Shown here one piece after another: positions 1-64,000 of a DNA stretch of 64,000 bases (position 1 is its first letter; each line of letters begins with the position of its first letter). This stretch comes from Psychrobium sp. MM17-31. Lineage in GTDB: Bacteria; Pseudomonadota; Gammaproteobacteria; Enterobacterales; Psychrobiaceae. Both the position numbers and the translations under genes were made by a program. The notes under the pieces were generated by a model. The model was given only the letters and a program-made list of their open reading frames with translations. It had not been told where the DNA came from and searched no databases. The stretch covers positions 1-64,000 of the forward strand of contig NZ_JAKRGA010000007.1 of assembly GCF_022347785.1 (NCBI RefSeq). Reading direction: 5' to 3'.

Positions 1-115
1 TTGGTAACCATAGCAAGTTGGTCCCACCTGATCCCATTCCGAACTCAGTAGTGAAACGACTTAGCGCCGATGGTAGTGTGGGGCTTCCCCATGTGAGAGT
101 AGGACATTGCCAAAC
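1..115 (+). rRNA. rrf: 5S ribosomal RNA (5' end at or just before the window edge)
   Basis: The stretch has typical gammaproteobacterial 5S blocks: the GGTCCCACCTGATCCCATTC helix/loop, CCGAACTCAG, and GAGAGTAGGACATTGCC near the 3' end. The first bases (TTGGTAA) pair with TTGCCAA at 107-113 to form helix I, so the gene starts at about base 1 and may lack a few 5' bases. A strong terminator follows, so this is the end of an rRNA operon whose 16S and 23S genes lie to the left, outside the window. Confidence 0.96.
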
Positions 116-128
116 ACCTATTTAGAGG

Positions 129-160
129 AAAGCCCCAGCATTGATTGCGGGGGCTTTTTT
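129..160 (+). terminator. Rho-independent terminator of the rRNA operon
   Basis: A stem (AAAGCCCC, A bulge, GCA / TGC, G, GGGGCTTT) with a five-base loop is followed by TTTTTT, 13 bases after the 5S gene. Confidence 0.9.
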
Positions 161-277
161 CGTTTCTGCGTGTGAATTAATTATCTAGATACATTTGAAA
201 TCATCGTATGGGCGGAGGCTTTGCTCTAAAGCGCTACCGCGCTGTTCCTGCTCCCGACGTTCCCCCGTTGCTACGCA

Positions 278-552
278 GGGCTTCCCCAACACAGCTTATG
301 TTTGTTGCGATGCACTGCGTGCAACGGACTAACATCGCCTTTGATGCTTGTTGCGTCGAACCTTGTTCGACGGACTGCGGCTCAAGAGAGTAGGACACCG
401 CTTTTTCGCATTTCGATAATTGTTCCATGCGTTATTCTACCTACATCCCTGTAGGCACCTGCGTTCGCGGTATTAGTGCATCTCGGTAATGGTCTCCATG
501 ATTGCTCTACCTCCTGAATCCCTTCAGTCGAATACACGTCATTGCCAAACAC
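278..552 (+). repeat. Scattered, ordered fragments of a 5S rRNA 3' half
   Basis: Three exact matches to the 5S gene upstream occur in the same order and strand. GGGCTTCCCCA at 278-288 equals 5S bases 81-91. GAGAGTAGGACA at 386-397 equals 95-106. CATTGCCAAACAC at 540-552 equals 105-117. Together they rebuild almost all of the 5S 3' tail, interrupted by about 97 and 142 bases of hairpin-rich sequence. The first insert contains CGTCGAA-CCTTG-TTCGACG and GTTGC...GCAAC inverted repeats. Inference: a decayed tandem 5S copy invaded by small palindromic repeats, or repeated shuffling at this locus. Confidence 0.6.
408..527. repeat. Two degenerate direct repeats about 70 bases apart
   Basis: Bases 408-457 and 478-527 align with few differences: both start GCAT.TCG.TAAT, pass through CCATG, and share TCTACCT followed by ATCCCT. 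Neither codes for anything obvious. They lie inside the second spacer between the 5S fragments and resemble short intergenic repeats common in marine gammaproteobacteria. Confidence 0.6.
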
Positions 553-781
553 TTTTTTTGTTTCTGGCTATGTGTAAAAAACATCCAAAGTGCTAATGTT
601 GTCTTTTTATGAGTTCGAATAGTCTATTTAAGTTGTTGAAATAAAATCATTATTTTATTGTCATTTCTTTCCTGTAATCTTTTTGTTAAACAAATTGTAT
701 TGAGGGCTTGTGTTCTTTAATATGTCCCCCATATCTATTTTCAGATACACAATAAATATAAAAGATTTAGGAATTTAATAA

Positions 782-1489
782 ATGACTTCTCCAATGAAAG
801 CATTGAATGCTACTGAACACAAAAATGTAAAAATTAAAAAAGAATTACACATTGAAGGCACGAAAAACCAACAGGTTCTACCATTATTAGTTCATGAATT
901 CGCTAAAGCGGGTTCTGCAATGCCAGTTATCTTTATTCGTCCAAGCGAAGAAGATAAAAAAGTAGTACAGCCTGCAGCTCTTCTTGGTTTGAAGCCAGAA
1001 GAAAACTTATTTTACAGTGAAGGTAAATGGGTTGGTGATTATCTACCTGCGGTAGTTACTCATCATCCATTTGCGATGGTACCTACACAAGGTGAAGAAA
1101 ACCGCTTACAAATGCTTATCAACGAAAGCAGCCCTCTTGTGAATGAAGAGGAAGGTGACGCATTGTTTGAAGGTGAAGAGCAATCTGAATACCTTAAAAA
1201 ACGCATGGAAACACTGTCTAATTACTTCGGTAGCATGCAGATCACTCGTGAATTTTGTGATTACCTAGTTGAAAAAGATTTATTAGTTGAGCAAACGCTA
1301 ACTGTAGAAATCAACGGTGAAAAAGTTCAGTTAAACGGCTTGTTATTAGTCGACGAGAAAAAACTAAATGAGATGTCAGACGAAGATCATTTAGAATTAC
1401 GTAAGCGTGGTTATTTAGGTCCTATCTTTGCACACCTAGGTTCATTACATCATGCGAACAAACTAGCTAAGTTACGTGCTGAAGCGTAA
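782..1489 (+). CDS. SapC-family protein
   Basis: The 235-residue product matches the SapC family (named from Campylobacter S-layer locus proteins) in length and layout: an early LVHEFAKAGS segment, the VIFIRPSEEDKKVVQPAALLG block, and a GKWVGDYLPAVVTHHPFAM block. It has no signal peptide or membrane segment, so it is probably cytoplasmic. In marine proteobacteria such genes often sit beside TonB-dependent receptors for sugars, as here (convergent with the receptor at 1607-4663). The molecular function is unknown; a link to glycan uptake is inference from context. An AGGA lies nine bases before the ATG. Confidence 0.85.
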   Translation: MTSPMKALNATEHKNVKIKKELHIEGTKNQQVLPLLVHEFAKAGSAMPVIFIRPSEEDKKVVQPAALLGLKPEENLFYSEGKWVGDYLPAVVTHHPFAMVPTQGEENRLQMLINESSPLVNEEEGDALFEGEEQSEYLKKRMETLSNYFGSMQITREFCDYLVEKDLLVEQTLTVEINGEKVQLNGLLLVDEKKLNEMSDEDHLELRKRGYLGPIFAHLGSLHHANKLAKLRAEA

Positions 1490-1510
1490 TTTCCAGTTTA
1501 AGTGATAAAG

Positions 1511-1540
1511 AAAAGGCCTTACATTGTAAGGCCTTTTTTA
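1511..1540 (+). terminator. Rho-independent terminator after the sapC-like gene
   Basis: The perfect stem AAGGCCTTAC / GTAAGGCCTT has a three-base loop and a T6 tail, about 20 bases after the stop codon. The A run on the other side means it could also act on the opposite strand. Confidence 0.88.
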
Positions 1541-1606
1541 TTGGGGCAATATATGTTCGTTAGTATATGATGAAGTGTCGACTTTGTTCGAAACGCAGAT
1601 TGCTGG

Positions 1607-4600
1607 CTAGAAATTGATGCGAGCCCCTAGTGTCCAACGCGCCTCATAGATGTTTTGGAATGCTTTTTGTGACCTAAACTCCAGATAGGTTTGTTGGTAT
1701 TCTTCAAGAATATTTGAGCCATTAACGTACACACTAATCTCGTCGTCGACTTTGTAACTAAAGTTAACGTCAAGTTGCGAGTAAGTGTCTTGGTATAGTG
1801 ATTGACCACCAACTGCACCAACTGTGCCTTGTGTAATCAGGCGTGGGCTAATTGAGTTCCAAGCTAGACGTGTAGAAAATGGCTCTTGCTCGTACCACAG
1901 TACTAAGTTGTATGTATCTTCTGACATACCAACGAATGGTAAGTCGTTACCGTGAACATCTTTAGCATCTTGCTTGCTATCGTTGTATGTGTAGTTAACG
2001 TCTAGACCCATGTTGCTAAGTACTGGTACATCGATGAAGTCAGAAAATGCTAATTTACCACCAACTTCGTAACCTTGTACGCTGCCTCCATTACCTTGAA
2101 CCTGTGTTGTAAATGGCCATGGACCACGATGGATTCCATCGGCATCTGGCTCATCAATCATTACAGTCCCGCGCTCGGTAAAGCTTTCGATGTCGATCTT
2201 GAAAGTCGATAAGAAAAATACAGATTCTGCATGTGGATACCATTCGGCTGACAGTGATATATTTTTAGAGCGCCATGGTTTTAGTTTTGGATTTCCTGTT
2301 AGAGTACCATTAACAACGCGTAAGCAATCACAGTCTGTGTTATTTACACGGCCAATAGTTTTACCGCCTCCCCATTGTGCAAGATTTAGCGCTTGCATAT
2401 TTTTTGAGTAAGCACCACGTAGCACTACTTCGTCAGTTGCTTGAATAGCAATGTTTAACGATGGTAGATAATCAGCGTAGCTACGCTCTGTAACTTCATC
2501 ACCCGTGTCAGGGCCTAAACCACTGTGTGGTAGAGAAGCACCCACTAGGTTCTGCTTAACGTATAGATCTGTTTCTACAACTTTTAGACCCGCGTTACCG
2601 CTAACGATACCGTGTTCGAAGTTAACTTGCGTGAAGAAAGTAGTCTCTTGCAGTTTAACGTCGTATGAAGCGCCACCGTTTTCTGTGCGTTGTACGTTAC
2701 CAAAGGTATCTAAGTGGAACTGACGAGGATCATCGAAGTTGCTTGGGTCGATTGCCCACATACCTGGGATGCCAGTAACTGCGCCAAAGTTAGTTTGGAA
2801 TGACACGTCAGTGTGTTGATCAAGACGAGTTGGACCTAATATTGTGTAAGGAACCCAATCACCAGCTTTAAGGTCGCCAACATCTTCTGTGAGGTATTCA
2901 CCAGCAGCTGGGTTGCCTTCACAGCCTGCAGTATCCATGAACTGATCCACGGCTTTCCACTGGGCGATATCACAACCGTCACCAAAGTTTGACGTGTAGG
3001 TGAACTGATCGTGATCTACGCTACGCTCCATCACACGTGCACCAAAGTCGATGCTAGTGATGTAATCGTTATCTTCTAGTGCGTAATTCCAACGTGTGCT
3101 GAATGTATCGATAGTACCTTCGTCATCGGTGTTGCCCTCTGAAGAGAACGCGCCAATGTGGTATGAATTGATATCGGCCATGTAAGCTGCAACGCTTTGC
3201 GGGCCTGCGCAACCATTAACGATTTGATCGAAACCGCTAAAGATTGGATGCTCACCTGACGCGTCGTAAGATAAGGTAAAGATGTCTTCGATGCCGCCTG
3301 GTGAGAAGTCAGCATAACAGCCGCCCTTGTCACCAACGACAGTTTCACCATTAGTACAGTTTGCACCTTGAGTGAACTGACCTGGGCCTGTCACTAATGT
3401 GCCGCGGTCGATACTTAAGATATCGCCTTCACCGTAACCGTGACGCATGCTAGCTGTTGCTTTCGCGCGAGTCATACGAACCTGACCAGTAAGAGCACCA
3501 CCGTTGTTGTAGTTCAGTTCAAGGTTATAGTTTTCAGACGTCTCAGTGTTGTTGTTAACCTGAGTAAAGGTTTGTAGACGGTAAGACTGCATTTTGAATG
3601 AGTTAATGCCAGCCCATACGTTACCATCTGGATCGGTGAATGAATCACCTGTAAAGCCTGCATCATTTGGATAAGCGTATTCGTTAAAGCTGTTCCAGCG
3701 GTTGTTTTGTGACAAACCTTGACGACGGTTAAAGCGCTCTTGATCAGTGTAGAAAGCATCAAGTACAACTTCGAAACCTTCGCCTAAGTCACCTTGTAGT
3801 GTCAATTGGAAAGCGTCGCGATTACGCTCTTCTTCTTTGTTAAATGCTGAAAAACCTTGTGGTACAACGTGACGAGTTTCTTCGCCGCGTGAGTTAGCAC
3901 CCCAAGTGTGGTTGTTATTTGCTGCGCCGATACCACCGTTTTCTGACGTATCGAAGTAACCGTTGTAGTCAGTGGCTAGGTTAGCTTCTGATGTTACGGC
4001 TGAAAATAAAACACCGAATTTTTCGCCGTTGTAAGCTACTAAACCGTTAAGTGTTGGATCGGTTTCTTTGCTGATTGAACCTTTAGTTAGTTCACCACCT
4101 AGACCGAAAGTGTAACCATTATCCATATCAAATGGACGGCGTGTCTTTAGATCGATAGAACCAGAAATACCAGCGGCACTGCGTTTTGCTTGCGCTGATT
4201 TAAATACGTCTACACCTGAGAAAAGTTGTGCTGGAAGGTTGCCGTAGTCAGCACCAGATGAGTCGATTGTTGTCGCACTTAAGAACACTTCACCATTCAT
4301 GGTTGTGTCTACTTGTGGTAAACCACGGATCGCAATAACACCACCTTCACCAGCAGTACGAGTAACTTGTACACCAGTAATACGTTGCAGGGAATCGGCG
4401 ATAGTTACATCAGGAAGTTTACCAATGTCTTCAGCAGTGATGCCGTCTACTTGTGATGCTGCAAAGCGTTTTGTATTGATACTTGCTTTACTACTTGCAC
4501 GAATACCGCTGACCTGAATAATTTCGATGTTGGCTTCGGCTTCTTCTTTACTTTTGTCTTCTTCAGCAATCGCAGGAGTGGAGATTCCGCCCATTGCTAA

Positions 4601-4663
4601 AGCTATACTGGTTGCCAATAAGCGCTTGTTGAATTTTATACCCGACACCAACGTCCCTTCCAT
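1607..4663 (-). CDS. TonB-dependent outer-membrane receptor (Xanthomonas/Caulobacter type, probable carbohydrate uptake)
   Basis: The protein has a signal peptide (FNKRLLATSIALAMG, cut after AIA), a plug starting IEIIQVSGIRAS, the plug motif GITAEDIGKLPDVTIADSLQ and RITGVQV, IAIRGLP, and a long beta-barrel ending in the terminal aromatic NF. This pattern fits the TonB-Xanth-Caul subfamily, usually sugar or oligosaccharide importers. It is divergent from an MFS sugar transporter, so the pair may form an outer/inner membrane uptake route; the substrate is unknown. Start choice is uncertain: the ATG at 4663 has no Shine-Dalgarno (SD) site, whereas GGAAGGGA just inside would serve TTG 4651 or GTG 4648, which give a more usual signal peptide. 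Confidence 0.93.
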   Translation of the reverse strand: MEGTLVSGIKFNKRLLATSIALAMGGISTPAIAEEDKSKEEAEANIEIIQVSGIRASSKASINTKRFAASQVDGITAEDIGKLPDVTIADSLQRITGVQVTRTAGEGGVIAIRGLPQVDTTMNGEVFLSATTIDSSGADYGNLPAQLFSGVDVFKSAQAKRSAAGISGSIDLKTRRPFDMDNGYTFGLGGELTKGSISKETDPTLNGLVAYNGEKFGVLFSAVTSEANLATDYNGYFDTSENGGIGAANNNHTWGANSRGEETRHVVPQGFSAFNKEEERNRDAFQLTLQGDLGEGFEVVLDAFYTDQERFNRRQGLSQNNRWNSFNEYAYPNDAGFTGDSFTDPDGNVWAGINSFKMQSYRLQTFTQVNNNTETSENYNLELNYNNGGALTGQVRMTRAKATASMRHGYGEGDILSIDRGTLVTGPGQFTQGANCTNGETVVGDKGGCYADFSPGGIEDIFTLSYDASGEHPIFSGFDQIVNGCAGPQSVAAYMADINSYHIGAFSSEGNTDDEGTIDTFSTRWNYALEDNDYITSIDFGARVMERSVDHDQFTYTSNFGDGCDIAQWKAVDQFMDTAGCEGNPAAGEYLTEDVGDLKAGDWVPYTILGPTRLDQHTDVSFQTNFGAVTGIPGMWAIDPSNFDDPRQFHLDTFGNVQRTENGGASYDVKLQETTFFTQVNFEHGIVSGNAGLKVVETDLYVKQNLVGASLPHSGLGPDTGDEVTERSYADYLPSLNIAIQATDEVVLRGAYSKNMQALNLAQWGGGKTIGRVNNTDCDCLRVVNGTLTGNPKLKPWRSKNISLSAEWYPHAESVFFLSTFKIDIESFTERGTVMIDEPDADGIHRGPWPFTTQVQGNGGSVQGYEVGGKLAFSDFIDVPVLSNMGLDVNYTYNDSKQDAKDVHGNDLPFVGMSEDTYNLVLWYEQEPFSTRLAWNSISPRLITQGTVGAVGGQSLYQDTYSQLDVNFSYKVDDEISVYVNGSNILEEYQQTYLEFRSQKAFQNIYEARWTLGARINF

Positions 4664-4906
4664 TTGTTTTTGTAATGTGTTCTGAGATCAAAGTAATAGC
4701 CTAAATGTAGACGAATATTTTTAGTTGCATCGGACAAATTCATTAATAAATTGAATAGCGCAACTTTTTCACGTAAAAAGAGGCAACTTCCTTGTTGCTG
4801 TTTCGCTTACCGTTATTATTGGCATTGATAACAATTGGCAGGTGACTCAGTTGTGGATTGGTGGAGAGCCACATAAATTATAATAATTATAGGTCTTGGA
4901 GGCTTC

Positions 4907-6226
4907 ATGAATACTGCGGTATCGACAAGCAAACCTAACCGATCGACAGTTATGCCGATGGTTATTATTGGTGTGCTGTTTTTTATTTTTGGTTTTGTAA
5001 CTTGGCTTAACGGATCGTTAATTCCGTTTTTAAAAATTGTATGTGAACTCAACGAATTCCAAGCGCTATTTGTTACTTTTGCATTCTATATCGCCTATAC
5101 GGTGATGGCGTTTCCAATGTCGTTTATCCTTAATAAAACCGGATATAAAAACGGTATGGCGATTGGTTTAGGTATTATGGTGGTTGGTTCGCTCGCCTTT
5201 ATCCCAGCGGCACAAAGCGCTAACTACGCTATCTTTTTGATTGCATTGTTTATTTTAGGAGCAGGTCTAACAATTCTACAAACTGCTTCAAATCCTTACT
5301 TGGTAAAAATTGGTCCTGAAGAAAGCGCAGCGATGCGTATTTCAATTATGGGTATAATTAACAAAACCGCAGGCGTTGTTGTGCCGGCGGTTTTTACTGT
5401 GCTGATTTTAGCTGACATGGGAGATGTTTCGGAGCAAGCTGTTGCCGCTATGGCAGAAGAGCAGCGTCAAGCGACGATTACTGAATTGTCGAACAAGCTA
5501 GTAGTGCCATATATTTACATGGCAATTGCGTTAGCATTTTTGATTGCATTAGTGAAATTTTCCTCGTTACCTGAATTAGATTTAGAGTCTGAAGCGAGTG
5601 ACAGCGATGAAAAAGGCAGCGTATTTGCTTTCCCACAAGTGGTATTGGGGGCTATTGCACTATTTGCTTATGTGGGCGTTGAAGTCATTGCTGGCGATAC
5701 CATAGGTCTTTATGGTTCTGGGTTAGGTGTTGCAAACTTTGCAGCATTAACTTCTTACACCATGATGTTTATGGTGTTTGGTTATATTATCGGTGTTACT
5801 TGTATTCCGCGATTTATCTCGCAGCAACAAGCGCTTATAGGTTCTGCAATCGCGGGTTCACTGTGTATTGTTGGCGTTGTCTTTGGCTCACAAACATCAA
5901 CCGCTATTGCCGATGTACTTTGGGGTTGGACTGGAATAAGTGTAGTGCCTGATTCGGTAACCTTTGTTGCATTGATGGGCTTGGCGCATGCCTTGGTCTG
6001 GCCATCGGTTTGGCCACTGGCACTTGATGGTATGGGTAAGTTCACCTCACAAGCGTCAGCGTTATTGATTATGGGGATTTCAGGTGGCGCTATTTTACCG
6101 CTGGTTTTCGGCAAAGTAGCGCATGTGATGAATGATACTCAAGTCGCTTATTGGGTTGGCTTACCTTGTTATCTATTCATTTTGTTCTACGCCTTAAAAG
6201 GCCACAAAATGAAATCATGGAAATAA
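4907..6226 (+). CDS. MFS sugar transporter, FucP/GluP-like
   Basis: The 439-residue protein has about 12 hydrophobic segments. It starts VIIGVLFFIFGFVTWLNGSL, the signature of the fucose/glucose-galactose permease branch of the MFS, and contains QTASNPYLVKIGP, also typical of that branch. It should be an inner-membrane sugar:H+ or Na+ symporter. A GGAGG lies just before the ATG. It is divergent from the TBDR at 1607-4663, which fits a coordinated sugar-uptake unit; no regulator of the LacI type is adjacent. It overlaps the end of oxyR by 12 bases in convergent orientation. Exact sugar specificity cannot be told. Confidence 0.9.
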   Translation: MNTAVSTSKPNRSTVMPMVIIGVLFFIFGFVTWLNGSLIPFLKIVCELNEFQALFVTFAFYIAYTVMAFPMSFILNKTGYKNGMAIGLGIMVVGSLAFIPAAQSANYAIFLIALFILGAGLTILQTASNPYLVKIGPEESAAMRISIMGIINKTAGVVVPAVFTVLILADMGDVSEQAVAAMAEEQRQATITELSNKLVVPYIYMAIALAFLIALVKFSSLPELDLESEASDSDEKGSVFAFPQVVLGAIALFAYVGVEVIAGDTIGLYGSGLGVANFAALTSYTMMFMVFGYIIGVTCIPRFISQQQALIGSAIAGSLCIVGVVFGSQTSTAIADVLWGWTGISVVPDSVTFVALMGLAHALVWPSVWPLALDGMGKFTSQASALLIMGISGGAILPLVFGKVAHVMNDTQVAYWVGLPCYLFILFYALKGHKMKSWK

Positions 6227-7114
6227 AGGCTTAGCCGCTTCACGAATGACACTGACGATTTTTCTTACGCAGTGCATTCGCGAATAATTTGGTCTAATGA
6301 CTAATGAAATTTTGCGAGTCGGTTGTGGCTCGCTAAATGGCAAATAAGCAATCGTATTATTGGTGTTTATTTGTGTTGTGGCTAACGCTGGTAACAGCGT
6401 GATGCCTGCGCCACTGGCGACCATGTGGCGCAGTGTTTCTAAACTTGTTGCTTGAAAACTGGTATCTTCTTTAGCGCCCGCTGAGAAACAATATCCCATC
6501 GCTTGATCTTTCAAACAATGCCCATCTTCTAACGTCAGTATTTTATACTCGTGCAAGTGATGTAATGATAAATCTTGTTGCGTCGTCAACGGGTGCTCGC
6601 TCGGAGCGGCCAACACTAACGGCTCGTCAAACAAGTCGTAACATTCAAATTTATCCATTTCTTCTAGATACGGTAGCACTAACACATCGAGCTTGCCCTC
6701 ATCGAGTTTTTGCAGCAAAACCTTGGTTTGATTTTCGTGTAATAAGAATTGCACTTTTGGCAGCTCACTCGATAGCGCAGGCATGATGTGGGGGAGCAAA
6801 TAAGGCGCTAGTGTTGGGATCAAACCCATGTGTATATCGCCGGCGAGAGGATCGAGTAAATCTTTGGCTTGGCGCTCAAAATCTTGAGCCGCATTCAACA
6901 CTTTGCGTGCATCAATCACCAACTTTTCACCCGCAGGCGTTAACATCACATTGTGACGATGGCGCTCTACTAACTGCAATCCAAGTTGTTCTTCTAGCTT
7001 CATGAGTTGACCACTAAGCGTCGGTTGGCTGACATAGCATGCACTGGCGGCTTTACCAAAATGTCTGTGTTGCTCTATGGCATCGAGGTATTCAAGATCG
7101 CGTAGTTTTATCAT
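6215..7114 (-). CDS. oxyR: Hydrogen peroxide-sensing LysR-type regulator OxyR
   Basis: The 299-residue protein has an N-terminal winged helix-turn-helix (RDLEYLDAIEQHRHFGKAA, SQPTLSGQLMKLE) and a LysR effector domain. The redox centre is clear: LEDGHCLKDQAMGYCF carries Cys200 and Cys209, matching the E. coli Cys199/Cys208 disulfide pair, followed by the OxyR-typical TSLETLRHMVASGAGITLLP. Oxidation by peroxide forms the disulfide and activates catalase and peroxiredoxin genes. No catalase, ahp or dps gene lies in this window, so its targets are elsewhere. Confidence 0.96.
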   Translation of the reverse strand: MIKLRDLEYLDAIEQHRHFGKAASACYVSQPTLSGQLMKLEEQLGLQLVERHRHNVMLTPAGEKLVIDARKVLNAAQDFERQAKDLLDPLAGDIHMGLIPTLAPYLLPHIMPALSSELPKVQFLLHENQTKVLLQKLDEGKLDVLVLPYLEEMDKFECYDLFDEPLVLAAPSEHPLTTQQDLSLHHLHEYKILTLEDGHCLKDQAMGYCFSAGAKEDTSFQATSLETLRHMVASGAGITLLPALATTQINTNNTIAYLPFSEPQPTRKISLVIRPNYSRMHCVRKIVSVIREAAKPLFP

Positions 7115-7271
7115 CGTTACTCACTATTTAAATCGAATTTATGATTTGTTAAATCTATAGTAATTGAATTATAGATAATTGCTCAACACAAATTGTAACA
7201 GGACAACACTTGGGCTTTTTGTAAAAACTCGCTAGCTTAAAATATATTCCTCGTTTATGGAGCGCAATCTT

Positions 7272-7826
7272 ATGCCATTGCCCGTGATACTCGCAGGCGC
7301 CGTTGTCGGTGCCGTGCTTGCCCATGATAATCAGAAGTCCTTTTTGCGATCCCTCGATAACGATCGTCGTAATCCATTAAGGCCCGATCTCGGACGAGAG
7401 CCTTCAGAGGTGCTACCGAGTCCAAAACACGTCGCATTGGTTCCAGGCAGTATAGTTTGTTGCGAGGTATATGAAGCCTTTATTCACACTGGCGTGGTGA
7501 TCGATGATGAGACCATTGTAGAGCTTCATGGCAGTGGTTTGATAAGGGCTGTGTCGAAAAAACGCTTCTTGGCAGATCGCAGTGGTAGTCATATTTTTGC
7601 CGCCTGTGATCGACAAGGCATTCCCTTAACCTTTAGTCGAATGATAGACAGCGCATCACAAGATATTTTTAACTTTTACAATTACGATTTACTCAAAGCA
7701 AATTGTTACCGACATACGTGGCGTTGGCTGACTGGCGAAGATATTGCGCTCGAGCGCTTTGCCGAATTTAATAAAAAACTTAGCCAAAAAGCTGGCTCTG
7801 AAATTTATTGGGACGTTGTTGTTTAG
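7272..7826 (+). CDS. LRAT/NlpC-P60-like domain protein (putative papain-fold hydrolase or acyltransferase)
   Basis: Not a family with an established role. The 184-residue product begins with a hydrophobic stretch (VILAGAVVGAVLA), then has a PGSIVCCEVYEAFIHTGVVI block, VELHGSG, and NCYRHTWRWLTG. The order His72, (His86), then Cys145 in an NC.....W segment is that of permuted NlpC/P60 proteins of the LRAT type, which use a His...Cys pair for acyl transfer or amide/ester cleavage. The hydrophobic N-terminus suggests membrane tethering. The ATG at 7272 is preferred over 7257 because GGAG lies nine bases before it. It is divergent from oxyR and stands alone. Confidence 0.6.
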   Translation: MPLPVILAGAVVGAVLAHDNQKSFLRSLDNDRRNPLRPDLGREPSEVLPSPKHVALVPGSIVCCEVYEAFIHTGVVIDDETIVELHGSGLIRAVSKKRFLADRSGSHIFAACDRQGIPLTFSRMIDSASQDIFNFYNYDLLKANCYRHTWRWLTGEDIALERFAEFNKKLSQKAGSEIYWDVVV

Positions 7827-8076
7827 CGATTAATTTTCGTTTTTACTGTTGAATTTAACATTTTTTTAACGTACAAGTTTATATATGCATTGGCTATTTC
7901 GCCGGAAATCATCGTCTTTTATTAGTATTTCCATGCAAATATATGATTTTTTCTAGCATATAACAAAACAACTGTTTATATGTTAACTAAATGTTATGTA
8001 GCATGATGTTGTTAAAAGGTGAATATACACCGAACTTTATTTTTATTTCTCACTTGAGAATAACAAGGAACAACGT

Positions 8077-10620
8077 ATGTCAAACAACTACCAGCGAAGT
8101 GCTATCGCACTTTTCGTATCAACCGCGATTACCTCAGCGCCTTTAATGGCGGCAGAAGATGAAAAGTCAACAAAAGACGCCGTTAAAAATGCAGAGAAAA
8201 TTTCTGTTATAGGTACCCGTGCAGCGCCGCGCTCTGCCAGTGACTCAGCAGTACCAGTCGACATTATCGATGGTGGTGAAATTGCTAACCAAGGTCCGTC
8301 GGACATGGTTTCATTGCTGCAAAATGTCGTGCCATCATTCAACGTAAATGACCAACCAATTAACGACGGTTCAACCCTAGTTCGTCCGGCGAATTTACGC
8401 GGTTTGGCGTCGGATCATACTTTGATTCTTGTCAACGGTAAGCGTCGCCATCGCAGCGCCGTAATTACCTTCTTAGGTGGCGGTTTATCAGATGGTGCGC
8501 AAGGCCCTGACTTATCAGTAATTCCATCAGCTGCCATCAAGCAAGTTGATGTTCTGCGTGATGGTGCGGCAGCTCAATATGGTTCAGATGCACTTGCTGG
8601 TGTGATGAACTTCACCCTCAAAAATGCTAGCGAAGGTGGCATGTTTGAAGTCAAATATGGTGAGTTTTATGAGGGCGATGGTGACGGTGTTCAGGTGTCG
8701 GGTAACATTGGTTTACCGTTAACTGAAAACGGTTTTATCAATACCTCGTTTGAATGGAAACAGTCAGATCCTACGAGTCGAAGTGTACAGCGTGACGATG
8801 CGCAAGGACTGATCGATGCTGGAAATACTCACGTAGCCTCTCCTGCGCAAATTTGGGGGGCTCCTGAATTTAAAGAAGATATTAAAGTATTTGTTAATGC
8901 TGGCCTTGATTTAGGTGATGGTGCTGAAGCTTATTTATTCGGTAACATTGCTAAGCGTGATGTTGAGGGGGGCTTCTACTACCGTAATCCACACACACGT
9001 GGCGGTGCTTATTCTAACGATGATGGTAAAACATTGTTAGTGGGTGATTTAACTCCAGATGATGGCATTAGCTGTCCAGTCATTCCTATTACAACGGGTA
9101 ATGTATTAACGCAGCAAAACTACATCGATGGTGTCCAAAATAACCCGAACTGTTTCTCTTTTAATGAAATGTTCCCGGGTGGTTTCACACCTAAATTCGG
9201 CGGTAATGTGACTGATACTTCACTAGTCTTTGGTACTAAGGGCGAGTTTGGCGATGAAGTATTTTACGATGTGAGTTTCTCTCATGGCCGCAATGAAGTT
9301 GATTACAAGCTAAGTGGCTCGATTAACCCATCGTTAGGTCCAGATACACCAACAGAGTTCAGTCCTGGTACTTATATTCAACAAGAAGATATGCTCAACG
9401 TGGACTTCTCTAAAGCGGTTGATGTTGGTTTCGACGAGCCAATGAATGTGGCGGGTGGTATTGAATACCGCAACGAGTCATACGAATCTATCGCCGGCGA
9501 TCAAGAATCTTGGGAAATTGGTCCATTAGCTGCGCAAGGTTTTGGTATCGGCTCTAACGGCTTCCCAGGACTGTCGGCGCGAAGTGCGGGTAAGACTAGT
9601 CGTAACAGCGTTGCCCTGTATGTAGATACTGAGACTTACTTCACCGATGAATTTATGGTGGGCGCGGCGATTCGTTTCGAAGATTTCTCTGACTTTGGTA
9701 ACACGACCAAAGGTAAGCTATCTGCACGTTGGGAGTTTGTAGAAGATTGGGCACTGCGTGGCGCAATAAGCACAGGCTTTAAAGCACCAACTATTGGTCA
9801 AGCAACTGTCCGTAACGTAACGACAGCATTTGGTACAGATGGCGCACTTATTGACCGTGCGACTCTGCCACCAACCCATCCAATTTCTCAGAAAAAAGGC
9901 GGTACTACGCTAACACCTGAAGAGTCGACTAACTTTAGTGTTGGTTTAGTTGGTGAGTTTGAAAATGGTATTTTCTTAACTATCGACTACTTCAACATTG
10001 AAGTGACAGATCGTATTTCAACAACCTCGGGGATTAAGTTAACGGATCAAGATCGTGCTGAATTAGTCGCTTCAGGCGTTACCGATGCATCGAGCTTTAC
10101 TGAAATCTCGTACTTTACCAATGACTTTGATACCACAACACAGGGTGTTGATATCGTAGCGAGTTACGATATGGATATGTTTGGCGGTGAAACGACATTC
10201 TCGTTCGCATACAACTGGACACAAACCGTGGTTGACCGCGCATCAGACAATATCTCTGCTGAACGTATTAAGATGTTAGAAGATAACTTACCAGCACTGC
10301 GTTACAACCTAACGGCTAATCACACCAATGGCGATTGGCGCGTACTGACTCGCGTGCGTTATGCGGGTTCAATCTACGAAGATCATCTAGATTCAGGTCT
10401 ACCGTTTAACGTGGGCTCTGAAGTGGTATTTGATGCTGAAGTGGCTTATACCGTTGATGACAATTGGAAGCTAACAGTCGGTGCAACCAACTTGTTTGAT
10501 GAAACACCGGATGAAATTACGCCATACGACAATGAAATCGCGGGTTCACTTTACCCAACGACTTCACCAATTGGTATTAACGGTGGTTACTACTACATGA
10601 AGGCGACTTACAACTTCTAA
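8077..10620 (+). CDS. TonB-dependent outer-membrane receptor (paralogue of 13043-15607)
   Basis: The 847-residue protein has a signal peptide (cut after LMA), a plug beginning ISVIGTRAAPRSASDSAVP, LRGLASDHTLILVNGKRRHR, the plug core VDVLRDGAAAQYGSDALAG, and a barrel ending in an aromatic (YNF). The highly similar receptor at 13043-15607 shares most plug motifs. AAGGA seven bases before the ATG supports the start. Cargo is unknown; the intervening acyl-CoA dehydrogenase and SDR genes hint at carboxylate or branched-chain substrates, but this is only context. No Fur box was recognised upstream. Confidence 0.93.
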   Translation: MSNNYQRSAIALFVSTAITSAPLMAAEDEKSTKDAVKNAEKISVIGTRAAPRSASDSAVPVDIIDGGEIANQGPSDMVSLLQNVVPSFNVNDQPINDGSTLVRPANLRGLASDHTLILVNGKRRHRSAVITFLGGGLSDGAQGPDLSVIPSAAIKQVDVLRDGAAAQYGSDALAGVMNFTLKNASEGGMFEVKYGEFYEGDGDGVQVSGNIGLPLTENGFINTSFEWKQSDPTSRSVQRDDAQGLIDAGNTHVASPAQIWGAPEFKEDIKVFVNAGLDLGDGAEAYLFGNIAKRDVEGGFYYRNPHTRGGAYSNDDGKTLLVGDLTPDDGISCPVIPITTGNVLTQQNYIDGVQNNPNCFSFNEMFPGGFTPKFGGNVTDTSLVFGTKGEFGDEVFYDVSFSHGRNEVDYKLSGSINPSLGPDTPTEFSPGTYIQQEDMLNVDFSKAVDVGFDEPMNVAGGIEYRNESYESIAGDQESWEIGPLAAQGFGIGSNGFPGLSARSAGKTSRNSVALYVDTETYFTDEFMVGAAIRFEDFSDFGNTTKGKLSARWEFVEDWALRGAISTGFKAPTIGQATVRNVTTAFGTDGALIDRATLPPTHPISQKKGGTTLTPEESTNFSVGLVGEFENGIFLTIDYFNIEVTDRISTTSGIKLTDQDRAELVASGVTDASSFTEISYFTNDFDTTTQGVDIVASYDMDMFGGETTFSFAYNWTQTVVDRASDNISAERIKMLEDNLPALRYNLTANHTNGDWRVLTRVRYAGSIYEDHLDSGLPFNVGSEVVFDAEVAYTVDDNWKLTVGATNLFDETPDEITPYDNEIAGSLYPTTSPIGINGGYYYMKATYNF

Positions 10621-10640
10621 CAGTTTAAAGCCTTAATACA

Positions 10641-10675
10641 AAAGCGCCGCTATCAATTGATAGCGGCGCTTTTTA
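10641..10675 (+). terminator. Strong bidirectional terminator
   Basis: A 32-base perfect palindrome (AAAGCGCCGCTATCAA and its complement) ends in TTTT. It lies between the receptor at 8077 and the convergent SDR gene and could stop transcription from both sides. Confidence 0.9.
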
Positions 10676-10699
10676 TTTGGTGAATGACGCGAGTTCAGA

Positions 10700-11476
10700 T
10701 TACTTCGCAGGCATACGGATCGCTGCATCTAAACGAATGGTTTCGCCATTGATGTAGCTATTCTCAATCATATGAATGGCTAAGCGGCCAAATTCGCTTG
10801 GATAACCCATGCGCTTTGGAAATTGAATATTAGCTACTAGTGACTCTTGCACGTTATCCGGCATGCCTAATAACATTGGCGTGCCCATGATGCCCGGTGC
10901 TATGGTGTTTACACGAACGCCTGTACGGGCTAAATCACGTGCCATAGGCAGTGTCATACCAACAATGCCGCCTTTACTTGCGGCATAAGCCGCTTGGCCC
11001 ATTTGGCCTTCATAGGCTGCAACTGAAGCGGTATTAATGATGATGCCGCGCTCGCCGCTATCACCTTCGGCTTCATTTTTTGCCATCATTTGTGCAGCAA
11101 CACGTGCCACATTAAATGAGCCAATTAAGTTGATATTGATAGTTTTAGCAAAGGCGTCTAATGGCTGTGCTTGACCTTCGCGATCCAAAACTTTTTTCGC
11201 GGGGGCGATACCTGCGCAGTTAATACAAATATCAACGCGATTGAACTTAGCTATCACTTGGTCAAATGCAGCTTCAACTGAAGCATCGCTGGTCACATCT
11301 GTAGTAACAAATAACGCGTTCTCTTCGCCAAGAGCAGCTACGGCTTCAGCTCCTGCTTGCTCATTAACATCTAAGATCGCAACTTTGATCCCTGCTTTAA
11401 CTAATTCGTCGGTTGTTGCGCGGCCAAGGCCTGAAGCGCCGCCGGTTACTACGGCAATTTTGTTATCTGTTTGCAT
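10700..11476 (-). CDS. SDR-family 3-hydroxyacyl-CoA dehydrogenase (type II-like)
   Basis: The 258-residue short-chain dehydrogenase has the TGGASGLG NAD-binding loop (residues 11-18), the INCAGI motif, catalytic Ser151, Tyr164 and Lys168 (YAASK), and APGIMGTPML after the active site. The inserted segment around APAKKVLDREGQAQPLDAF is characteristic of the HSD17B10-like 3-hydroxyacyl-CoA/2-methyl-3-hydroxybutyryl-CoA dehydrogenases. It probably oxidises 3-hydroxyacyl-CoA with NAD+ in branched-chain amino-acid or fatty-acid breakdown. It lies 41 bases downstream of an acyl-CoA dehydrogenase gene, most likely in one operon. Confidence 0.88.
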   Translation of the reverse strand: MQTDNKIAVVTGGASGLGRATTDELVKAGIKVAILDVNEQAGAEAVAALGEENALFVTTDVTSDASVEAAFDQVIAKFNRVDICINCAGIAPAKKVLDREGQAQPLDAFAKTININLIGSFNVARVAAQMMAKNEAEGDSGERGIIINTASVAAYEGQMGQAAYAASKGGIVGMTLPMARDLARTGVRVNTIAPGIMGTPMLLGMPDNVQESLVANIQFPKRMGYPSEFGRLAIHMIENSYINGETIRLDAAIRMPAK

Positions 11477-11517
11477 ATTAATTCTCTAATTTTTTTCGGT
11501 AAATTGACGTATTGCGC

Positions 11518-12666
11518 TTAGCTTAATAGCTTGTCACGGGCGATAATCACTCGCTGTATCTCACTAGTTCCTTCGTAAATCGCGGTTAGACGAACGTCGC
11601 GTACAAAGCGCTCTACTGGGTATTCTTTAATGTAACCAGCGCCGCCTAAACATTGTAGTGCAGTGTAACAAGCATCGTTGGCTTTTTCTGATGCAAATAA
11701 TTTCGCCATAGATGCCGATGTGCCAAATGGCAGACCTTGGTCTTTGTTATATGCCGCTTGCATTAATAATAAACGCGCTGCTTCTAATTCGGTATAACGA
11801 TCGCTTACCATAAATTGTAGACCTTGGAATTTTGATAACTCTTGGCCAAATTGTTTGCGCTCTTTAATGTAGTCGCTGGCGTAATCCATCGCTTCTAAGC
11901 CAATACCTAGTGCCAATGAGCCAATACCAATGCGGCCACCTGCTAACTCACCGATGGCAATTTTAAAGCCTTTGTTTAACTCGCCCATTAATGCTGATTT
12001 AGGGATTACACAGTCATTAAAGCTCACTTCACAGGTTGAAGAAGCGCGCTGTCCCATTTTGTCTTCCGGTTTAGCGATAGTCATTCCAGGCGTGTCAGCA
12101 TCGATTAAGAAACAGCTAATGCCTTTGCCACGTGGTGCGCTTGGGTCTGTGACTGCCCATACGACAAAAACACCTGCAAATTTAGCCGAAGTAATGTAGA
12201 TTTTGCTGCCGTTTAATACGAAGTTGTCACCATCTGCCACCGCGGTCGTGCGCATTGCAGAAGGATCTGACCCTGCACTTGGCTCAGTTAAACAGAAGGC
12301 ACCCGCCAAGAATTCGCCATTACAAAACTTTGGTAAATAGTGATTTTTTTGCTCTTCGCTACCAACCGCTTGAATCACTTCTGCCACCATGTTGGTTACT
12401 GAGGTTGCCGTTGCCGTAGAAGCACAACCACGTGCGATTTCTGTTACAGCTAGGGAGAATGCAACTGTGCTACCGCCAATACCACCGTATTGCTCTTTAA
12501 CGGTCATTCCCATGAAACCAAGCTCAGCCAGCTCTTTAATTTGCGCGAGGTATAGCTCGTGATCGCCTTCGTCTAGCTTTTGCGCGTTTGGCTTTAATTG
12601 ATTTTCAGCGAACTGACTCGCCGTTTCGCGGATCATTTGTTCTTCTTCAGAAAACTCGAATTGCAT
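11518..12666 (-). CDS. Acyl-CoA dehydrogenase
   Basis: The 383-residue flavoprotein follows the family order: N-terminal helical domain (EEEQMIRETASQFAE), FCLTEPSAGSDPSAM in the middle beta domain, and the C-terminal ALQCLGGAGYIKEYPVER and RLTAIYEGTSEIQR segments. The YEGTSEIQ motif and its neighbourhood hold the usual catalytic glutamate region of short- and medium-chain members. It introduces the alpha-beta double bond in acyl-CoA, passing electrons to ETF. The ATG at 12666 has AAGGAA seven to eight bases upstream; a longer in-frame start has no such site. Together with the SDR it covers two non-adjacent steps of beta-oxidation; the hydratase and thiolase are not here. Confidence 0.92.
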   Translation of the reverse strand: MQFEFSEEEQMIRETASQFAENQLKPNAQKLDEGDHELYLAQIKELAELGFMGMTVKEQYGGIGGSTVAFSLAVTEIARGCASTATATSVTNMVAEVIQAVGSEEQKNHYLPKFCNGEFLAGAFCLTEPSAGSDPSAMRTTAVADGDNFVLNGSKIYITSAKFAGVFVVWAVTDPSAPRGKGISCFLIDADTPGMTIAKPEDKMGQRASSTCEVSFNDCVIPKSALMGELNKGFKIAIGELAGGRIGIGSLALGIGLEAMDYASDYIKERKQFGQELSKFQGLQFMVSDRYTELEAARLLLMQAAYNKDQGLPFGTSASMAKLFASEKANDACYTALQCLGGAGYIKEYPVERFVRDVRLTAIYEGTSEIQRVIIARDKLLS

Positions 12667-13042
12667 GGGATGTTCCTTGTAATAATAATTTTCGATCATT
12701 GTTGTTTAAATGACGTGCATTTAACAGGACATCAATTAGCAATGAGATCACATTTTCGCTCATAAACGAAAAACGGGCGCGATAGCTTTGTGGGTCGGGT
12801 TTCTTGGTTACTGGCGTTAAAAATGTGACTTAAGTCTCTAAAACTAAAGAGTAAGTGATTTGAATATCATATGCTTATAAGGTTTAAGGTGGCGATTCAT
12901 GAAAAGTTACAATTAGTGCATGACACAGTTTATTTGATGTGGGATGCTAGTCGAGTGAAAAATATACAGTTCGCTCCACAAAAGCGTCTCTGAGCGCGGA
13001 TTTCACATCAACATGTTTTTGAGTATTTGTTAAGGAACCACA
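12667..13042. other. Intergenic region between divergent dehydrogenase operon and TBDR gene
   Basis: 376 bases without a gene. It must hold the promoters of the acyl-CoA dehydrogenase operon (minus strand) and of the receptor at 13043 (plus strand). No palindrome or known operator could be assigned with confidence. Confidence 0.6.
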
Positions 13043-15607
13043 ATGAAAAGAACCAGTAAAACGGCTATCGCGAGTCATGTCTCTGCGTTGTTTAGTCGTA
13101 AGATCTTACCCCTATCTATTCTTGCCGCATCGGGCGCATTTGCATCAACCACAGCGATAGCAGCTGACAAAGAAGCGAAGAAAGATATCGAACACATTCT
13201 CGTAACAGGCTCGCGTCGTAACGACCGTACTGTTTCAGAAAGTAGTGTACCAGTTGACATCATTAACATCGAAGATATGGTAACAACAGGTCAGTTAGAA
13301 GTGAGCCAAGTGTTAACGACACTGATTCCAAGCTTTAACTACCCAAATCCATCAATTGCCGATGGTACTGACCACTCGCGCCCTGCAGTATTGCGTGGCT
13401 TGGCACCGGATCACACCCTGGTTCTTATCAATGGTAAGCGTCGTCACAGCTCTGCGCTATTAAACCTTAATGGTACTGTAGGTCGTGGTTCTACCGCGGT
13501 TGATCTCAACACCATTCCTACATCTGCCATCAAATCAATTGAAGTTCTGCGCGATGGCGCGGCAGCACAATATGGCTCAGACGCTATTGCTGGTGTAATT
13601 AACATTATTCTAAAAGATGAAACTGGCGGTAGCATTAGTGCAACCTACGGCGAATACAACACAACGATGGCTGGCGTACCTCAGCTAGAAAGCGTGTCAG
13701 TGGGGGCAGATGGTAACCTCGCGTTTGAAACGGGTGGCGATCGCACTCGTACCGACGGTGGCATTACGACCATTGCTGGTGACTGGGGCACTGAAATCGG
13801 CGAAGCGGGTTTCTTTAACGTTGCCTTTGAATCACGTCAACGCGATCCTTCAATTCGTTCTGGTTTTGATCCTCGTGAGCAATACGCTCGTATCGATGAT
13901 GGCAGTGAAAACGGCGCACTTGATCCGCGTGAGTTAAGCTTCGATCGCTACAACCACAAATGGGGTAAGGCGAAAGTTGAAGATCTAAGTCTATTCTTCA
14001 ACATGGGTTACAACCTGTCTGAAACGACAGAGATTTATGCATTTGGTAGCTTCTCTGAGCGTGAAGGTTTATCGGCGGGTTTCTACCGTCGTGCTAAAGA
14101 CAGCCGTAACGTGTTAGACATTTACCCAAATGGTTTCCTACCTCATATTTCATCAGATGTCACAGACACCGCGTTTAATGTTGGTATTAAAGGTGAAACT
14201 AACGATTGGAACTGGGATTTAAGCGCTAACATCGGTAAAAACGATTTTGGCTTCGGCGTAGAAAACTCACTCAATACCTCTTTGGGTAAAGACAGCCCAA
14301 CGGAATTTGATAACGGTAACTTAGTGTACGAGCAAATCGTAACTAATGCGTCAGCTAACACCATGCAAGATTGGGGTCTAGAGAACGAAGTATTCGTGGC
14401 GTTAGGTTTCGAATACCGTCAAGAAAACTACCAAATTAAGCCAGGTGAAGAAGCCTCTTATGTTACTAAACTAGATGGCGAAGGCGACCCTATTGCTGCT
14501 GGTGGTGCGCAAGTATTACCAGGCTTCTCACCATCGAGCGCCGTTGATGATAGTCGTCACAACTATGCGGTATACGTTGAGTTAGATACTGATGTAAATG
14601 ATCGTTTTAACATTGCTTACGCTGGTCGTTTCGAAGACTACTCTGATTTTGGTTCAACCTTTACTAATAAACTAGCGGGTCGTTTCTCGGTAAACGATGA
14701 ACTATCATTCCGCGGCGCTATCAGTACTGGTTTCAGAGCGCCGTCACTAGCGCAAACCAGTTATAAATCTATCGCAACAGTGTTTGTCGATGGCGTGCCA
14801 AATGAAGTAGGTTTATTCCCAGTTGACGAGCCTGCTGCAGTTGCACTAGGTGCGAAACAACTAGAAGCGGAAGAATCTGTTAACTCAACCTTTGGTTTTG
14901 TTTACGAGTATGACGATTTCAACCTAACCGTTGATGCATACCACATCACTATTGATGATCGTATCGTACTGTCTGAAAACCTTTCGGGAGATGCGGTAGT
15001 TGATATCTTAAAGTCGGCTGGTGAATTAAACACAACTCGTGCGCGTTACTTTACTAACGCCATCGATACGACAACTAAAGGTCTAGATATCGTAGCTACT
15101 TACGATATGGATATGGATGACTACGGTAGCTTGCGTTTAAGTGCTGCTTTGAACTTCAACGATACAGAAGTGACAGGCATTAAAGACAACCCATCTGAGT
15201 TATCTGCGCTTGGCGACAGCTATCAAGTGTTCTCTGATCGTGAAATCACTCGTTTTGAGTTAGGTACGCCTAAGAACAAGTACAACCTAGCGGCAATGTG
15301 GACTTACGAAGATCTTAAAGTCAATCTACGTGCAACGCGTTATGGTGAAGTGGTTGATGCATCGAGCAACCCAGATAATCACGAGGTATTAGCACCGAAA
15401 TGGATTACTGATATCGATGCTAGTTACCAAATCACAGAGTCAATTAACCTTGCAATTGGTGTAAACAACTTGTTTGACCAATACCCGCAAGATACGGTGA
15501 GCAACGTTGGTTACAGTACCTTTAACCAAGTGTTCCCATACTCGGGCTTCTCAGCATACGGTGCTGATGGTCGTTTCGTGTATGCGCGAGCTACTTACAA
15601 GTTTTAA
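13043..15607 (+). CDS. TonB-dependent outer-membrane receptor (paralogue of 8077-10620)
   Basis: The 854-residue receptor has an extended signal peptide (cut after AIA at about residue 40), plug start EHILVTGSRRNDRTVSESSV, LRGLAPDHTLVLINGKRRHS, the plug core IEVLRDGAAAQYGSDAIAGV, and a barrel ending in YKF. Shared motifs with 8077-10620 show that the two arose by duplication. AAGGA lies before the ATG. An AraC-family gene follows on the same strand after a terminator. The substrate is unknown. Confidence 0.93.
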   Translation: MKRTSKTAIASHVSALFSRKILPLSILAASGAFASTTAIAADKEAKKDIEHILVTGSRRNDRTVSESSVPVDIINIEDMVTTGQLEVSQVLTTLIPSFNYPNPSIADGTDHSRPAVLRGLAPDHTLVLINGKRRHSSALLNLNGTVGRGSTAVDLNTIPTSAIKSIEVLRDGAAAQYGSDAIAGVINIILKDETGGSISATYGEYNTTMAGVPQLESVSVGADGNLAFETGGDRTRTDGGITTIAGDWGTEIGEAGFFNVAFESRQRDPSIRSGFDPREQYARIDDGSENGALDPRELSFDRYNHKWGKAKVEDLSLFFNMGYNLSETTEIYAFGSFSEREGLSAGFYRRAKDSRNVLDIYPNGFLPHISSDVTDTAFNVGIKGETNDWNWDLSANIGKNDFGFGVENSLNTSLGKDSPTEFDNGNLVYEQIVTNASANTMQDWGLENEVFVALGFEYRQENYQIKPGEEASYVTKLDGEGDPIAAGGAQVLPGFSPSSAVDDSRHNYAVYVELDTDVNDRFNIAYAGRFEDYSDFGSTFTNKLAGRFSVNDELSFRGAISTGFRAPSLAQTSYKSIATVFVDGVPNEVGLFPVDEPAAVALGAKQLEAEESVNSTFGFVYEYDDFNLTVDAYHITIDDRIVLSENLSGDAVVDILKSAGELNTTRARYFTNAIDTTTKGLDIVATYDMDMDDYGSLRLSAALNFNDTEVTGIKDNPSELSALGDSYQVFSDREITRFELGTPKNKYNLAAMWTYEDLKVNLRATRYGEVVDASSNPDNHEVLAPKWITDIDASYQITESINLAIGVNNLFDQYPQDTVSNVGYSTFNQVFPYSGFSAYGADGRFVYARATYKF

Positions 15608-15624
15608 TACTTGTAAATAATAAC

Positions 15625-15652
15625 AAAGGCCGTCTGTTGACGGCCTTTTTTG
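15625..15652 (+). terminator. Rho-independent terminator after the second TBDR
   Basis: The perfect 10-base stem AAAGGCCGTC / GACGGCCTTT has a TGTT loop and a T run, 18 bases after the stop codon. Confidence 0.9.
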
Positions 15653-15699
15653 TTGAAACAAAATAAGTCACAATATCGCTCAATTGATCGGGAGGCGCG

Positions 15700-16692
15700 A
15701 TGGCGACCATTGGACATTACTATATAAAATCATGTATTAGTGCAGCGGCTTTTAAGGGCGTAGACACTAAAGCGCTTATGATGATGGCTGGTATTGCGCC
15801 AAGTAGTATTGCTAAAAAACAGCGGGTGACAGATCATTGCATGGCGACGTTACTCAATTATTTGATCGAACATACGCAAGACGCTTTTTTCGGTTTTTCG
15901 AAACAAGCGGTGCCGCCGAAGTTTTATCAGTTGTTGCTTAGTGGTGTTGTTATGGCGAAAACCGTTGAGCAGGCGATAACCACGCTACAAACTGCTTTAG
16001 CGTTGGCTGGATGCCAACTTGAAATGCGTTGTGAAGAGAAACAGGTGTGTTTATCGCTATCGCATCAGCACGACGATCCCGCGCATTTTTTGCAAGAATA
16101 TTTGATGGTGTTTGTCCACCGGTTACTGTGCTGGCTAGCCAATAAGACCATAGTGCTTAACGGTGCTAGTGTTGCCTATGAGCCGGCAGATTATCAAATG
16201 GAGTTTGCGCTGTTATTTCGTTGTCAGACTGCCACCAATCAAACCCAAAACGCGATCTATTTTGATGAATCGATCTTGTTGTGGCCTGTGTTGCAAGCGC
16301 CGGAAAGTATCTATCAAGTCATCGAACAATTTCCGCTGATAGTGTTACGCTTTCCTGAATCTGATAACGCCTTAGACCAACGAGTCTACGGTTTACTCAA
16401 ACGCTATTTCACTCAACATAGTAATTTACCCGATGCTAATTACATCGCTCATGCACTGAATATGAGTAGTGCCACCTTGAGACGTCAATTGGGAAATCTA
16501 GAAACGAGCTTTTCTCAACTTAAGACAGAATTTCGCCAAGAGCAGGCGATGCGTTTGTTGCGCAATCCTCAAAATACCATTGAGGATATCGCTAGCCAGT
16601 TGGATTACAGTGAAGCTCGAGCCTTTTCGCGAGTATTCAAGCAGTGGACGGAGCTGACGCCATCGCAATATCGCCAGCTGTTTTTGCCCTAG
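15700..16692 (+). CDS. AraC-family regulator with Arabinose_bd-like N-terminal domain
   Basis: The 330-residue protein has an N-terminal ligand domain of the type found in OruR/ArgR-like regulators (about residues 15-200) and a C-terminal AraC DNA-binding domain: first HTH ANYIAHALNMSSATLRRQL, second HTH TIEDIASQLDYSEARAFSRV, then FKQWTELTPSQYR. GGGAGG precedes the ATG. It may control the neighbouring receptor or the convergent MipA-like gene, but no direct evidence is visible. The end overlaps the convergent gene at 16689 by four bases. Confidence 0.9.
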   Translation: MATIGHYYIKSCISAAAFKGVDTKALMMMAGIAPSSIAKKQRVTDHCMATLLNYLIEHTQDAFFGFSKQAVPPKFYQLLLSGVVMAKTVEQAITTLQTALALAGCQLEMRCEEKQVCLSLSHQHDDPAHFLQEYLMVFVHRLLCWLANKTIVLNGASVAYEPADYQMEFALLFRCQTATNQTQNAIYFDESILLWPVLQAPESIYQVIEQFPLIVLRFPESDNALDQRVYGLLKRYFTQHSNLPDANYIAHALNMSSATLRRQLGNLETSFSQLKTEFRQEQAMRLLRNPQNTIEDIASQLDYSEARAFSRVFKQWTELTPSQYRQLFLP

Positions 16693-17468
16693 AAAAACTT
16701 AGAAAACATCAAGCGAATCGCTAAGCTTGAATCGCCGTCGGTTAATGGACTGTCGCTAATATTGCTGTCAAACCATGTGTTTTCTATATTTATAGAGGTA
16801 ATGCCGCCAAAGAAGATTGGTGTCATGACGGAAACGCCTAATGTTTTATTGAGCGCGCTATCGCCAGTGTACTGCATGCGGTTTGCAGTGGCTTCATGTG
16901 CTGCGACGCCGTAGTAATAATCCACATGATTGCTATCGACATAGCTTAAACCAACACTTGGCTCCACAAACACAGGGCCAAAGCGCATCATCTTACCAAA
17001 GGTAGATTTGACTTCTAGGCCGTCTGATTTTCCCAGCACGTCACGCATAATTGATGTATCGATTTTCCAATCGTTATGCTGATAGGTTAGTCCTATTCCC
17101 GCGTCTAGCGACAGTTTGCGCTCATCCATACCATCGAAGATATCAGCATCATCCGCTTCAAACCCACCAAAGCGCGGTGCGGCTTGTAACGAGAACTTGA
17201 AGTGTTCGTCACGCCACGCGTGGTAGCTAACGAAGGGGCCGAATGCTGAAAACTTTTCGCTGCGATAGCCAATAATCGGCAAGGGGATCACAGGTTGATC
17301 GTGATCTTTATAAATGCCGTTATCGATGCCGATACCCGCACCATAAATAAAACCGAATTTCTCCATGCGCTGACGATTGTCACCGCGTTTGTCTTGTTCT
17401 TTGGCGTAAGCAAAGCTCGTCGTTAGCGATGAGATGATTAAGGCGGAAATTAGTGTTAATCGCTTCAT
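16689..17468 (-). CDS. MipA/OmpV-family outer-membrane protein
   Basis: The 259-residue product has a signal peptide (MKRLTLISALIISSLTTSFAYA) and a MipA/OmpV-like barrel: GFIYGAGIGIDNGIYKDHD, then IPLPIIGYRSEKF early, and a terminal strand ending MFSKFF. Family members are outer-membrane barrels, one linked to murein-synthesis scaffolding (MipA), others induced by osmolarity (OmpV). AGGAAA lies just before the ATG at 17468; an upstream in-frame extension lacks such a site and would bury the signal peptide. It is transcribed convergently with the AraC gene. Confidence 0.87.
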   Translation of the reverse strand: MKRLTLISALIISSLTTSFAYAKEQDKRGDNRQRMEKFGFIYGAGIGIDNGIYKDHDQPVIPLPIIGYRSEKFSAFGPFVSYHAWRDEHFKFSLQAAPRFGGFEADDADIFDGMDERKLSLDAGIGLTYQHNDWKIDTSIMRDVLGKSDGLEVKSTFGKMMRFGPVFVEPSVGLSYVDSNHVDYYYGVAAHEATANRMQYTGDSALNKTLGVSVMTPIFFGGITSINIENTWFDSNISDSPLTDGDSSLAIRLMFSKFF

Positions 17469-17659
17469 GGTGGTTTCCTGTGATGAAAGGCGATTAGTGA
17501 TACGCTGCGTATCGCTAAATTGATCAAAAAAATCAATCATAAAGCGATTGCTGATAATAAAAAACAAACATTACATTTTATTACAATTGCAGGTTGTTAT
17601 AGCCGAGATTGCCAGTGCTATATTCAACCAACAAAGTGCGTGAGAAGCCGTAATAGACA

Positions 17660-18106
17660 ATGACAAATGATGACATTATTGAGTCGCAATACCTATGGTG
17701 GTGTGACAAAGAGCCTGCATTGCTTAACAAGCTAAGCACTGATTTGTCGATTCGGTTTAGTGAATTGCCTGCGGTAGATATGCTGCTAAAAGAAGCCTTA
17801 AAGTTTTTGTTTATCGCAGGACGCGCTGGCGATACTGACACGCGAGAGCGCTTTACACCAAGTTTGATAATCGATGAGGTGTGGCACGGATTAATTTTAC
17901 ATACCAAAACTTATAGTGAATTTTGCCACGCGTTTTATGGCCATTTTATTCATCATCATCCTGGTGGCGATGACGAGGAAAATGCTGCGCAATTGCGTAG
18001 TACGCTTTATGCATTGCAGCGGGAATTTGGAACGTTAAATTCACAGTTTTGGCCAACTGATGCAGTGCTCAATATTGCTGGGCAATGTAGCAGTTGCGAA
18101 ACCTAA
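17660..18106 (+). CDS. Small protein with a GRDP/DUF1399-like WH motif
   Basis: The 148-residue product has the segment DEVWHGLILHTKTYSEFC followed by GHFIHHHPGG. This Asp-x-x-Trp-His ... Tyr ... Cys ... His-x-x-Pro layout resembles that of glycine-rich-domain (DUF1399-type) proteins. The many His/Cys/Asp residues could bind a metal, but no function is established. It ends in CSSCET, a CxxC close to the C-terminus that echoes the Ser/Cys tail of the next gene 30 bases downstream. The two are probably co-transcribed. No signal peptide is present. Confidence 0.7.
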   Translation: MTNDDIIESQYLWWCDKEPALLNKLSTDLSIRFSELPAVDMLLKEALKFLFIAGRAGDTDTRERFTPSLIIDEVWHGLILHTKTYSEFCHAFYGHFIHHHPGGDDEENAAQLRSTLYALQREFGTLNSQFWPTDAVLNIAGQCSSCET

Positions 18107-18136
18107 CCTGTTTTTAGATCTGAAAAGGGAGTTATT

Positions 18137-19198
18137 ATGATTTTTGAATCAAAGATTGATTTACACCTTCAGCGCGACAGTGAATTGGCGCGTAAAAAAC
18201 CAACCAAGATTTTTGCAAAATTCTTGTATGCACTTACCAGTGGTAATTATGGAGAGCTCAAAGAACAACAGCTCTTTACGGCGGTCGCTATAATGCAAGA
18301 GCTCAATAAGGTGATGATGAAAAAGGGCATCACTAATTTACAGCTGTTAGAAGTTGATGAGGTTGTTTATTACGAAGATCTCGACAATAAAGACAATGAT
18401 CTTGCCGAAGGCATGATGAATATAACGCTTAAACGGGATCACATTACTGCGCCTGAGTTTGAACACATGGCGCTAACCTTGTCCCATCCGCAAGATGACA
18501 TTGAGTACTTTATTGAAATCGATATTTCGCGAATTCACAAGCCAAACGATGCGCCTATCCATATTAAGATTTATGGCTATATAGATGCCTTTAAAAAAGC
18601 GAGTGATGAATCTGAAGAAGCCTTAAAAGCGCGTATTGGCAGTCATTTCTCGTCGCAAGAGAAATACGATGAAATGGTGCGTCGTTATCGCAGCCAATTT
18701 GACTCTTTTGTTTCTGGGCTTAATTTTGCCCTCAATGCACAGCTCCGAGTTAAAGAAGCACCGGTGGAAACCAGCAATGTTATCGTAAGGCCTGAGAATA
18801 AAGCACGTGCGTGGGATGACTCGTCACGAGTGCGTCGTCGTCATTATCGTCACAGTAACTGTGGTGATGTGATTTACCCATTAATGTGGTTGTCACTGAT
18901 GGATAATCACAGCATTACGCCGTCTGATGTCACTATTGAAGCGCCTGATGGTGAAGAATTAGGTGTCATTGCTGAAGGTGCGGAGGTTGATGCTGCAGAG
19001 CCGTTACTCAATGAAGATATCGCGCTGGATGATGCATTGGAAAGCTCGTCTTTTAGTGAGTCATCGACGTTAGATGACGACACTACAGCGGCAAGCAGTT
19101 GGCTGAGTGATATGGGGGACTTTAGTTCAGATAGTGGCTCGTCTGATAGCGGTTCATCGTGCAGCAGTTGCTCGTCTTGTAGTAGTTGTTCTTCTTAG
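18137..19198 (+). CDS. Unknown protein with a C-terminal Ser/Cys repeat tail
   Basis: Not recognised. The 353-residue protein has a soluble, mixed alpha/beta N-terminal part (about 1-230), a basic patch RVRRRHYRHSNCGD near 235, a short hydrophobic stretch (VIYPLMWLSLM), an acidic linker (about 265-325), and a tail ending in four Cys-Ser-Ser units (CSSCSSCSSCSS). Regular CxxC spacing suggests metal or thiol chemistry, or a modified or anchoring tail. GGGAG precedes the ATG. It follows the WH-motif gene, whose product also ends in CSSC, so a two-protein system is likely; its role is unknown. Confidence 0.72.
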   Translation: MIFESKIDLHLQRDSELARKKPTKIFAKFLYALTSGNYGELKEQQLFTAVAIMQELNKVMMKKGITNLQLLEVDEVVYYEDLDNKDNDLAEGMMNITLKRDHITAPEFEHMALTLSHPQDDIEYFIEIDISRIHKPNDAPIHIKIYGYIDAFKKASDESEEALKARIGSHFSSQEKYDEMVRRYRSQFDSFVSGLNFALNAQLRVKEAPVETSNVIVRPENKARAWDDSSRVRRRHYRHSNCGDVIYPLMWLSLMDNHSITPSDVTIEAPDGEELGVIAEGAEVDAAEPLLNEDIALDDALESSSFSESSTLDDDTTAASSWLSDMGDFSSDSGSSDSGSSCSSCSSCSSCSS

Positions 19199-19220
19199 TG
19201 CCAGCGCGCAGAACTAGTCA

Positions 19221-19925
19221 TTAGCTTACGGCTAGTTCTGGTTCCTGCTGTGTTAAAAACACATAGCCGCTGCCGCGCACCGTTTGAATATGCGGTGAAT
19301 CGTTAATGGCAGCGAGCTTTTTACGTACATTGGAAACGTGCACATCCAAGCTGCGATCGGCGCTAGAAATACTGCGATTAAATAACACTTTCCCCAATAT
19401 TTCTCGCGAAATAATTTGTCCTGCATTGGTCATTAAAAATTGCATTAATTCAAATTCGACACCGGTTAATGCGATGTGCTGTCCGCAATAGGTGACCTGA
19501 CGTTTTACGTTGCACAACTCCACGCCATTAAGTGCAATGGACTGGCTGTTGTCATTGTGGGTATTTAAAGGTCTGAGTTGGGCTTTTATGCGCGCTACCA
19601 ATTCCCGCGGATGGGTTTGATAACCGAAATAATCATTGGCTCCCAACTCAAGGGCATGAATTAAATCGAATTGCTCAACGGTTGGTGAAAACATGAAAAT
19701 AGGCGCATTGCAGGCATTCCTCAAATTGATCAACACACTAAATTCGTTGAAATTGGGCTTGCTAATGTTGAGGATGACTAACGCGTATTGTTGGCGCTGT
19801 AATAAATAAAAACATTCTAGTGTTGAGTCGCATTGTTTTACGGTGAGATCGCAGTCCGCCAACGATTGACTAAACGGAAAGCTATCTTCACCATCTAGGT
19901 TAATGACTAATACTTGATTATTCAT
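19221..19925 (-). CDS. OmpR-family response regulator with a degenerate receiver
   Basis: The product (about 234 residues from ATG 19925) has a receiver-like domain (1-115) and a C-terminal OmpR winged helix (VEFELMQFLMTNAGQIISRE, SLDVHVSNVRKKL, IQTVRGSGYVF). In the receiver, the phosphoacceptor position is Asn53 (LVILNISKP instead of LVILDxxxP), and the conserved Lys-Pro pair is replaced (DYFGYQTHP). Phosphorylation is therefore unlikely; activity may depend on protein level or another signal. No kinase gene is adjacent. An in-frame GTG at 19973 lies inside the upstream terminator, so the ATG is preferred. Confidence 0.85.
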   Translation of the reverse strand: MNNQVLVINLDGEDSFPFSQSLADCDLTVKQCDSTLECFYLLQRQQYALVILNISKPNFNEFSVLINLRNACNAPIFMFSPTVEQFDLIHALELGANDYFGYQTHPRELVARIKAQLRPLNTHNDNSQSIALNGVELCNVKRQVTYCGQHIALTGVEFELMQFLMTNAGQIISREILGKVLFNRSISSADRSLDVHVSNVRKKLAAINDSPHIQTVRGSGYVFLTQQEPELAVS

Positions 19926-19946
19926 ATCGAGTTTACTTTTTCTGTT

Positions 19947-19982
19947 ATAAAAAGCGCCAGTGAATGATGTCACCCACTGGCG
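19947..19982 (-). terminator. Terminator of the lipoprotein gene 19990-21489
   Basis: Read on the minus strand, CGCCAGTG and CACTGGCG form an eight-base stem around a 12-base loop, followed by CTTTTT. It lies just past the stop of the lipoprotein gene and before the regulator gene start. Confidence 0.8.
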
Positions 19983-19989
19983 TAGTTCA

Positions 19990-21489
19990 TTATCGAGTTT
20001 GATTAGCCAGTGTTAATTTATAGCCAGATGCTGATGCAGCGTCTTCTTCCAGAATAAGGAATTGTTCTTCACTTTCTTCATCGAGCACTAACTCTTGAGA
20101 GATAAGTAAAATGTCGCTCGAATCGCGTTTAGCAACGGCATAGATGGTGTAGGTATTGTTGAGTAGCAAGATATTTTGCGGCTCGCCAAAATCGACTGAT
20201 TTTTTGTTAGCTGCGGTATCGATGATTTCATCACTGCGCACAAAATAAAAATTCACGGTGCTAAAGTCTTCGTCGTCAACAAAGTTAATGATATTGACGC
20301 CGTGCTCGTAGATGCCTTGATGAGTACTGTTGTCTACGACAAGCGAGTTAATGGTAATTTCTATTTCATCAACGATGCCATCGTTATTCTCATCGACATT
20401 ACCGTCGCCATCGTGATCGACATTTTCTTCCTCGAGGTAGAAGAACACGGTTCTGTCGACATTTTCTTTGAGTGTCACCAAGTGGTTTTTTAGCAAAAAC
20501 TCTTGTGTACCCGGCAGAGTGAGTTCAAGGCTGTAATCGCCGCGATCTGTGATAATAGATTCACTAAATTGACCCTGTGCTAGGTTGGCAAAATCAGGTG
20601 TTTGGTTATAACCATCTAAGTGAACGTCTAGTGTACCTTGATAATCGCTGATCAGATCGTGTTGCTCGATGCCGTTAAATACAGTGAGTTTGGCTTGCGC
20701 GCCGTCATTGGCGTATTCGATGGCACTAGCGCTGCTTACGCGATCGATAACAAATGGTGAACTGCCAACACCTTGGTTTTCACGCACTACCATCACGTAT
20801 TGTGAGGCGAACGAATAATTCACTTCGTCAGAGGTGTAAAGTACTTCATCACTGCCGCTGTTGGTAATGTAGAAGATGTAGTCGTCTTGTTCGAACTTGG
20901 CATTGTCGGTGAGTTGGCCATAGGCTGTTTGGCCGATTAATGTCGCTTCGTTAAAGGTTTCATCAGACTTTGATAGGTAAATATCGATATTGGCTTGACT
21001 TTGATGCAGGTTTAACAATCGCATGTTAAATAGATCATCGTCGGTATCCGTTTCATCGTCGATAACAGGAATGGTGTAAGTTAATACTTCTGGATTTGTT
21101 ATATCTTGGGTAAGTACCACAAACTGAATGTTGTCGCTCGTTATCTCGATCGAGCTTTCGTAAACCTTGGTCAGATCATCACGGGCAATGCTGTCATCAC
21201 TTTGCCATGCCAGCTCCATGGCATAGTTGTTGGTTTCTAATAGTTTGTCACCGCCGGTTTGGCCGAAACTGACGCTGTTATAGGTTTGTTCGAAATAATC
21301 AGTACCGTCTTCATCGAGATTTTCATCGAGAGTTAGGAAAATAGCAGGTGCGTTGGCTGAGGCATTGTAAAATGTAACATAGCCTTCCCCCGAACTATCG
21401 CTGCTTCCGCCACAGGCACTAAGTCCTGTAACCATAAGCGCTGGGATCACGAGCGTCTTAAGTGAAAATAATGGATTGTTTGATGGCAT
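19990..21489 (-). CDS. Lipoprotein with DUF4397-like repeats
   Basis: The 499-residue product has a lipoprotein signal peptide with lipobox LSAC (Cys26) followed by GGSSDSSG. The next segment, YVTFYNASANAPAIFLTLD, and LTVFNGIEQHDLISDYQGTLDVHLDG resemble DUF4397 units (beta-sandwich repeats). A DHDGDGNVDENNDGIVDE segment looks like calcium-binding loops, but it could simply be a flexible acidic linker. It is probably a surface or periplasmic lipoprotein; its function is unknown. GGAG six bases before the ATG at 21489 fixes the start. Confidence 0.82.
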   Translation of the reverse strand: MPSNNPLFSLKTLVIPALMVTGLSACGGSSDSSGEGYVTFYNASANAPAIFLTLDENLDEDGTDYFEQTYNSVSFGQTGGDKLLETNNYAMELAWQSDDSIARDDLTKVYESSIEITSDNIQFVVLTQDITNPEVLTYTIPVIDDETDTDDDLFNMRLLNLHQSQANIDIYLSKSDETFNEATLIGQTAYGQLTDNAKFEQDDYIFYITNSGSDEVLYTSDEVNYSFASQYVMVVRENQGVGSSPFVIDRVSSASAIEYANDGAQAKLTVFNGIEQHDLISDYQGTLDVHLDGYNQTPDFANLAQGQFSESIITDRGDYSLELTLPGTQEFLLKNHLVTLKENVDRTVFFYLEEENVDHDGDGNVDENNDGIVDEIEITINSLVVDNSTHQGIYEHGVNIINFVDDEDFSTVNFYFVRSDEIIDTAANKKSVDFGEPQNILLLNNTYTIYAVAKRDSSDILLISQELVLDEESEEQFLILEEDAASASGYKLTLANQTR

Positions 21490-21687
21490 GTAGTGCTCCA
21501 AGTATTGTGCGTCGTTTTGCAAAGGCAAAACTGAAAGTTTTTATAACGGCGTAATCGATTAGCGCAGCAATAGAGCGGGATTTTATAGATAGGTTTCAAA
21601 TTTGCTTTGAAGTTTTCAATACTTTGCACATGCTTACATTTCCTTACATTGGGCGATTAAGGTAAAGCGGTAAGCAGAGGGATTAAT

Positions 21688-22281
21688 TTATTGAACTTTT
21701 ATAAATGACAGCAAGCGATTATTAGCAGGCATTTCATCATCATTGAGCAGTTGCAGATTGGCTTCCTTAGCGAGCTCAATAATCCACTCAATATCGCGAA
21801 TACCACTTTGATTATCGCGTTCTTTAAGCCAAGCATCAAATGATGCATTACTGTCACTGGTGAACTTGCCTGCGTAATTAAATGGGCCGTAAATAATCAC
21901 CAACCCTTGGTCTGCTAAGTTTTGTTTAATTTGGTTAAATAGGACTTTCACTAAAGACTTACTTACAATGTGTAGTGTGTTGGCAGTGTAAAGCACATCA
22001 ATATTTGTTACTGGCCACGGCTGATTTAAATCCAGTGACAGTGGTGGCTTAACATTAGTTAGTCCACTTTCACTAATCCATTGTCTAATACCGTCGTGAT
22101 TCACAGCTAAATCACTCGTTTGCCATGTTAAGTGGGGCATCGCCGCTGCAAAATGCACTGCATGTTGCCCCGTGCCAGAACCTATTTCTAACACTGCGTG
22201 CCTATCGCTAAGCAGCGGTAGCAACTTATCTAAAATTGGTTGTTTGTTATTATCGCAAGCCTGTGAGTGTGGTTTTGTCAT
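21688..22281 (-). CDS. DUF938-family SAM-dependent methyltransferase
   Basis: The 197-residue protein has a class I methyltransferase motif I, VLEIGSGTGQHAVHFA, then LDLNQPWP, YTANTLHIVS and VIIYGPFNYAGKFTSDSNASFDAWL, a set of blocks diagnostic of the DUF938 family. No substrate is established for the family. It stands alone, divergent from the M28 peptidase gene. Confidence 0.88.
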   Translation of the reverse strand: MTKPHSQACDNNKQPILDKLLPLLSDRHAVLEIGSGTGQHAVHFAAAMPHLTWQTSDLAVNHDGIRQWISESGLTNVKPPLSLDLNQPWPVTNIDVLYTANTLHIVSKSLVKVLFNQIKQNLADQGLVIIYGPFNYAGKFTSDSNASFDAWLKERDNQSGIRDIEWIIELAKEANLQLLNDDEMPANNRLLSFIKVQ

Positions 22282-22405
22282 GACAGTAGAACGCCTATTT
22301 ATATGAGCTGGCAGTATAGGTTGATGGCAGTTTTAACGCTACCTTTTGCTTAATCTGTGCTTCGGGCTATACTGTCGGCGTCCTTTCAAATTAAGAACAA
22401 AAACA

Positions 22406-24055
22406 ATGAAAAAAATACTGAGTTTAGCGATGGTTTCCGTCGCCGTTTTAGCTGGCTGTAATGATTCTAAGCCACAAGCACAAAAAGAAGTGGCTGTTAA
22501 TGATGCTGCGGCGATTGCTGCAAGTTACAACAGCATTAATGCACAGCAACTTGCTGAGCACGTTAAAGTGCTAGCGTCTGATGAGTTTGGCGGTCGTTCG
22601 CCATCAACAGAAGGCGAGAAGCTTACTTTAGATTACCTAACCAAAGAGTTTAAAGCGCTGGGCTTTGAGCCGGGTAACGGCGATAGCTACTTCCAAGAAG
22701 TACCCCTAGTGTCTATTGAAGCGTCGCCAGATATGACGTTATCGATTGGTGGCAAAGATTACCAATACGGCACAGACATGGTAATGGGGTCTAGCCAAAT
22801 CGTTGAAGAAATTGGCATCAAAGATTCGCCATTAGTGTTCGTGGGTTACGGTGTTAATGCGCCAGAATATAACTGGAACGATTACGAAGGCATCGATGTT
22901 AAAGGTAAGACGGTTGTTATCTTGGTTAACGATCCGGGCTATGCCAATAAAGATCCTAAGCAGTTTACTGGTGAAGCCATGACGTACTACGGTCGTTGGA
23001 CTTACAAATACGAAGAAGCGAGCCGTCAAGGAGCAGCAGGCGCGATTATTGTTCATGAAACTGCACCAGCATCATACGGTTGGAACGTGGTTAAAAACTC
23101 ATGGTCAGGTGAGCAATTTGGTTTCCAACGCGATGATAAAAACAAAGATCGCGTGAAAGTAGAAGGCTGGATTAACAGCGATGTAGCTAAAGAGCTATTT
23201 GCTAAAGCTGGTTTAGATTTTGAAGCTGCGAAAAAAGAAGCCGCTAAAGGCGCTTATCATGTGGCGATGGGTGACTTGACTGCATCTGTTGATGTGAAAA
23301 ACACCATTAAAACGTCGGTATCTAACAACTTTATCGCGACACTTCCGGGTCGCACTAAAGCCGATGAGCATATCATCTATACGGCGCACTGGGATCATCT
23401 AGGTACAGACAAGAGTCTAACTGGCGATCAGATATACAATGGCGCAGTAGACAACGCAACGGGTACTGCGGCGTTAATCGAAGTAGCCGAAGCCTTCGCT
23501 AAACTGCCAGTGCGTCCAGAACGTTCAATTACCATGCTAGCGGTAACGGCTGAAGAGCAGGGCTTGTTAGGCTCGAAGTTCTATGCTGCAAACCCAATTA
23601 TTGCGCCAGCTAAAACAGTGGCAGATATTAATATGGATGCACTAGATGTTGTTGGTCGCAGCGCTGATGTTGCTGTTTACGGTTTAGGACAATCTGAACT
23701 AGACAATTACCTAGAAGCCGCTGTGAAAAAACAAGGTCGTGTCATTTCAGGCGATCCGCGCCCAGCAGCTGGCATCTACTACCGCTCAGATCACTTCGCA
23801 TTTGCTAACGTAGGCATTCCAGCGCTTTATGCGAAAAGTGGTAAGAAGCCAGTCGATGAGGCAACGGCTAAACTGCGCGCTGAATTAGGTCCTAAATTAG
23901 CTAAGTGTTACCACGGTTTATGTGATGAATACAGCGAGCAATGGGATTTATCAGGCGCTGTTGAAGACATGCAGGCTTTCTTCGAAGTTGGTTATGAGTT
24001 ATCGAAAGAAAGCGTGTGGCCACAATGGAGCGAGAAATCAGAGTTCAAACGTTAG
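22406..24055 (+). CDS. M28-family metallopeptidase lipoprotein with PA domain
   Basis: The 549-residue product has a lipobox LAGC (Cys18). It follows the M28 plan: an N-terminal VLASDEFGGRSPSTEGEKL block, a protease-associated insert (about 110-290), then the two-zinc site: AHWDHLG near residue 328, GAVDNATGTAALIE, TAEEQGLLGS, NMDALDVVG and YRSDHFAFANVGIPAL. It is probably an aminopeptidase in the periplasm or on the outer membrane, used for peptide scavenging. The ATG at 22406 gives a good signal peptide; the upstream extension does not. Confidence 0.92.
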   Translation: MKKILSLAMVSVAVLAGCNDSKPQAQKEVAVNDAAAIAASYNSINAQQLAEHVKVLASDEFGGRSPSTEGEKLTLDYLTKEFKALGFEPGNGDSYFQEVPLVSIEASPDMTLSIGGKDYQYGTDMVMGSSQIVEEIGIKDSPLVFVGYGVNAPEYNWNDYEGIDVKGKTVVILVNDPGYANKDPKQFTGEAMTYYGRWTYKYEEASRQGAAGAIIVHETAPASYGWNVVKNSWSGEQFGFQRDDKNKDRVKVEGWINSDVAKELFAKAGLDFEAAKKEAAKGAYHVAMGDLTASVDVKNTIKTSVSNNFIATLPGRTKADEHIIYTAHWDHLGTDKSLTGDQIYNGAVDNATGTAALIEVAEAFAKLPVRPERSITMLAVTAEEQGLLGSKFYAANPIIAPAKTVADINMDALDVVGRSADVAVYGLGQSELDNYLEAAVKKQGRVISGDPRPAAGIYYRSDHFAFANVGIPALYAKSGKKPVDEATAKLRAELGPKLAKCYHGLCDEYSEQWDLSGAVEDMQAFFEVGYELSKESVWPQWSEKSEFKR

Positions 24056-24080
24056 TCATTAAACGTTAACGAACCCTAAT

Positions 24081-24110
24081 AAAAGAGCCCTCGAATGCGA
24101 GGGCTTTTTT
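24081..24110 (+). terminator. Terminator after the M28 peptidase gene
   Basis: The stem AGCCCTCG / CGAGGGCT has an AATG loop and a T6 tail, 31 bases after the stop codon. Confidence 0.9.
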
Positions 24111-24214
24111 GTCTATGGTCTCGCAGTAAAGCCGAGATTACAATTGATCTAAAACAAAGTGTCGTTAGCCAGACAATTTATAATTTAGAGTAGTAACTCA
24201 GGATTATAAAGCTC

Positions 24215-25714
24215 ATGGTCTACAAGAAGATTTCAGTTGGTTTTTCTGCCATTGTAATAATTGTTATCGCGCTAGCTTTTGGCTCGCAAAAGCAGCTTAA
24301 CGATATCGCAGATGACATGGACAGTTTGTACAAGCATCCCTTCACCGTTTCCAATGCCGCCAAAAATATCAATTTTCATTTGGTATCTATGCACCGTCAT
24401 ATGAAAGATGTGGTGCTATCGCAAAACCAGGAGCAAATGGAATGGGCTGTGTCTCGAGTGGCAGTGCACGAACAGGCCGCGCTAGCAGATTTTGACATCA
24501 TCTTTGAACGTTTCCTTGGTGAAAAATCTCAAATTAAAGAAACCTATCAAAGCTTTGTTGATTGGCAGCCTATTCGCAATGAGGTGATTGCGTTAATGCG
24601 AGAAGGTAAGCAACAGCAAGCTTCGGCGATTACGGTGGGCAAGGGCGCCTCTCATGTCGCCAAGCTGAATCTTGAAGTTGAAGCGCTGGTGGAGTTTGCT
24701 TATAACAAGGCGCAGCAATTTCACAGCAGTGCCCAGCAGAGTAAAGAGCATGCTCTGTTTATTAACGCTGGGTTTTCCACGCTAGCGGTGATTATGGTGA
24801 TTTTGTTCTCCATTTATGTGGTGCGCAGTCTACGCGCTGCCAATAAGGATCGTATTCGTCGTAATCATCTCATTGACCAACAAATCATGATGGCGACACT
24901 CGATAAGTCAGGTAAAGTGATAGATGCCAGCAATGCACTATGTCGCTTCTTGGGCTGTATGAAGTCTGATCTTATTGGTAAGCCGAGTCATTTCTTTGAT
25001 AACTCAGCGCAAAGCGAGCAGCTAACCAAAGATATTCTGCGCGTTGTTTCAACTGGCATGGAATGGACGGGGGAAATCCAACACTCAACATCAGAGCATC
25101 AAACATTTTGGGCCCATTCTTCAGTGTTGCCTAACTTCGATGAGAGTTACCGCATCGTCAATTACACCAATATTCTCAACGATGTGACTAACAAGAAATT
25201 GTCGGTGGTGGACAAATTAACAGCGCTACCAAATCGCCGCAGTTATGACGATTTACTCAACAAGGAATTGCGGTTGGCCAAACGTCATGATTACAACATT
25301 ACCTTGGCGATTATCGATATCGATTTCTTTAAGAAATACAACGATCACTATGGCCATCCACAAGGTGATATTGCACTGCAACGAGTCGCGACAAAGCTGA
25401 TGGAGTGTCTCAAGCGTCCGAGTGATTATGTGTTCCGTATTGGCGGAGAAGAGTTTGCGCTTATCTTCTCGCGCGCCACGATCGCTGAAAGTCAGCTGTT
25501 CTTAGATAAACTTCGGACGAGCATAGAGTTTCTACACATCAAGCATAGCGAGAGCCTGATCAGTGATTACTTAACGATTTCTATCGGTGGCTATGTGTTG
25601 ATGCCGCCACAAATGTGCGATCCGCAGGCGCTCTATGTCGAAGCTGACAAAGCCTTGTATCAAGCGAAGAAACAACGCAACTGCGCTGTGGTGACTGGCA
25701 CGACGAATCATTAG
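24215..25714 (+). CDS. Membrane diguanylate cyclase (4HB sensor-PAS-GGDEF)
   Basis: The 499-residue protein has an N-terminal transmembrane helix (IVIIVIALAF), a periplasmic four-helix-bundle-like region (about 30-180), a second membrane segment (STLAVIMVILFSIYVV), a PAS domain (about 220-335) and a GGDEF domain. The active site is intact: RIGGEEFALIF (GGEEF from residue 410), with the product-inhibition I-site RPSD five residues before it. It should make cyclic-di-GMP from GTP. Its TAG stop codon lies inside the terminal inverted repeat of the element at 25712-25978, so the C-terminus may have been altered by insertion. Confidence 0.92.
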   Translation: MVYKKISVGFSAIVIIVIALAFGSQKQLNDIADDMDSLYKHPFTVSNAAKNINFHLVSMHRHMKDVVLSQNQEQMEWAVSRVAVHEQAALADFDIIFERFLGEKSQIKETYQSFVDWQPIRNEVIALMREGKQQQASAITVGKGASHVAKLNLEVEALVEFAYNKAQQFHSSAQQSKEHALFINAGFSTLAVIMVILFSIYVVRSLRAANKDRIRRNHLIDQQIMMATLDKSGKVIDASNALCRFLGCMKSDLIGKPSHFFDNSAQSEQLTKDILRVVSTGMEWTGEIQHSTSEHQTFWAHSSVLPNFDESYRIVNYTNILNDVTNKKLSVVDKLTALPNRRSYDDLLNKELRLAKRHDYNITLAIIDIDFFKKYNDHYGHPQGDIALQRVATKLMECLKRPSDYVFRIGGEEFALIFSRATIAESQLFLDKLRTSIEFLHIKHSESLISDYLTISIGGYVLMPPQMCDPQALYVEADKALYQAKKQRNCAVVTGTTNH

Positions 25715-25978
25715 GGCCTGTTGACCTTTGGTGAAGGCTTTTGCAGCGAATTGTTCGGATTTTATACAAGGCAGAGCCTGCGACGCTTAACGGGCTATGC
25801 TAGCAGGCGATAACGCCGTAGAAATCACGAACAAACGCTGTCCTTCGGATGCAATGACAAGACATTTTCGCGGCGTTTTTCGTCGCTCACCTAGGTAAAC
25901 TAGGCGTCGCTCCTCATGCCTTGCGAAAAAGCCTTGTCAATTGCACAAAATTCATCCTCGAAAGATCAACAGGCCCTA
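25712..25978. mobile_element. MITE-like element, 267 bp, TA flanked
   Basis: The two ends are near-perfect inverted repeats: TAGGGCCTGTTGACCTTT on the left and AAAGATCAACAGGCCCTA on the right. The interior has no plausible gene. The outer TA on both sides fits the TA target duplication of Tc1/mariner-IS630-type elements. An internal palindrome (CACCTAGG TAAA CTAGGCG) and a direct repeat CGTCGCTC are present. It is presumably moved by a transposase encoded elsewhere; no other copy was seen in this window. Confidence 0.72.
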
Positions 25979-26040
25979 GAAACTTTCTGATTATTTCACG
26001 GTCTGTGTTGGGATAGAAAATTACAGGAAGATATAAAAAC

Positions 26041-27027
26041 ATGGCGGGATTTAAGAAGATTTTAATTGGCACGGGTTTGGTAATAACAAGCATTCATTCT
26101 GCTTGGGCCTCACAAACCAGCGTTGATGAAGCGTTAAAAGCAGGCAAGTTAGATGCTGCAGTTGCGGCTTATAAAAAACTTGATGGCATGGCGACAAAGT
26201 CGCTTGAAGGGCAGCTACTGTGGGCGCGTATTTTATTGGCGCAAAATGACACGGAAGAAGCCTTTGAGCTAATGGAGCCCTTGGTAGAGAAAAATCCCAA
26301 CAATGCCGATCTACAATTTCGCTTTGGCCAAAGCGCGATGATTATGGCGCAAAAGGCGAGTATCTTTTCAAAAATGGGTTATGCCAAAGATGGCGTTAAA
26401 GCATGGGAAGCCGCGTTAAAACTCGATCCTAACCACAAAGATACCCTTAACGGCCTAATAGGTTTTCATCGTTTTGCACCGGGAATAGCGGGTGGCGATA
26501 TCGATAAAGCGCTGGAACATGCTAAACACCTCAAAACTATTGACGGCGCGGCGGGCGTTGCAAGTTTAGTGGGCGTGTATCAGTCGATGGATAAAAAAGA
26601 TCTCGCCCTAAAAGAGCTTAATCAGGGGATCAATGATTATCCGCAAAGCAGTCGTCTGTTGTTTATTCGCGCCATGAAACACATTGGTGATGAAGAGTGG
26701 AACCTTGCTCATAAAGACTTACTAGATGCCCTTGCAAGTGCACAAGATGAGATGGAAAAGAGCAATGCACTTTACCAACTCGGCAAAGTGGCTGTTAAAT
26801 CAGGGGAAAACGTAAAGCAAGCTATCGAGCAGGTAAGCCAGTTAATGGCAATCGAAGGTCATCGCTACCAGCAATGGGGCAACATGCGCTTAGCCCAACT
26901 TTATTTCGCCGATGGCAATGTGACTAAAGCCAGCGCAACATTGAAGCTGGTGGATGACAGCGACGATGATGATTTGGAAGATGAAGTGAAGCGTTTTAAA
27001 AAGAAAATTAAGAAAGTGAGTAAATAA
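26041..27027 (+). CDS. Periplasmic TPR-repeat protein
   Basis: The 328-residue product has a signal peptide (cut after AWA near residue 23) and tandem TPR-like helices: ALKAGKLDAAVAAYKKLD, LLAQNDTEEAFELMEPLVEKNP, GVKAWEAALKLDPNHKDTL and DLALKELNQGINDYP. The C-terminus is strongly charged (acidic then lysine-rich). TPR proteins act as protein-binding scaffolds; no partner is evident. AGGAAG precedes the ATG. It is a single-gene unit with its own terminator. Confidence 0.85.
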   Translation: MAGFKKILIGTGLVITSIHSAWASQTSVDEALKAGKLDAAVAAYKKLDGMATKSLEGQLLWARILLAQNDTEEAFELMEPLVEKNPNNADLQFRFGQSAMIMAQKASIFSKMGYAKDGVKAWEAALKLDPNHKDTLNGLIGFHRFAPGIAGGDIDKALEHAKHLKTIDGAAGVASLVGVYQSMDKKDLALKELNQGINDYPQSSRLLFIRAMKHIGDEEWNLAHKDLLDALASAQDEMEKSNALYQLGKVAVKSGENVKQAIEQVSQLMAIEGHRYQQWGNMRLAQLYFADGNVTKASATLKLVDDSDDDDLEDEVKRFKKKIKKVSK

Positions 27028-27044
27028 CTTATTTCTTTGACTTG

Positions 27045-27070
27045 AAAGCCGCTGCTATAGCGGCTTTTTT
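27045..27070 (+). terminator. Terminator after the TPR gene
   Basis: The stem AAAGCCGCT / AGCGGCTTT has a GCTAT loop and a T tail, 18 bases past the stop codon. Confidence 0.88.
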
Positions 27071-27080
27071 ATATCCAACA

Positions 27081-27593
27081 TTACTCATAATGCCTTTCGT
27101 TCGGTATTGCCGCGACAACACATTCGGTAGTTTTCTTTAAATAATCTTCTTGTGAGATATACGTCCAATAAGCATCACCAAAGAGTTTAAACAAAAACCT
27201 ATTATCGACAAATTTCGCATAGCGGGTTGTTATTTTGGTCACTGTTTCTTCATCAGTATAACTGGTGTGTTTACCAATGGATTTAAGCATCAGTAAAGAG
27301 GACTGGCACAACTTCGCTTCTTTAGGTTCGTCGCGGCTTTGCCAATCAATTTTTAGATCTGGCACAGTTAGCTGATAGGCAAAGCTGTAGCTAGAACCAT
27401 AATCATGACCGCTCAAAATACCTTTGTTAGAGATATATTTATTAACATGCGTAACTTTGGCTGGAGTATTACCAATCTTGAACTCGGTTGCGGTGCTGTC
27501 ATGTTCAACTTGCTGAGTGCAAGCAGTAACCAAAAGGCAGCCAAGCAAGGGCACAGGTAGGGCTAGATGATTATGGAAGTATTTTTTATTCAT
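27081..27593 (-). CDS. Small lipoprotein of unknown function
   Basis: The 170-residue product has a lipoprotein signal peptide, lipobox LVTAC (Cys25), after a short charged start. The mature part contains two further cysteines (CQSS and TECV) and no recognised domain. The ATG lies directly in the T-rich tail of the rsd terminator, with no SD site, so it may be translated poorly or depend on readthrough from rsd. Confidence 0.65.
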   Translation of the reverse strand: MNKKYFHNHLALPVPLLGCLLVTACTQQVEHDSTATEFKIGNTPAKVTHVNKYISNKGILSGHDYGSSYSFAYQLTVPDLKIDWQSRDEPKEAKLCQSSLLMLKSIGKHTSYTDEETVTKITTRYAKFVDNRFLFKLFGDAYWTYISQEDYLKKTTECVVAAIPNERHYE

Positions 27594-27596
27594 GAA

Positions 27597-27622
27597 TAAA
27601 AAAAGCCGCTGAATGAGCGGCT
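27597..27622 (-). terminator. Terminator of rsd
   Basis: On the minus strand AGCCGCT / AGCGGCT forms a seven-base stem with a five-base loop followed by TTTTTTT, just after the rsd stop codon. The next gene starts four bases beyond. Confidence 0.85.
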
Positions 27623-27633
27623 CTATCGTGGAA

Positions 27634-28107
27634 TTAAGAAACAGTCGAACTGTGTTTTTCGTGCAGATTAGATAAGAGTTGATCTTCTAACTCGAAGCGC
27701 TGTTCTAATCCTTCAATCAATGTTGATAGGTGGGCATCAAAGCGGTCGAATGTGTGTTCGTTTTCGGCGTACTTGTCAGTAAACTCAAGTGCCATTTCAG
27801 TGGAGACACTAATTTGAGGAATTAACTCATCGATGTGTAGAATGCTACTCTCACCGTGCACTTCACAGGCGGAAACCACTTCGCGATAGACTTCGAAATG
27901 TCCTGTTGATACATAGTCTACTAATCGGGTGCAAAACTCGCTGATGTCTTCATCCTTGGGCAGCTGGTGGGCGTTTTCCTCATACGGAGGAATGCCGGCA
28001 ATTTGGCAGTAGGTAACAATTAGCTCTTGGCGCTTGGTGAGCCAAGTATCAATTAAAAGATTAGAACCGCCCCATTGTTGACGTGCTTGTTTTACTTTTT
28101 CTAACAT
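27634..28107 (-). CDS. rsd: Anti-sigma-70 factor Rsd/AlgQ family
   Basis: The 157-residue helical protein follows the Rsd/AlgQ pattern: GGSNLLIDTWLTKRQELIV near the start, FCTRLVDYVSTGHFEVY in the middle, and a helical C-terminus. In E. coli Rsd binds region 4 of sigma-70 in stationary phase and frees RNA polymerase for other sigma factors. The position next to divergent nudC and nearby hemE matches the conserved enterobacterial order rsd-nudC-hemE, which supports the name. Confidence 0.92.
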   Translation of the reverse strand: MLEKVKQARQQWGGSNLLIDTWLTKRQELIVTYCQIAGIPPYEENAHQLPKDEDISEFCTRLVDYVSTGHFEVYREVVSACEVHGESSILHIDELIPQISVSTEMALEFTDKYAENEHTFDRFDAHLSTLIEGLEQRFELEDQLLSNLHEKHSSTVS

Positions 28108-28223
28108 GAAACGTCTCCTGTGTGATTTCCTTAAGTATTAAAGTTAAGATATGCAGCTTGTGAAAGCAATCATTATCCGCGCATTTTTTATGTTGTGTTG
28201 AATCGAGTTATCAAAAGAGAACT

Positions 28224-29018
28224 ATGAAAAAAATTAAACGTTTAAATCCGTCGCGACCAGCCTTGTGGTTCTTTTGTTTTCAGGAGACGTTTTGGGTATT
28301 AGACAGCGGTCAATTGCCGCGTCAAACCTTGGAGTCACTTGCTCTCGATTTTGATCAATCGGCGCCCAAATTCTTAATGGGTTATCACCAATCTCTGCCG
28401 TGCATCTTAGTGGATTTACAACATCAAACTATTGATTTACCGCAAGGACAGTGGCTTGGACTGCGAGAATTAATGTTGGATGCTAGCGAAGAGCTCGCCT
28501 TAATGGCAGGACGAGCATGGCAAGTGGCTAATTTTGTACGCACTCATCAGTTTTGCGGCCAATGTGGGAACCGCATGTTGTCTATTAATTGGGAAGTGGC
28601 TGCGCAATGCCGCGATTGTGGCCATCGCGCCTATCCGCGGATTTCGCCGGCGGTGATTATGGCGGTGGTTAAAGATGACAAGGTTTTGCTAGCGAAAAAC
28701 AAACGCAATCGCGGTCAGGTTTATTCGGTATTGGCTGGATTTGTCGAAGTGGGAGAAACGCTAGAGCAAACAGTTGTGCGCGAGGTTAAAGAAGAAACCA
28801 ATATTACGGTGAAAAACGTGCGTTATTTTGGCTCTCAGCCGTGGCCATTTCCTCATAATATGATGATCGGTTACATCGCCGATTATGACAGTGGTGAGAT
28901 AAAAATCGACGAGCACGAGCTAATGGCCGCCGATTGGTTTAGCAAAGATGAGTTACCGGAAATCCCCGGCACTCATACTATTGCAAGGCAATTGATTGAC
29001 GCTGTACTGAATCGATAA
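28224..29018 (+). CDS. nudC: NAD(H)/NAD-capped-RNA pyrophosphatase NudC
   Basis: The 264-residue protein has a zinc ribbon (Cys111, Cys114, Cys129, Cys132), a Nudix box (GFVEVGETLEQTVVREVKEE, residues 172 on) and the NudC signature SQPWPFPHNMM. The enzyme cleaves NADH to NMNH and AMP and removes NAD caps from RNA. It is divergent from rsd as in enterobacteria. Confidence 0.97.
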   Translation: MKKIKRLNPSRPALWFFCFQETFWVLDSGQLPRQTLESLALDFDQSAPKFLMGYHQSLPCILVDLQHQTIDLPQGQWLGLRELMLDASEELALMAGRAWQVANFVRTHQFCGQCGNRMLSINWEVAAQCRDCGHRAYPRISPAVIMAVVKDDKVLLAKNKRNRGQVYSVLAGFVEVGETLEQTVVREVKEETNITVKNVRYFGSQPWPFPHNMMIGYIADYDSGEIKIDEHELMAADWFSKDELPEIPGTHTIARQLIDAVLNR

Positions 29019-29030
29019 GGCGATTAGTCC

Positions 29031-30233
29031 TCAGTCGATTAAGCGAATTAGTCCATCTTCGGCAAAGTAGCCCATCGCATAATCTTCTATTCGCAGTGCT
29101 TCATGAGCCTGAGGTGAGTCAGTGGTGTATACAGAAAAGGGTTGGCGATATGTTTTGATTAAACCATGCACAGGAGCTGTAAGGTTTTCTAAGGCTGAAT
29201 GAATACATTGTTTATCATTTTTTCGATCGCCAGTGATATAACATTGATTCACTGCTTGTAGAAATAGTTTTGTTAAGTCATAAGCGTGTATAAAGCCAGT
29301 TTGTGATGGAATATCACTAATGTTCTTAATCTCGGGATTTGCTTGTTGAATACGGGTCATCAATGATTTTACCCGCTGCTTGTGTTGTGGTTGATACATT
29401 GAGAATTTAGTTTGGATAAAAGTAAGATCAAGCTTCTTACGTTGACTATGTGGCACCTGATTCGTGAAATTTCCGCCTGTAATGCCCCAATGGCTGCGAA
29501 TTGGAAGGCGCTGAGTTGGTGGCAAATTTGCCATGGCTTTAGCTATCGTAACTCCTTCGGGAGTGTTTGCCACAAGAAATATAGAGTCGTGCCCATTACT
29601 TTTTATTTTCTTAAGAATGCGAGTCGCTTGAGGTAAGGTCAGGTTCAAATTAAACCATGATGTTTGTGGTTTTATGTTGTACTTAGACAGCGCAGCAGTC
29701 ATCGTTTTTTGATTCGAACGTCCCCACAATGTCCGCTCTAGTAATAAATGTGGCTTCTTAAACCCTTCATTTGTAGATGAATCACTAATAAAAGTCCCCG
29801 CGTTTGTATCATCAATTGAAAGACGAAATATCCAGTTATCACTTGTTTCAGGCCGTGTGATTGGGCCGGCAGCCGCCCAAGGATCCAAGGTAAGTATTTT
29901 AGACTGATTTATGAGGTGTTTTGCTTTTAATACTGGTACCGAATGTAGGCCAGTAAATACTGCTAGGACAGAAGGTGTTTTATTATACTCCAGCATATTC
30001 AGGTGGCTAAGGCGAGCGACTCCTTTGTGGTCTTTGTGCTCAACTTCAAAGCTAATATTCTGTCGTAAGTTCGCATCTACTAATGCTGTTTTAATTCCTT
30101 GACTTATCGCTTGGCTGGATTGTGGCGTATTTGAAAAATCTGCATCTACATAAAGCTTGTAATTTATATTATTAGCTACTGCCTGATTACTTAAATAAAT
30201 AAAACCACACAACAAACTAACAACTTTTAACAT
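29031..30233 (-). CDS. Periplasmic substrate-binding protein (Peripla_BP_6-like)
   Basis: The 400-residue product has a signal peptide (MLKVVSLLCGFIYLSNQAVA) and the layout of Leu/Ile/Val-type type I periplasmic binding proteins: AISQGIKTAL, a VLAVFTGLHSVPVLKAKHLI block and LLLERTLWGRSNQKTM. No permease or ATPase gene is adjacent, so it may serve a separate transporter or act as a sensor. AAGGA before ATG 30233 supports this start. The gene splits the usual nudC-hemE neighbourhood and points the opposite way, suggesting a later insertion. It is AT-rich relative to hemE. Confidence 0.78.
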   Translation of the reverse strand: MLKVVSLLCGFIYLSNQAVANNINYKLYVDADFSNTPQSSQAISQGIKTALVDANLRQNISFEVEHKDHKGVARLSHLNMLEYNKTPSVLAVFTGLHSVPVLKAKHLINQSKILTLDPWAAAGPITRPETSDNWIFRLSIDDTNAGTFISDSSTNEGFKKPHLLLERTLWGRSNQKTMTAALSKYNIKPQTSWFNLNLTLPQATRILKKIKSNGHDSIFLVANTPEGVTIAKAMANLPPTQRLPIRSHWGITGGNFTNQVPHSQRKKLDLTFIQTKFSMYQPQHKQRVKSLMTRIQQANPEIKNISDIPSQTGFIHAYDLTKLFLQAVNQCYITGDRKNDKQCIHSALENLTAPVHGLIKTYRQPFSVYTTDSPQAHEALRIEDYAMGYFAEDGLIRLID

Positions 30234-30436
30234 GCTTTCATCCTTTATTTGCACAGATTAATGGTTAAGTTAATTATTTTGATTAAATTATTATTAAACT
30301 ACCATGTTCCTTTTGTAGAATAAATATCAGATTGTTTTCATTGCTGTTGAGCACAAATCATTTGATCTAGGTTAGTTTTTTAGCCTAAGTCGGTGATACA
30401 ATAGCGCGCAATTTTATTATCGAAGGGCTAGTGTTA

Positions 30437-31504
30437 ATGGCTGAGTTAAAGAATGATCGTTATTTACGTGCGTTGTTAAAGCAACCGGTTGATCAAACTC
30501 CAGTATGGATGATGCGTCAAGCAGGGCGCTATTTACCAGAATATCGCGAATTACGTGCGAAGGCTGGTGATTTTATGTCGCTGTGTCGCGATGCTGATTT
30601 CGCGTGTGAAGTAACACTGCAACCATTGCGTCGTTATGACTTAGATGCGGCAATTCTATTCTCAGATATTTTAACTATTCCTGATGCGATGGGCTTAGGC
30701 TTGCGTTTTGAAACAGGTGAAGGTCCGGTATTTGACCGTCCTATCACGTGTTTACGCGACGTAGAAAAGATCGGTATTCCTGATCCAGAAGACGAGCTAG
30801 GTTATGTAATGAATGCTGTTCGCACTATCCGCAAAGGCTTAAATGGCGATGTTCCATTAATCGGTTTTTCTGGTAGCCCGTGGACACTAGCGACTTACAT
30901 GGTTGAAGGCGGCACGTCTAAAGCGTTTACTAAGATCAAGAAGATGGCGTTTGCTGAGCCACAAACATTGCACTTGCTATTAGACAAGTTAGCTGATTCA
31001 GTAATCTCATACCTAAACGCGCAAGTTGCAGCAGGTGCGCAATCACTAATGATTTTCGACACGTGGGGCGGTATCTTATCACCACGCGACTACCGTGAAT
31101 TCTCATTGCGTTACATGGCAAAAATCGTTGATGGTTTGACTCGTGAAAACGAAGGCCGTCGCGTTCCTGTGACACTGTTTACTAAAAATGGCGGTCAGTG
31201 GATTGAAGAAATCGCTGCAACAGGCTGTGATGCTGTAGGTTTAGATTGGACTATCGATATCAGCGACGCTAAAGCGCGCGTTGGCGATAAAGTTGCACTA
31301 CAAGGCAATATGGATCCATCAATGCTTTACGCTTCTCCAGAGCGTATTCAACAAGAAGTTCAGCACATTCTCGAGCAATACGGTCACGATAATACTGGTC
31401 ACGTATTCAACCTAGGCCACGGTATTCACTTAGATGTGCCACCAGAGAATGCTGGTACCTTTATTAAAGCAGTGAACGAGTTATCGCGTCCGTTCCACAA
31501 GTAA
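30437..31504 (+). CDS. hemE: Uroporphyrinogen decarboxylase
   Basis: The 355-residue product carries the family signatures: [19 protein letters not shown] near the start and [18 protein letters not shown] in the middle, plus [15 protein letters not shown] close to the C-terminus. It converts uroporphyrinogen III to coproporphyrinogen III in haem synthesis, in the cytoplasm. AGGG lies nine bases before ATG 30437; the GTG two codons earlier is too close to it. Confidence 0.98.
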
Positions 31505-31551
31505 TTAAGTAAATATAGTGACCCTAAACTAATTGGTCATTGATTTGTCAT

Positions 31552-31584
31552 AAAAGCCGTTTATCTTTGATAAACGGCTTTTTT
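31552..31584 (+). terminator. Terminator after hemE
   Basis: The perfect 14-base stem AAAAGCCGTTTATC / GATAAACGGCTTTT has a TTT loop and a T tail, about 48 bases after the stop codon. Confidence 0.92.
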
Positions 31585-31664
31585 ACGTTCAGGACGAACC
31601 GTATGCCGCGAAACCATGGATGGTTGGGAGCGGCGACGAATTGTTAAAAGGGGAAAGACTTTTT

Positions 31665-32312
31665 ATGAAACTGGTTATTGGCAATAAAAATTATTCGACC
31701 TGGTCGATGCGACCTTGGCTATTAATGACCCACTTTAATGTTAATTTTACCGAGCAATTGGAATCATTAACGCCTGATGGGCTATCTGAGCGTTTGGCGC
31801 AGTATTCCGACAGTAAAAAAGTGCCAGTACTGGTAAATAAAGAGCTTAATGTGTGGGACTCATTAGCGATTTGTGAATACGTTAATGAAACCTGTCTCGC
31901 AGGGCGTGGTTGGCCAAAAGATCCGGCACAGCGAGCTGTTGCTCGCAGTGTTAGCGCACAAATGCACAGTGGCTTTGGTGCTATTCGTAATGAGATGCCA
32001 ATGAATATTCGCGCTAAGCGTCGCGTTGAGTTGTCGCCTGAGGCCAAATCCGAAATCAATCAAATGCAACTGCTATGGCATCGCTTATTACAAAATAGCG
32101 GCGGGCCGTGGTTGTTCGGTGACTTTTCAATTGCCGATTGTATGTATATTCCGGTGATAATGCGGTTTGAAACTTATGGCATTTCATTGCTGCCTTCTAA
32201 TGCTCAGTATCGCGATACTGTAATGAATAATGAAGCTGTTAAACAGTGGGTTGAAGCAGCGTTATTAGAAACAGAAATCGTGGAAGTTGATGAGGCAGGG
32301 GAAGAGCGCTAA
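31665..32312 (+). CDS. Glutathione S-transferase family protein
   Basis: The 215-residue product has a thioredoxin-fold N-terminus (MKLVIGNKNYSTWSMRPWL, then KKVPVLVNKELNVWDSLAI, with the Asp-Ser pair that binds the glutathione gamma-glutamyl group) and a helical C-terminus with SIADCMYIPVIMR. It probably conjugates or reduces substrates with glutathione; the substrate is unknown. AAAGGGGAAAG precedes ATG 31665. The stop codon is the loop of a GAAGAGCGC/GCGCTCTTC inverted repeat, which may be a weak terminator although it lacks a T run. Confidence 0.9.
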   Translation: MKLVIGNKNYSTWSMRPWLLMTHFNVNFTEQLESLTPDGLSERLAQYSDSKKVPVLVNKELNVWDSLAICEYVNETCLAGRGWPKDPAQRAVARSVSAQMHSGFGAIRNEMPMNIRAKRRVELSPEAKSEINQMQLLWHRLLQNSGGPWLFGDFSIADCMYIPVIMRFETYGISLLPSNAQYRDTVMNNEAVKQWVEAALLETEIVEVDEAGEER

Positions 32313-32346
32313 GCGCTCTTCTACAAAGTATTAAGAGTAGCAGTTA

Positions 32347-35139
32347 TTAATGATTTTGAGGCGCGGAGTGCTCGTGTAAGAAGCGACGCGCTTCGTCTTT
32401 AGTTAAGGGTTTACTAAAGTAATAGCCTTGAATTAATTCGGTGCCGTTTTGCTTGAAGAAGTCGAGCTGCGCTTCGGTTTCTACCCCTTCTGCAACAACT
32501 TTTAAATTGAGGCTGTGAGCCATTGATACTATCGCTTTAGCAATGGCGCTGCTATTTGGATTGTGTTCGATATCCCGCACGAAAGACTGATCCACTTTTA
32601 ACACATCTACTGGCAATTTCTGCAAGTAACTCAACGATGAATATCCAGTGCCAAAATCGTCGATAGACAGTGTAAAACCGAGGTTTTTTATGACATCGAG
32701 CATTAGGGTCATTTTCTCAGGATCGTCCATTACAATGCTTTCGGTAAGTTCTAACTCGATGAAATGGGATGCTATATCGAATTCATTTATTAACTTAGCA
32801 AGCTCTAACGGATAATCAGAGAGTTGGAATTCTCGTGCTGACACGTTAACCGCCATATGAACATTGGTATAGCCCATAGAATGCCAGTGAATGAGTTGAT
32901 TAGTCGCCGTGCGGAAGATGTATTGTCCCAATTCGCGGATGATTCCCACTTCTTCTGCCACCGGAATAAATTCATCCGGAGAGACTAGCCCCATGGTTGG
33001 ATGGTGCCAACGTACCAAGGCTTCAAAACCGTAAACAGCTTCGGTGTCAGCCTGTATTTTGGGCTGATAAAGTACTTCTATTTCTTTGCGCTTGATAGCT
33101 TCGCGCAGTTCCACTTCTACAAGGTTGCGGCGCTCAGCTAGTTCATTCATTGAGCTGCTAAAGAAATGGAAGTTGTTACGGCCATTGGTTTTAGCGTAAT
33201 ACATTGCCGTATCGGCATTTTTAAGCAAGGTGTCGACATCGGTGCCGTCGCTTGGATAAATGGCAATACCGATGCTGGTACCGATATTGGTCAACTGATC
33301 TTGGAGTTTGAAGTCGCGCTGAAAATCTTGCTGGATTTTGGTGGCGATAGTTTGCACCTGACTAACATCATTAATGTTATCTAAAATGATGGTGAATTCA
33401 TCACCAGATAAGCGAGACACAATGTCGGTTTGGCGAACATGGCTTTGCAAGCGTTTGGCTGCTTGAATCAGTAGCTCATCACCAGCATCGTGGCCTAAGG
33501 TATCGTTAACTAATTTAAATTTATCGAGATCGATAAATAGAATTGCCAAGGTTTGTTCGTGGCGCTGTGCGTTATTAATGGCATTGGCAAATGAGTTTTG
33601 GAACATGGCGCGATTGGCGAGCTTGGTCAGTGGATCGTAGTTGGCCATAAAGAACAGCTCGTCTTGCGTTTTTTTACGCTGGGTAATATCAGAAAACACG
33701 GCGACGACATAGTTGTAATCTTGCTCGTCAGAAGGCTTAACAGTATTGAGCGCTAGTTCTAGCACGTATTGAAAACCGTCTTTACGATGATCGGAGACTT
33801 CTCCTTGCCAGTGCCCACAGGTTTTTAGTTGCTCTTCGATGTGCTCTTTGCTCATCAGTTGGCTCAGCACTGGCAGTGGCTTGCCTTTCATCTCAAGCGC
33901 TGAATATTGGGTGATATCGGTAAAGGCCATATTCACCGCCACCACATTTAGGTGTGCATCTAAAATAGCGATAGCGTCGCTGGTGTTATCAAATACAGAA
34001 GCGTAGAGCCTAACTTGGGCTTGGGTTTCACGCTGTTTGGTGATGTCGAGCAGCGTGCCTGTTAAGCGCTGCGGTACTTGATTATCATTCCAGCGCGAAA
34101 TCTCGCCTGTCAGGCGTAGCCAAACCCAGTCAACGTCGGCGCTGGCGCGAAACTCAATGTTAAAGTGTTTTTGATTATTATTAATAAACGAGTTGCTGTA
34201 TTCCTTAAAGCGGGCTCTGTCTGCGGGATGTATTTTTTCGATGAGTTGACGCGGACTTAGCAACACATCTTCATCGCCCATCGCCAGTACAGCAGTACTG
34301 TGTTTATCGAGGAATATTTTTTGGGTGTTTAAATCGAGATCCCACAAACCTTCGCCTGCGCCTTTAAGAGCTAATGACAAGCGCTCTTTACTCTCATTAA
34401 GTGCATTTTGTGCACCTGAAATTGCACCAAGCATGCCGTTGATACTGCTTACTAGGGTATCAATTTCACGAATTTCACTGGTGGGAGCGCGTTTGCTGTA
34501 GTCTTTATCGCGACTAATCTGACGGGAAAAGTTGGCCAGTTTGTAAACGGGTTTAGTAAAGGATTTTACGATGTTAGATGACAAGACTGCACTTATTAGA
34601 ATCGCTAGTAACAGCAAAGCGCCGCCGATATAAATAAACTCAAACTGACGCATATGCAGCTCGTCAGTATCGGCAACAACATGTAAATAGCCAATCACAA
34701 AGTCGTTGACGACAATGTCTTTAAATATTTCTATTGCCGCATCATTAATGATCACTGCTGGCTGTTTGTTATCGCCTAAGTTGCTGATATCCCAATTGTT
34801 AACATAGGTGGCGATTTCATTGTGGTCGTTGTCTGATAAGCGGGCATAACGAATATTGGGATGGTATTTTAACGACTCTAACACCGTAATTGCCATTTGA
34901 TGATTGTCTTCGGCGAGCGCTATACCGGCGTTGTTAGAAACTGCCTGACTGATGGCGTCTATATCGTTGATGTAATCGGTTCTATGGGTGGTTTTGTCGT
35001 AAAAAACAAAACCAGCAAAGGTCAGTAGTAAAATGATAATACTGGTTAAAATCAGGGAAATGGTAAGTTTTCCACGCAGTGAACGCTTGGGCTGTGATTT
35101 CTCTTGTTGTTGACCCGAGTCGTTAGGGTGAGGTACCAA
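32347..35139 (-). CDS. Membrane PAS-GGDEF-EAL cyclic-di-GMP enzyme
   Basis: The 930-residue protein has a transmembrane helix (about 26-48), a periplasmic sensor region, a second helix (about 170-190), a HAMP-like linker, two PAS domains (about 250-370 and 380-490), a GGDEF domain with SGDEF near residue 578, and an EAL domain (EALVRWHHP near 704, LTESIVMDD, SIDDFGTGYSSLSYL, VDQSFVRDI, AEGVET). The EAL residues look complete, so phosphodiesterase activity is likely; the SGDEF variant may be cyclase-active or regulatory. The start is a TTG preceded by AAGGA with seven-base spacing; no ATG is close. Confidence 0.93.
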   Translation of the reverse strand: MVPHPNDSGQQQEKSQPKRSLRGKLTISLILTSIIILLLTFAGFVFYDKTTHRTDYINDIDAISQAVSNNAGIALAEDNHQMAITVLESLKYHPNIRYARLSDNDHNEIATYVNNWDISNLGDNKQPAVIINDAAIEIFKDIVVNDFVIGYLHVVADTDELHMRQFEFIYIGGALLLLAILISAVLSSNIVKSFTKPVYKLANFSRQISRDKDYSKRAPTSEIREIDTLVSSINGMLGAISGAQNALNESKERLSLALKGAGEGLWDLDLNTQKIFLDKHSTAVLAMGDEDVLLSPRQLIEKIHPADRARFKEYSNSFINNNQKHFNIEFRASADVDWVWLRLTGEISRWNDNQVPQRLTGTLLDITKQRETQAQVRLYASVFDNTSDAIAILDAHLNVVAVNMAFTDITQYSALEMKGKPLPVLSQLMSKEHIEEQLKTCGHWQGEVSDHRKDGFQYVLELALNTVKPSDEQDYNYVVAVFSDITQRKKTQDELFFMANYDPLTKLANRAMFQNSFANAINNAQRHEQTLAILFIDLDKFKLVNDTLGHDAGDELLIQAAKRLQSHVRQTDIVSRLSGDEFTIILDNINDVSQVQTIATKIQQDFQRDFKLQDQLTNIGTSIGIAIYPSDGTDVDTLLKNADTAMYYAKTNGRNNFHFFSSSMNELAERRNLVEVELREAIKRKEIEVLYQPKIQADTEAVYGFEALVRWHHPTMGLVSPDEFIPVAEEVGIIRELGQYIFRTATNQLIHWHSMGYTNVHMAVNVSAREFQLSDYPLELAKLINEFDIASHFIELELTESIVMDDPEKMTLMLDVIKNLGFTLSIDDFGTGYSSLSYLQKLPVDVLKVDQSFVRDIEHNPNSSAIAKAIVSMAHSLNLKVVAEGVETEAQLDFFKQNGTELIQGYYFSKPLTKDEARRFLHEHSAPQNH

Positions 35140-35357
35140 ATCGAATTCCTTTATCCGTGCTGCTCTGTTAGTTGCATGGCTATCTATGACTCATATTCGA
35201 TGAGCCTCGATTGCGGTGTTGGTATTGGGTAAATCAGGACAACTAACTATTCAAAATCTAACCTAATTTATACACGTTCTGTAGTGCATTCTCAATAGGT
35301 CATTGAGCTGGTTTGGGTGGTTTTTACTGTCGAAATCAATAGCTTTAGTGAGGGGAT

Positions 35358-35390
35358 AAAAAGCGCTTAACACAGAGATGTATTAAGCGC
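35358..35390 (-). terminator. Terminator of purHD
   Basis: On the minus strand GCGCTTAA and TTAAGCGC form a stem around a 12-base loop followed by TTTTT, shortly after the purD stop codon. Confidence 0.82.
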
Positions 35391-35400
35391 CTATTGGAAC

Positions 35401-36681
35401 CTATGCCTCTCGCTCAATCGCGCGGTGGGCGATATCGGTGCGATAGAAAACATCTTTCCATTCAATAGCTTTAGTTAGCTCATAAGCACTTTGTTGTGCT
35501 TCGGTTACGCTATTACCTAATGCTGTTGCACACAATACGCGGCCACCAGCAGTAACCACATTACCGTCAACCATCTTAGTACCAGCGTGGAATACCTTAG
35601 CGTTGTCGGTTGCATCGCTAATGCCAGTGATTACATCGCCTTTGTTGTAGCTAGCTGGATAGCCACCAGCTGCAAGGACAACACCTACCGCAGCGCGCTC
35701 GTCAAATTTTGCTTCAACTTGATCTAAGCGCTTGTCGAATGACGCTTGTACTAGTTCAACTAAATCAGACTGGAGGCGCATCATAATAGGTTGCGTTTCT
35801 GGATCGCCAAAGCGGCAGTTGTATTCAATGACCTTAGGTGTGCCATCGCTCATGATCATCAGGCCAGCGTAGAGAAAACCTGTGTAGGTATTGCCTTCGG
35901 CTTTCATACCATTAACCGTTGGGTAGATGACTTGCTCCATAATGCGATCGTGCAGTTCTGGTGTCACTACAGGCGCAGGAGAGTATGCACCCATGCCGCC
36001 AGTGTTAGGGCCCGTATCACCATTACCAACGCGCTTGTGATCTTGGCTAGTTGCCATAGGTAGCACATTGTTGCCATCAACCATCACGATAAACGACGCT
36101 TCTTCGCCATCGAGGAATTCTTCGATAACTACGCGGCTGCCTGCTTCACCAAAAGCATTGCCCGCGAGCATATCTTTGATAGCCTCTTCTGCTTCTTCTA
36201 ATGTCATGGCAACGATAACGCCTTTACCAGCCGCTAAACCGTCGGCTTTAATCACGATAGGCGCACCTTTTTCACGCACATAAGCAATGGCTGGATCGAT
36301 TTCAGTAAAGTTTTGATACCACGCCGTTGGAATGTCATGACGGGCTAAGAAGTCTTTAGTGAAGGCTTTAGAGCCTTCAAGTTGTGCTGCGCCTTCACGT
36401 GGACCGAAACAGTTTAAGCCTGCTTTTTCGAAAGCATCAACTACACCAATAACTAGCGGCGCTTCTGGACCAACAATGGTCATTTCAACGTTGTTGTCTT
36501 TGGCAAACGCAATAAGCTTGTCGATATCACAGACATCGATATCAACGTTAGTGATCTTATCTTCTAACGCACTACCTGCGTTACCCGGAGCCACAAAAAC
36601 CTGTGTTGCTTTATTAGATTGTGCCGCTTTCCACGCCAATGCGTGCTCACGGCCGCCACTACCAATAACTAAAATATTCAT
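35401..36681 (-). CDS. purD: Phosphoribosylamine-glycine ligase
   Basis: The 426-residue ATP-grasp enzyme shows [18 protein letters not shown] at the start, [29 protein letters not shown], and the family signature [14 protein letters not shown]. It makes glycinamide ribonucleotide in purine synthesis. The ATG at 36681 has AGGT six bases upstream. It follows purH by 65 bases in the same orientation, the standard purHD order. Confidence 0.98.
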
Positions 36682-36746
36682 AAAGTTACCTAAATTTAAA
36701 TTCTTTCTAATGCTATTAAATGTTGGGTTTGTAACCAAACATTAAT

Positions 36747-38333
36747 CTAGTGGCGGAAATGACGCATGCCGGTAAATATCATCGTCATGCCATGCTCATC
36801 AGCCGCTTCAATAATCTCTTCATCGCGAATCGAACCACCTGGCTGAATCACACAAGTGATGCCAGCAGCAGCTGCTGCGTCGATACCGTCGCGGAATGGG
36901 AAGAATGCATCTGATGCCATTACGCTACCCGGTACTGTTAAGCCTTCGTCTTCTGCCTTGATGCCTGCGATTTTAGCTGAGTAAACGCGGCTCATTTGGC
37001 CAGCGCCAACACCAACTGTCATGCCGTCTTTGGCGTAAACGATAGCGTTTGATTTAACGAACTTAGCTACTTTCCAACAGAACATTAAGTCTTTTAATTC
37101 TTGCTCGCTTGGTTGACGTTTTGAAACAACTTTTAAGTCGCTTTCGGTCACCATGCCAAGATCTTTGTCTTGTACTAACATGCCTCCGTTAACGCGCTTG
37201 TAGTCAAGGCCAGCGTCTTTAGTGCTGAACTCACCACAGGCGAGTAAGCGAACGTTTTTCTTCGCCGCGACAATGGCCACTGCTTCATCGCTAACGGTAG
37301 GTGCGATAATCACTTCAACAAATTGACGATCAACGATTGCTTGCGCTGTTTTAGCATCTAGCTCGCGGTTAAAGGCGATGATACCGCCAAATGCTGATGT
37401 CGGGTCAGTCTTAAACGCGCGATCGTAAGCACCTAGGATGTCGTCGCCAATAGCAACGCCACATGGGTTAGCGTGCTTAACGATAACACAGGCTGGTTCG
37501 CTAAATTCTTTAACACACTCTAGTGCAGCGTCTGTGTCAGCGATGTTGTTAAACGATAGCGCTTTACCTTGTAGCTGCTTAGCGGTCGATACTGATGCTT
37601 CAGTCGGATTGGCTTCAACGTAGAAAGCAGCTTGTTGGTGGCTGTTTTCACCGTAGCGTAAATCTTGTTGCTTGATTAATTGCGTGTTGAAAGTGCGTGC
37701 GAATTTAGAATCTTCGCTGCTTGCTTCACGGTGTGATGGCACCATAGTACCGAAGTAGTTCGCAATCATGCCATCGTATGCCGCAGTGTGCTCGAATGCA
37801 GCGATAGCTAAGTCAAAGCGCGTCTCGTAAGTTGTTGCACCGTCATTTTCGTTCATTTCCGCAATGACGCGATCGTAATCGCTAGCGTTAACGATGATAG
37901 TAGTGTCTTTGTGGTTCTTCGCCGTTGAACGAACCATAGTTGGGCCGCCGATATCGATGTTTTCGATAGCGTCTTCTAATGTGCAGCCTTCTTTGGCAAC
38001 AGTATCAGCAAATGGGTAAAGGTTAACAACAACCATGTCGATAGGGTTGATGTTATTGGCTTCCATAACTGCTTCGTCAGTACCGCGACGTGCCAAGATG
38101 CCGCCGTGAACTTTAGGGTGTAGCGTTTTAACACGGCCGTCCATGATTTCTGGATGACCTGTGTAGTCAGATACTTCGATGGTGGTGATTCCGTTTGCTT
38201 CCAGCAATTTGGCCGTACCGCCGGTAGAAAGAATTTCTACGCCACGATCGCTAAGCGATTTAGCGAATTCGACGATACCAGTTTTATCTGAAACGCTCAG
38301 TAATGCGCGTTTGATAGGTCTTGATGCTGACAT
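36747..38333 (-). CDS. purH: AICAR transformylase / IMP cyclohydrolase
   Basis: The 528-residue bifunctional protein has the IMP cyclohydrolase domain first ([46 protein letters not shown]) and the transformylase second ([49 protein letters not shown]). It performs the last two steps to IMP. It forms an operon with purD. Confidence 0.98.
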
Positions 38334-38466
38334 TAGGATGAAGCCTCGTTGAGTAAGTTGATTAAAAGTTTTTATCATTCAGTATCTTATGTAGAAGATG
38401 CTAATCATAAAAGCTCTATCTGATGACACTTTGTGAGTCACCTCAAAAATTCGGCGCTCATTTTAC

Positions 38467-38482
38467 AAGAAAACGTGATCTA
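38467..38482 (-). promoter_or_regulatory. Possible degenerate PurR operator upstream of purH
   Basis: On the minus strand the 16-mer TAGATCACGTTTTCTT keeps the right half (ACGTTTTC) of the E. coli PurR consensus but not the left half. It lies about 135 bases before the purH ATG, next to a plausible TTGCCA ... TAAAAT promoter. The rest of the 38334-38641 gap (308 bases) holds only the upstream leader of the plus-strand gene at 38642. Confidence 0.3.
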
Positions 38483-38641
38483 TTTGGCAAAAAAATTCGT
38501 GTTTTCGTCAATTAAAGTGGATTTCTAGGCTAACAGCTTATTTTTGAGAGTTTTTGCGAATGATTGCATATCAAAATCTCATGCTTTATGTTGGTGAATT
38601 CGGGAGCGAATTTAATACTGCGGTCAAAAAGGGACTGAATC

Positions 38642-39346
38642 ATGAAAAGTGTTGAGCAATACATTCTAAAATTACCTACTGGTGTATTGAGTTTAATCGC
38701 AGTGCTATTAGCTAGCTATAGTCCCCCATTGATTCTGGTGGTGATTGCGGTTTGTTTAGTATTTGCCGACATCGTACTTGGTTATATCAAGCAGCAAGCA
38801 ATGAACTCGCTCTTAGCTAAGAACCATCATCTTCAAAAACAGGTAGTTCAACTGACAAAAGACAAGAAAAAAGCCGAAGAACTTGCCAATTCGGTGCCGC
38901 AGTTTGGCCGTAAAGTGTTTCCATTGTGGTCACAGCACATTCAAGATTGCATTGATTTATCTACCCGCGAGATCAATCGAGTTTGTCAGTATTTCACTAA
39001 CACCATCGAACATTTAAAAGCTGGAGGGCAGCTGTCGCACGGTCAGTTGATGGAAGGGGAATTCGAGCTTATTTCAAATCAAATTGTCCATAACGCCGAA
39101 CAAGGGATTGAATCTATTCAATTTCAAGATCGAGTTTCGCAAATCATGTCGCACATGAGCGCCTCGATGACTGAGCTTAGCTTTAAGTGTGAAAGTCATT
39201 ATCCCATCGATATCGATGAGTTCTTACATATTAACTCGGCGACTTATACCACCGAAGATGAGCGAATGGCGTATCAACAGCTCACGGGAAAAGCGGCTAT
39301 CGCATCGAGCAAATTAGAAGACAGCGATGAGGTGACGTTGTTTTAG
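38642..39346 (+). CDS. Membrane-anchored protein with a CheZ/chemoreceptor-like helical region
   Basis: The 234-residue protein has a hydrophobic N-terminus with one or two membrane helices (VLSLIAVLLASYSPPLILVV) followed by a coiled coil (about 50-90) and long helices. The segments LWSQHIQDCIDLSTREINRV and IESIQFQDRVSQIMSHM recall the helical hairpins of CheZ and of methyl-accepting proteins (the FQD...Q motif), but no phosphatase or methylation site can be claimed. AGGGA lies seven bases before the ATG. Probably a signalling or scaffold protein; no chemotaxis genes are nearby. Confidence 0.6.
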   Translation: MKSVEQYILKLPTGVLSLIAVLLASYSPPLILVVIAVCLVFADIVLGYIKQQAMNSLLAKNHHLQKQVVQLTKDKKKAEELANSVPQFGRKVFPLWSQHIQDCIDLSTREINRVCQYFTNTIEHLKAGGQLSHGQLMEGEFELISNQIVHNAEQGIESIQFQDRVSQIMSHMSASMTELSFKCESHYPIDIDEFLHINSATYTTEDERMAYQQLTGKAAIASSKLEDSDEVTLF

Positions 39347-39405
39347 CTCCTTACCTTTGCATCTTTGTTTTGAGACAGCACTTTATTTTTGAAACAGTAA
39401 GTTAG

Positions 39406-39436
39406 CAAAAAGGCGCCACAAGTTGCCTTGTGACGC
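39406..39436 (-). terminator. Terminator of the double-hydrolase gene
   Basis: On the minus strand GCGTCACAAG / CTTGTGGCGC forms a stem (one mismatch) with a GCAA loop followed by CTTTTT, just after the stop codon of the gene at 39460-41277. Confidence 0.78.
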
Positions 39437-39459
39437 AAAAGGGACACGGAACTTATTGG

Positions 39460-41277
39460 CTATTTTAGTAGGTGGGTTATCGCCTCGATAATTACCTCTG
39501 GATGTTGGAATGTCACCATGTGGCTGCTATTTTCCAAGGGAATGTACTGACCATGAGTACGTTTAGCTATCATCTGGCTCCACTGAGTTCCTTCTTGATG
39601 CCATTTAGTCAGGCCTTCCACGTATTCTGGCTCAGCGTTTTCGATTTCTTTGAGTTCAAAATCGGTGTCGATGATGGTGATAGGCACAGCGTCCGTGATT
39701 TCAAACTCAGATACAGTGTTTAGATCGTCGTGGTAATTTATAACCTCTCTTGCACGGATTATTTGTTTATCGATTGAAGCGCGACTTTGACTGATGGCAT
39801 CGTAGTAACTCCAATCAACATCATTTGTGTATTTATCACTTACCAAGGCTTGATGTTCTGTGCGCTCTGCTTCGAGTTTTCCCAACGTTCGCTCAGTCCA
39901 TTTTCCAGCCTCTATGTGCGGAATAAGGTGCTCTTCAACTTGTCGGAACCAAGAAACAGGATAATCTTGATAGTGGGCGATTGAGTGAGGTAACAGTACA
40001 TCAGGGTCGATCCAAACCATGCCTTTTACTGCTGTTGTAGATGTATCGGGTAAGTTGTACCACGCCTGTGATAACAGATTGCTACTGGCGTAACTCACCA
40101 TAATAATTTCTTGCTCGCCAAGATGCTTGAGGGTCTGCTCTAGCAGTGGGGCAAAAGAGGTATAAGATGGTTTGTCGCTCAGGCTACTAAATCCATTGCC
40201 TAAGCGCTCAATAACATGAACGCGGTGGGTTTTGGCGATTAGCGGTTGCAACAAGGCAAACCAGGCGCTGTCGGCGTGATAATTCTTGTTAAAGCCTGAG
40301 AGTAGAATTACCGCCGGCCCCTGATGGTTAAGCCCCATACTGCGCACGTGAACTTCTTTACTACCTTCATCTGTATCTACTCGATAAAGACTCGATTGCG
40401 CATCCATTGCTTTGCTACTGACAGAGTCAAAAAATGCAATCACTTCCTTTGTGGTGTTGTAGTCGACAAACGACCAGCTGTGTTGACCATCTTCAATCGC
40501 CACAAGTTTATTGATGTGCTCGTCATTTTGATAAACACGCTGCTCCATTTTATCCGTGCTAGTTAGCTCAGCTTCGGTTTCAATATTGTTTTGCTTGGCG
40601 ATAAGGTCGATAGCTTGTTCGCTACTAATAAGCGCGAAGTTGCCATTGGGTTGGCCTTGATAAGGAAGCACTGTGTCTTTTTTACCCTGAACGATAAGGT
40701 AGTTAGTATCGTTTTCAATCTGGCAGCTTTCAGATAGCTGCTTAGACATTGGCGCAGCGATAGTTGCGATGGCCTTAAATTGCAACTGGCTATTACACAT
40801 GAGGTTTTGTGCAAAGAGTCCACCTTGGGAGAAGCCAACCGCGTAGAGTTCATCTTCGAGAATGTTGTAATCTTCTTTGATGTCTTTGACGATATTTTCA
40901 ATATATCCGAGATCATCGACGCCCAATCGATGTGGCTTGTTGCAGTTACAACCTTCGTTCCATTCTTCTACTTTTGATTGAGGATAGACAACTAAATAGT
41001 TGTTTGCTTCACTCTCCAAAATGGCCATTTCTTGCATGCTAATGGCTCCTTGCATTGAACCATGCAAAGCGAGTAGTAGTTTATAAGATTTGTTGGGGTT
41101 CAATCCCGCTTCGGATTTTGCAATGTAATATTTTCTATCTTGAATAGCGACTGATTCAAGGTTTGGCGGTAAGGTTGCGTTGCTAGAGGTGCTTGAAGTT
41201 TTCACCGAGCCATTGCATCCTGAAATAAGCCAAGAAGTGGCGAGCAGGGCGCTTAATAAGTAGGTATGTCGACGCAT
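39460..41277 (-). CDS. Lipoprotein with two fused alpha/beta-hydrolase domains
   Basis: The 605-residue product has a lipobox ISGC (Cys21). The first domain (about 40-290) looks like a PHB-depolymerase/feruloyl-esterase-type hydrolase: LLLALHGSMQGA, nucleophile GFSQGGLFAQ, GKKDTVLPYQG with a likely acid residue, and a late DGQHSWSF with a likely His. The second (about 310-605) is a distinct hydrolase: PAVILLSGFNKNYH, VHVIERLGNGFS, a modified nucleophile elbow SYASSN and NSSHMVTFQHPEVI with a likely His. Surface or periplasmic esterase activity is probable; the substrate is unknown. It is divergent from a ToxR-like regulator that may control it. Confidence 0.8.
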   Translation of the reverse strand: MRRHTYLLSALLATSWLISGCNGSVKTSSTSSNATLPPNLESVAIQDRKYYIAKSEAGLNPNKSYKLLLALHGSMQGAISMQEMAILESEANNYLVVYPQSKVEEWNEGCNCNKPHRLGVDDLGYIENIVKDIKEDYNILEDELYAVGFSQGGLFAQNLMCNSQLQFKAIATIAAPMSKQLSESCQIENDTNYLIVQGKKDTVLPYQGQPNGNFALISSEQAIDLIAKQNNIETEAELTSTDKMEQRVYQNDEHINKLVAIEDGQHSWSFVDYNTTKEVIAFFDSVSSKAMDAQSSLYRVDTDEGSKEVHVRSMGLNHQGPAVILLSGFNKNYHADSAWFALLQPLIAKTHRVHVIERLGNGFSSLSDKPSYTSFAPLLEQTLKHLGEQEIIMVSYASSNLLSQAWYNLPDTSTTAVKGMVWIDPDVLLPHSIAHYQDYPVSWFRQVEEHLIPHIEAGKWTERTLGKLEAERTEHQALVSDKYTNDVDWSYYDAISQSRASIDKQIIRAREVINYHDDLNTVSEFEITDAVPITIIDTDFELKEIENAEPEYVEGLTKWHQEGTQWSQMIAKRTHGQYIPLENSSHMVTFQHPEVIIEAITHLLK

Positions 41278-41433
41278 AATCTCTCTCTTTTTGTTGATAG
41301 TTGTTGTTAGTTATTGTGGTGATACTCATAGCATCACGAGAGAGTATTAGGTGACATAGTTTGAGCTTATGTTTTTATTATGTTTGTGTTATGTTTTTAA
41401 AAGTTTAATAAATTCAATGGAATACGTATTATT

Positions 41434-43437
41434 ATGAGCTGTGTTATTGCAGGTGTTATCTTTGATTCTACACAGCGTTTTTTGAAAAAGGACGATGAAA
41501 CTCGTCATCTTGAGCCTAAAGTTTTTGCCTTGTTATCAACGTTAATTGAGGCAGAAGGACAAATCGTCACCCGTGAACAGTTGATTGTTGATGTTTGGAA
41601 TAATCGAGTGGTGGGGGAAAGTGCCATTAATCGAACTGTGTCTTTGTTGCGAGGACATTTTTCAGCATTGACAGATCGAGATGTTGTGGAAACGGTGCCG
41701 ACTCAAGGTTATCGATTGGTGGCATCAGTTGAAGCATTGCAACCTCAATCTGACGTAGTTATTGACGCTGCTAGTTCAAAACGGCCTGCCAATTGGATTT
41801 TTGCATTGGCTTTAATCTTAATCGCAGTAATTATTGGCGGTGTATTTGCTGTTAAACAATATTCGCCACGCACTGAAATCCCTCAATTGACGCTAAAACA
41901 CGGCCCTTTGATCGGGCTTAAAGGCTGGGAATACAAAATTTCGACAAGTCTGGATGGCGCATTTTTATTATTTCATCATCTCGATGCTGAACATCGGCAA
42001 CGGGTGTATTTGTATAATACGCGCTCCCACACTAAACAGATTATTCTAGAAAACGCTTTGGCTGCACTTTCACCGGATGGCCAACAGGTTGTGTACGCGA
42101 AAGATAGTAAGCAGTGTGAAATCTACGTGATGGATTTAGCTACGCGGGAATCTAAAACCATTGCATCTTGCAGCGAATTGCCAAGTACATTGGTTTGGGG
42201 CGGTAACAATACGATTTATTTCAACAAGCGATTTAGTAAATCTCATCCCTATCAAGTTTATAACTATCAGCTTGATACCTCACGTTTGCAGCAAATTACC
42301 AACCCAACGAGTGATAACAATACCCGTGGCGACTTTAAGGTGGCGGCGCAACTTGATAGTGATTTGATTGCTGTACTGCGTTATGTAAGTGAAGAAGAAA
42401 CAGAGCTATTGGTCTTTAAACAACAGCAATTACTAAAACGTCGTAGTTTTGCCAAGCGCCTTAAGCATCTCGCTTGGATACCAAATTCTGAAAAACTGAT
42501 GGTGGCGAATGATCATGCGCTTTTTCAAGTCGATAATGAGTTACAACTACTTAAAGAGTTAACCACCAATATTAACTCCCTTGCTATCTATCAGGGGGCT
42601 AACCAGAATCATCTTTTGCTTAGCTCGGCGCTAGTAAATAGCGAAATCGTTAAGTTTGACATTGACTCCAAGCAGCAAAGAGTGTGGCAAGAAAGTGGGC
42701 AAATTGAGCTTCTTCCTCGTGTACAAAAAGATAGAAAGCTAGTGTTGTCTACACGCTTTAATAACCATCAATGGTGGCAAGTATCAGAACAACAGGCTCA
42801 GCTTTTAGACATAAATTTGCCTTTCAATTTACAGTTCGTGCGTTATGAGCTCTCGTCAGACGGTAAGTACTTAGTCTTTAGTAAACAAGGTTCGATTTAC
42901 GAAATAGATCTGGATTCTAAACAGCTACACAAATTATTTGCGTCGCCGCAATCGAGCTATGTCGTTAACTATGATGTTAGCAGTGATGAAAGAAGTGTTA
43001 TTTATAGCAGTAATCATACGGGACAGTGGCAACTTTGGCGCTTTGACCGAACTAGACAAGATCACACTCAGCTTACCGAACAAGGTGGTTATAGTGGCTG
43101 GATTTGGCAAGAATATCTTTACTATTCCAAATTCGCCGTTGATGGCTTGTGGCGTAAACGGCTTGATGGCAAAGGCAGTAATGAAGAGTTAATAATTAAG
43201 GATTTTGATCGTATTAACTGGCTCAACTGGCGTATTGTCGGTGATAACCTGTACTTTTATCGGCCTAAATCGGGAATTTGGCGCAGCAATTTAAATTCTG
43301 GTACGGAAGAGATGATGATGGCAACAACTGCGGAATTCGTCCATCAATACACAATATCGCCTGATCAAAAAAGTATCTATTGGGTGAAGCGCTTACCGAT
43401 CCAAGGAGACATTTACGAATATATGCTTAGCCAATAA
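41434..43437 (+). CDS. ToxR/CadC-like membrane regulator with a periplasmic beta-propeller
   Basis: The 667-residue protein has an N-terminal winged-helix domain (EPKVFALLSTLIEAEGQIVT, REQLIVDVWNNRVVGESAIN, PTQGYRLVA), one transmembrane helix (about 122-144), and a large C-terminal part made of TolB/WD-like blades (for example SPDGQQVVYAKDSKQCEIYV, SSDGKYLVFSKQGSIYEIDL). This is the design of one-component membrane regulators that sense in the periplasm and bind DNA from the membrane. The divergent double-hydrolase gene is the likely target. The end overlaps convergent azlD by 11 bases. Confidence 0.87.
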   Translation: MSCVIAGVIFDSTQRFLKKDDETRHLEPKVFALLSTLIEAEGQIVTREQLIVDVWNNRVVGESAINRTVSLLRGHFSALTDRDVVETVPTQGYRLVASVEALQPQSDVVIDAASSKRPANWIFALALILIAVIIGGVFAVKQYSPRTEIPQLTLKHGPLIGLKGWEYKISTSLDGAFLLFHHLDAEHRQRVYLYNTRSHTKQIILENALAALSPDGQQVVYAKDSKQCEIYVMDLATRESKTIASCSELPSTLVWGGNNTIYFNKRFSKSHPYQVYNYQLDTSRLQQITNPTSDNNTRGDFKVAAQLDSDLIAVLRYVSEEETELLVFKQQQLLKRRSFAKRLKHLAWIPNSEKLMVANDHALFQVDNELQLLKELTTNINSLAIYQGANQNHLLLSSALVNSEIVKFDIDSKQQRVWQESGQIELLPRVQKDRKLVLSTRFNNHQWWQVSEQQAQLLDINLPFNLQFVRYELSSDGKYLVFSKQGSIYEIDLDSKQLHKLFASPQSSYVVNYDVSSDERSVIYSSNHTGQWQLWRFDRTRQDHTQLTEQGGYSGWIWQEYLYYSKFAVDGLWRKRLDGKGSNEELIIKDFDRINWLNWRIVGDNLYFYRPKSGIWRSNLNSGTEEMMMATTAEFVHQYTISPDQKSIYWVKRLPIQGDIYEYMLSQ

Positions 43438-43744
43438 ACCACTTGTAACTGAAGAAGCACGCCATGCTGACAACAATGGTTAGCAAGGTGTTTTTCTTCC
43501 ACAGACCAATAATCACCGCAATCAAACCGCCGACAAAATAGGGATTATTAAGCGATATATCTAGCTCACCAGTTGGCATCACAACACTGGGCACCCAGAT
43601 CGCAGTGAGCACACAAGGCGCGCTAAACTTTAATGCACGCTCTAGTTTGGTTGGTAGCGCGATGTTGTTTGCCTTAGCATAAAGCGCATAGCGAATACTA
43701 AAAGTGACCAATGCCATTAAGGCGATTAACAGCCAAATATTCAT
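43427..43744 (-). CDS. azlD: AzlD-family branched-chain amino-acid export subunit
   Basis: The 105-residue integral membrane protein (three to four helices) begins IWLLIALMALVTFSIRYALY and has the AzlD-like AIWVPSVVMPTGELDISLNNPYFVGG in family phase (shown as adjacent blocks). It partners AzlC in exporting branched-chain amino acids or analogues. Its ATG overlaps the azlC stop codon (TAATG), so the two are translationally coupled. Confidence 0.88.
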   Translation of the reverse strand: MNIWLLIALMALVTFSIRYALYAKANNIALPTKLERALKFSAPCVLTAIWVPSVVMPTGELDISLNNPYFVGGLIAVIIGLWKKNTLLTIVVSMACFFSYKWFIG

Positions 43745-44454
43745 TAGTTCGCCTCCTGTACTCGGCGAGAATCAAGCAGATATCCGACTGCCATACCGCT
43801 GATTGATGCGATGACTAAGCCGAGTTTATGAGGCAGTGAATAAGTAACAACAGCTACAATGGCACTGGTTAGTACTCCCGCGACCATTGGCTTGTTGACC
43901 AAATGCGGCATCACCATACCAATAAAAGTCGCCGACATAGCGAAATCTAAGCCCCAATTACCAATTCCTTCGACATTGGCACCAAAGAAAATACCTACGA
44001 CGGTCGCGATATTCCAGCTGACAAAAAATGACACGCCAACACCGAGGTAATGCCAATGATTATTATCGGCTTGAGGGTTTTGTAAATAGCGCGGATAGGT
44101 GGCGGCAAATACTTCGTCGACCAATAGGAAACCTAAAGGAATACGCCATTTCTGTGGTAAATGCTTAACGTGAGGCAACATGCTAGCAGCGTATATGAGA
44201 TGGCGCAGGTTGATAATAATAGTCGCACCGACGATAAAGCCCATTGATGTACCTGCGGCGAGCATTCCCACTGCCACAAATTGCGCCGAACCAGCAAAGA
44301 CAATACTCGACATGCCTATAGTCTGCCAAATATCAAAACCCGCATTCATCGCTAGCGTTCCGAAAATTACGCCAAAGGGCAGACCGCCTAATACCAAGGG
44401 AATCGAATCGATAACACCACGGTTGAATTGTTGGGAATTAGAATAAGATTGCAT
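43744..44454 (-). CDS. azlC: AzlC-family branched-chain amino-acid exporter
   Basis: The membrane protein (about 236 residues) has the AzlC start GVIDSIPLVLGGLPFGVIFG, GMSSIVFAGSAQFVAVGML and NLRHLIYAASM. With AzlD it forms a small export permease. The ATG at 44454 is used; an in-frame TTG at 44478 would add eight residues, and neither has a good SD site. Confidence 0.9.
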   Translation of the reverse strand: MQSYSNSQQFNRGVIDSIPLVLGGLPFGVIFGTLAMNAGFDIWQTIGMSSIVFAGSAQFVAVGMLAAGTSMGFIVGATIIINLRHLIYAASMLPHVKHLPQKWRIPLGFLLVDEVFAATYPRYLQNPQADNNHWHYLGVGVSFFVSWNIATVVGIFFGANVEGIGNWGLDFAMSATFIGMVMPHLVNKPMVAGVLTSAIVAVVTYSLPHKLGLVIASISGMAVGYLLDSRRVQEAN

Positions 44455-44553
44455 TGAAAATGTTATATTATCAGTCAATTAGCTTACTGAGCATACTAAT
44501 ATGAAATGATGGTCGAACCTAGTAGTTATAAGTTGTATTTTATAACGCTAAAG

Positions 44554-44588
44554 AAAAAGCCCATTTAGCAAAACTAAATGGGCTTTTT
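44554..44588 (-). terminator. Terminator of dusB-fis
   Basis: The perfect 15-base stem AAAAAGCCCATTTAG / CTAAATGGGCTTTTT with a five-base loop lies 21 bases after the fis stop codon; the T run is present on the minus strand. Confidence 0.92.
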
Positions 44589-44609
44589 GTTGCAATGGCT
44601 AAGCAGTGC

Positions 44610-44918
44610 TTAGTTCATGCCGTATTTCTTTAATTTCTTACGTAAAGTACCACGGTTGATACCTAGTAAGTTAGCTGCGCGAGTTTGGTTACCGCGAGTA
44701 AATTGCATAGTTAGGTCTAATAGTGGACGTTCCATTTCACATAAAACCATTTCGTAAACTTCAGTTGGTTCTTCGCCGTCTAATTGAGCAAAAAAGTTGC
44801 TAACTGCACGCTTTACTGAGTCACGTAATAATTGTGGACGTACTGTACCGTTGGCTAGTTGGATTGGTTCAACTGTTAATGGATTGTCAGTGGTAGCGTT
44901 GTTGTGTTGATCAAACAT
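44610..44918 (-). CDS. fis: Nucleoid-associated DNA-bending protein Fis
   Basis: The 102-residue protein has the family C-terminal HTH ([19 protein letters not shown]) and the [18 protein letters not shown] core, with the usual length of about 98-102 residues. Fis bends DNA and activates rRNA promoters during fast growth. It follows dusB by 20 bases, the conserved dusB-fis operon of gammaproteobacteria. Confidence 0.98.
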
Positions 44919-44938
44919 GTGAAATTTGCTCTTCTTAA

Positions 44939-45898
44939 TTAAATATTATCTGTAAAAATGCGATTTAACACTGCCAATTGTTCGTCGGCAGTTTCTATCT
45001 TAAATAGCTCTTGGCGTAACTCGTTACGCTGCTCCTTGAGATACCAACCTATGTGTTTGCGAGCTATACGAACGCCTTGATAGTCGCCGTAAAACTCGTG
45101 CAACGCGCGCACATGGTTGAGTAATGTCTCACTCACTTCAGTAGCAGCTACTGGGGCGAGTTTCTCTCCCGTTGTTAGGTAATGATTGATCTCCCGGAAT
45201 ATCCAAGGGTTACCTTGGGCACCACGACCAACCATAACGGCGTCAGCACCGGTGTAATCTAATACTTCACGGGCCTTCTCCGGTGTTGTTATGTCACCAT
45301 TGGCAACCACAGGAATCGAAATCGCCTGCTTGATGGCTTTAATGGTGTCGTATTCGGCAAAACCCTTGTACATACACTTACGGGTTCTACCGTGTACGGC
45401 GAGTGACTGAATGCCGGCATCTTGTGCCAGCTTCGCAATGTCTACGCCATTGCGGTTTTCAGGATCCCAACCAGTACGAATTTTTAGTGTCACTGGAACT
45501 TCAACAGCGTTTACCACGGCATCGAGAATACTTTCCACAACGTCGGGATATTGTAATAACGCGCTACCAGCGAGTTTCTTGTTCACCTTTTTGGCGGGAC
45601 AACCCATATTGATATCGATTATCTGCGCACCTTGCTCAACATTAAATTGAGCGGCGGCTGCCATCTCGCTGGGATCGCTACCTGCAATTTGCACGCTGCG
45701 GATACCTGCTTCGTCGGTGTGAGTCATGCGATGCGTTGATTTGCTGCTGGCCCAAACCTTAGGGTTCGAAGAACACATTTCCGAGACGGTCATTCCGGCG
45801 CCGAGTTTAAAACACAGCTCGCGAAATGGTTTATCAGTAATACCGGCCATCGGGGCTAAAATGATTGGATTGGCTAATTGGTACTGACCAATCTTCAT
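44939..45898 (-). CDS. dusB: tRNA-dihydrouridine synthase B
   Basis: The 319-residue flavoenzyme shows [20 protein letters not shown] at the start, [20 protein letters not shown] containing the catalytic Cys, [26 protein letters not shown] and [14 protein letters not shown]. It reduces uridine to dihydrouridine in tRNA. It is the first gene of dusB-fis. Confidence 0.97.
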
Positions 45899-45931
45899 AC
45901 GATATTTACCTCTATTTCGTCAGGGGAGCGT

Positions 45932-45959
45932 ATATTACTCATTTTTTATCAGATTGCAA
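45932..45959 (-). promoter_or_regulatory. Sigma-70 promoter of dusB-fis
   Basis: On the minus strand TTGCAA (-35) and TAATAT (-10) are 16 bases apart, followed by a GC-rich discriminator (ACGCTCCCC) and a likely start near 45925, just before dusB. A GC-rich discriminator is typical of stringently controlled promoters such as fis. The rest of the 45899-46221 gap is AT-rich and contains no gene. Confidence 0.6.
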
Positions 45960-46221
45960 AGCTCAATATTTAATCAAAATTCAATTAAAAAACTTGACTG
46001 TAGAAAAATGTGATTTATGACAGTTTTGGAAGTGTGAATTTCACTAAAAATCGCCTTGTCATGCTTTTTTAGCGCTTTATTGAGTGAAATTTGTCACGGT
46101 TTTGTTGAGAGATTGTTCTATAAAAATGACAAATAAAAATATATATGTGGTTAAAAAACAACAACTGGTAAAAATGCGATAAAAGAATTGTCCTTTATCG
46201 CATGAGGTTTGTTTAGGTTGA

Positions 46222-47097
46222 TTAGCGCTTAATCCCGTTCAAACGGATCCACTCGTCTTGTTCGGTGGCTGGTTCCATCTCGAACCATTGGCCGTAAACT
46301 TCGCGTAGTTTTTCCGCTTGTGATGGTAATAAGCCAGATAATGCTAATGGGCCGCCGCTTTTTACTAAGCCTTGCATCAGTGGAGCAAGTTCTTCTAATG
46401 GACCGGCTAAGATATTGGCGACTAATACGTCTCCCACTAAATCTTGTGGTTGATCTTGTGGTAGGTACAGTTCGATTTTGTCTTCGACGCCATTGCGCTT
46501 AGCGTTTTCTTTACTGGCTTGAATTGCTTGTGGGTCGATATCGACACCAACAACGCGGGCAGCGCCAAGTTTTAATGCGGCAATGGCTAAAATGCCTGAG
46601 CCACAGCCGAAATCAACTACGGTCTTGCCTGTTAAATCTTGGCTGTCTAACCACTGTAAACACAGCGCCGTCGTTGGGTGAGTACCAGTACCGAACGCCA
46701 GCCCTGGATCTAGCATGACATTCACGGCATCAGGATCTGGAGCTTCGCGCCAGCTTGGGCAAATCCATAGGCGCTTGCCAAATTGCATCGGGTGGAATTG
46801 ATCCATCCATTCACGCACCCAGTCTTTATCTTCTAGTGGCTCTAGCTTGTATCTAAAGTCGTTGCCGAACTGATCGTTAAGGTAGGCCATCACTTGTACC
46901 ATGTCGGTTTCGCCTTCATATAAAGCAACAACGTCAGTTTCGCCCCATAACAATGTTTCACCTGGCATTGGCTCGAATACAGGGTTGTCTTTGGCATCGA
47001 TAAAAGTCACTGATACCGCGCCGCTGTCTGATAATACATCGCCAAGGGCCTCAGCGTTTTTATCAGTTGCGTTAATTTTTAGTTGGATCCAAGGCAT
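46222..47097 (-). CDS. prmA: Ribosomal protein L11 methyltransferase
   Basis: The 291-residue product has the N-terminal substrate-recognition domain ([35 protein letters not shown]) and the methyltransferase domain with [38 protein letters not shown] and VANILAGPL. It trimethylates L11. It lies upstream of dusB-fis, a common arrangement, with a 323-base gap. Confidence 0.97.
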
Positions 47098-47155
47098 AGC
47101 TCATACCATTATTAGAAAATTTGCGGCGATTATAACCCATTGCACCAATACTTAC

Positions 47156-48058
47156 CTATGATTTGGCGACATCCCACGGATGTTGCTCAAAGTATTGCAC
47201 TAAAAAGTCGATAAGCGCACGCACTGTTGGCGACAAAAACTTACGCGATGAGTAAAGGGCATAGATCTTCATATCTTGCAGTTGCCATTCTGGAAGTATG
47301 GCTTCTAACTCGCCTTGAGCAATGTATTGATTGGCCATATAAGTAGGTTGCATCGAAATACCCGCACCGCAAATAGTTGCCTGTAATAATGCTGTCGCTT
47401 CGTTTGCAGTTAAACGACAGCTCACTTCGGCCGAAGCGTGTGTATCTCCTTGCTGAAAATGCCACACGGGATTGCCAAAGTTGTTATAGCCTAGGCAGTG
47501 ATGCTGACTTAAATCGCTTGGGTGATGGATAATTGGTGCATTTGTGAGATAGTCAGGGCTGGCAACTAACACGGAACGACACAGTGCAATGGGCTTACCG
47601 ATGAGCGCAGGATCGGGATTAGTGGCGATGCGAATGGCTAAATCGATGCGGCTTTTCACTAAATCGACCGCTTGATCGCCCAAATCGATATCGACACTTA
47701 CCTTGGGATGCTGCTGCATAAATTGGTGAATAGCTTTCATTAACTGGGCGTGTGCAAATGACATGCTGGTGGATAGGCGGATACTGCCAGATAGTTCATT
47801 ACTGGGATTAATATCGGCGACAAATTGCTGCGCTTGCTCTAGCCACGGCTCAATATCCGCTAAGCACTGCTCGCCAGCGCTGGTCAGACTGACTTTGCGA
47901 GTGGTTCGATGTAGTAATCGCGCGTCGAACCATTGCTCTATCGCTTCAATATAGCGAGTCACCATCGAGCGTGACATCGAGAGTCTGTCAGCTGTGGCGG
48001 TAAAACTTCCTGAACGTGCGATATCTACAAATACTTGAGCTGCCGTCACTCTATCCAT
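47156..48058 (-). CDS. LysR-family transcriptional regulator
   Basis: The 300-residue protein has a LysR winged helix (VFVDIARSGSFTATADRLSM, SRSMVTRYIEAIEQWF) and an effector domain with LSTSMSFAHAQLMKAIHQF and IDLAIRIA. It belongs to the branch with short regulators acting on neighbours. It is divergent from the MBL-fold/DsbA pair at 48163-49679, its likely target. The effector is unknown. Confidence 0.92.
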   Translation of the reverse strand: MDRVTAAQVFVDIARSGSFTATADRLSMSRSMVTRYIEAIEQWFDARLLHRTTRKVSLTSAGEQCLADIEPWLEQAQQFVADINPSNELSGSIRLSTSMSFAHAQLMKAIHQFMQQHPKVSVDIDLGDQAVDLVKSRIDLAIRIATNPDPALIGKPIALCRSVLVASPDYLTNAPIIHHPSDLSQHHCLGYNNFGNPVWHFQQGDTHASAEVSCRLTANEATALLQATICGAGISMQPTYMANQYIAQGELEAILPEWQLQDMKIYALYSSRKFLSPTVRALIDFLVQYFEQHPWDVAKS

Positions 48059-48162
48059 TCTATTTGTCCGAAATAAGAAATAATGATGCTTATTATTGTG
48101 GATATATCTGCGCAGATCAATTTTCTATTATGGGGAGGATTAAAAATACCGAGGACAAAACA

Positions 48163-49041
48163 ATGAAGAAATTTGCACTACTTGCAGCACTATTATCTGT
48201 TACTAGCGCCATGAGCAGCGCTAGCTCTGCCGCCGAACAAGCGCCGTTAAATGTAAAGGTTTACAACGCCAACGAAGCTAGCTTCCATGTTAACTCGACG
48301 CTAGTTTATGGCGATAAAGAAGCTGTTGTTATCGACGCAGGCTTTACTAAAGCAGACGCGCTGCGCATCGCGGCGAATGTGCTAGATAGCGGCAAGCAAC
48401 TAACGACCATCTTCGTGAGCCAAGCGGATCCTGATTATTACTTTGGTGTTACTGAGCTTAAGGAAATTTTCCCAAATGCGAAGGTAATAGCGACGCCTGA
48501 AGTCTTAAAGGTGATTAAGAAGAAGATGGCACACAAGATTGCTTTCTGGGGCCCTAAGATGGGAGCGAATGCACCAGATTCGCTGACATTGCCAGAAGCT
48601 TATCAGCAAGATTACTTCACCGTTGATGGCAAGCGTATCGAAGTTAAAGGCACTACTGGCCCACTCGCGCATCGTCCGTATTTATGGATCCCGTCTGTAA
48701 AAGCTGTGGTTGGTAACGTTGGTATCTACGGCGAGTTGCACGCGTGGACGGCCGATGTGCAAGATACAAAGCAATGGCAATTATGGCTTGAACAATTAGA
48801 TCAAATGGCGGCGCTAAACCCACAAATTGTTGTACCAGGACACATGAAGCCAGAATTACCATTAACGGCGCAAAGCATTGAGTTTACCAAGAATTACTTA
48901 CAGCGATTCGCTAAAGAAAAACAAAGCGCGAAAAATGCGAAGGAACTAGCGGATGCGATGAACAAAGCTTTCCCGCAAGCGATATTTCCATTGGCATTAG
49001 GCATTGGCTCTAAAGTTCACATGGGAGAAATGAAATGGTAA
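48163..49041 (+). CDS. Metallo-beta-lactamase-fold protein with a degenerate metal site
   Basis: The 292-residue product has a signal peptide (MKKFALLAALLSVTSAMSSA) and the MBL fold: AVVIDAGFTKADALR, FVSQADPDYYFGV and VVPGHMKPELP. The HxHxDH motif reads Q87-A-D89-P-D91-Y92, so three of the four usual ligands are lost although the final GH is kept. Metal-dependent hydrolysis by the standard mechanism is unlikely; binding or a different activity is possible. GAGGAC lies six bases before ATG 48163. It overlaps the DsbA-family gene by seven bases, implying co-translation. Confidence 0.82.
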   Translation: MKKFALLAALLSVTSAMSSASSAAEQAPLNVKVYNANEASFHVNSTLVYGDKEAVVIDAGFTKADALRIAANVLDSGKQLTTIFVSQADPDYYFGVTELKEIFPNAKVIATPEVLKVIKKKMAHKIAFWGPKMGANAPDSLTLPEAYQQDYFTVDGKRIEVKGTTGPLAHRPYLWIPSVKAVVGNVGIYGELHAWTADVQDTKQWQLWLEQLDQMAALNPQIVVPGHMKPELPLTAQSIEFTKNYLQRFAKEKQSAKNAKELADAMNKAFPQAIFPLALGIGSKVHMGEMKW

Positions 49042-49679
49042 AGGTACATTACTTTTACGATCCAATGTGCGGCTGGTGCTACGGCGCCACCCCATTAGTG
49101 GAAGTGTTAGCGACGCATCCTGATATCGAACTGACGATGCACGCTGGTGGCATGATTGAGCGCCGAGCCATGAGTGAGTCATTTAAAGCCATGGCACAGG
49201 AGCACGATGCCAAGATAGCGGCGATGACAGGGCAGGTGTTCTCAGAAGCTTATAATGCTCGCCTACGCAATGAGTCAGAAATCACGCTAGATTCTTACGT
49301 AACTGCGCACGCCATTACGAATATGCAGCAGCGTTACGGGCAGGGAATTGCGATGCTTAAAGCGGTGCAACAGGCGCATTTTTATCTCGGGCTAGATGTC
49401 AGTCAGCCGCAGGTGTTAGCGCAAGTAGCGCAGCAGTTGGTGCAAGAAAGTGATGAAAGCAGCTTATTTGATGCAAGTGTCGACATCAAGCAGCATATCG
49501 CGCAATCACACGGCTTGATGAATCAGTGGCAGGTGCAAGGATTTCCAACCTTTATTATCGAATATCGAGGCAAGTTACAGCGCCTAGCGCATACTCGTTA
49601 TTACAACAATGCTAGTGCGTGGCAAGCGCATCTCGACCAAGTGATTAACCAATTAAAGGAGCAAGCAATCGATGCGTAA
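49035..49679 (+). CDS. DsbA-family thioredoxin-fold protein (CGWC)
   Basis: The 214-residue product begins VKVHYFYDPMCGWCYGATP, with the redox pair Cys12-Gly-Trp-Cys15, and has the FPTFIIEYRGK cis-Pro segment near residue 170, typical of DsbA/FrnE-like proteins. It has no signal peptide, so it is probably a cytoplasmic thiol oxidoreductase or isomerase-like enzyme. Co-translation with the MBL-fold gene points to a shared pathway. Confidence 0.88.
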   Translation: MVKVHYFYDPMCGWCYGATPLVEVLATHPDIELTMHAGGMIERRAMSESFKAMAQEHDAKIAAMTGQVFSEAYNARLRNESEITLDSYVTAHAITNMQQRYGQGIAMLKAVQQAHFYLGLDVSQPQVLAQVAQQLVQESDESSLFDASVDIKQHIAQSHGLMNQWQVQGFPTFIIEYRGKLQRLAHTRYYNNASAWQAHLDQVINQLKEQAIDA

Positions 49680-49710
49680 ATTATTAGCCGTTGTTGATGC
49701 CATGAAATAA
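49672..49710 (+). other. Twelve-codon ORF, possibly a truncated gene start
   Basis: An ATG at 49672 has AAGGAG ten bases upstream and opens a 12-codon frame (MRKLLAVVDAMK) that overlaps the end of the DsbA gene and stops just before a terminator. It may be the remnant of a third operon gene, or a chance frame. Confidence 0.25.
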
Positions 49711-49731
49711 ATATTTTTGAATCCCAAAAAC

Positions 49732-49759
49732 AAAAAATCCCACAGCTGTGGGATTTTTT
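49732..49759. terminator. Bidirectional terminator between the DsbA operon and accC
   Basis: A 28-base perfect palindrome (AAAAAATCCCACAG and its complement) with T/A runs on both sides lies between convergent operons. Confidence 0.9.
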
Positions 49760-49776
49760 AGCAGGAAAAACTCATA

Positions 49777-51117
49777 TTACATATCTAGTTTTTTCTCTAG
49801 GTAATGAATGTTGGTTCCGCCGTTTTGGAAGTTTTCATCTTCCATAATGCTTTCTTGAAGCGCTGTTGACGTTTTAATACCTTCAACAATCATTTCGCTA
49901 AGTGCATTACGCATACGAGCAATGGCAATACCACGGTTTTCACCGTAAGTAATCAATTTACCAATCATTGAATCGTAATGTGGTGGCACTTTGTAGCCAG
50001 CATAAATGTGAGAATCCCAACGAATGCCTAAGCCACCCGGCGCGTGGAAACGCTTGATTTCACCCGGTGATGGAATGAATGTCACAGGATCTTCAGCATT
50101 GATACGACACTCGATGGCATGGCCACGAATTTGTACTTCATCTTGCGTGATAGATAATGGTTGGCCAGCTGCAACGCGTAATTGCTCTTTGATTAAATCA
50201 ACGCCAGTTACCATTTCAGTCACACAGTGCTCAACCTGAATACGGGTGTTCATTTCGATGAAGTAGAACTCGCCGTTTTCGTATAAGAACTCGAAAGTAC
50301 CTGCACCGCGGTAATCGATGTCGATACAAGCTTTGGCACAACGCTCACCGATGAAACGACGAATTTCTTCGGTAATACCTGGTGCTGGAGCTTCTTCAAC
50401 AACTTTTTGGTGGCGACGTTGCATAGAACAATCACGCTCACCTAAGTGGATAGCATGGCCTTGGCCGTCAGCTAATACTTGGATTTCGATATGGCGAGGG
50501 TTCTCTAAGAACTTCTCCATGTATAAATCACCGTTGTTGAAACAAGCAATCGCTTCTGCACGCGTTAGCTTAATTGTTTCAACTAATTCTTCTTCGCTGC
50601 GAACAACACGCATACCACGACCACCGCCGCCGCCAGAAGCTTTAACGATAACTGGGTAACCAATGCGCTTAGCAATTTTGATGTTTGTCGCATCATCATC
50701 GCCTAATACGCCGTCACTACCTGGTACTGTAGGTACGCCAGCTTTACGCATTGCTTCGATAGCAGATACTTTGTCACCCATTAGGCGAATTGTGTCAGCT
50801 TTAGGACCGATGAAAGTAAAACCAGATTGTTCGATTTGCTCTGCAAAGTCAGCATTTTCCGCTAGGAAACCGTAACCCGGGTGAATAGCTACTGCACCCG
50901 TGATTTCAGCCGCGCTAATAATCGCAGGAATATTTAGGTAACTTTGTGTCGCTGGCGCTGGGCCGATACACAGGCTTTCGTCTGCTAGCAACACGTGTTT
51001 TAAGTCGCGATCTGCCGTTGAATGAATTGCTACGGTTTTGATGCCCATCTCTTTACAGGCACGTAATACGCGTAAGGCAATTTCACCACGGTTGGCGATA
51101 ACTACTTTATCTAACAT
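49777..51117 (-). CDS. accC: Biotin carboxylase subunit of acetyl-CoA carboxylase
   Basis: The 446-residue ATP-grasp enzyme starts [20 protein letters not shown] and has [49 protein letters not shown] and [14 protein letters not shown]. It carboxylates biotin on AccB using ATP and bicarbonate, the first step of fatty-acid synthesis. It lies 13 bases after accB, the third gene of aroQ-accB-accC. Confidence 0.98.
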
Positions 51118-51130
51118 AAGTAAGTGGCCT

Positions 51131-51592
51131 TTATTCGATGATTACAAGAGTTTGGTCAAACTCAACTGGTTGTGCATCGTCGATTTCGATTGCAACAACA
51201 GTACCCGCTTTATCAGCTTCAATTTGGTTCATCATTTTCATGGCTTCAACGATACATAAAGTGTCGCCAACATTAACTTTGCTGCCTACTTCAACAAATG
51301 GTTTAGCATCTGGTGAAGAAGCGCGGTAGAAAGTACCAACCATTGGAGATTTTACGTGGTGACCAGAAACTACAGCTGGAGCCGCTTCAGCTGGGGCCGC
51401 CGCAGGTGCTGCAGCTGGAGCAGGAGCCGCAACTGGTGCAGCAACAGGAGCTGCTACTGCAACTGGAGCTGTAGCAACAACGCCAGAAGTACGGTTGATG
51501 CGTACAGATTCTTCACCTTCAGAAATTTCTAATTCGGTAATGCCTGATTCTTCAACAAGCTCGATTAGTTTTTTGATTTTACGAATATCCAT
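51131..51592 (-). CDS. accB: Biotin carboxyl carrier protein
   Basis: The 153-residue protein has an N-terminal [19 protein letters not shown] segment, an Ala/Pro-rich linker (about 40-75), and the biotinyl domain with Lys119 in EAMKMMNQ. It carries carboxybiotin between AccC and the transferase. Confidence 0.98.
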
Positions 51593-51619
51593 AACTGTTC
51601 TCTATGTAATTTTTAAGAC

Positions 51620-52063
51620 TTAAGAAGACGCCAGCGATTTCGCTGCCGCTTGTAATGCGTATTCATAGCCACTTGCACCTAGCCCACAAATTACGCCAAC
51701 GGCTACGTCGGAGAAATATGAGTGATGGCGAAATGCTTCGCGTTTATGAACGTTTGACAAATGAACTTCAATAAAAGGAATATCCACTGCTAATATTGCG
51801 TCGCGCAATGCCACACTGGTGTGGGTAAAGGCGGCTGGATTGATGATAATAAAATCAGCATTGGTTTGGTGAATAGCATCGATTAGTTCGTGTTCTGCGT
51901 TAGATTGAATGTGATCTAACGTGATGCCTAATTCGCTAGCTTGATTTGTTAGTAGTTCGACGATTTCTGGCAGTGTATTCGCACCGTAATGACCAGGTTC
52001 ACGTCGACCTAACATATTCAAGTTGGGACCATTAACCAATAAAATCTGTTTATTTTCGCTCAT
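51620..52063 (-). CDS. aroQ: Type II 3-dehydroquinate dehydratase
   Basis: The 147-residue protein has [20 protein letters not shown] with the catalytic Arg/Tyr region, [37 protein letters not shown] and [11 protein letters not shown]. It converts 3-dehydroquinate to 3-dehydroshikimate in the shikimate pathway. It is the first gene of aroQ-accB-accC, a widely conserved cluster. Confidence 0.97.
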
Positions 52064-52248
52064 CTTGCAGTGATCCTCTTAGTAAATCTTTAAACTTGCA
52101 CAGTTTTGGAAAAGTTTCGTAAAAATCTAGTTTAGCTAGCTTGTCCAAGGCGCACAAGTCGCAAAGATTACCTTATCGCGACATAGTATATACAAATCGC
52201 CGATTTTGGCAGCATTTTACTGGTCTTATCACCCACAGAGCGAGGGCG

Positions 52249-53592
52249 TTAATAATGATGTTTTGGGAAGGTGGCAGTGAATTTTGCGCCTAATAAGTCG
52301 GAATCGCTGATCTCAATAGTACCTTTATAGCCTTTAACGATATCAACCACTACTGCCATGCCAATACCTTGGCCGTGTTCTTGAGTATCGAGGCGTGCGC
52401 CGCGGCGAGTGATTTCTTCGCGTTGTGATTCGTCGATGCCAACGCCGTTATCTTCGACAATAAAGCTAATGGATTCGTTATTGTCTTCAACGGTGACTCG
52501 CACTTCACCCGCGCCGTATTTGTAGGCGTTATCCATGAAGTTACCCAGCATTTCTAATAAGTCACCTTGGTCACCTTGGAAAACGCTTGCTTGCGGAATA
52601 CGAATATCGCACATCACCGCTTTGGCTTTATAGACTTTATCCAGCGCGCTTTTTATTTGTTTGGCTTGCTCAAGAATATTGACCTTGGTGATGCTAGTCA
52701 CTTGCTGACTAACCACTGCACGTTGTAGCTGATAGCGAACGATTTGATCCATGCGGCTACTCTGTTCTTTGACGATATCGCGCAGTTCATCGGTTGGTTC
52801 ACTAGCTGCATTGCTGATCACTGCTAGCGGCGTTTTTAGTGAGTGAGCGAGATCGCCAAGACGTTGGTGATAGCGTTCACGCTGTTGGCGCTCACTATCA
52901 ATAAGGCGGTTGAGATTACCTGTTAAGCGACTTAACTCTTGGGGGTAATTGCCGCTAAGTGACTGGGCATCGCCGTTCTCAATTTCTTTTAGGTGATGTG
53001 CTAAGTCGTGCAGTGGACGCAAGCCGCGACTGAGTAATAAATGTTGTGTTGCTAGTAGCAATAGCGCAACAACGGTGAGCCATAACCATAAACTTTCACG
53101 GTAGCTGATTATAGATTGACGATAGCTGTGATTGTCTTGCATCACCACAAATGTGTATTGATAATCTTTACCCTGACTTTCTTCAATAGTGCCGTAGGTT
53201 GCAACAAAAAGCTCTGTGTTGGGATTGGTATCGTCGACGCCGAACGTTTGCTTACCCGGCAGCGTTGGTCTTGCGGTACGAGGCGAAATCAAGACTGCCG
53301 AACGAGAGCGCCACAACTCTTTGCCTGCTCTATCTAACACATAACCATATAAACCTGAGCTGGCCTCATTAAACTGTGGATCAGATTGGTAGTTTGGAAT
53401 GACTAGATTACGGCCTTGCTGCTCGGCGCTAGAAATGAGGCTGAGGATTTGTAGCTGCATTTTTTCTTGTGCCGCGGTTTTGGCGGCGTTAGAAAATGCT
53501 GAATCTAAAATGGCGCCTGTAATACTAAAAAAGACCAGCATTAAAAAGCTGGCCATTATTAGAATTCGGGTGCGAAGCGAGTAGTTTTTCAC
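52249..53592 (-). CDS. PhoQ-like sensor histidine kinase
   Basis: The 447-residue protein has two membrane helices (about 10-30 and 166-185) around a periplasmic domain, HAMP, a PhoQ-type dimerisation motif DLAHSLKTPLA with His250, and an ATPase domain with NFMDNAYKYG, EDNGVGID and GQGIGMAVVVDIVKGYKG. The layout fits the PhoQ/related subfamily, but the sensed signal is not known. It is the last gene of the PepSY-regulator-kinase group. Confidence 0.9.
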   Translation of the reverse strand: MKNYSLRTRILIMASFLMLVFFSITGAILDSAFSNAAKTAAQEKMQLQILSLISSAEQQGRNLVIPNYQSDPQFNEASSGLYGYVLDRAGKELWRSRSAVLISPRTARPTLPGKQTFGVDDTNPNTELFVATYGTIEESQGKDYQYTFVVMQDNHSYRQSIISYRESLWLWLTVVALLLLATQHLLLSRGLRPLHDLAHHLKEIENGDAQSLSGNYPQELSRLTGNLNRLIDSERQQRERYHQRLGDLAHSLKTPLAVISNAASEPTDELRDIVKEQSSRMDQIVRYQLQRAVVSQQVTSITKVNILEQAKQIKSALDKVYKAKAVMCDIRIPQASVFQGDQGDLLEMLGNFMDNAYKYGAGEVRVTVEDNNESISFIVEDNGVGIDESQREEITRRGARLDTQEHGQGIGMAVVVDIVKGYKGTIEISDSDLLGAKFTATFPKHHY

Positions 53593-53604
53593 TTTATTAA
53601 AATG

Positions 53605-54288
53605 CTAACCGTTGGCAATCGCTGGGTTGATGCGATAGCCGCGGCCGCGTAGCGTCTCGATTGGCAAGATTTTGTTCTCTGGATCGATCTTTAAACGCAA
53701 ACGACGCACGAAAACCTCGATAACATTTGAATCGCGATCGTAATCTTGATCGTAAATGTGTTCGGTTAAAACAGATTTTGAAATGACTTGGTGTGGATGG
53801 GTGAGTAAATACTCCATCACCTTATACTCATAGGCTGTTAGTTCAACTTCACTGCCGTCAACGGCAATTGATTGCGCATTCAAATCTAGTGTTAATGGGC
53901 CAAAACTTTGAGTGGCACTTGCCATACCCACGCTGCGGCGTAGTAGTGCTTTAACGCGAGCTAACAGCTCATCCATTTCGAACGGCTTTGTTAGGTAATC
54001 ATCAGCACCTGAATCTAAACCGATAACTTTTTCCTGCCATTGATCACGGGCGGTTAAAATTAAAATAGGGAAGTTTTTGTTGTCTTTACGCAGGCGTTTA
54101 ATCACTTCGATACCGTCGATTTTTGGTAAACCTAAATCGATAATAGCTAGATCGTAAGGATATTCTGTACCTTGATAAAGGCCTTCTTCACCATCGCTAG
54201 CGCAATCGACAGCGTAGCCTTGTTTGATGAGAATAGCGGCGAGTTGTTCTTGTAAAATTGGTTCGTCTTCAATTACTAAAATGCGCAT
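53605..54288 (-). CDS. PhoP-like OmpR-family response regulator
   Basis: The 227-residue regulator has an intact receiver: RILVIEDEP, phosphoacceptor Asp51 (AIIDLGLP) and LTARDQW, KPF. The winged helix contains LTAYEYKVMEYLLTHPHQVI and GRGYRI. It is 12 bases upstream of the PhoQ-like kinase, its cognate partner. Confidence 0.93.
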   Translation of the reverse strand: MRILVIEDEPILQEQLAAILIKQGYAVDCASDGEEGLYQGTEYPYDLAIIDLGLPKIDGIEVIKRLRKDNKNFPILILTARDQWQEKVIGLDSGADDYLTKPFEMDELLARVKALLRRSVGMASATQSFGPLTLDLNAQSIAVDGSEVELTAYEYKVMEYLLTHPHQVISKSVLTEHIYDQDYDRDSNVIEVFVRRLRLKIDPENKILPIETLRGRGYRINPAIANG

Positions 54289-54320
54289 GATAATCCTTGT
54301 AAAGCGATGATTTAATTTAA

Positions 54321-54581
54321 TTACGGCTGACGTTCTGAGATTTTGCCGCTTTTCTTGTTTACATAAACCGTTTTTAAGCGCCCACTATCGAGTAAGATTT
54401 TAATCTTAAAAGCTTTGGTACCACGGCTTGAAATAGACTCTATTTTAAGCAGCTTCTTCGCTTTGTATTTGCTTTGAACTAGCTGAGAAGCCTTGCGTTC
54501 ACTGATATCAAACGCATAGCTTTGAGCGCTTAGTGCGATGCCAATGAATAATACTGCAAGTTTTAAAGTCTTTAAGGTCAT
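54321..54581 (-). CDS. Small secreted PepSY-domain protein
   Basis: The 86-residue product has a signal peptide (cut after SYA) and a PepSY-like repeat (SERKASQLVQSKYKAKKLLK, then IKILLDSGRLKTVYVNKKSG). Small PepSY proteins often precede two-component systems and may act in the signal path. It lies 32 bases upstream of the regulator. Confidence 0.85.
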   Translation of the reverse strand: MTLKTLKLAVLFIGIALSAQSYAFDISERKASQLVQSKYKAKKLLKIESISSRGTKAFKIKILLDSGRLKTVYVNKKSGKISERQP

Positions 54582-54764
54582 GGTTTTCTCAAATGTTGAT
54601 GCGAGTTTAGTAACTAAATCACGTAATAGGATTCAATCTTATCACGAACTTTTGTTATCTTTAATCACACTTTTGTTTCTTTAATGACAAAATCTGTCGG
54701 CGCTTAAAGAAGTTAGTAGAGAGTTTAGAGGTGGTTAAATTAATCGATGCTTAATTGGTTTATA

Positions 54765-54784
54765 AGGTCTGCTTTTGCAGACCT
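54765..54784 (-). terminator. Hairpin after the pagL-like gene
   Basis: AGGTCTGC / GCAGACCT forms an eight-base stem with a four-base loop just after the stop codon. The T run is weak on the minus strand, so it is a likely but not certain terminator. Confidence 0.5.
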
Positions 54785-54793
54785 GTGGGCGCG

Positions 54794-55495
54794 TTATTCG
54801 CTTTGCCACGAATATGAGATTGCAAATCCATTGGAATTTGAACCTGGATTTGGGTCAATCCAGTTATTGTTAGATTGATGGAAATTGCCATAACCAAATC
54901 TCAGTTTTTGTTTGGCATTGATATGATATTCAATCCCAATGTGCGAAGAGTGATTGAAAGTAAATTTTGTTCCGTCAAACGGAAATCTTTTATCGCTGTA
55001 AAAAAGTCCAGTTGTATATTCTGCATAGAGACTCGCTTTACCAAAATGATAAGGGTACCACCGCAAAACAGCTAATGCGCCGCCACCTATGCCTTCACGG
55101 TTGCCTGATGCTGCAGTTTGGTAATCTTTCCAATATTGACTGTTTAGCTCGATGCCTGCACTAAACCAAGATGACAGCTTCTTTTCGATTCCAAAGTTAT
55201 TGAGATAAATACGTTTACCGCTTCCTTGGCTAAATCCTGAGCGAAAGTTGTAGAAAGTAATGTCTTGCTCATCCTCAAATACATACTCAGACAAATAGTA
55301 GGAAAGAGCTGCAGCAGATGCTACGCCGATAAATACATCTTGATTCGTTAGACTAAGAAAACTGGTTGATTTAAGTCCTGGAAAATTGGGCCAATCATCG
55401 ACTGTCTCATAACCATTGTTGATACTTGTCGCAGAGGACGAGTGCGTCATCAAATACAGCACAGCAAAGCAGACTATTTTAATAAATAATTTCAT
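54794..55495 (-). CDS. PagL-like lipid A deacylase (acyloxyacyl hydrolase)
   Basis: The 233-residue outer-membrane barrel has a signal peptide (cut after SSA) and the PagL signature FGYGNFHQSNNNWIDPNPGS, with His206, Ser208 and Asn209 and an NPG, consistent with the PagL catalytic His-Ser pair. PagL removes an acyl chain at the 3 position of lipid A. The protein is longer than typical PagL (about 170-190 residues). Its neighbours, a PhoPQ-like system and a PepSY protein, fit a lipid A modification regulon. Confidence 0.78.
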   Translation of the reverse strand: MKLFIKIVCFAVLYLMTHSSSATSINNGYETVDDWPNFPGLKSTSFLSLTNQDVFIGVASAAALSYYLSEYVFEDEQDITFYNFRSGFSQGSGKRIYLNNFGIEKKLSSWFSAGIELNSQYWKDYQTAASGNREGIGGGALAVLRWYPYHFGKASLYAEYTTGLFYSDKRFPFDGTKFTFNHSSHIGIEYHINAKQKLRFGYGNFHQSNNNWIDPNPGSNSNGFAISYSWQSE

Positions 55496-55716
55496 AAATT
55501 TAGTTCAATTTTAGTTCGGTGGCTTATCTTAGATTGCGCCTTCGCAAAGGTTGAGTATTTTCGTGTTGTTAATGGTTATTCTAAGTAATTTTGTGTGATA
55601 GTTCGTAATCAAAGGTTATTTAGGCTAAATTCTCTTCTTATTGCGCTAAATCACTCGCCAAAATGCATCTCGCGATTTACCATAGCCACAGTATTCGTCA
55701 AAATAAGTAAATTCCT

Positions 55717-56052
55717 ATGTCATTACCTCCATGCCCACAATGTAATTCTGAATATGTTTATGAAGATCAGCCGCTATTGATTTGTCCTGAATGTGCTCAT
55801 GAATGGAATCCTAATGAAGTTGTTGAAGATCCTGATGCTATCGTTTTAAAAGATGCAGTAGGTAATCTGCTAGCTGAAGATGACAAAGTCACTTTAATAA
55901 AAGATCTGAAAGTTAAAGGTTCATCATTAGTATTGAAAGTGGGTACTAAAGCGGTGATTAAGCGTTTCGTTGATGCGGATCATGACATCGATTGTAAAGT
56001 TGATGGTCACGGTAACATGATGCTGAAATCTAAGTTTGTGCGAAAGGCGTAA
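55717..56052 (+). CDS. yjdM: YjdM (PhnA)-family zinc-ribbon protein, copy 1
   Basis: The 111-residue protein matches E. coli YjdM in length and blocks: zinc ribbon Cys6/Cys9/Cys23/Cys26, [20 protein letters not shown] and [10 protein letters not shown]. The function is unsettled; the PhnA name links it to phosphonate use in some species, but it is not part of the phn operon. A near-identical copy follows five bases later. Confidence 0.92.
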
Positions 56053-56057
56053 TTGCG

Positions 56058-56393
56058 ATGTCATTGCCAGCTTGCTTGAAATGTAATTCTGAATACGTCT
56101 ATCAAGATCAAGACTTACTGATTTGTCCAGAGTGCGCTTTTGAATGGAGCCCGCAAGAGCTGGCTGAAGAGAGTCAGCTCAATATCAAAGATGCCAACGG
56201 TACGCTGCTTAGTGAAGGCGATAAAATTACCTTTGCCAAAGACTTAAAAGTTAAGGGCAGTTCTCAGGTGCTTAAGATTGGCACTAAGGCTGTTATCAAG
56301 CGGATGGTGGAAGGTAAAGATCACCAGCTTGATTGCAAGGTCGACGGCACTGGCGACATGATGATTACGGCGGCTTTTGTTAAGAAGGCTTAG
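56058..56393 (+). CDS. yjdM: YjdM (PhnA)-family zinc-ribbon protein, copy 2
   Basis: A tandem paralogue of the gene at 55717, with the same length, Cys6/Cys9/Cys23/Cys26, [20 protein letters not shown] and a closely similar C-terminal half. Both genes are on the same strand five bases apart, so a local duplication is likely. Confidence 0.92.
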
Positions 56394-56401
56394 TATAAAA
56401 C

Positions 56402-56431
56402 AAAAAAGGAACTCGATTGAGTTCCTTTTTT
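56402..56431. terminator. Bidirectional terminator between yjdM copies and the barrel gene
   Basis: The perfect stem AAAAAAGGAACTC / GAGTTCCTTTTTT has a GATT loop and lies between convergent genes. Confidence 0.9.
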
Positions 56432-56441
56432 ATATGGCAGC

Positions 56442-57017
56442 TTAGAAATTCCAGCTTGCAGATAAAGATGTGGTCTTCATTTCATCGATTTTATTGTAAT
56501 GTAAGCCCATTGAGAAGTTATCGGTGAAGTGGTACGAAGCACCTAATGTAAATTCGCCTTCTGAATCATCTTCAATATCTAGGTAACCAATAGAGCCCAA
56601 TAGTTCCACTTTATCTGTGACCATTGAACGAACACCAACCGATAAACCGTAACCATTGCCATCAGCACTTTCCGATAAGCCGCGACCAGAAACTTCAGTT
56701 TCGATTTTTTCATAGCTAAGTGTACCGAAAAAGTCTGTTTGTGCACTAAAACCGTGACGGTAGCCTAATCCTAATGAGGTAGTGTCGAGATCAAAGTCAA
56801 CGCCACCAATAGTGTCAGAATTCATCGATAAATTACCGAATACAAATACGTTATCATTGACTAGTTTTGAACCAGAAAAAGAAAAGCCTGATACATCGAT
56901 GCCAGCTAGGTCAACATCTTGATATGCAACAGTAAGAGAATCCCATTTAGGACCTTCATTTGCTGAAACTTGTGAGAATGCCAGTAGTAGCGCTGAACCT
57001 AATAATAATTTTTTCAT
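56442..57017 (-). CDS. Small outer-membrane beta-barrel protein
   Basis: The 191-residue product has a signal peptide (MKKLLLGSALLLAFSQVSA) and alternating strands ending with the terminal aromatic NF, the usual barrel export signal. The profile fits eight-stranded OmpA-like or porin-like families, but no specific family is recognised. It stands alone. Confidence 0.82.
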   Translation of the reverse strand: MKKLLLGSALLLAFSQVSANEGPKWDSLTVAYQDVDLAGIDVSGFSFSGSKLVNDNVFVFGNLSMNSDTIGGVDFDLDTTSLGLGYRHGFSAQTDFFGTLSYEKIETEVSGRGLSESADGNGYGLSVGVRSMVTDKVELLGSIGYLDIEDDSEGEFTLGASYHFTDNFSMGLHYNKIDEMKTTSLSASWNF

Positions 57018-57262
57018 GTGAAATTTCCTTGCCCAAACTTAAAAGAAATGCAGATTGATAGGGCGGCTCAATGTGCATTTAAAACGATAGAGAAGTAAGA
57101 AACGTAAATCTTTGGAAGAGTTGGAAAAGTCAAACTTCAATCCCTGAAATTTATATCCTTGCTATCAGGGCGCTAATTTAAATTAATAATTAGCGCATGG
57201 GAAGAGTCTATTGGTATTAATCTGAATATAAAATTAATGAAAGGTGGCTAAATTACAGTCAG

Positions 57263-58471
57263 TTAGATCAAGAAGGTTAGAGTTTTCTTAATTGCCTCAA
57301 GTAAATTATCCACTTCCTCAAGCGTATTGTAAGGCGCTAGTGAGATGCGAATGGTGCCGTCGATGTTGAGGTGTTCCATCAATGGCATTGCACAGTGATG
57401 GCCAGAGCGTACGGCTATGTTGTGTTGATTGAGTAAAGTGGCGATATCCGATGGATGTTCGTCTTCGACAATAAAGCTAATGACGGATAACTTGTCGCTA
57501 ACATCGCCGATAATGGTTATTTCTTCGATTTTTCTTAGCTCACTGGCTAAATAGCTAGTCAGCTCATTCTCATAGCTGTGCATCGCGCTATTATCTTGCG
57601 CCTTAATAAAATCGACGGCAGCGCTTAGCCCTAACACGCCACTGATATTTGGTGTGCCGGGTTCGAATTTAAATGGCAGTTGATTGAAGGTGGTGCCGCT
57701 AAAGCTAACCTTTTTAATCATCTCACCGCCACATTGCCATACAGGCATAGCATCGAGTAGTCCTTCTTTACCGTACAGCACACCAATGCCCGTTGGGCCA
57801 TACATTTTATGACCTGAAAAAGCGAAAAAGTCACAATCTAGTGCAGTCACATCGATAGGTAAGTGTGCCACTGTTTGCGCGCCGTCGATCACACTCACTG
57901 CACCCACTTCCTTGGCAAGTTTTATCAAATGACCAATGGGGTTAATCACGCCAGTGACGTTAGAGGCATGAGCGATAGCGACGATGGCTGTGTTGTCATC
58001 GATTAACTCGTTAGCGGCGAGTAAATCCAATTGATGATCTTCTGTTAATGGAATTGGGCGTAGCTCGGCACCTGTCGCCAAGCATAACTGCTGCCACGGT
58101 ACTATATTGGCGTGATGTTCACTCACACTAACTACAATGTTGTGATGTGCTTTCACGTTGGCACGACCATAGGTTTGGGCAATCAGGTTAATGGCCTCAG
58201 TTGTGCCTTTAGTAAAGATGATTTCTTTACTATTGTGGCAGCCGATAAACTTGCCGATATTAGTACGCGCCAATTCGAATTTAGCCGTTGCGACAGCACT
58301 CAGTTTATGCGCAGCACGATGAACATTAGCGTTTTGGCTGGTGTAATACTCGTTAATAACATCGATAACCGCCTGCGGCTTTTGGCTGGTGGCAGCACTG
58401 TCGAAATAACATTGATCACTGGTGGTGATTAATGGAAATTGTTGGCGGAATTGTTGGTTATCGAATGTCAT
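57263..58471 (-). CDS. Cysteine desulfurase (CsdA/SufS group)
   Basis: The 402-residue PLP enzyme has the SGHKMYGPTGIG lysine site (Lys222), the active-site Cys360 in RSGHHCAMP, and FDSAATSQKP, HRAAHKLSAVAT near the start. This is the group II (CsdA/SufS) type rather than IscS. It donates sulfur as persulfide; the usual partner SufE/CsdE is not adjacent here, so CsdA versus SufS cannot be decided. Confidence 0.92.
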   Translation of the reverse strand: MTFDNQQFRQQFPLITTSDQCYFDSAATSQKPQAVIDVINEYYTSQNANVHRAAHKLSAVATAKFELARTNIGKFIGCHNSKEIIFTKGTTEAINLIAQTYGRANVKAHHNIVVSVSEHHANIVPWQQLCLATGAELRPIPLTEDHQLDLLAANELIDDNTAIVAIAHASNVTGVINPIGHLIKLAKEVGAVSVIDGAQTVAHLPIDVTALDCDFFAFSGHKMYGPTGIGVLYGKEGLLDAMPVWQCGGEMIKKVSFSGTTFNQLPFKFEPGTPNISGVLGLSAAVDFIKAQDNSAMHSYENELTSYLASELRKIEEITIIGDVSDKLSVISFIVEDEHPSDIATLLNQHNIAVRSGHHCAMPLMEHLNIDGTIRISLAPYNTLEEVDNLLEAIKKTLTFLI

Positions 58472-58662
58472 TATCGGGAGTTTCTGAAAAATAAAAAATG
58501 ATTCTAATGTTAATGAATGAAACGTTATACTCTGATAATTATATATAATTGGCCTGTAACTTCATATCTTCATATGTGGAATCATTGATTGATATCTGGC
58601 AAGAGAATCTTGAATGTTATAAAGGTGGTCAAAGAAAAATTATAGGATTAAGGAAATGTAAT

Positions 58663-59340
58663 ATGGCATCAGATGTAACATCAAAGGATTTTGTATTTTC
58701 ATTTAATAAAAATGGTGAGCTTGAGTTTGTTGGTGATTTTGAGGGCTTATATCAATCTGTTGAAGATCCTTGGGGGCAATCTGCGAAAGGAGATTACTTA
58801 GATCAACTTTATAAACAATCAAGACAAACATTAAAGAATACTATTTCTGAATTTAAAGGAGCAATATCTGGTTGTGAGATTGGTTGTGGTTTAGGGCATG
58901 TTACAAATGATCTAAATTGTTATTTTAAAGATATCTCGTGGGATGGGATAGATATATCAAATACTGCTGTAAAAAAAGCTCAAAAGCTGTTCCCTAGTAT
59001 TGACTTTATTCAAGGCGATATAGCCTCTTCCAACTTTAGCTGGAACAAATCATACGATGTTGTGATTTTGAATCAAATATTGTGGTATTTACTCGAGGGG
59101 CTAGATAAGGTGTTTTTCAATTTAGAAAAAATGCTTAAACAAGATGGACATTTAATAATTTCGACGTTCTTTCTAAAAGATCAAAAGTATGGCACTGATA
59201 TAATCGGAAGCTTTGATGACCTAATATTTTATATTTTAAGCAACCATAGGCAGCGGTATAAAATTATCCTTGCAGATATAAAATATGGTGATGAAGAAGC
59301 TAAGTATCGCGACTCAATTTTGGTTTTAAAGAAACTGTGA
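58663..59340 (+). CDS. SAM-dependent methyltransferase, AT-rich
   Basis: The product (about 225 residues) has a class I methyltransferase motif I, GCEIGCGLGHVTNDL, then WDGIDISNTAVKKAQKLFPS and VVILNQILWYLLEG, the order of NodS/UbiE-like small-molecule methyltransferases. The substrate is unknown. The gene is clearly richer in A+T than its neighbours, suggesting transfer. The ATG at 58663 has AGGA eight bases upstream; an in-frame TTG at 58549 would extend it. Confidence 0.8.
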   Translation: MASDVTSKDFVFSFNKNGELEFVGDFEGLYQSVEDPWGQSAKGDYLDQLYKQSRQTLKNTISEFKGAISGCEIGCGLGHVTNDLNCYFKDISWDGIDISNTAVKKAQKLFPSIDFIQGDIASSNFSWNKSYDVVILNQILWYLLEGLDKVFFNLEKMLKQDGHLIISTFFLKDQKYGTDIIGSFDDLIFYILSNHRQRYKIILADIKYGDEEAKYRDSILVLKKL

Positions 59341-59350
59341 TATACGATTA

Positions 59351-59385
59351 GGGGCTTGTATGAAGATATGTACAGCCCCTTTGAA
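59351..59385 (+). terminator. Hairpin after the methyltransferase gene
   Basis: GGGGCT and AGCCCC, with inner TGTA/TACA pairing, form a stem around a loop shortly after the stop codon; the T run is weak. Confidence 0.5.
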
Positions 59386-59397
59386 AAGCATAATCAT

Positions 59398-59649
59398 TTA
59401 ACAAGTATACGTTGCGCTTTTAGTTTTCGAAACGTATCTATTCATGAGAATTAGCACTGCGCCGATAAACACTAATGGTAGACGCAGTGAAAAAACACTA
59501 AAACCATCAGTCGGAGCGACTCTGTAATATCCTATATCAGATTCTGGATCAGCTTTTGGTAGGAAATCTACGGGTAAAAGGTCGCTGAAATAAAATAATA
59601 TTCCAGCTGTTAGTAGTAATACTCCAAGTATCAACAGCAACTTAGACAT
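59398..59649 (-). CDS. Small two-helix membrane protein
   Basis: The 83-residue product has an N-terminal helix (LLLILGVLLLTAGILFYFSD) and a C-terminal one (LRLPLVFIGAVLILMNRYV). The layout and the LPxDFLP segment between them recall small DUF2905-type proteins, but the assignment is tentative. It lies 15 bases downstream of uvrA and is probably co-transcribed. Confidence 0.6.
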   Translation of the reverse strand: MSKLLLILGVLLLTAGILFYFSDLLPVDFLPKADPESDIGYYRVAPTDGFSVFSLRLPLVFIGAVLILMNRYVSKTKSATYTC

Positions 59650-59664
59650 ACCTTTCCTTCATAG

Positions 59665-62487
59665 TTAAATCAACGGCTTCAAGAACCGCGCTGTATGCGA
59701 TACTGGGTGTACTGCTACTTCTTCTGGTGTACCTGTTACTAAGATTTGGCCGCCGCCTGAGCCGCCTTCTGGGCCCAAGTCGACTATCCAATCCGCTGTT
59801 TTCACGACATCTAAGTTATGTTCGATAACAACGATGGTGTTGCCGTGATCGCGCAAGCGATGTAGTACATCTAACAGCATTTGGATATCTTTGAAGTGCA
59901 GACCCGTAGTTGGCTCATCCAAGATGTAAAGTGTCTTGCCTGTATCGCGCTTCGACAGCTCTTTGGCCAGTTTCACGCGTTGGGCCTCACCACCAGAGAG
60001 GGTTGTCGCTGATTGACCTAGCGTGATGTACGACAGACCAACATCCATCAGTGTTTGTAGCTTACGGGCGATGGCTGGCACTGGTTTGAAGAATTCGTTA
60101 GCGTCTTCAACCGTCATATCTAGCACTTGGCTGATGTTCTTGCCTTTGTATAACACTTCTAGTGTTTCGCGATTGTAGCGTTTCGAGTTACACACATCAC
60201 AAGGCACGTAAACGTCTGGTAAGAAGTGCATCTCTACTTTGGTTACACCGTCGCCCTGACAGGCTTCACAGCGGCCGCCTTTAACGTTGAAGCTAAAGCG
60301 TCCAGCTTTGTAACCGCGTGAACGTGACTCTTGAGTTGCTGCAAACAATTCACGAATTGGCGTGAAAATTCCTGTGTAAGTCGCTGGGTTTGAGCGCGGC
60401 GTACGGCCGATTGGGCTTTGATCAATATCCACTACCTTGTCGCAATGCTCAAGGCCTTCGATGCGATCGTGCTCCGCTGGCTCGTCGTTCACTGCCTTGT
60501 TTAACGCGATGTGCGCTAATGGGTAGAAGGTGTTGTTAATTAGCGTCGATTTTCCGGAGCCAGATACACCAGTAACACAGGTCAGTAGGCCACATGGAAT
60601 TTCTAAATCGACATTTTTCAGGTTGTTACCGCGGGCGCCAAAGAGCTTGATCCAGTCTTTACCCGGCTTAGTGCGCTCGGCTGGGTATTCAATTTTCTTC
60701 GCGCCAGATAGGTACTGACCTGTAATAGATTGTTCGTTGTCGATGATTTGCTGGTAGTTACCTTGCGCAATCACCTGACCACCGTGAACACCAGCGCCGG
60801 GGCCGATGTCGATGATGTGGTCGGCTTCGCGGATCGCATCTTCGTCGTGCTCTACCACGATTACTGTGTTACCAAGATCGCGCAGGTGGGTTAGGGTTTT
60901 AAGCAGACGTTCGTTATCACGCTGATGCAAACCAATTGATGGTTCATCGAGTACGTACATAACACCCACAAGGCCTGCGCCAATCTGACTAGCAAGGCGA
61001 ATACGTTGTGCTTCACCGCCTGATAGCGTATCAGCTGAGCGTGAAAGGCTTAAATAGTTAAGGCCAACATTGACGAGGAATCCAAGACGATCGCGGATCT
61101 CTTTTAAGATTTTCTCGGCAATTTGCGCCTTTTGACCGCTAAATTCTAACTCTTCGAAGAACTTCATACATTCGCCAATCGAATATTCGGCGACTGTCGG
61201 CAGGTTAGTTTGGTCGATAAATACATGACGGGCTTCTTCGCGAAGGCGGCTACCACTACAAGCAGGACACGCTTGTTGGTTGAGGTATTTGGTCAACTCT
61301 TCACGAACGGCATTGGATTCTGTCTCGCGATAACGGCGATCCATATTGTTGATAATGCCTTCGAAAGGATGGTTGCGCACTACGACATCGCCGCGATCGT
61401 TCATGTATTTGAATTCAAGCGATTGCTTACCACTGCCAAAGAAAATGCGTTTAACGTGCTCTTTGCTGAGGCTTGAAAATGGCGCTTCTAAATCAAAACC
61501 ATAGTGCTCACTGAGTGAAGTCAGCATCTGGAAGTAATAGAAATTACGACGATCCCAACCGCGAATAGCGCCGCCAGCAAGGCTTAGCTCGTCGTTAACG
61601 ATAATACGGGCTGGATCGAAAAACTGTTTTACGCCTAAGCCGTCACAGCTGCCACAAGCACCTGCTGGGTTGTTAAATGAAAACAGACGTGGCTCTAGTT
61701 CAGCCATCGAATAGCCACATTTGCTACAGGCGAAGTTGGCTGAGAATAGTAGCGATTCTAGGACGCTATCACTGTCCATCGGTACGATGTTGGCGATGCC
61801 GCCTGATAAATCGAGTGCTGTTTCGAATGATTCAGCCAGACGTTGTTGTAAATCGTCACGCACTTTAAAGCGATCAACAACGACTTCGATGTCGTGTTTT
61901 TTGTGTAAATCTAGCGCTGGTGGATCGGATAAATCACACACCTCACCATCGATACGGGCGCGGATAAAGCCTTGTGCCGCTAAGTTATCGAGTAGTTTGG
62001 CGTGTTCACCTTTACGCTGTTGTACCACAGGCGCTAATAGCATTAATTTGCTGCCTTCTGGTAATGACAATACTTTGTCCACCATCTGGCTAATAGTTTG
62101 GGCTGCTAACGGCAAATCATGAGTTGGACAACGTGGCTCACCAACGCGGGCAAAGAGTAGACGCAGGTAATCGTGAATTTCGGTAATGGTACCTACGGTA
62201 GAACGCGGATTGTGAGATGTTGATTTTTGCTCGATTGAAATTGCAGGGCTTAGACCTTCGATGGCGTCGACATCGGGTTTTTCCATCAATGATAAAAACT
62301 GACGAGCATAGGCTGACAGTGATTCAACGTAACGACGCTGACCTTCTGCATATAAGGTATCGAATGCTAATGATGATTTTCCTGATCCCGACAAACCCGT
62401 AATCACGATGAGCTTGTCTCGTGGCATGGTGAGGCTAATGTCTTTTAGGTTGTGGGTGCGGGCACCGCGAACTTCAATTTGATCCAT
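59665..62487 (-). CDS. uvrA: Excinuclease ABC subunit A
   Basis: The 940-residue protein has two ABC cassettes: [20 protein letters not shown] and the second [20 protein letters not shown] (Walker A), [20 protein letters not shown] and [18 protein letters not shown] (signatures), plus zinc motifs CSKCGYS, CGSCDG, CEACQG and CDVC. UvrA recognises bulky DNA damage with UvrB. No clear LexA box was seen upstream (62488-62834). Confidence 0.99.
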
Positions 62488-62756
62488 CTAACGCTTTTCT
62501 CTACTGATTACCGAACACGCGATTATCGCATAATTTTTTTATACGTGCCGTGATTTATTCAATCAGTCTTGAAGTGTTCCACCACTTTAAATGGCGGTAA
62601 CTATTGCGTAAATACGCGGTGAATACATCCTTGTACGCTCTATTTTTCTTCCCTGAAAAATAAGATTTACTCCGCAGCGACCGCCAATTTTATGAAAGTG
62701 CCAATCGAAAGGAGTTTAAAAAATACACTTTTTTGTTGCATGATTTTTGATCTAGT

Positions 62757-62793
62757 TGTACCCTTGGTTCATGGGGTACATTGATTGGTACAA
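62757..62793 (+). promoter_or_regulatory. Candidate GntR/YtrA operator
   Basis: Half-sites TGTACCC (62757-62763) and GGGTACA (62774-62780) form a 24-base palindrome, and a third GGTACAA (62787-62793) extends it. It lies 40-80 bases before the GntR gene, a usual place for autoregulation by YtrA-type GntR proteins. The rest of the 62488-62834 gap shows no gene. Confidence 0.55.
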
Positions 62794-62834
62794 GTTTAGA
62801 TTGACTAATCGATGCCCGCAACAAGGAGAACACT

Positions 62835-63206
62835 GTGGAAATTATTATTAACGTCGACGATGAAACACCATTGTTCAGTCAGCTTGTGGAGCAAATCAAG
62901 CAAGCAGTAATGACGGGGCATTTGGGGGCAGGCGATCCGCTGCCATCGATTCGACAACTGGCTAACGATTTAGCCATTAACAACAAAACTGTTGCTAAAG
63001 CCTATCGCTTGTTAGAGCGAGATAACGTCATTGAAACTAAGGGCTATCGCGGTACTTTCGTTCATCCCAATGCGGCACAAAACAGCCAAGTGGATATCAA
63101 CGAAGCGGTGACTGAAGTCTTGCAACAAGCATTAACCAATTTAAAAGCGTTGGGAGCGACGGATTCGGAAATCCGCATCGCTTTCTCTCGTTTAATGAAT
63201 CAATAA
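62835..63206 (+). CDS. GntR-family (YtrA type) transcriptional regulator
   Basis: The 123-residue protein has a GntR winged helix (PLFSQLVEQIKQAVMTGHLG, LPSIRQLANDLAINNKTVAK, AYRLLERDNVIETKGYRGTF) and a short helical C-terminus, the compact YtrA layout. YtrA regulators usually repress adjacent transporter genes. GTG start with AAGGAG six bases upstream. It is ten bases before the membrane-protein gene at 63217 and almost certainly shares its operon. Confidence 0.92.
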   Translation: MEIIINVDDETPLFSQLVEQIKQAVMTGHLGAGDPLPSIRQLANDLAINNKTVAKAYRLLERDNVIETKGYRGTFVHPNAAQNSQVDINEAVTEVLQQALTNLKALGATDSEIRIAFSRLMNQ

Positions 63207-63216
63207 GGAGTGTGTT

Positions 63217-64000
63217 ATGTCTGCTAATTTTTTACTGTACGCGGTATTTGCCAGTCAGATTTTTGTAATTTCTTATCTGTTGCCAACCAAGCTGCACAAT
63301 CGCGCTAAGAACATTATGGCGAAATATCCAGTCGATGAGTACGCCAAGTTATATCCCATTAGTGTTGAAGAGATTAAGCGCAAGATCTGTAATCTCGTAT
63401 TATTTGGCCAAATCGTGTTAGGTATTGGCGTGGGGATAATTGTTCACGGATTATATTCGCAAAGCGCTGAAATGCTGGGTTGGGATAGTCAGTCGGTAAT
63501 TATGATTTATTACATTCTGCAAATAGCGCCATTAGTGATGCTGGCTATGTTTAGTGAACGTTATTTTAAGAAAATGCGTGCGTTAAATAGCGAAACCGTA
63601 CGTCGTGCGTCGTTATCTCCTCGTAAATTCGCTAATTATGCACCGATGTGGCTAATTGCTTGCGCAGCAGCTGTCTACCTGTTTTATATCGGCTTAGTAG
63701 CTTATGTCGCGCAAAATCCGTTTGACGGTTTTGCTGGTGGTTTGACTAATATTCTCGGAGTAACTGGCCTTAACGTATTTTTTGGATTTGTTGCTTATCG
63801 CGCCGTTTATGGCGTGAAAAAAGATCCCCATCAAACAGACGAAGATCGTTTTAAGCAAGCCAGCCGCGTCGTTAAGCTAATGCTGTTTGGCAGTATTGCA
63901 GCAACGGTGAATATTTCCATCCACTTTGTATTATCGGCGATGGATCTTCGTTATCTCAATGACGTGGTATCTAGCGTGTATTTCCAAGGTCTGATGTTGG
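63217..64000 (+). CDS. Polytopic membrane protein (cut by the window end)
   Basis: The frame runs from an ATG with AAGGAG eight bases upstream to the window end without a stop, giving at least 261 residues. It shows several membrane helices (for example FLLYAVFASQIFVISYLLP, VIMIYYILQIAPLVMLAMF) and no recognised domain. Its position directly after a YtrA-type GntR gene, where membrane or transporter genes are usual, suggests an inner-membrane protein under that regulator. Confidence 0.75.
   Translation, partial: MSANFLLYAVFASQIFVISYLLPTKLHNRAKNIMAKYPVDEYAKLYPISVEEIKRKICNLVLFGQIVLGIGVGIIVHGLYSQSAEMLGWDSQSVIMIYYILQIAPLVMLAMFSERYFKKMRALNSETVRRASLSPRKFANYAPMWLIACAAAVYLFYIGLVAYVAQNPFDGFAGGLTNILGVTGLNVFFGFVAYRAVYGVKKDPHQTDEDRFKQASRVVKLMLFGSIAATVNISIHFVLSAMDLRYLNDVVSSVYFQGLML

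Follow-up and report, generated by a model that had tools for sequence, protein, structure and literature searches.

Cysteine-rich ends on whole proteins have a published precedent in the TIGR04222 family, some members of which have been proposed as protein-sized substrates of MNIO enzymes (PMC12452194); these Cys-tailed TIGR04222/MNIO proteins are the nearest published relative of the system described here. The term 'GRDP' does not occur in the main text of that paper. Literature on the DUF1399/GRDP-like family itself consists mostly of plant studies, as far as titles and the openings of abstracts tell, and in the open-licence literature, seen to the same depth, no bacterial function for the family was found. 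Here, we describe a pair of adjacent genes, A and B, whose products both end in Cys-Ser-Ser-type tails. They lie in a 64,000-nucleotide stretch of DNA from Psychrobium sp. MM17-31 (contig NZ_JAKRGA010000007.1 of assembly GCF_022347785.1, positions 1 to 64,000 of the forward strand), which we call the window. The initial annotation of this stretch knew of no described system like the pair, and within the open-licence literature searched we found none either. We propose, with confidence that stops a little short of even, that A matures or metal-loads the Cys tail of B in the fashion of RiPPs, making the pair a two-gene tail-maturation system whose chemistry is inferred. The genes themselves and their co-inheritance are matters of direct observation.

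The features of the locus are collected in the table below. The reading frames are as first annotated, with two genes, CSSCET and (CSS)4 tails, an acidic linker and a gap of exactly 30 bases. A ends in AGQCSSCET, and the C-terminus of B is CSSCSSCSSCSS (end) / DSGSSDSGSSCSSCSSCSSCSS, preceded by a linker rich in Asp, Glu and Ser. The GGGAG element sits 5 nt upstream of the ATG of B, and since no terminator-like site was found on the plus strand between the two genes, their co-transcription is likely, though not demonstrated. B had been called a protein of unknown kind, and so it remains: Pfam, NCBIfam and PDB searches returned nothing beyond chance level, and the TIGR04222 domain (NCBIfam) is not present. 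A met in Pfam only a chance-level match to the unrelated Tenui_NCP (E 0.23; the score of 11.5 bits falls well below the cut-off of 27) and nothing above chance in NCBIfam. PDB searches with A3, A4, A8 and A11 gave no significant match. No known maturase family in Pfam or NCBIfam matched A or B above chance, neither protein resembles any known modifying enzyme, and the anti-phage defence models of PADLOC did not match the pair. Structure prediction, which the initial annotation had suggested, was of no help: the AlphaFold2 models are of low confidence (mean pLDDT 33.9 for B and 47.5 for A), and because they are unusable no catalytic site can be shown.

Features of the A-B locus (positions in the window)
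Feature	Position	Strand	Basis
Gene A, 148-residue WH (GRDP-like) protein	17660..18106	+	Open reading frame; B-adjacent orthologues in G007, G008 and G699
Core motif of A, D72-x2-W75-H76 ... Y85 ... C89 ... G94 ... H98-H99-x-P101	17873..17962	+	Alignment
CSSCET C-terminal tail of A	18086..18103	+	Both Cys invariant in 4/4 A proteins
GGGAG, likely ribosome-binding site of B	18127..18131	+	Sequence
Gene B, 353-residue protein of a family without a name	18137..19198	+	Open reading frame; homologues in other genomes
Body of B, conserved family-wide	18137..18964	+	19 invariant columns in 7 sequences
Acidic, Ser-rich linker of B	18965..19159	+	Sequence; poorly conserved
(Cys-Ser-Ser)4 C-terminal tail of B	19160..19195	+	Identical in 4/4 genus B proteins

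Among the 54 low-overlap window ORFs of at least 80 residues, B is the sole one with at least three Cys in its final 20 residues. At the window's frequencies of Cys (0.98%) and Ser (7.1%), a given (CSS)4 has a probability of 5.7e-18, and CSSC inside the last 10 residues is expected by chance in about 3e-6 per protein; a chance origin of the two tails is excluded. The A tails of the genus read CSSCET, CSSCDT and CSTCET, and that of G699, a genome outside the window's class, QCGSCD (CGSCD), with both Cys kept throughout and the surroundings varying. The codons of the B tail differ from those of the window at 6 of 12 positions in G007, 8 of 12 in G008 and 6 of 12 in G006, every difference being silent; some of the codon difference in G008 may reflect the gain and loss of a whole unit, the number of units still being four. 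In G699 the tail reads SSCSSCSSCSSCSSCS, with the CSS repeat kept and five Cys instead of four. The amino acids of the B tail are kept while its codons change and, between more distant homologues, the body changes too: the B tail matters, and these codon and residue comparisons demonstrate amino-acid-level constraint on it and on the two Cys of the A tail. Retention of the CSS repeat in a B protein only 32% identical to that of the window, together with the silent codon changes within the genus, favors maturation of the tail by A.

B occurs in four of nine genomes of the genus and full-length A in three, and in all three of these (G000, which is the window's genome, G007 and G008) the genes are adjacent; the contig of G006 starts within B, that is, the position of A lies beyond the contig end. 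The genus pairs occupy two genomic sites, since the flanks in G007 are those of the window and the contig flanks in G008 are unrelated, with none of the window neighbors accompanying the pair there. In G001 (82% complete) the corresponding stretch was read, and three of the right-hand window neighbors are present while the pair and its adjoining genes are absent. The G699 pair, uncovered by a WH-core search of 398 genomes of the phylum, consists of a 134-residue WH gene and, nine bases on, a 356-residue B, and its A is 33% identical to that of the window; the gaps in the other pairs are 30 bases in G000, 15 in G007 and 148 in G008. This pair places a two-gene system with both tails far from the genus. 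The known range of the pair is nevertheless narrow, with G699 the one genome outside the genus. B was not found in the rest of G699's order (78 genomes, G699 the sole carrier), in the window's order beyond the four genus members (295 genomes, one extra hit rejected), in the class beyond the window's own (321 genomes), or in phages and viral contigs. L027 (G057:C94, E 0.0035), considered as a B relative, was rejected, as its frame reads by eye as an FKBP-like isomerase. Among 72,556 records, B homologues 29% and 28% identical were found on two Persicobacter (Bacteroidota) plasmids, which together with the four genus genomes (window included) and G699 make up the B family. Both have acidic tails without Cys, the surrounding 12,906 and 12,834 bases that were read (plasmid stretches, not chromosomes) contain no WH gene, and none of three WH queries matched a Persicobacter plasmid.

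The initial annotation had suggested a search for adjacent homologues and would have been refuted had the genes never co-occurred elsewhere or the tails not been conserved. The search yielded the pairs of G007, G008 and G699, and neither refuting condition was fulfilled: A and B adjoin each other in 3 of 9 genomes of the genus and also in G699, the B tail is unchanged across the genus, and Cys tails stand on both proteins in G699. It could still be that the co-occurrence is incidental, involving two unrelated genes with low-complexity Ser/Cys ends, and the narrow range of the pair and the Persicobacter B genes without a nearby A would fit this. We consider it very improbable, given adjacency in four genomes that span two classes (G699 included) and show no fewer than three distinct surroundings of the pair, Cys tails on both proteins, and a B tail whose codons change only silently within the genus. 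The same adjacency in G000, G007, G008 and, in another class, G699, with the surroundings in G008 unrelated, counts for maturation of B's tail by A, as does the finding that the Persicobacter homologues have neither a Cys tail nor, in the stretches read, a WH gene close by.

A belongs to a much larger family. Profiles built from A reach a diverse set of bacterial proteins with the core D-x2-WH...Y...C...G...HHxP, whose residues A itself carries (its WH motif is DEVWH, residues 72-76). Residues D72, W75, H76, Y85, C89, H99 and P101 are identical in 29 of 29 aligned members; a wider set of 33 shows no variation in D, W, H, Y, the second His or P and conservation of 90% or more in the Cys, the Gly and the first His, and D-x2-WH is present in 110 of the 112 WH proteins scored in the four samples below. 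The motif had been labeled GRDP/DUF1399-like, and while the motif is real, the relationship of A to GRDP is, judged from sequence alone, only a remote one: 13 of 33 family cores match PF07173 weakly at E up to 1, the strongest of them with 1.8e-6, a single relative scores 17.3 bits against a cut-off of 22.7, and A itself has no match at E up to 1 and does not reach the gathering threshold. A Halomonas relative is annotated as a 'glycine-rich domain-containing protein-like' protein.

What ties this family to the tails is a count of cysteines. Scoring a protein as tailed if its last 40 residues hold at least three Cys, and taking control genes from the same regions, we find tails in 17/21 WH proteins versus 7/154 controls in a sample of the order, 14/38 versus 16/272 in the class, 15/28 versus 2/156 in the phylum, which served as replication, and 9/25 versus 8/75 on plasmids and phages. 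The phylum sample was searched with a tail-free core profile; the order and class search profiles included some tails, biasing those samples toward tailed hits. The counts are uncorrected for relatedness, with some genera contributing 2-3 rows, and the rule misses the Cys repeats of L177, for which it finds just 2 and 1 Cys among the last 40 residues. A replication in the order of G612 yielded only the three genomes already known. The order set comprises 20 regions with 21 WH proteins, from 25 places other than A (G063, G145, G106 and G149 left out). The class set comprises 40 regions for 43 of 45 places (G641 and the window left out), and 38 were scored, nothing scorable having come from L159, L171 or the second pieces of L166 and L169. 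For the phylum set, 6 of 35 places were excluded as already known (G057 twice, G002, G093, G000 and G658) and 26 regions were fetched, one of which (L200) gave no scored row, leaving 28 scored proteins; the set includes five genomes of the window's class and G699's own A. The plasmid and phage set consists of 25 loci picked by hand from the listed hits and is not a random draw. These data establish that WH domains are linked to Cys-rich C-terminal segments, and the excess in cis, seen in all four samples, supports the maturation of such tails. The initial annotation took the tails as a hint of metal, thiol or modification chemistry. This tie of the WH family to Cys-rich segments backs that view as a direction, and as no more than a direction, because which of these chemistries applies stays undecided.

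Some WH proteins without a tail of their own may instead have a partner that carries one. For WH proteins failing the cis rule, we scored small same-strand ORFs, largely free of overlap and within 300 bases, whose last 30 residues hold at least three Cys. In the class sample 14/24 tail-less WH proteins had such a neighbor versus 19/272 controls, and in the order sample 2/4 versus 16/154 (Fisher 0.06); the class pattern was not replicated in the phylum sample (2/13 versus 7/156) or on plasmids and phages (2/16 versus 7/75), and these two samples do not support a general trans rule. It was in the class sample that the pattern was first noticed, by eye, and the rule was set only afterwards, with those data already seen. 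An earlier rule was dropped when 73/272 control genes passed it via spurious overlapping ORFs. The rule misses some plausible cases: the seven-Cys peptide of L078, which when read from its longest start runs into the WH gene, and the peptides of L209 and L213, which have one Cys each and end in HCQGGGGW and HCQGGGSW. It may also count chance ORFs, as L169 in the class sample and both phylum trans hits look spurious. Many of the class-set partner peptides are alike, with ends recurring across genera (CNGKCASGVC, CSGHCQSGTC, CNGTCASGTC, CNGQCASGHC, CMSNCSGNCQS, CSGSCSSGTC), and a Piscirickettsia plasmid encodes a peptide with the same kind of Cys-rich end. The class-sample pattern speaks for maturation, and its failure to replicate against.

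Tail-less WH genes at L148, L149, L150, L152, L157, L161 and L207 are adjoined by peptides ending in C(N/S)GxCxSGxC or CMANCSGNC, near which Pfam recognizes TonB-type genes (L152, L161) and an ABC transporter gene (L157). On plasmids of Pseudomonas savastanoi (L209, 2236-2370) and Halomonas (L213, 2150-2278), peptides ending in GGGHCQGGG(G/S)W directly precede a WH gene and a gene for a 442-residue hypothetical protein that looks membrane-like by eye.

Sorted by eye, WH proteins include a group with an N-terminal hydrophobic stretch and ends of Cys/Gly repeats, a group in which the hydrophobic stretch is C-terminal and the ends read CGGCGG (one member being fused to TIGR04222), actinobacterial forms that mostly have Cys near the end, tail-less forms, and a group with HYPYFG and tails like RCxxH(A/S)CHxP(S/T)xCACRxPGAC(K/R). 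The last tail recurs nearly identically in different genera (L086, L087, L093, L096, L048, L049, L176 and L178) and is apparently under strong constraint. In a Streptomyces phage, Kromp, gene 33 (gp33; L057, 2854-3523) encodes a WH protein that carries CQHAPEC shortly before its C-terminus, and lies close to an integrase gene; there and at the Streptomyces plasmid loci L060, L062 and L064 the next gene is tiny and its product ends around RGF(V/I)(I/V). The tails of A and B could serve as anchoring or cross-linking devices, through S-acylation, disulfide multimers or a sorting signal, with A a structural partner. Their C-terminal position and regular repeat, and the Cys/Gly ends of the many WH relatives that look membrane-like by eye, are compatible with such a role, which we nonetheless judge improbable, as the conserved D/W/H/Y/C/HH core of A argues for a binding or catalytic site and not for a scaffold.

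Other family members carry their cysteines in tandem repeats. Two adjacent WH proteins at L177 (G907, 4872-7238) have 9 and 8 repeats of A(Y/F)CAGPH type toward their C-termini (AYCAGPHIGK), the Cupriavidus loci L214 and L216 have AYCARM repeats behind WH (AYCARMA in L214), and Variovorax L208 has AWCSLEA repeats. These arrangements bear on the main rival to our proposal, in which the tails stay unmodified and act as plain segments for metal binding (Cu, Zn, Fe or similar) or thiol buffering, with B in the role of storage or delivery protein and A in that of metallochaperone or of a partner that exchanges metal via its CSSC. The regular CxxC spacing of both tails, the conserved His, Cys and Asp of A and the lack of a recognizable modifying enzyme all agree with this rival, and according to PMC12452194 the Cys-rich bufferins and methanobactins handle copper, although these are modified peptides. 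We regard it as unlikely but in need of serious consideration. One Cys per repeat, as in AYCAGPHIGK, AYCARMA and AWCSLEA, fits processing better than chelation, as do the GG-leader peptides and oxygenase genes beside some WH relatives, and no metal-response gene was recognized by Pfam among the seven window neighbors tested. The fusion of Cys-bearing tandem repeats behind WH, as in L177 and L214, stands among the observations in favor of maturation.

The settings of some relatives are those of peptide maturation, which is a further point for our proposal. L078 (G272) has a TauD-family gene, WH, a seven-Cys GG-leader peptide, HlyD and a C39-type exporter; L083 (G057) has two WH genes, Cys-rich GG-leader peptides, HlyD and an exporter; and in L079 (G281) a GG-leader Cys peptide is followed by WH (the GG-leader, HlyD and C39 labels are readings of the sequences and not profile hits). 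By Pfam, TauD-family genes adjoin WH at L078, at L089 (G030) and at L182, a second WH locus of G699, and L217 is annotated as WH, SAM methyltransferase and TauD. A Rhodococcus ruber plasmid (L059, 2274-4567) carries in a row AlkB, WH and an ORF read, without profile basis, as ATP-grasp-like. On the mobilizable 7.9-kb E. coli plasmid pEC16II (L206, NZ_KU932034.1, 3605-6830), a WH protein with the Cys-rich tail CGCSGKGCGAGCSCNSR is encoded beside genes annotated as an ABC transporter and a cupin protein, and 25 Escherichia plasmid records were matched by a WH query.

Pfam identifies among the window neighbors of the pair itself a TonB receptor, an AraC regulator, MipA, a response regulator, DUF938, an M28 peptidase and, below cut-off, a DUF4397-like protein, with MipA, the response regulator and the DUF4397-like protein nearest to the pair. 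The MipA gene (16689-17567, opposite strand, upstream of A) has a relative adjoining the pair in G007; since it is absent beside the pair in the G008 contig, we do not count it as part of the system. No exporter was found among the seven neighbors tested by Pfam, which weighs against maturation. It weighs also against the idea that the B tail is a precursor whose cleavage and export would release a small product of RiPP type, for instance a bacteriocin or metallophore. GG-leader Cys peptides and peptide exporters do adjoin tail-less WH relatives at L078 and L083, as read from their sequences, but B has no visible leader motif, the nearest peptidase gene, that of M28, starts 3 kb downstream, and a conserved body of 340 residues would, we infer, be an unusual leader; we think it quite improbable that B is such a precursor. 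No MNIO gene lies beside the pair, the three of the window's genome being on contig C2 and the window on C7, and none was found in G699 at E 1e-10. A need for an MNIO enzyme was considered and rejected, given its absence from G699 and the lack of enrichment (41/49 genus and WH-set genomes versus 13/16 others).

Three strands, namely the constraint on the tail, the link between WH and Cys, and the maturation-type settings of relatives, lead us to propose that A matures or loads the tail of B. The WH core is linked to Cys-bearing C-terminal segments, which suggests that such segments are A's business, and the peptide-export operons and oxygenase-family neighbors of some relatives suggest maturation rather than mere binding. 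In this proposal, B would be a carrier of protein size, and its working part would be the final 12 residues, (Cys-Ser-Ser)4, held out on the flexible acidic linker. A, a small WH-domain protein, would recognize B and modify or charge the cysteines of its tail, probably using a metal ion held by the conserved Asp, His, Tyr, Cys and His-His, and the CSSC of A itself may serve as an intermediate carrier or be modified as a second substrate. The logic would be RiPP-like, with a whole protein as substrate. Direct action of A on B, its enzymatic nature, the metal cofactor and the end use in thiol or metal handling are all inferred; the chemistry has neither experiment nor structure behind it, and the choice between metal, thiol and modification is undecided. 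The lack of a usable structure, the lack of likeness to a known modifying enzyme and the rarity of the pair count against the proposal.

A broader claim, which we put forward more hesitantly, is that the bacterial WH (GRDP-like) domain is an unrecognized, widespread maturase or metal-loading module for Cys-bearing C-terminal segments, whose targets would be its own tail (in cis), small peptides (in trans) and, in A-B, a 353-residue carrier. If this were true, a large family of 'hypothetical' bacterial proteins, plasmid-borne ones included, would act as partners in the maturation of Cys-rich tails, and RiPP-type biology would gain a new class of maturase that takes whole proteins as substrate. 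The sequence rule of a WH core plus a Cys tail, in cis or in trans, would offer a way to seek new Cys-rich peptides, there would be a starting point for working out what the GRDP-like domain does, and pEC16II would provide a convenient, easily handled model for the WH family.

With the GRDP-like/DUF1399 family the pair shares the remote relationship of A's family, A itself having no PF07173 match. TIGR04222 membrane proteins resemble B in being protein-sized with a C-terminal Ser/Gly-rich segment interspersed with Cys (PMC12452194), and one WH protein (L144) carries a fused TIGR04222 domain (E 7.7e-40); B, however, is not a TIGR04222 protein, and the partner here is a WH protein. The operons of RiPP precursors and maturases are approached by the operon-like settings of L078, L079 and L083 beside Cys-rich peptides, whereas the Cys segment of the window pair terminates a 353-residue protein without an exporter among the neighbors tested. 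The pairing of precursor and maturation protein would have its counterpart in the conserved pair of G000, G007, G008 and G699, if the B tail is assumed to be a precursor segment. Like the bufferins of MNIO systems, which PMC12452194 links to copper, the A-B pair would join a Cys-rich segment to a dedicated partner that matures it.
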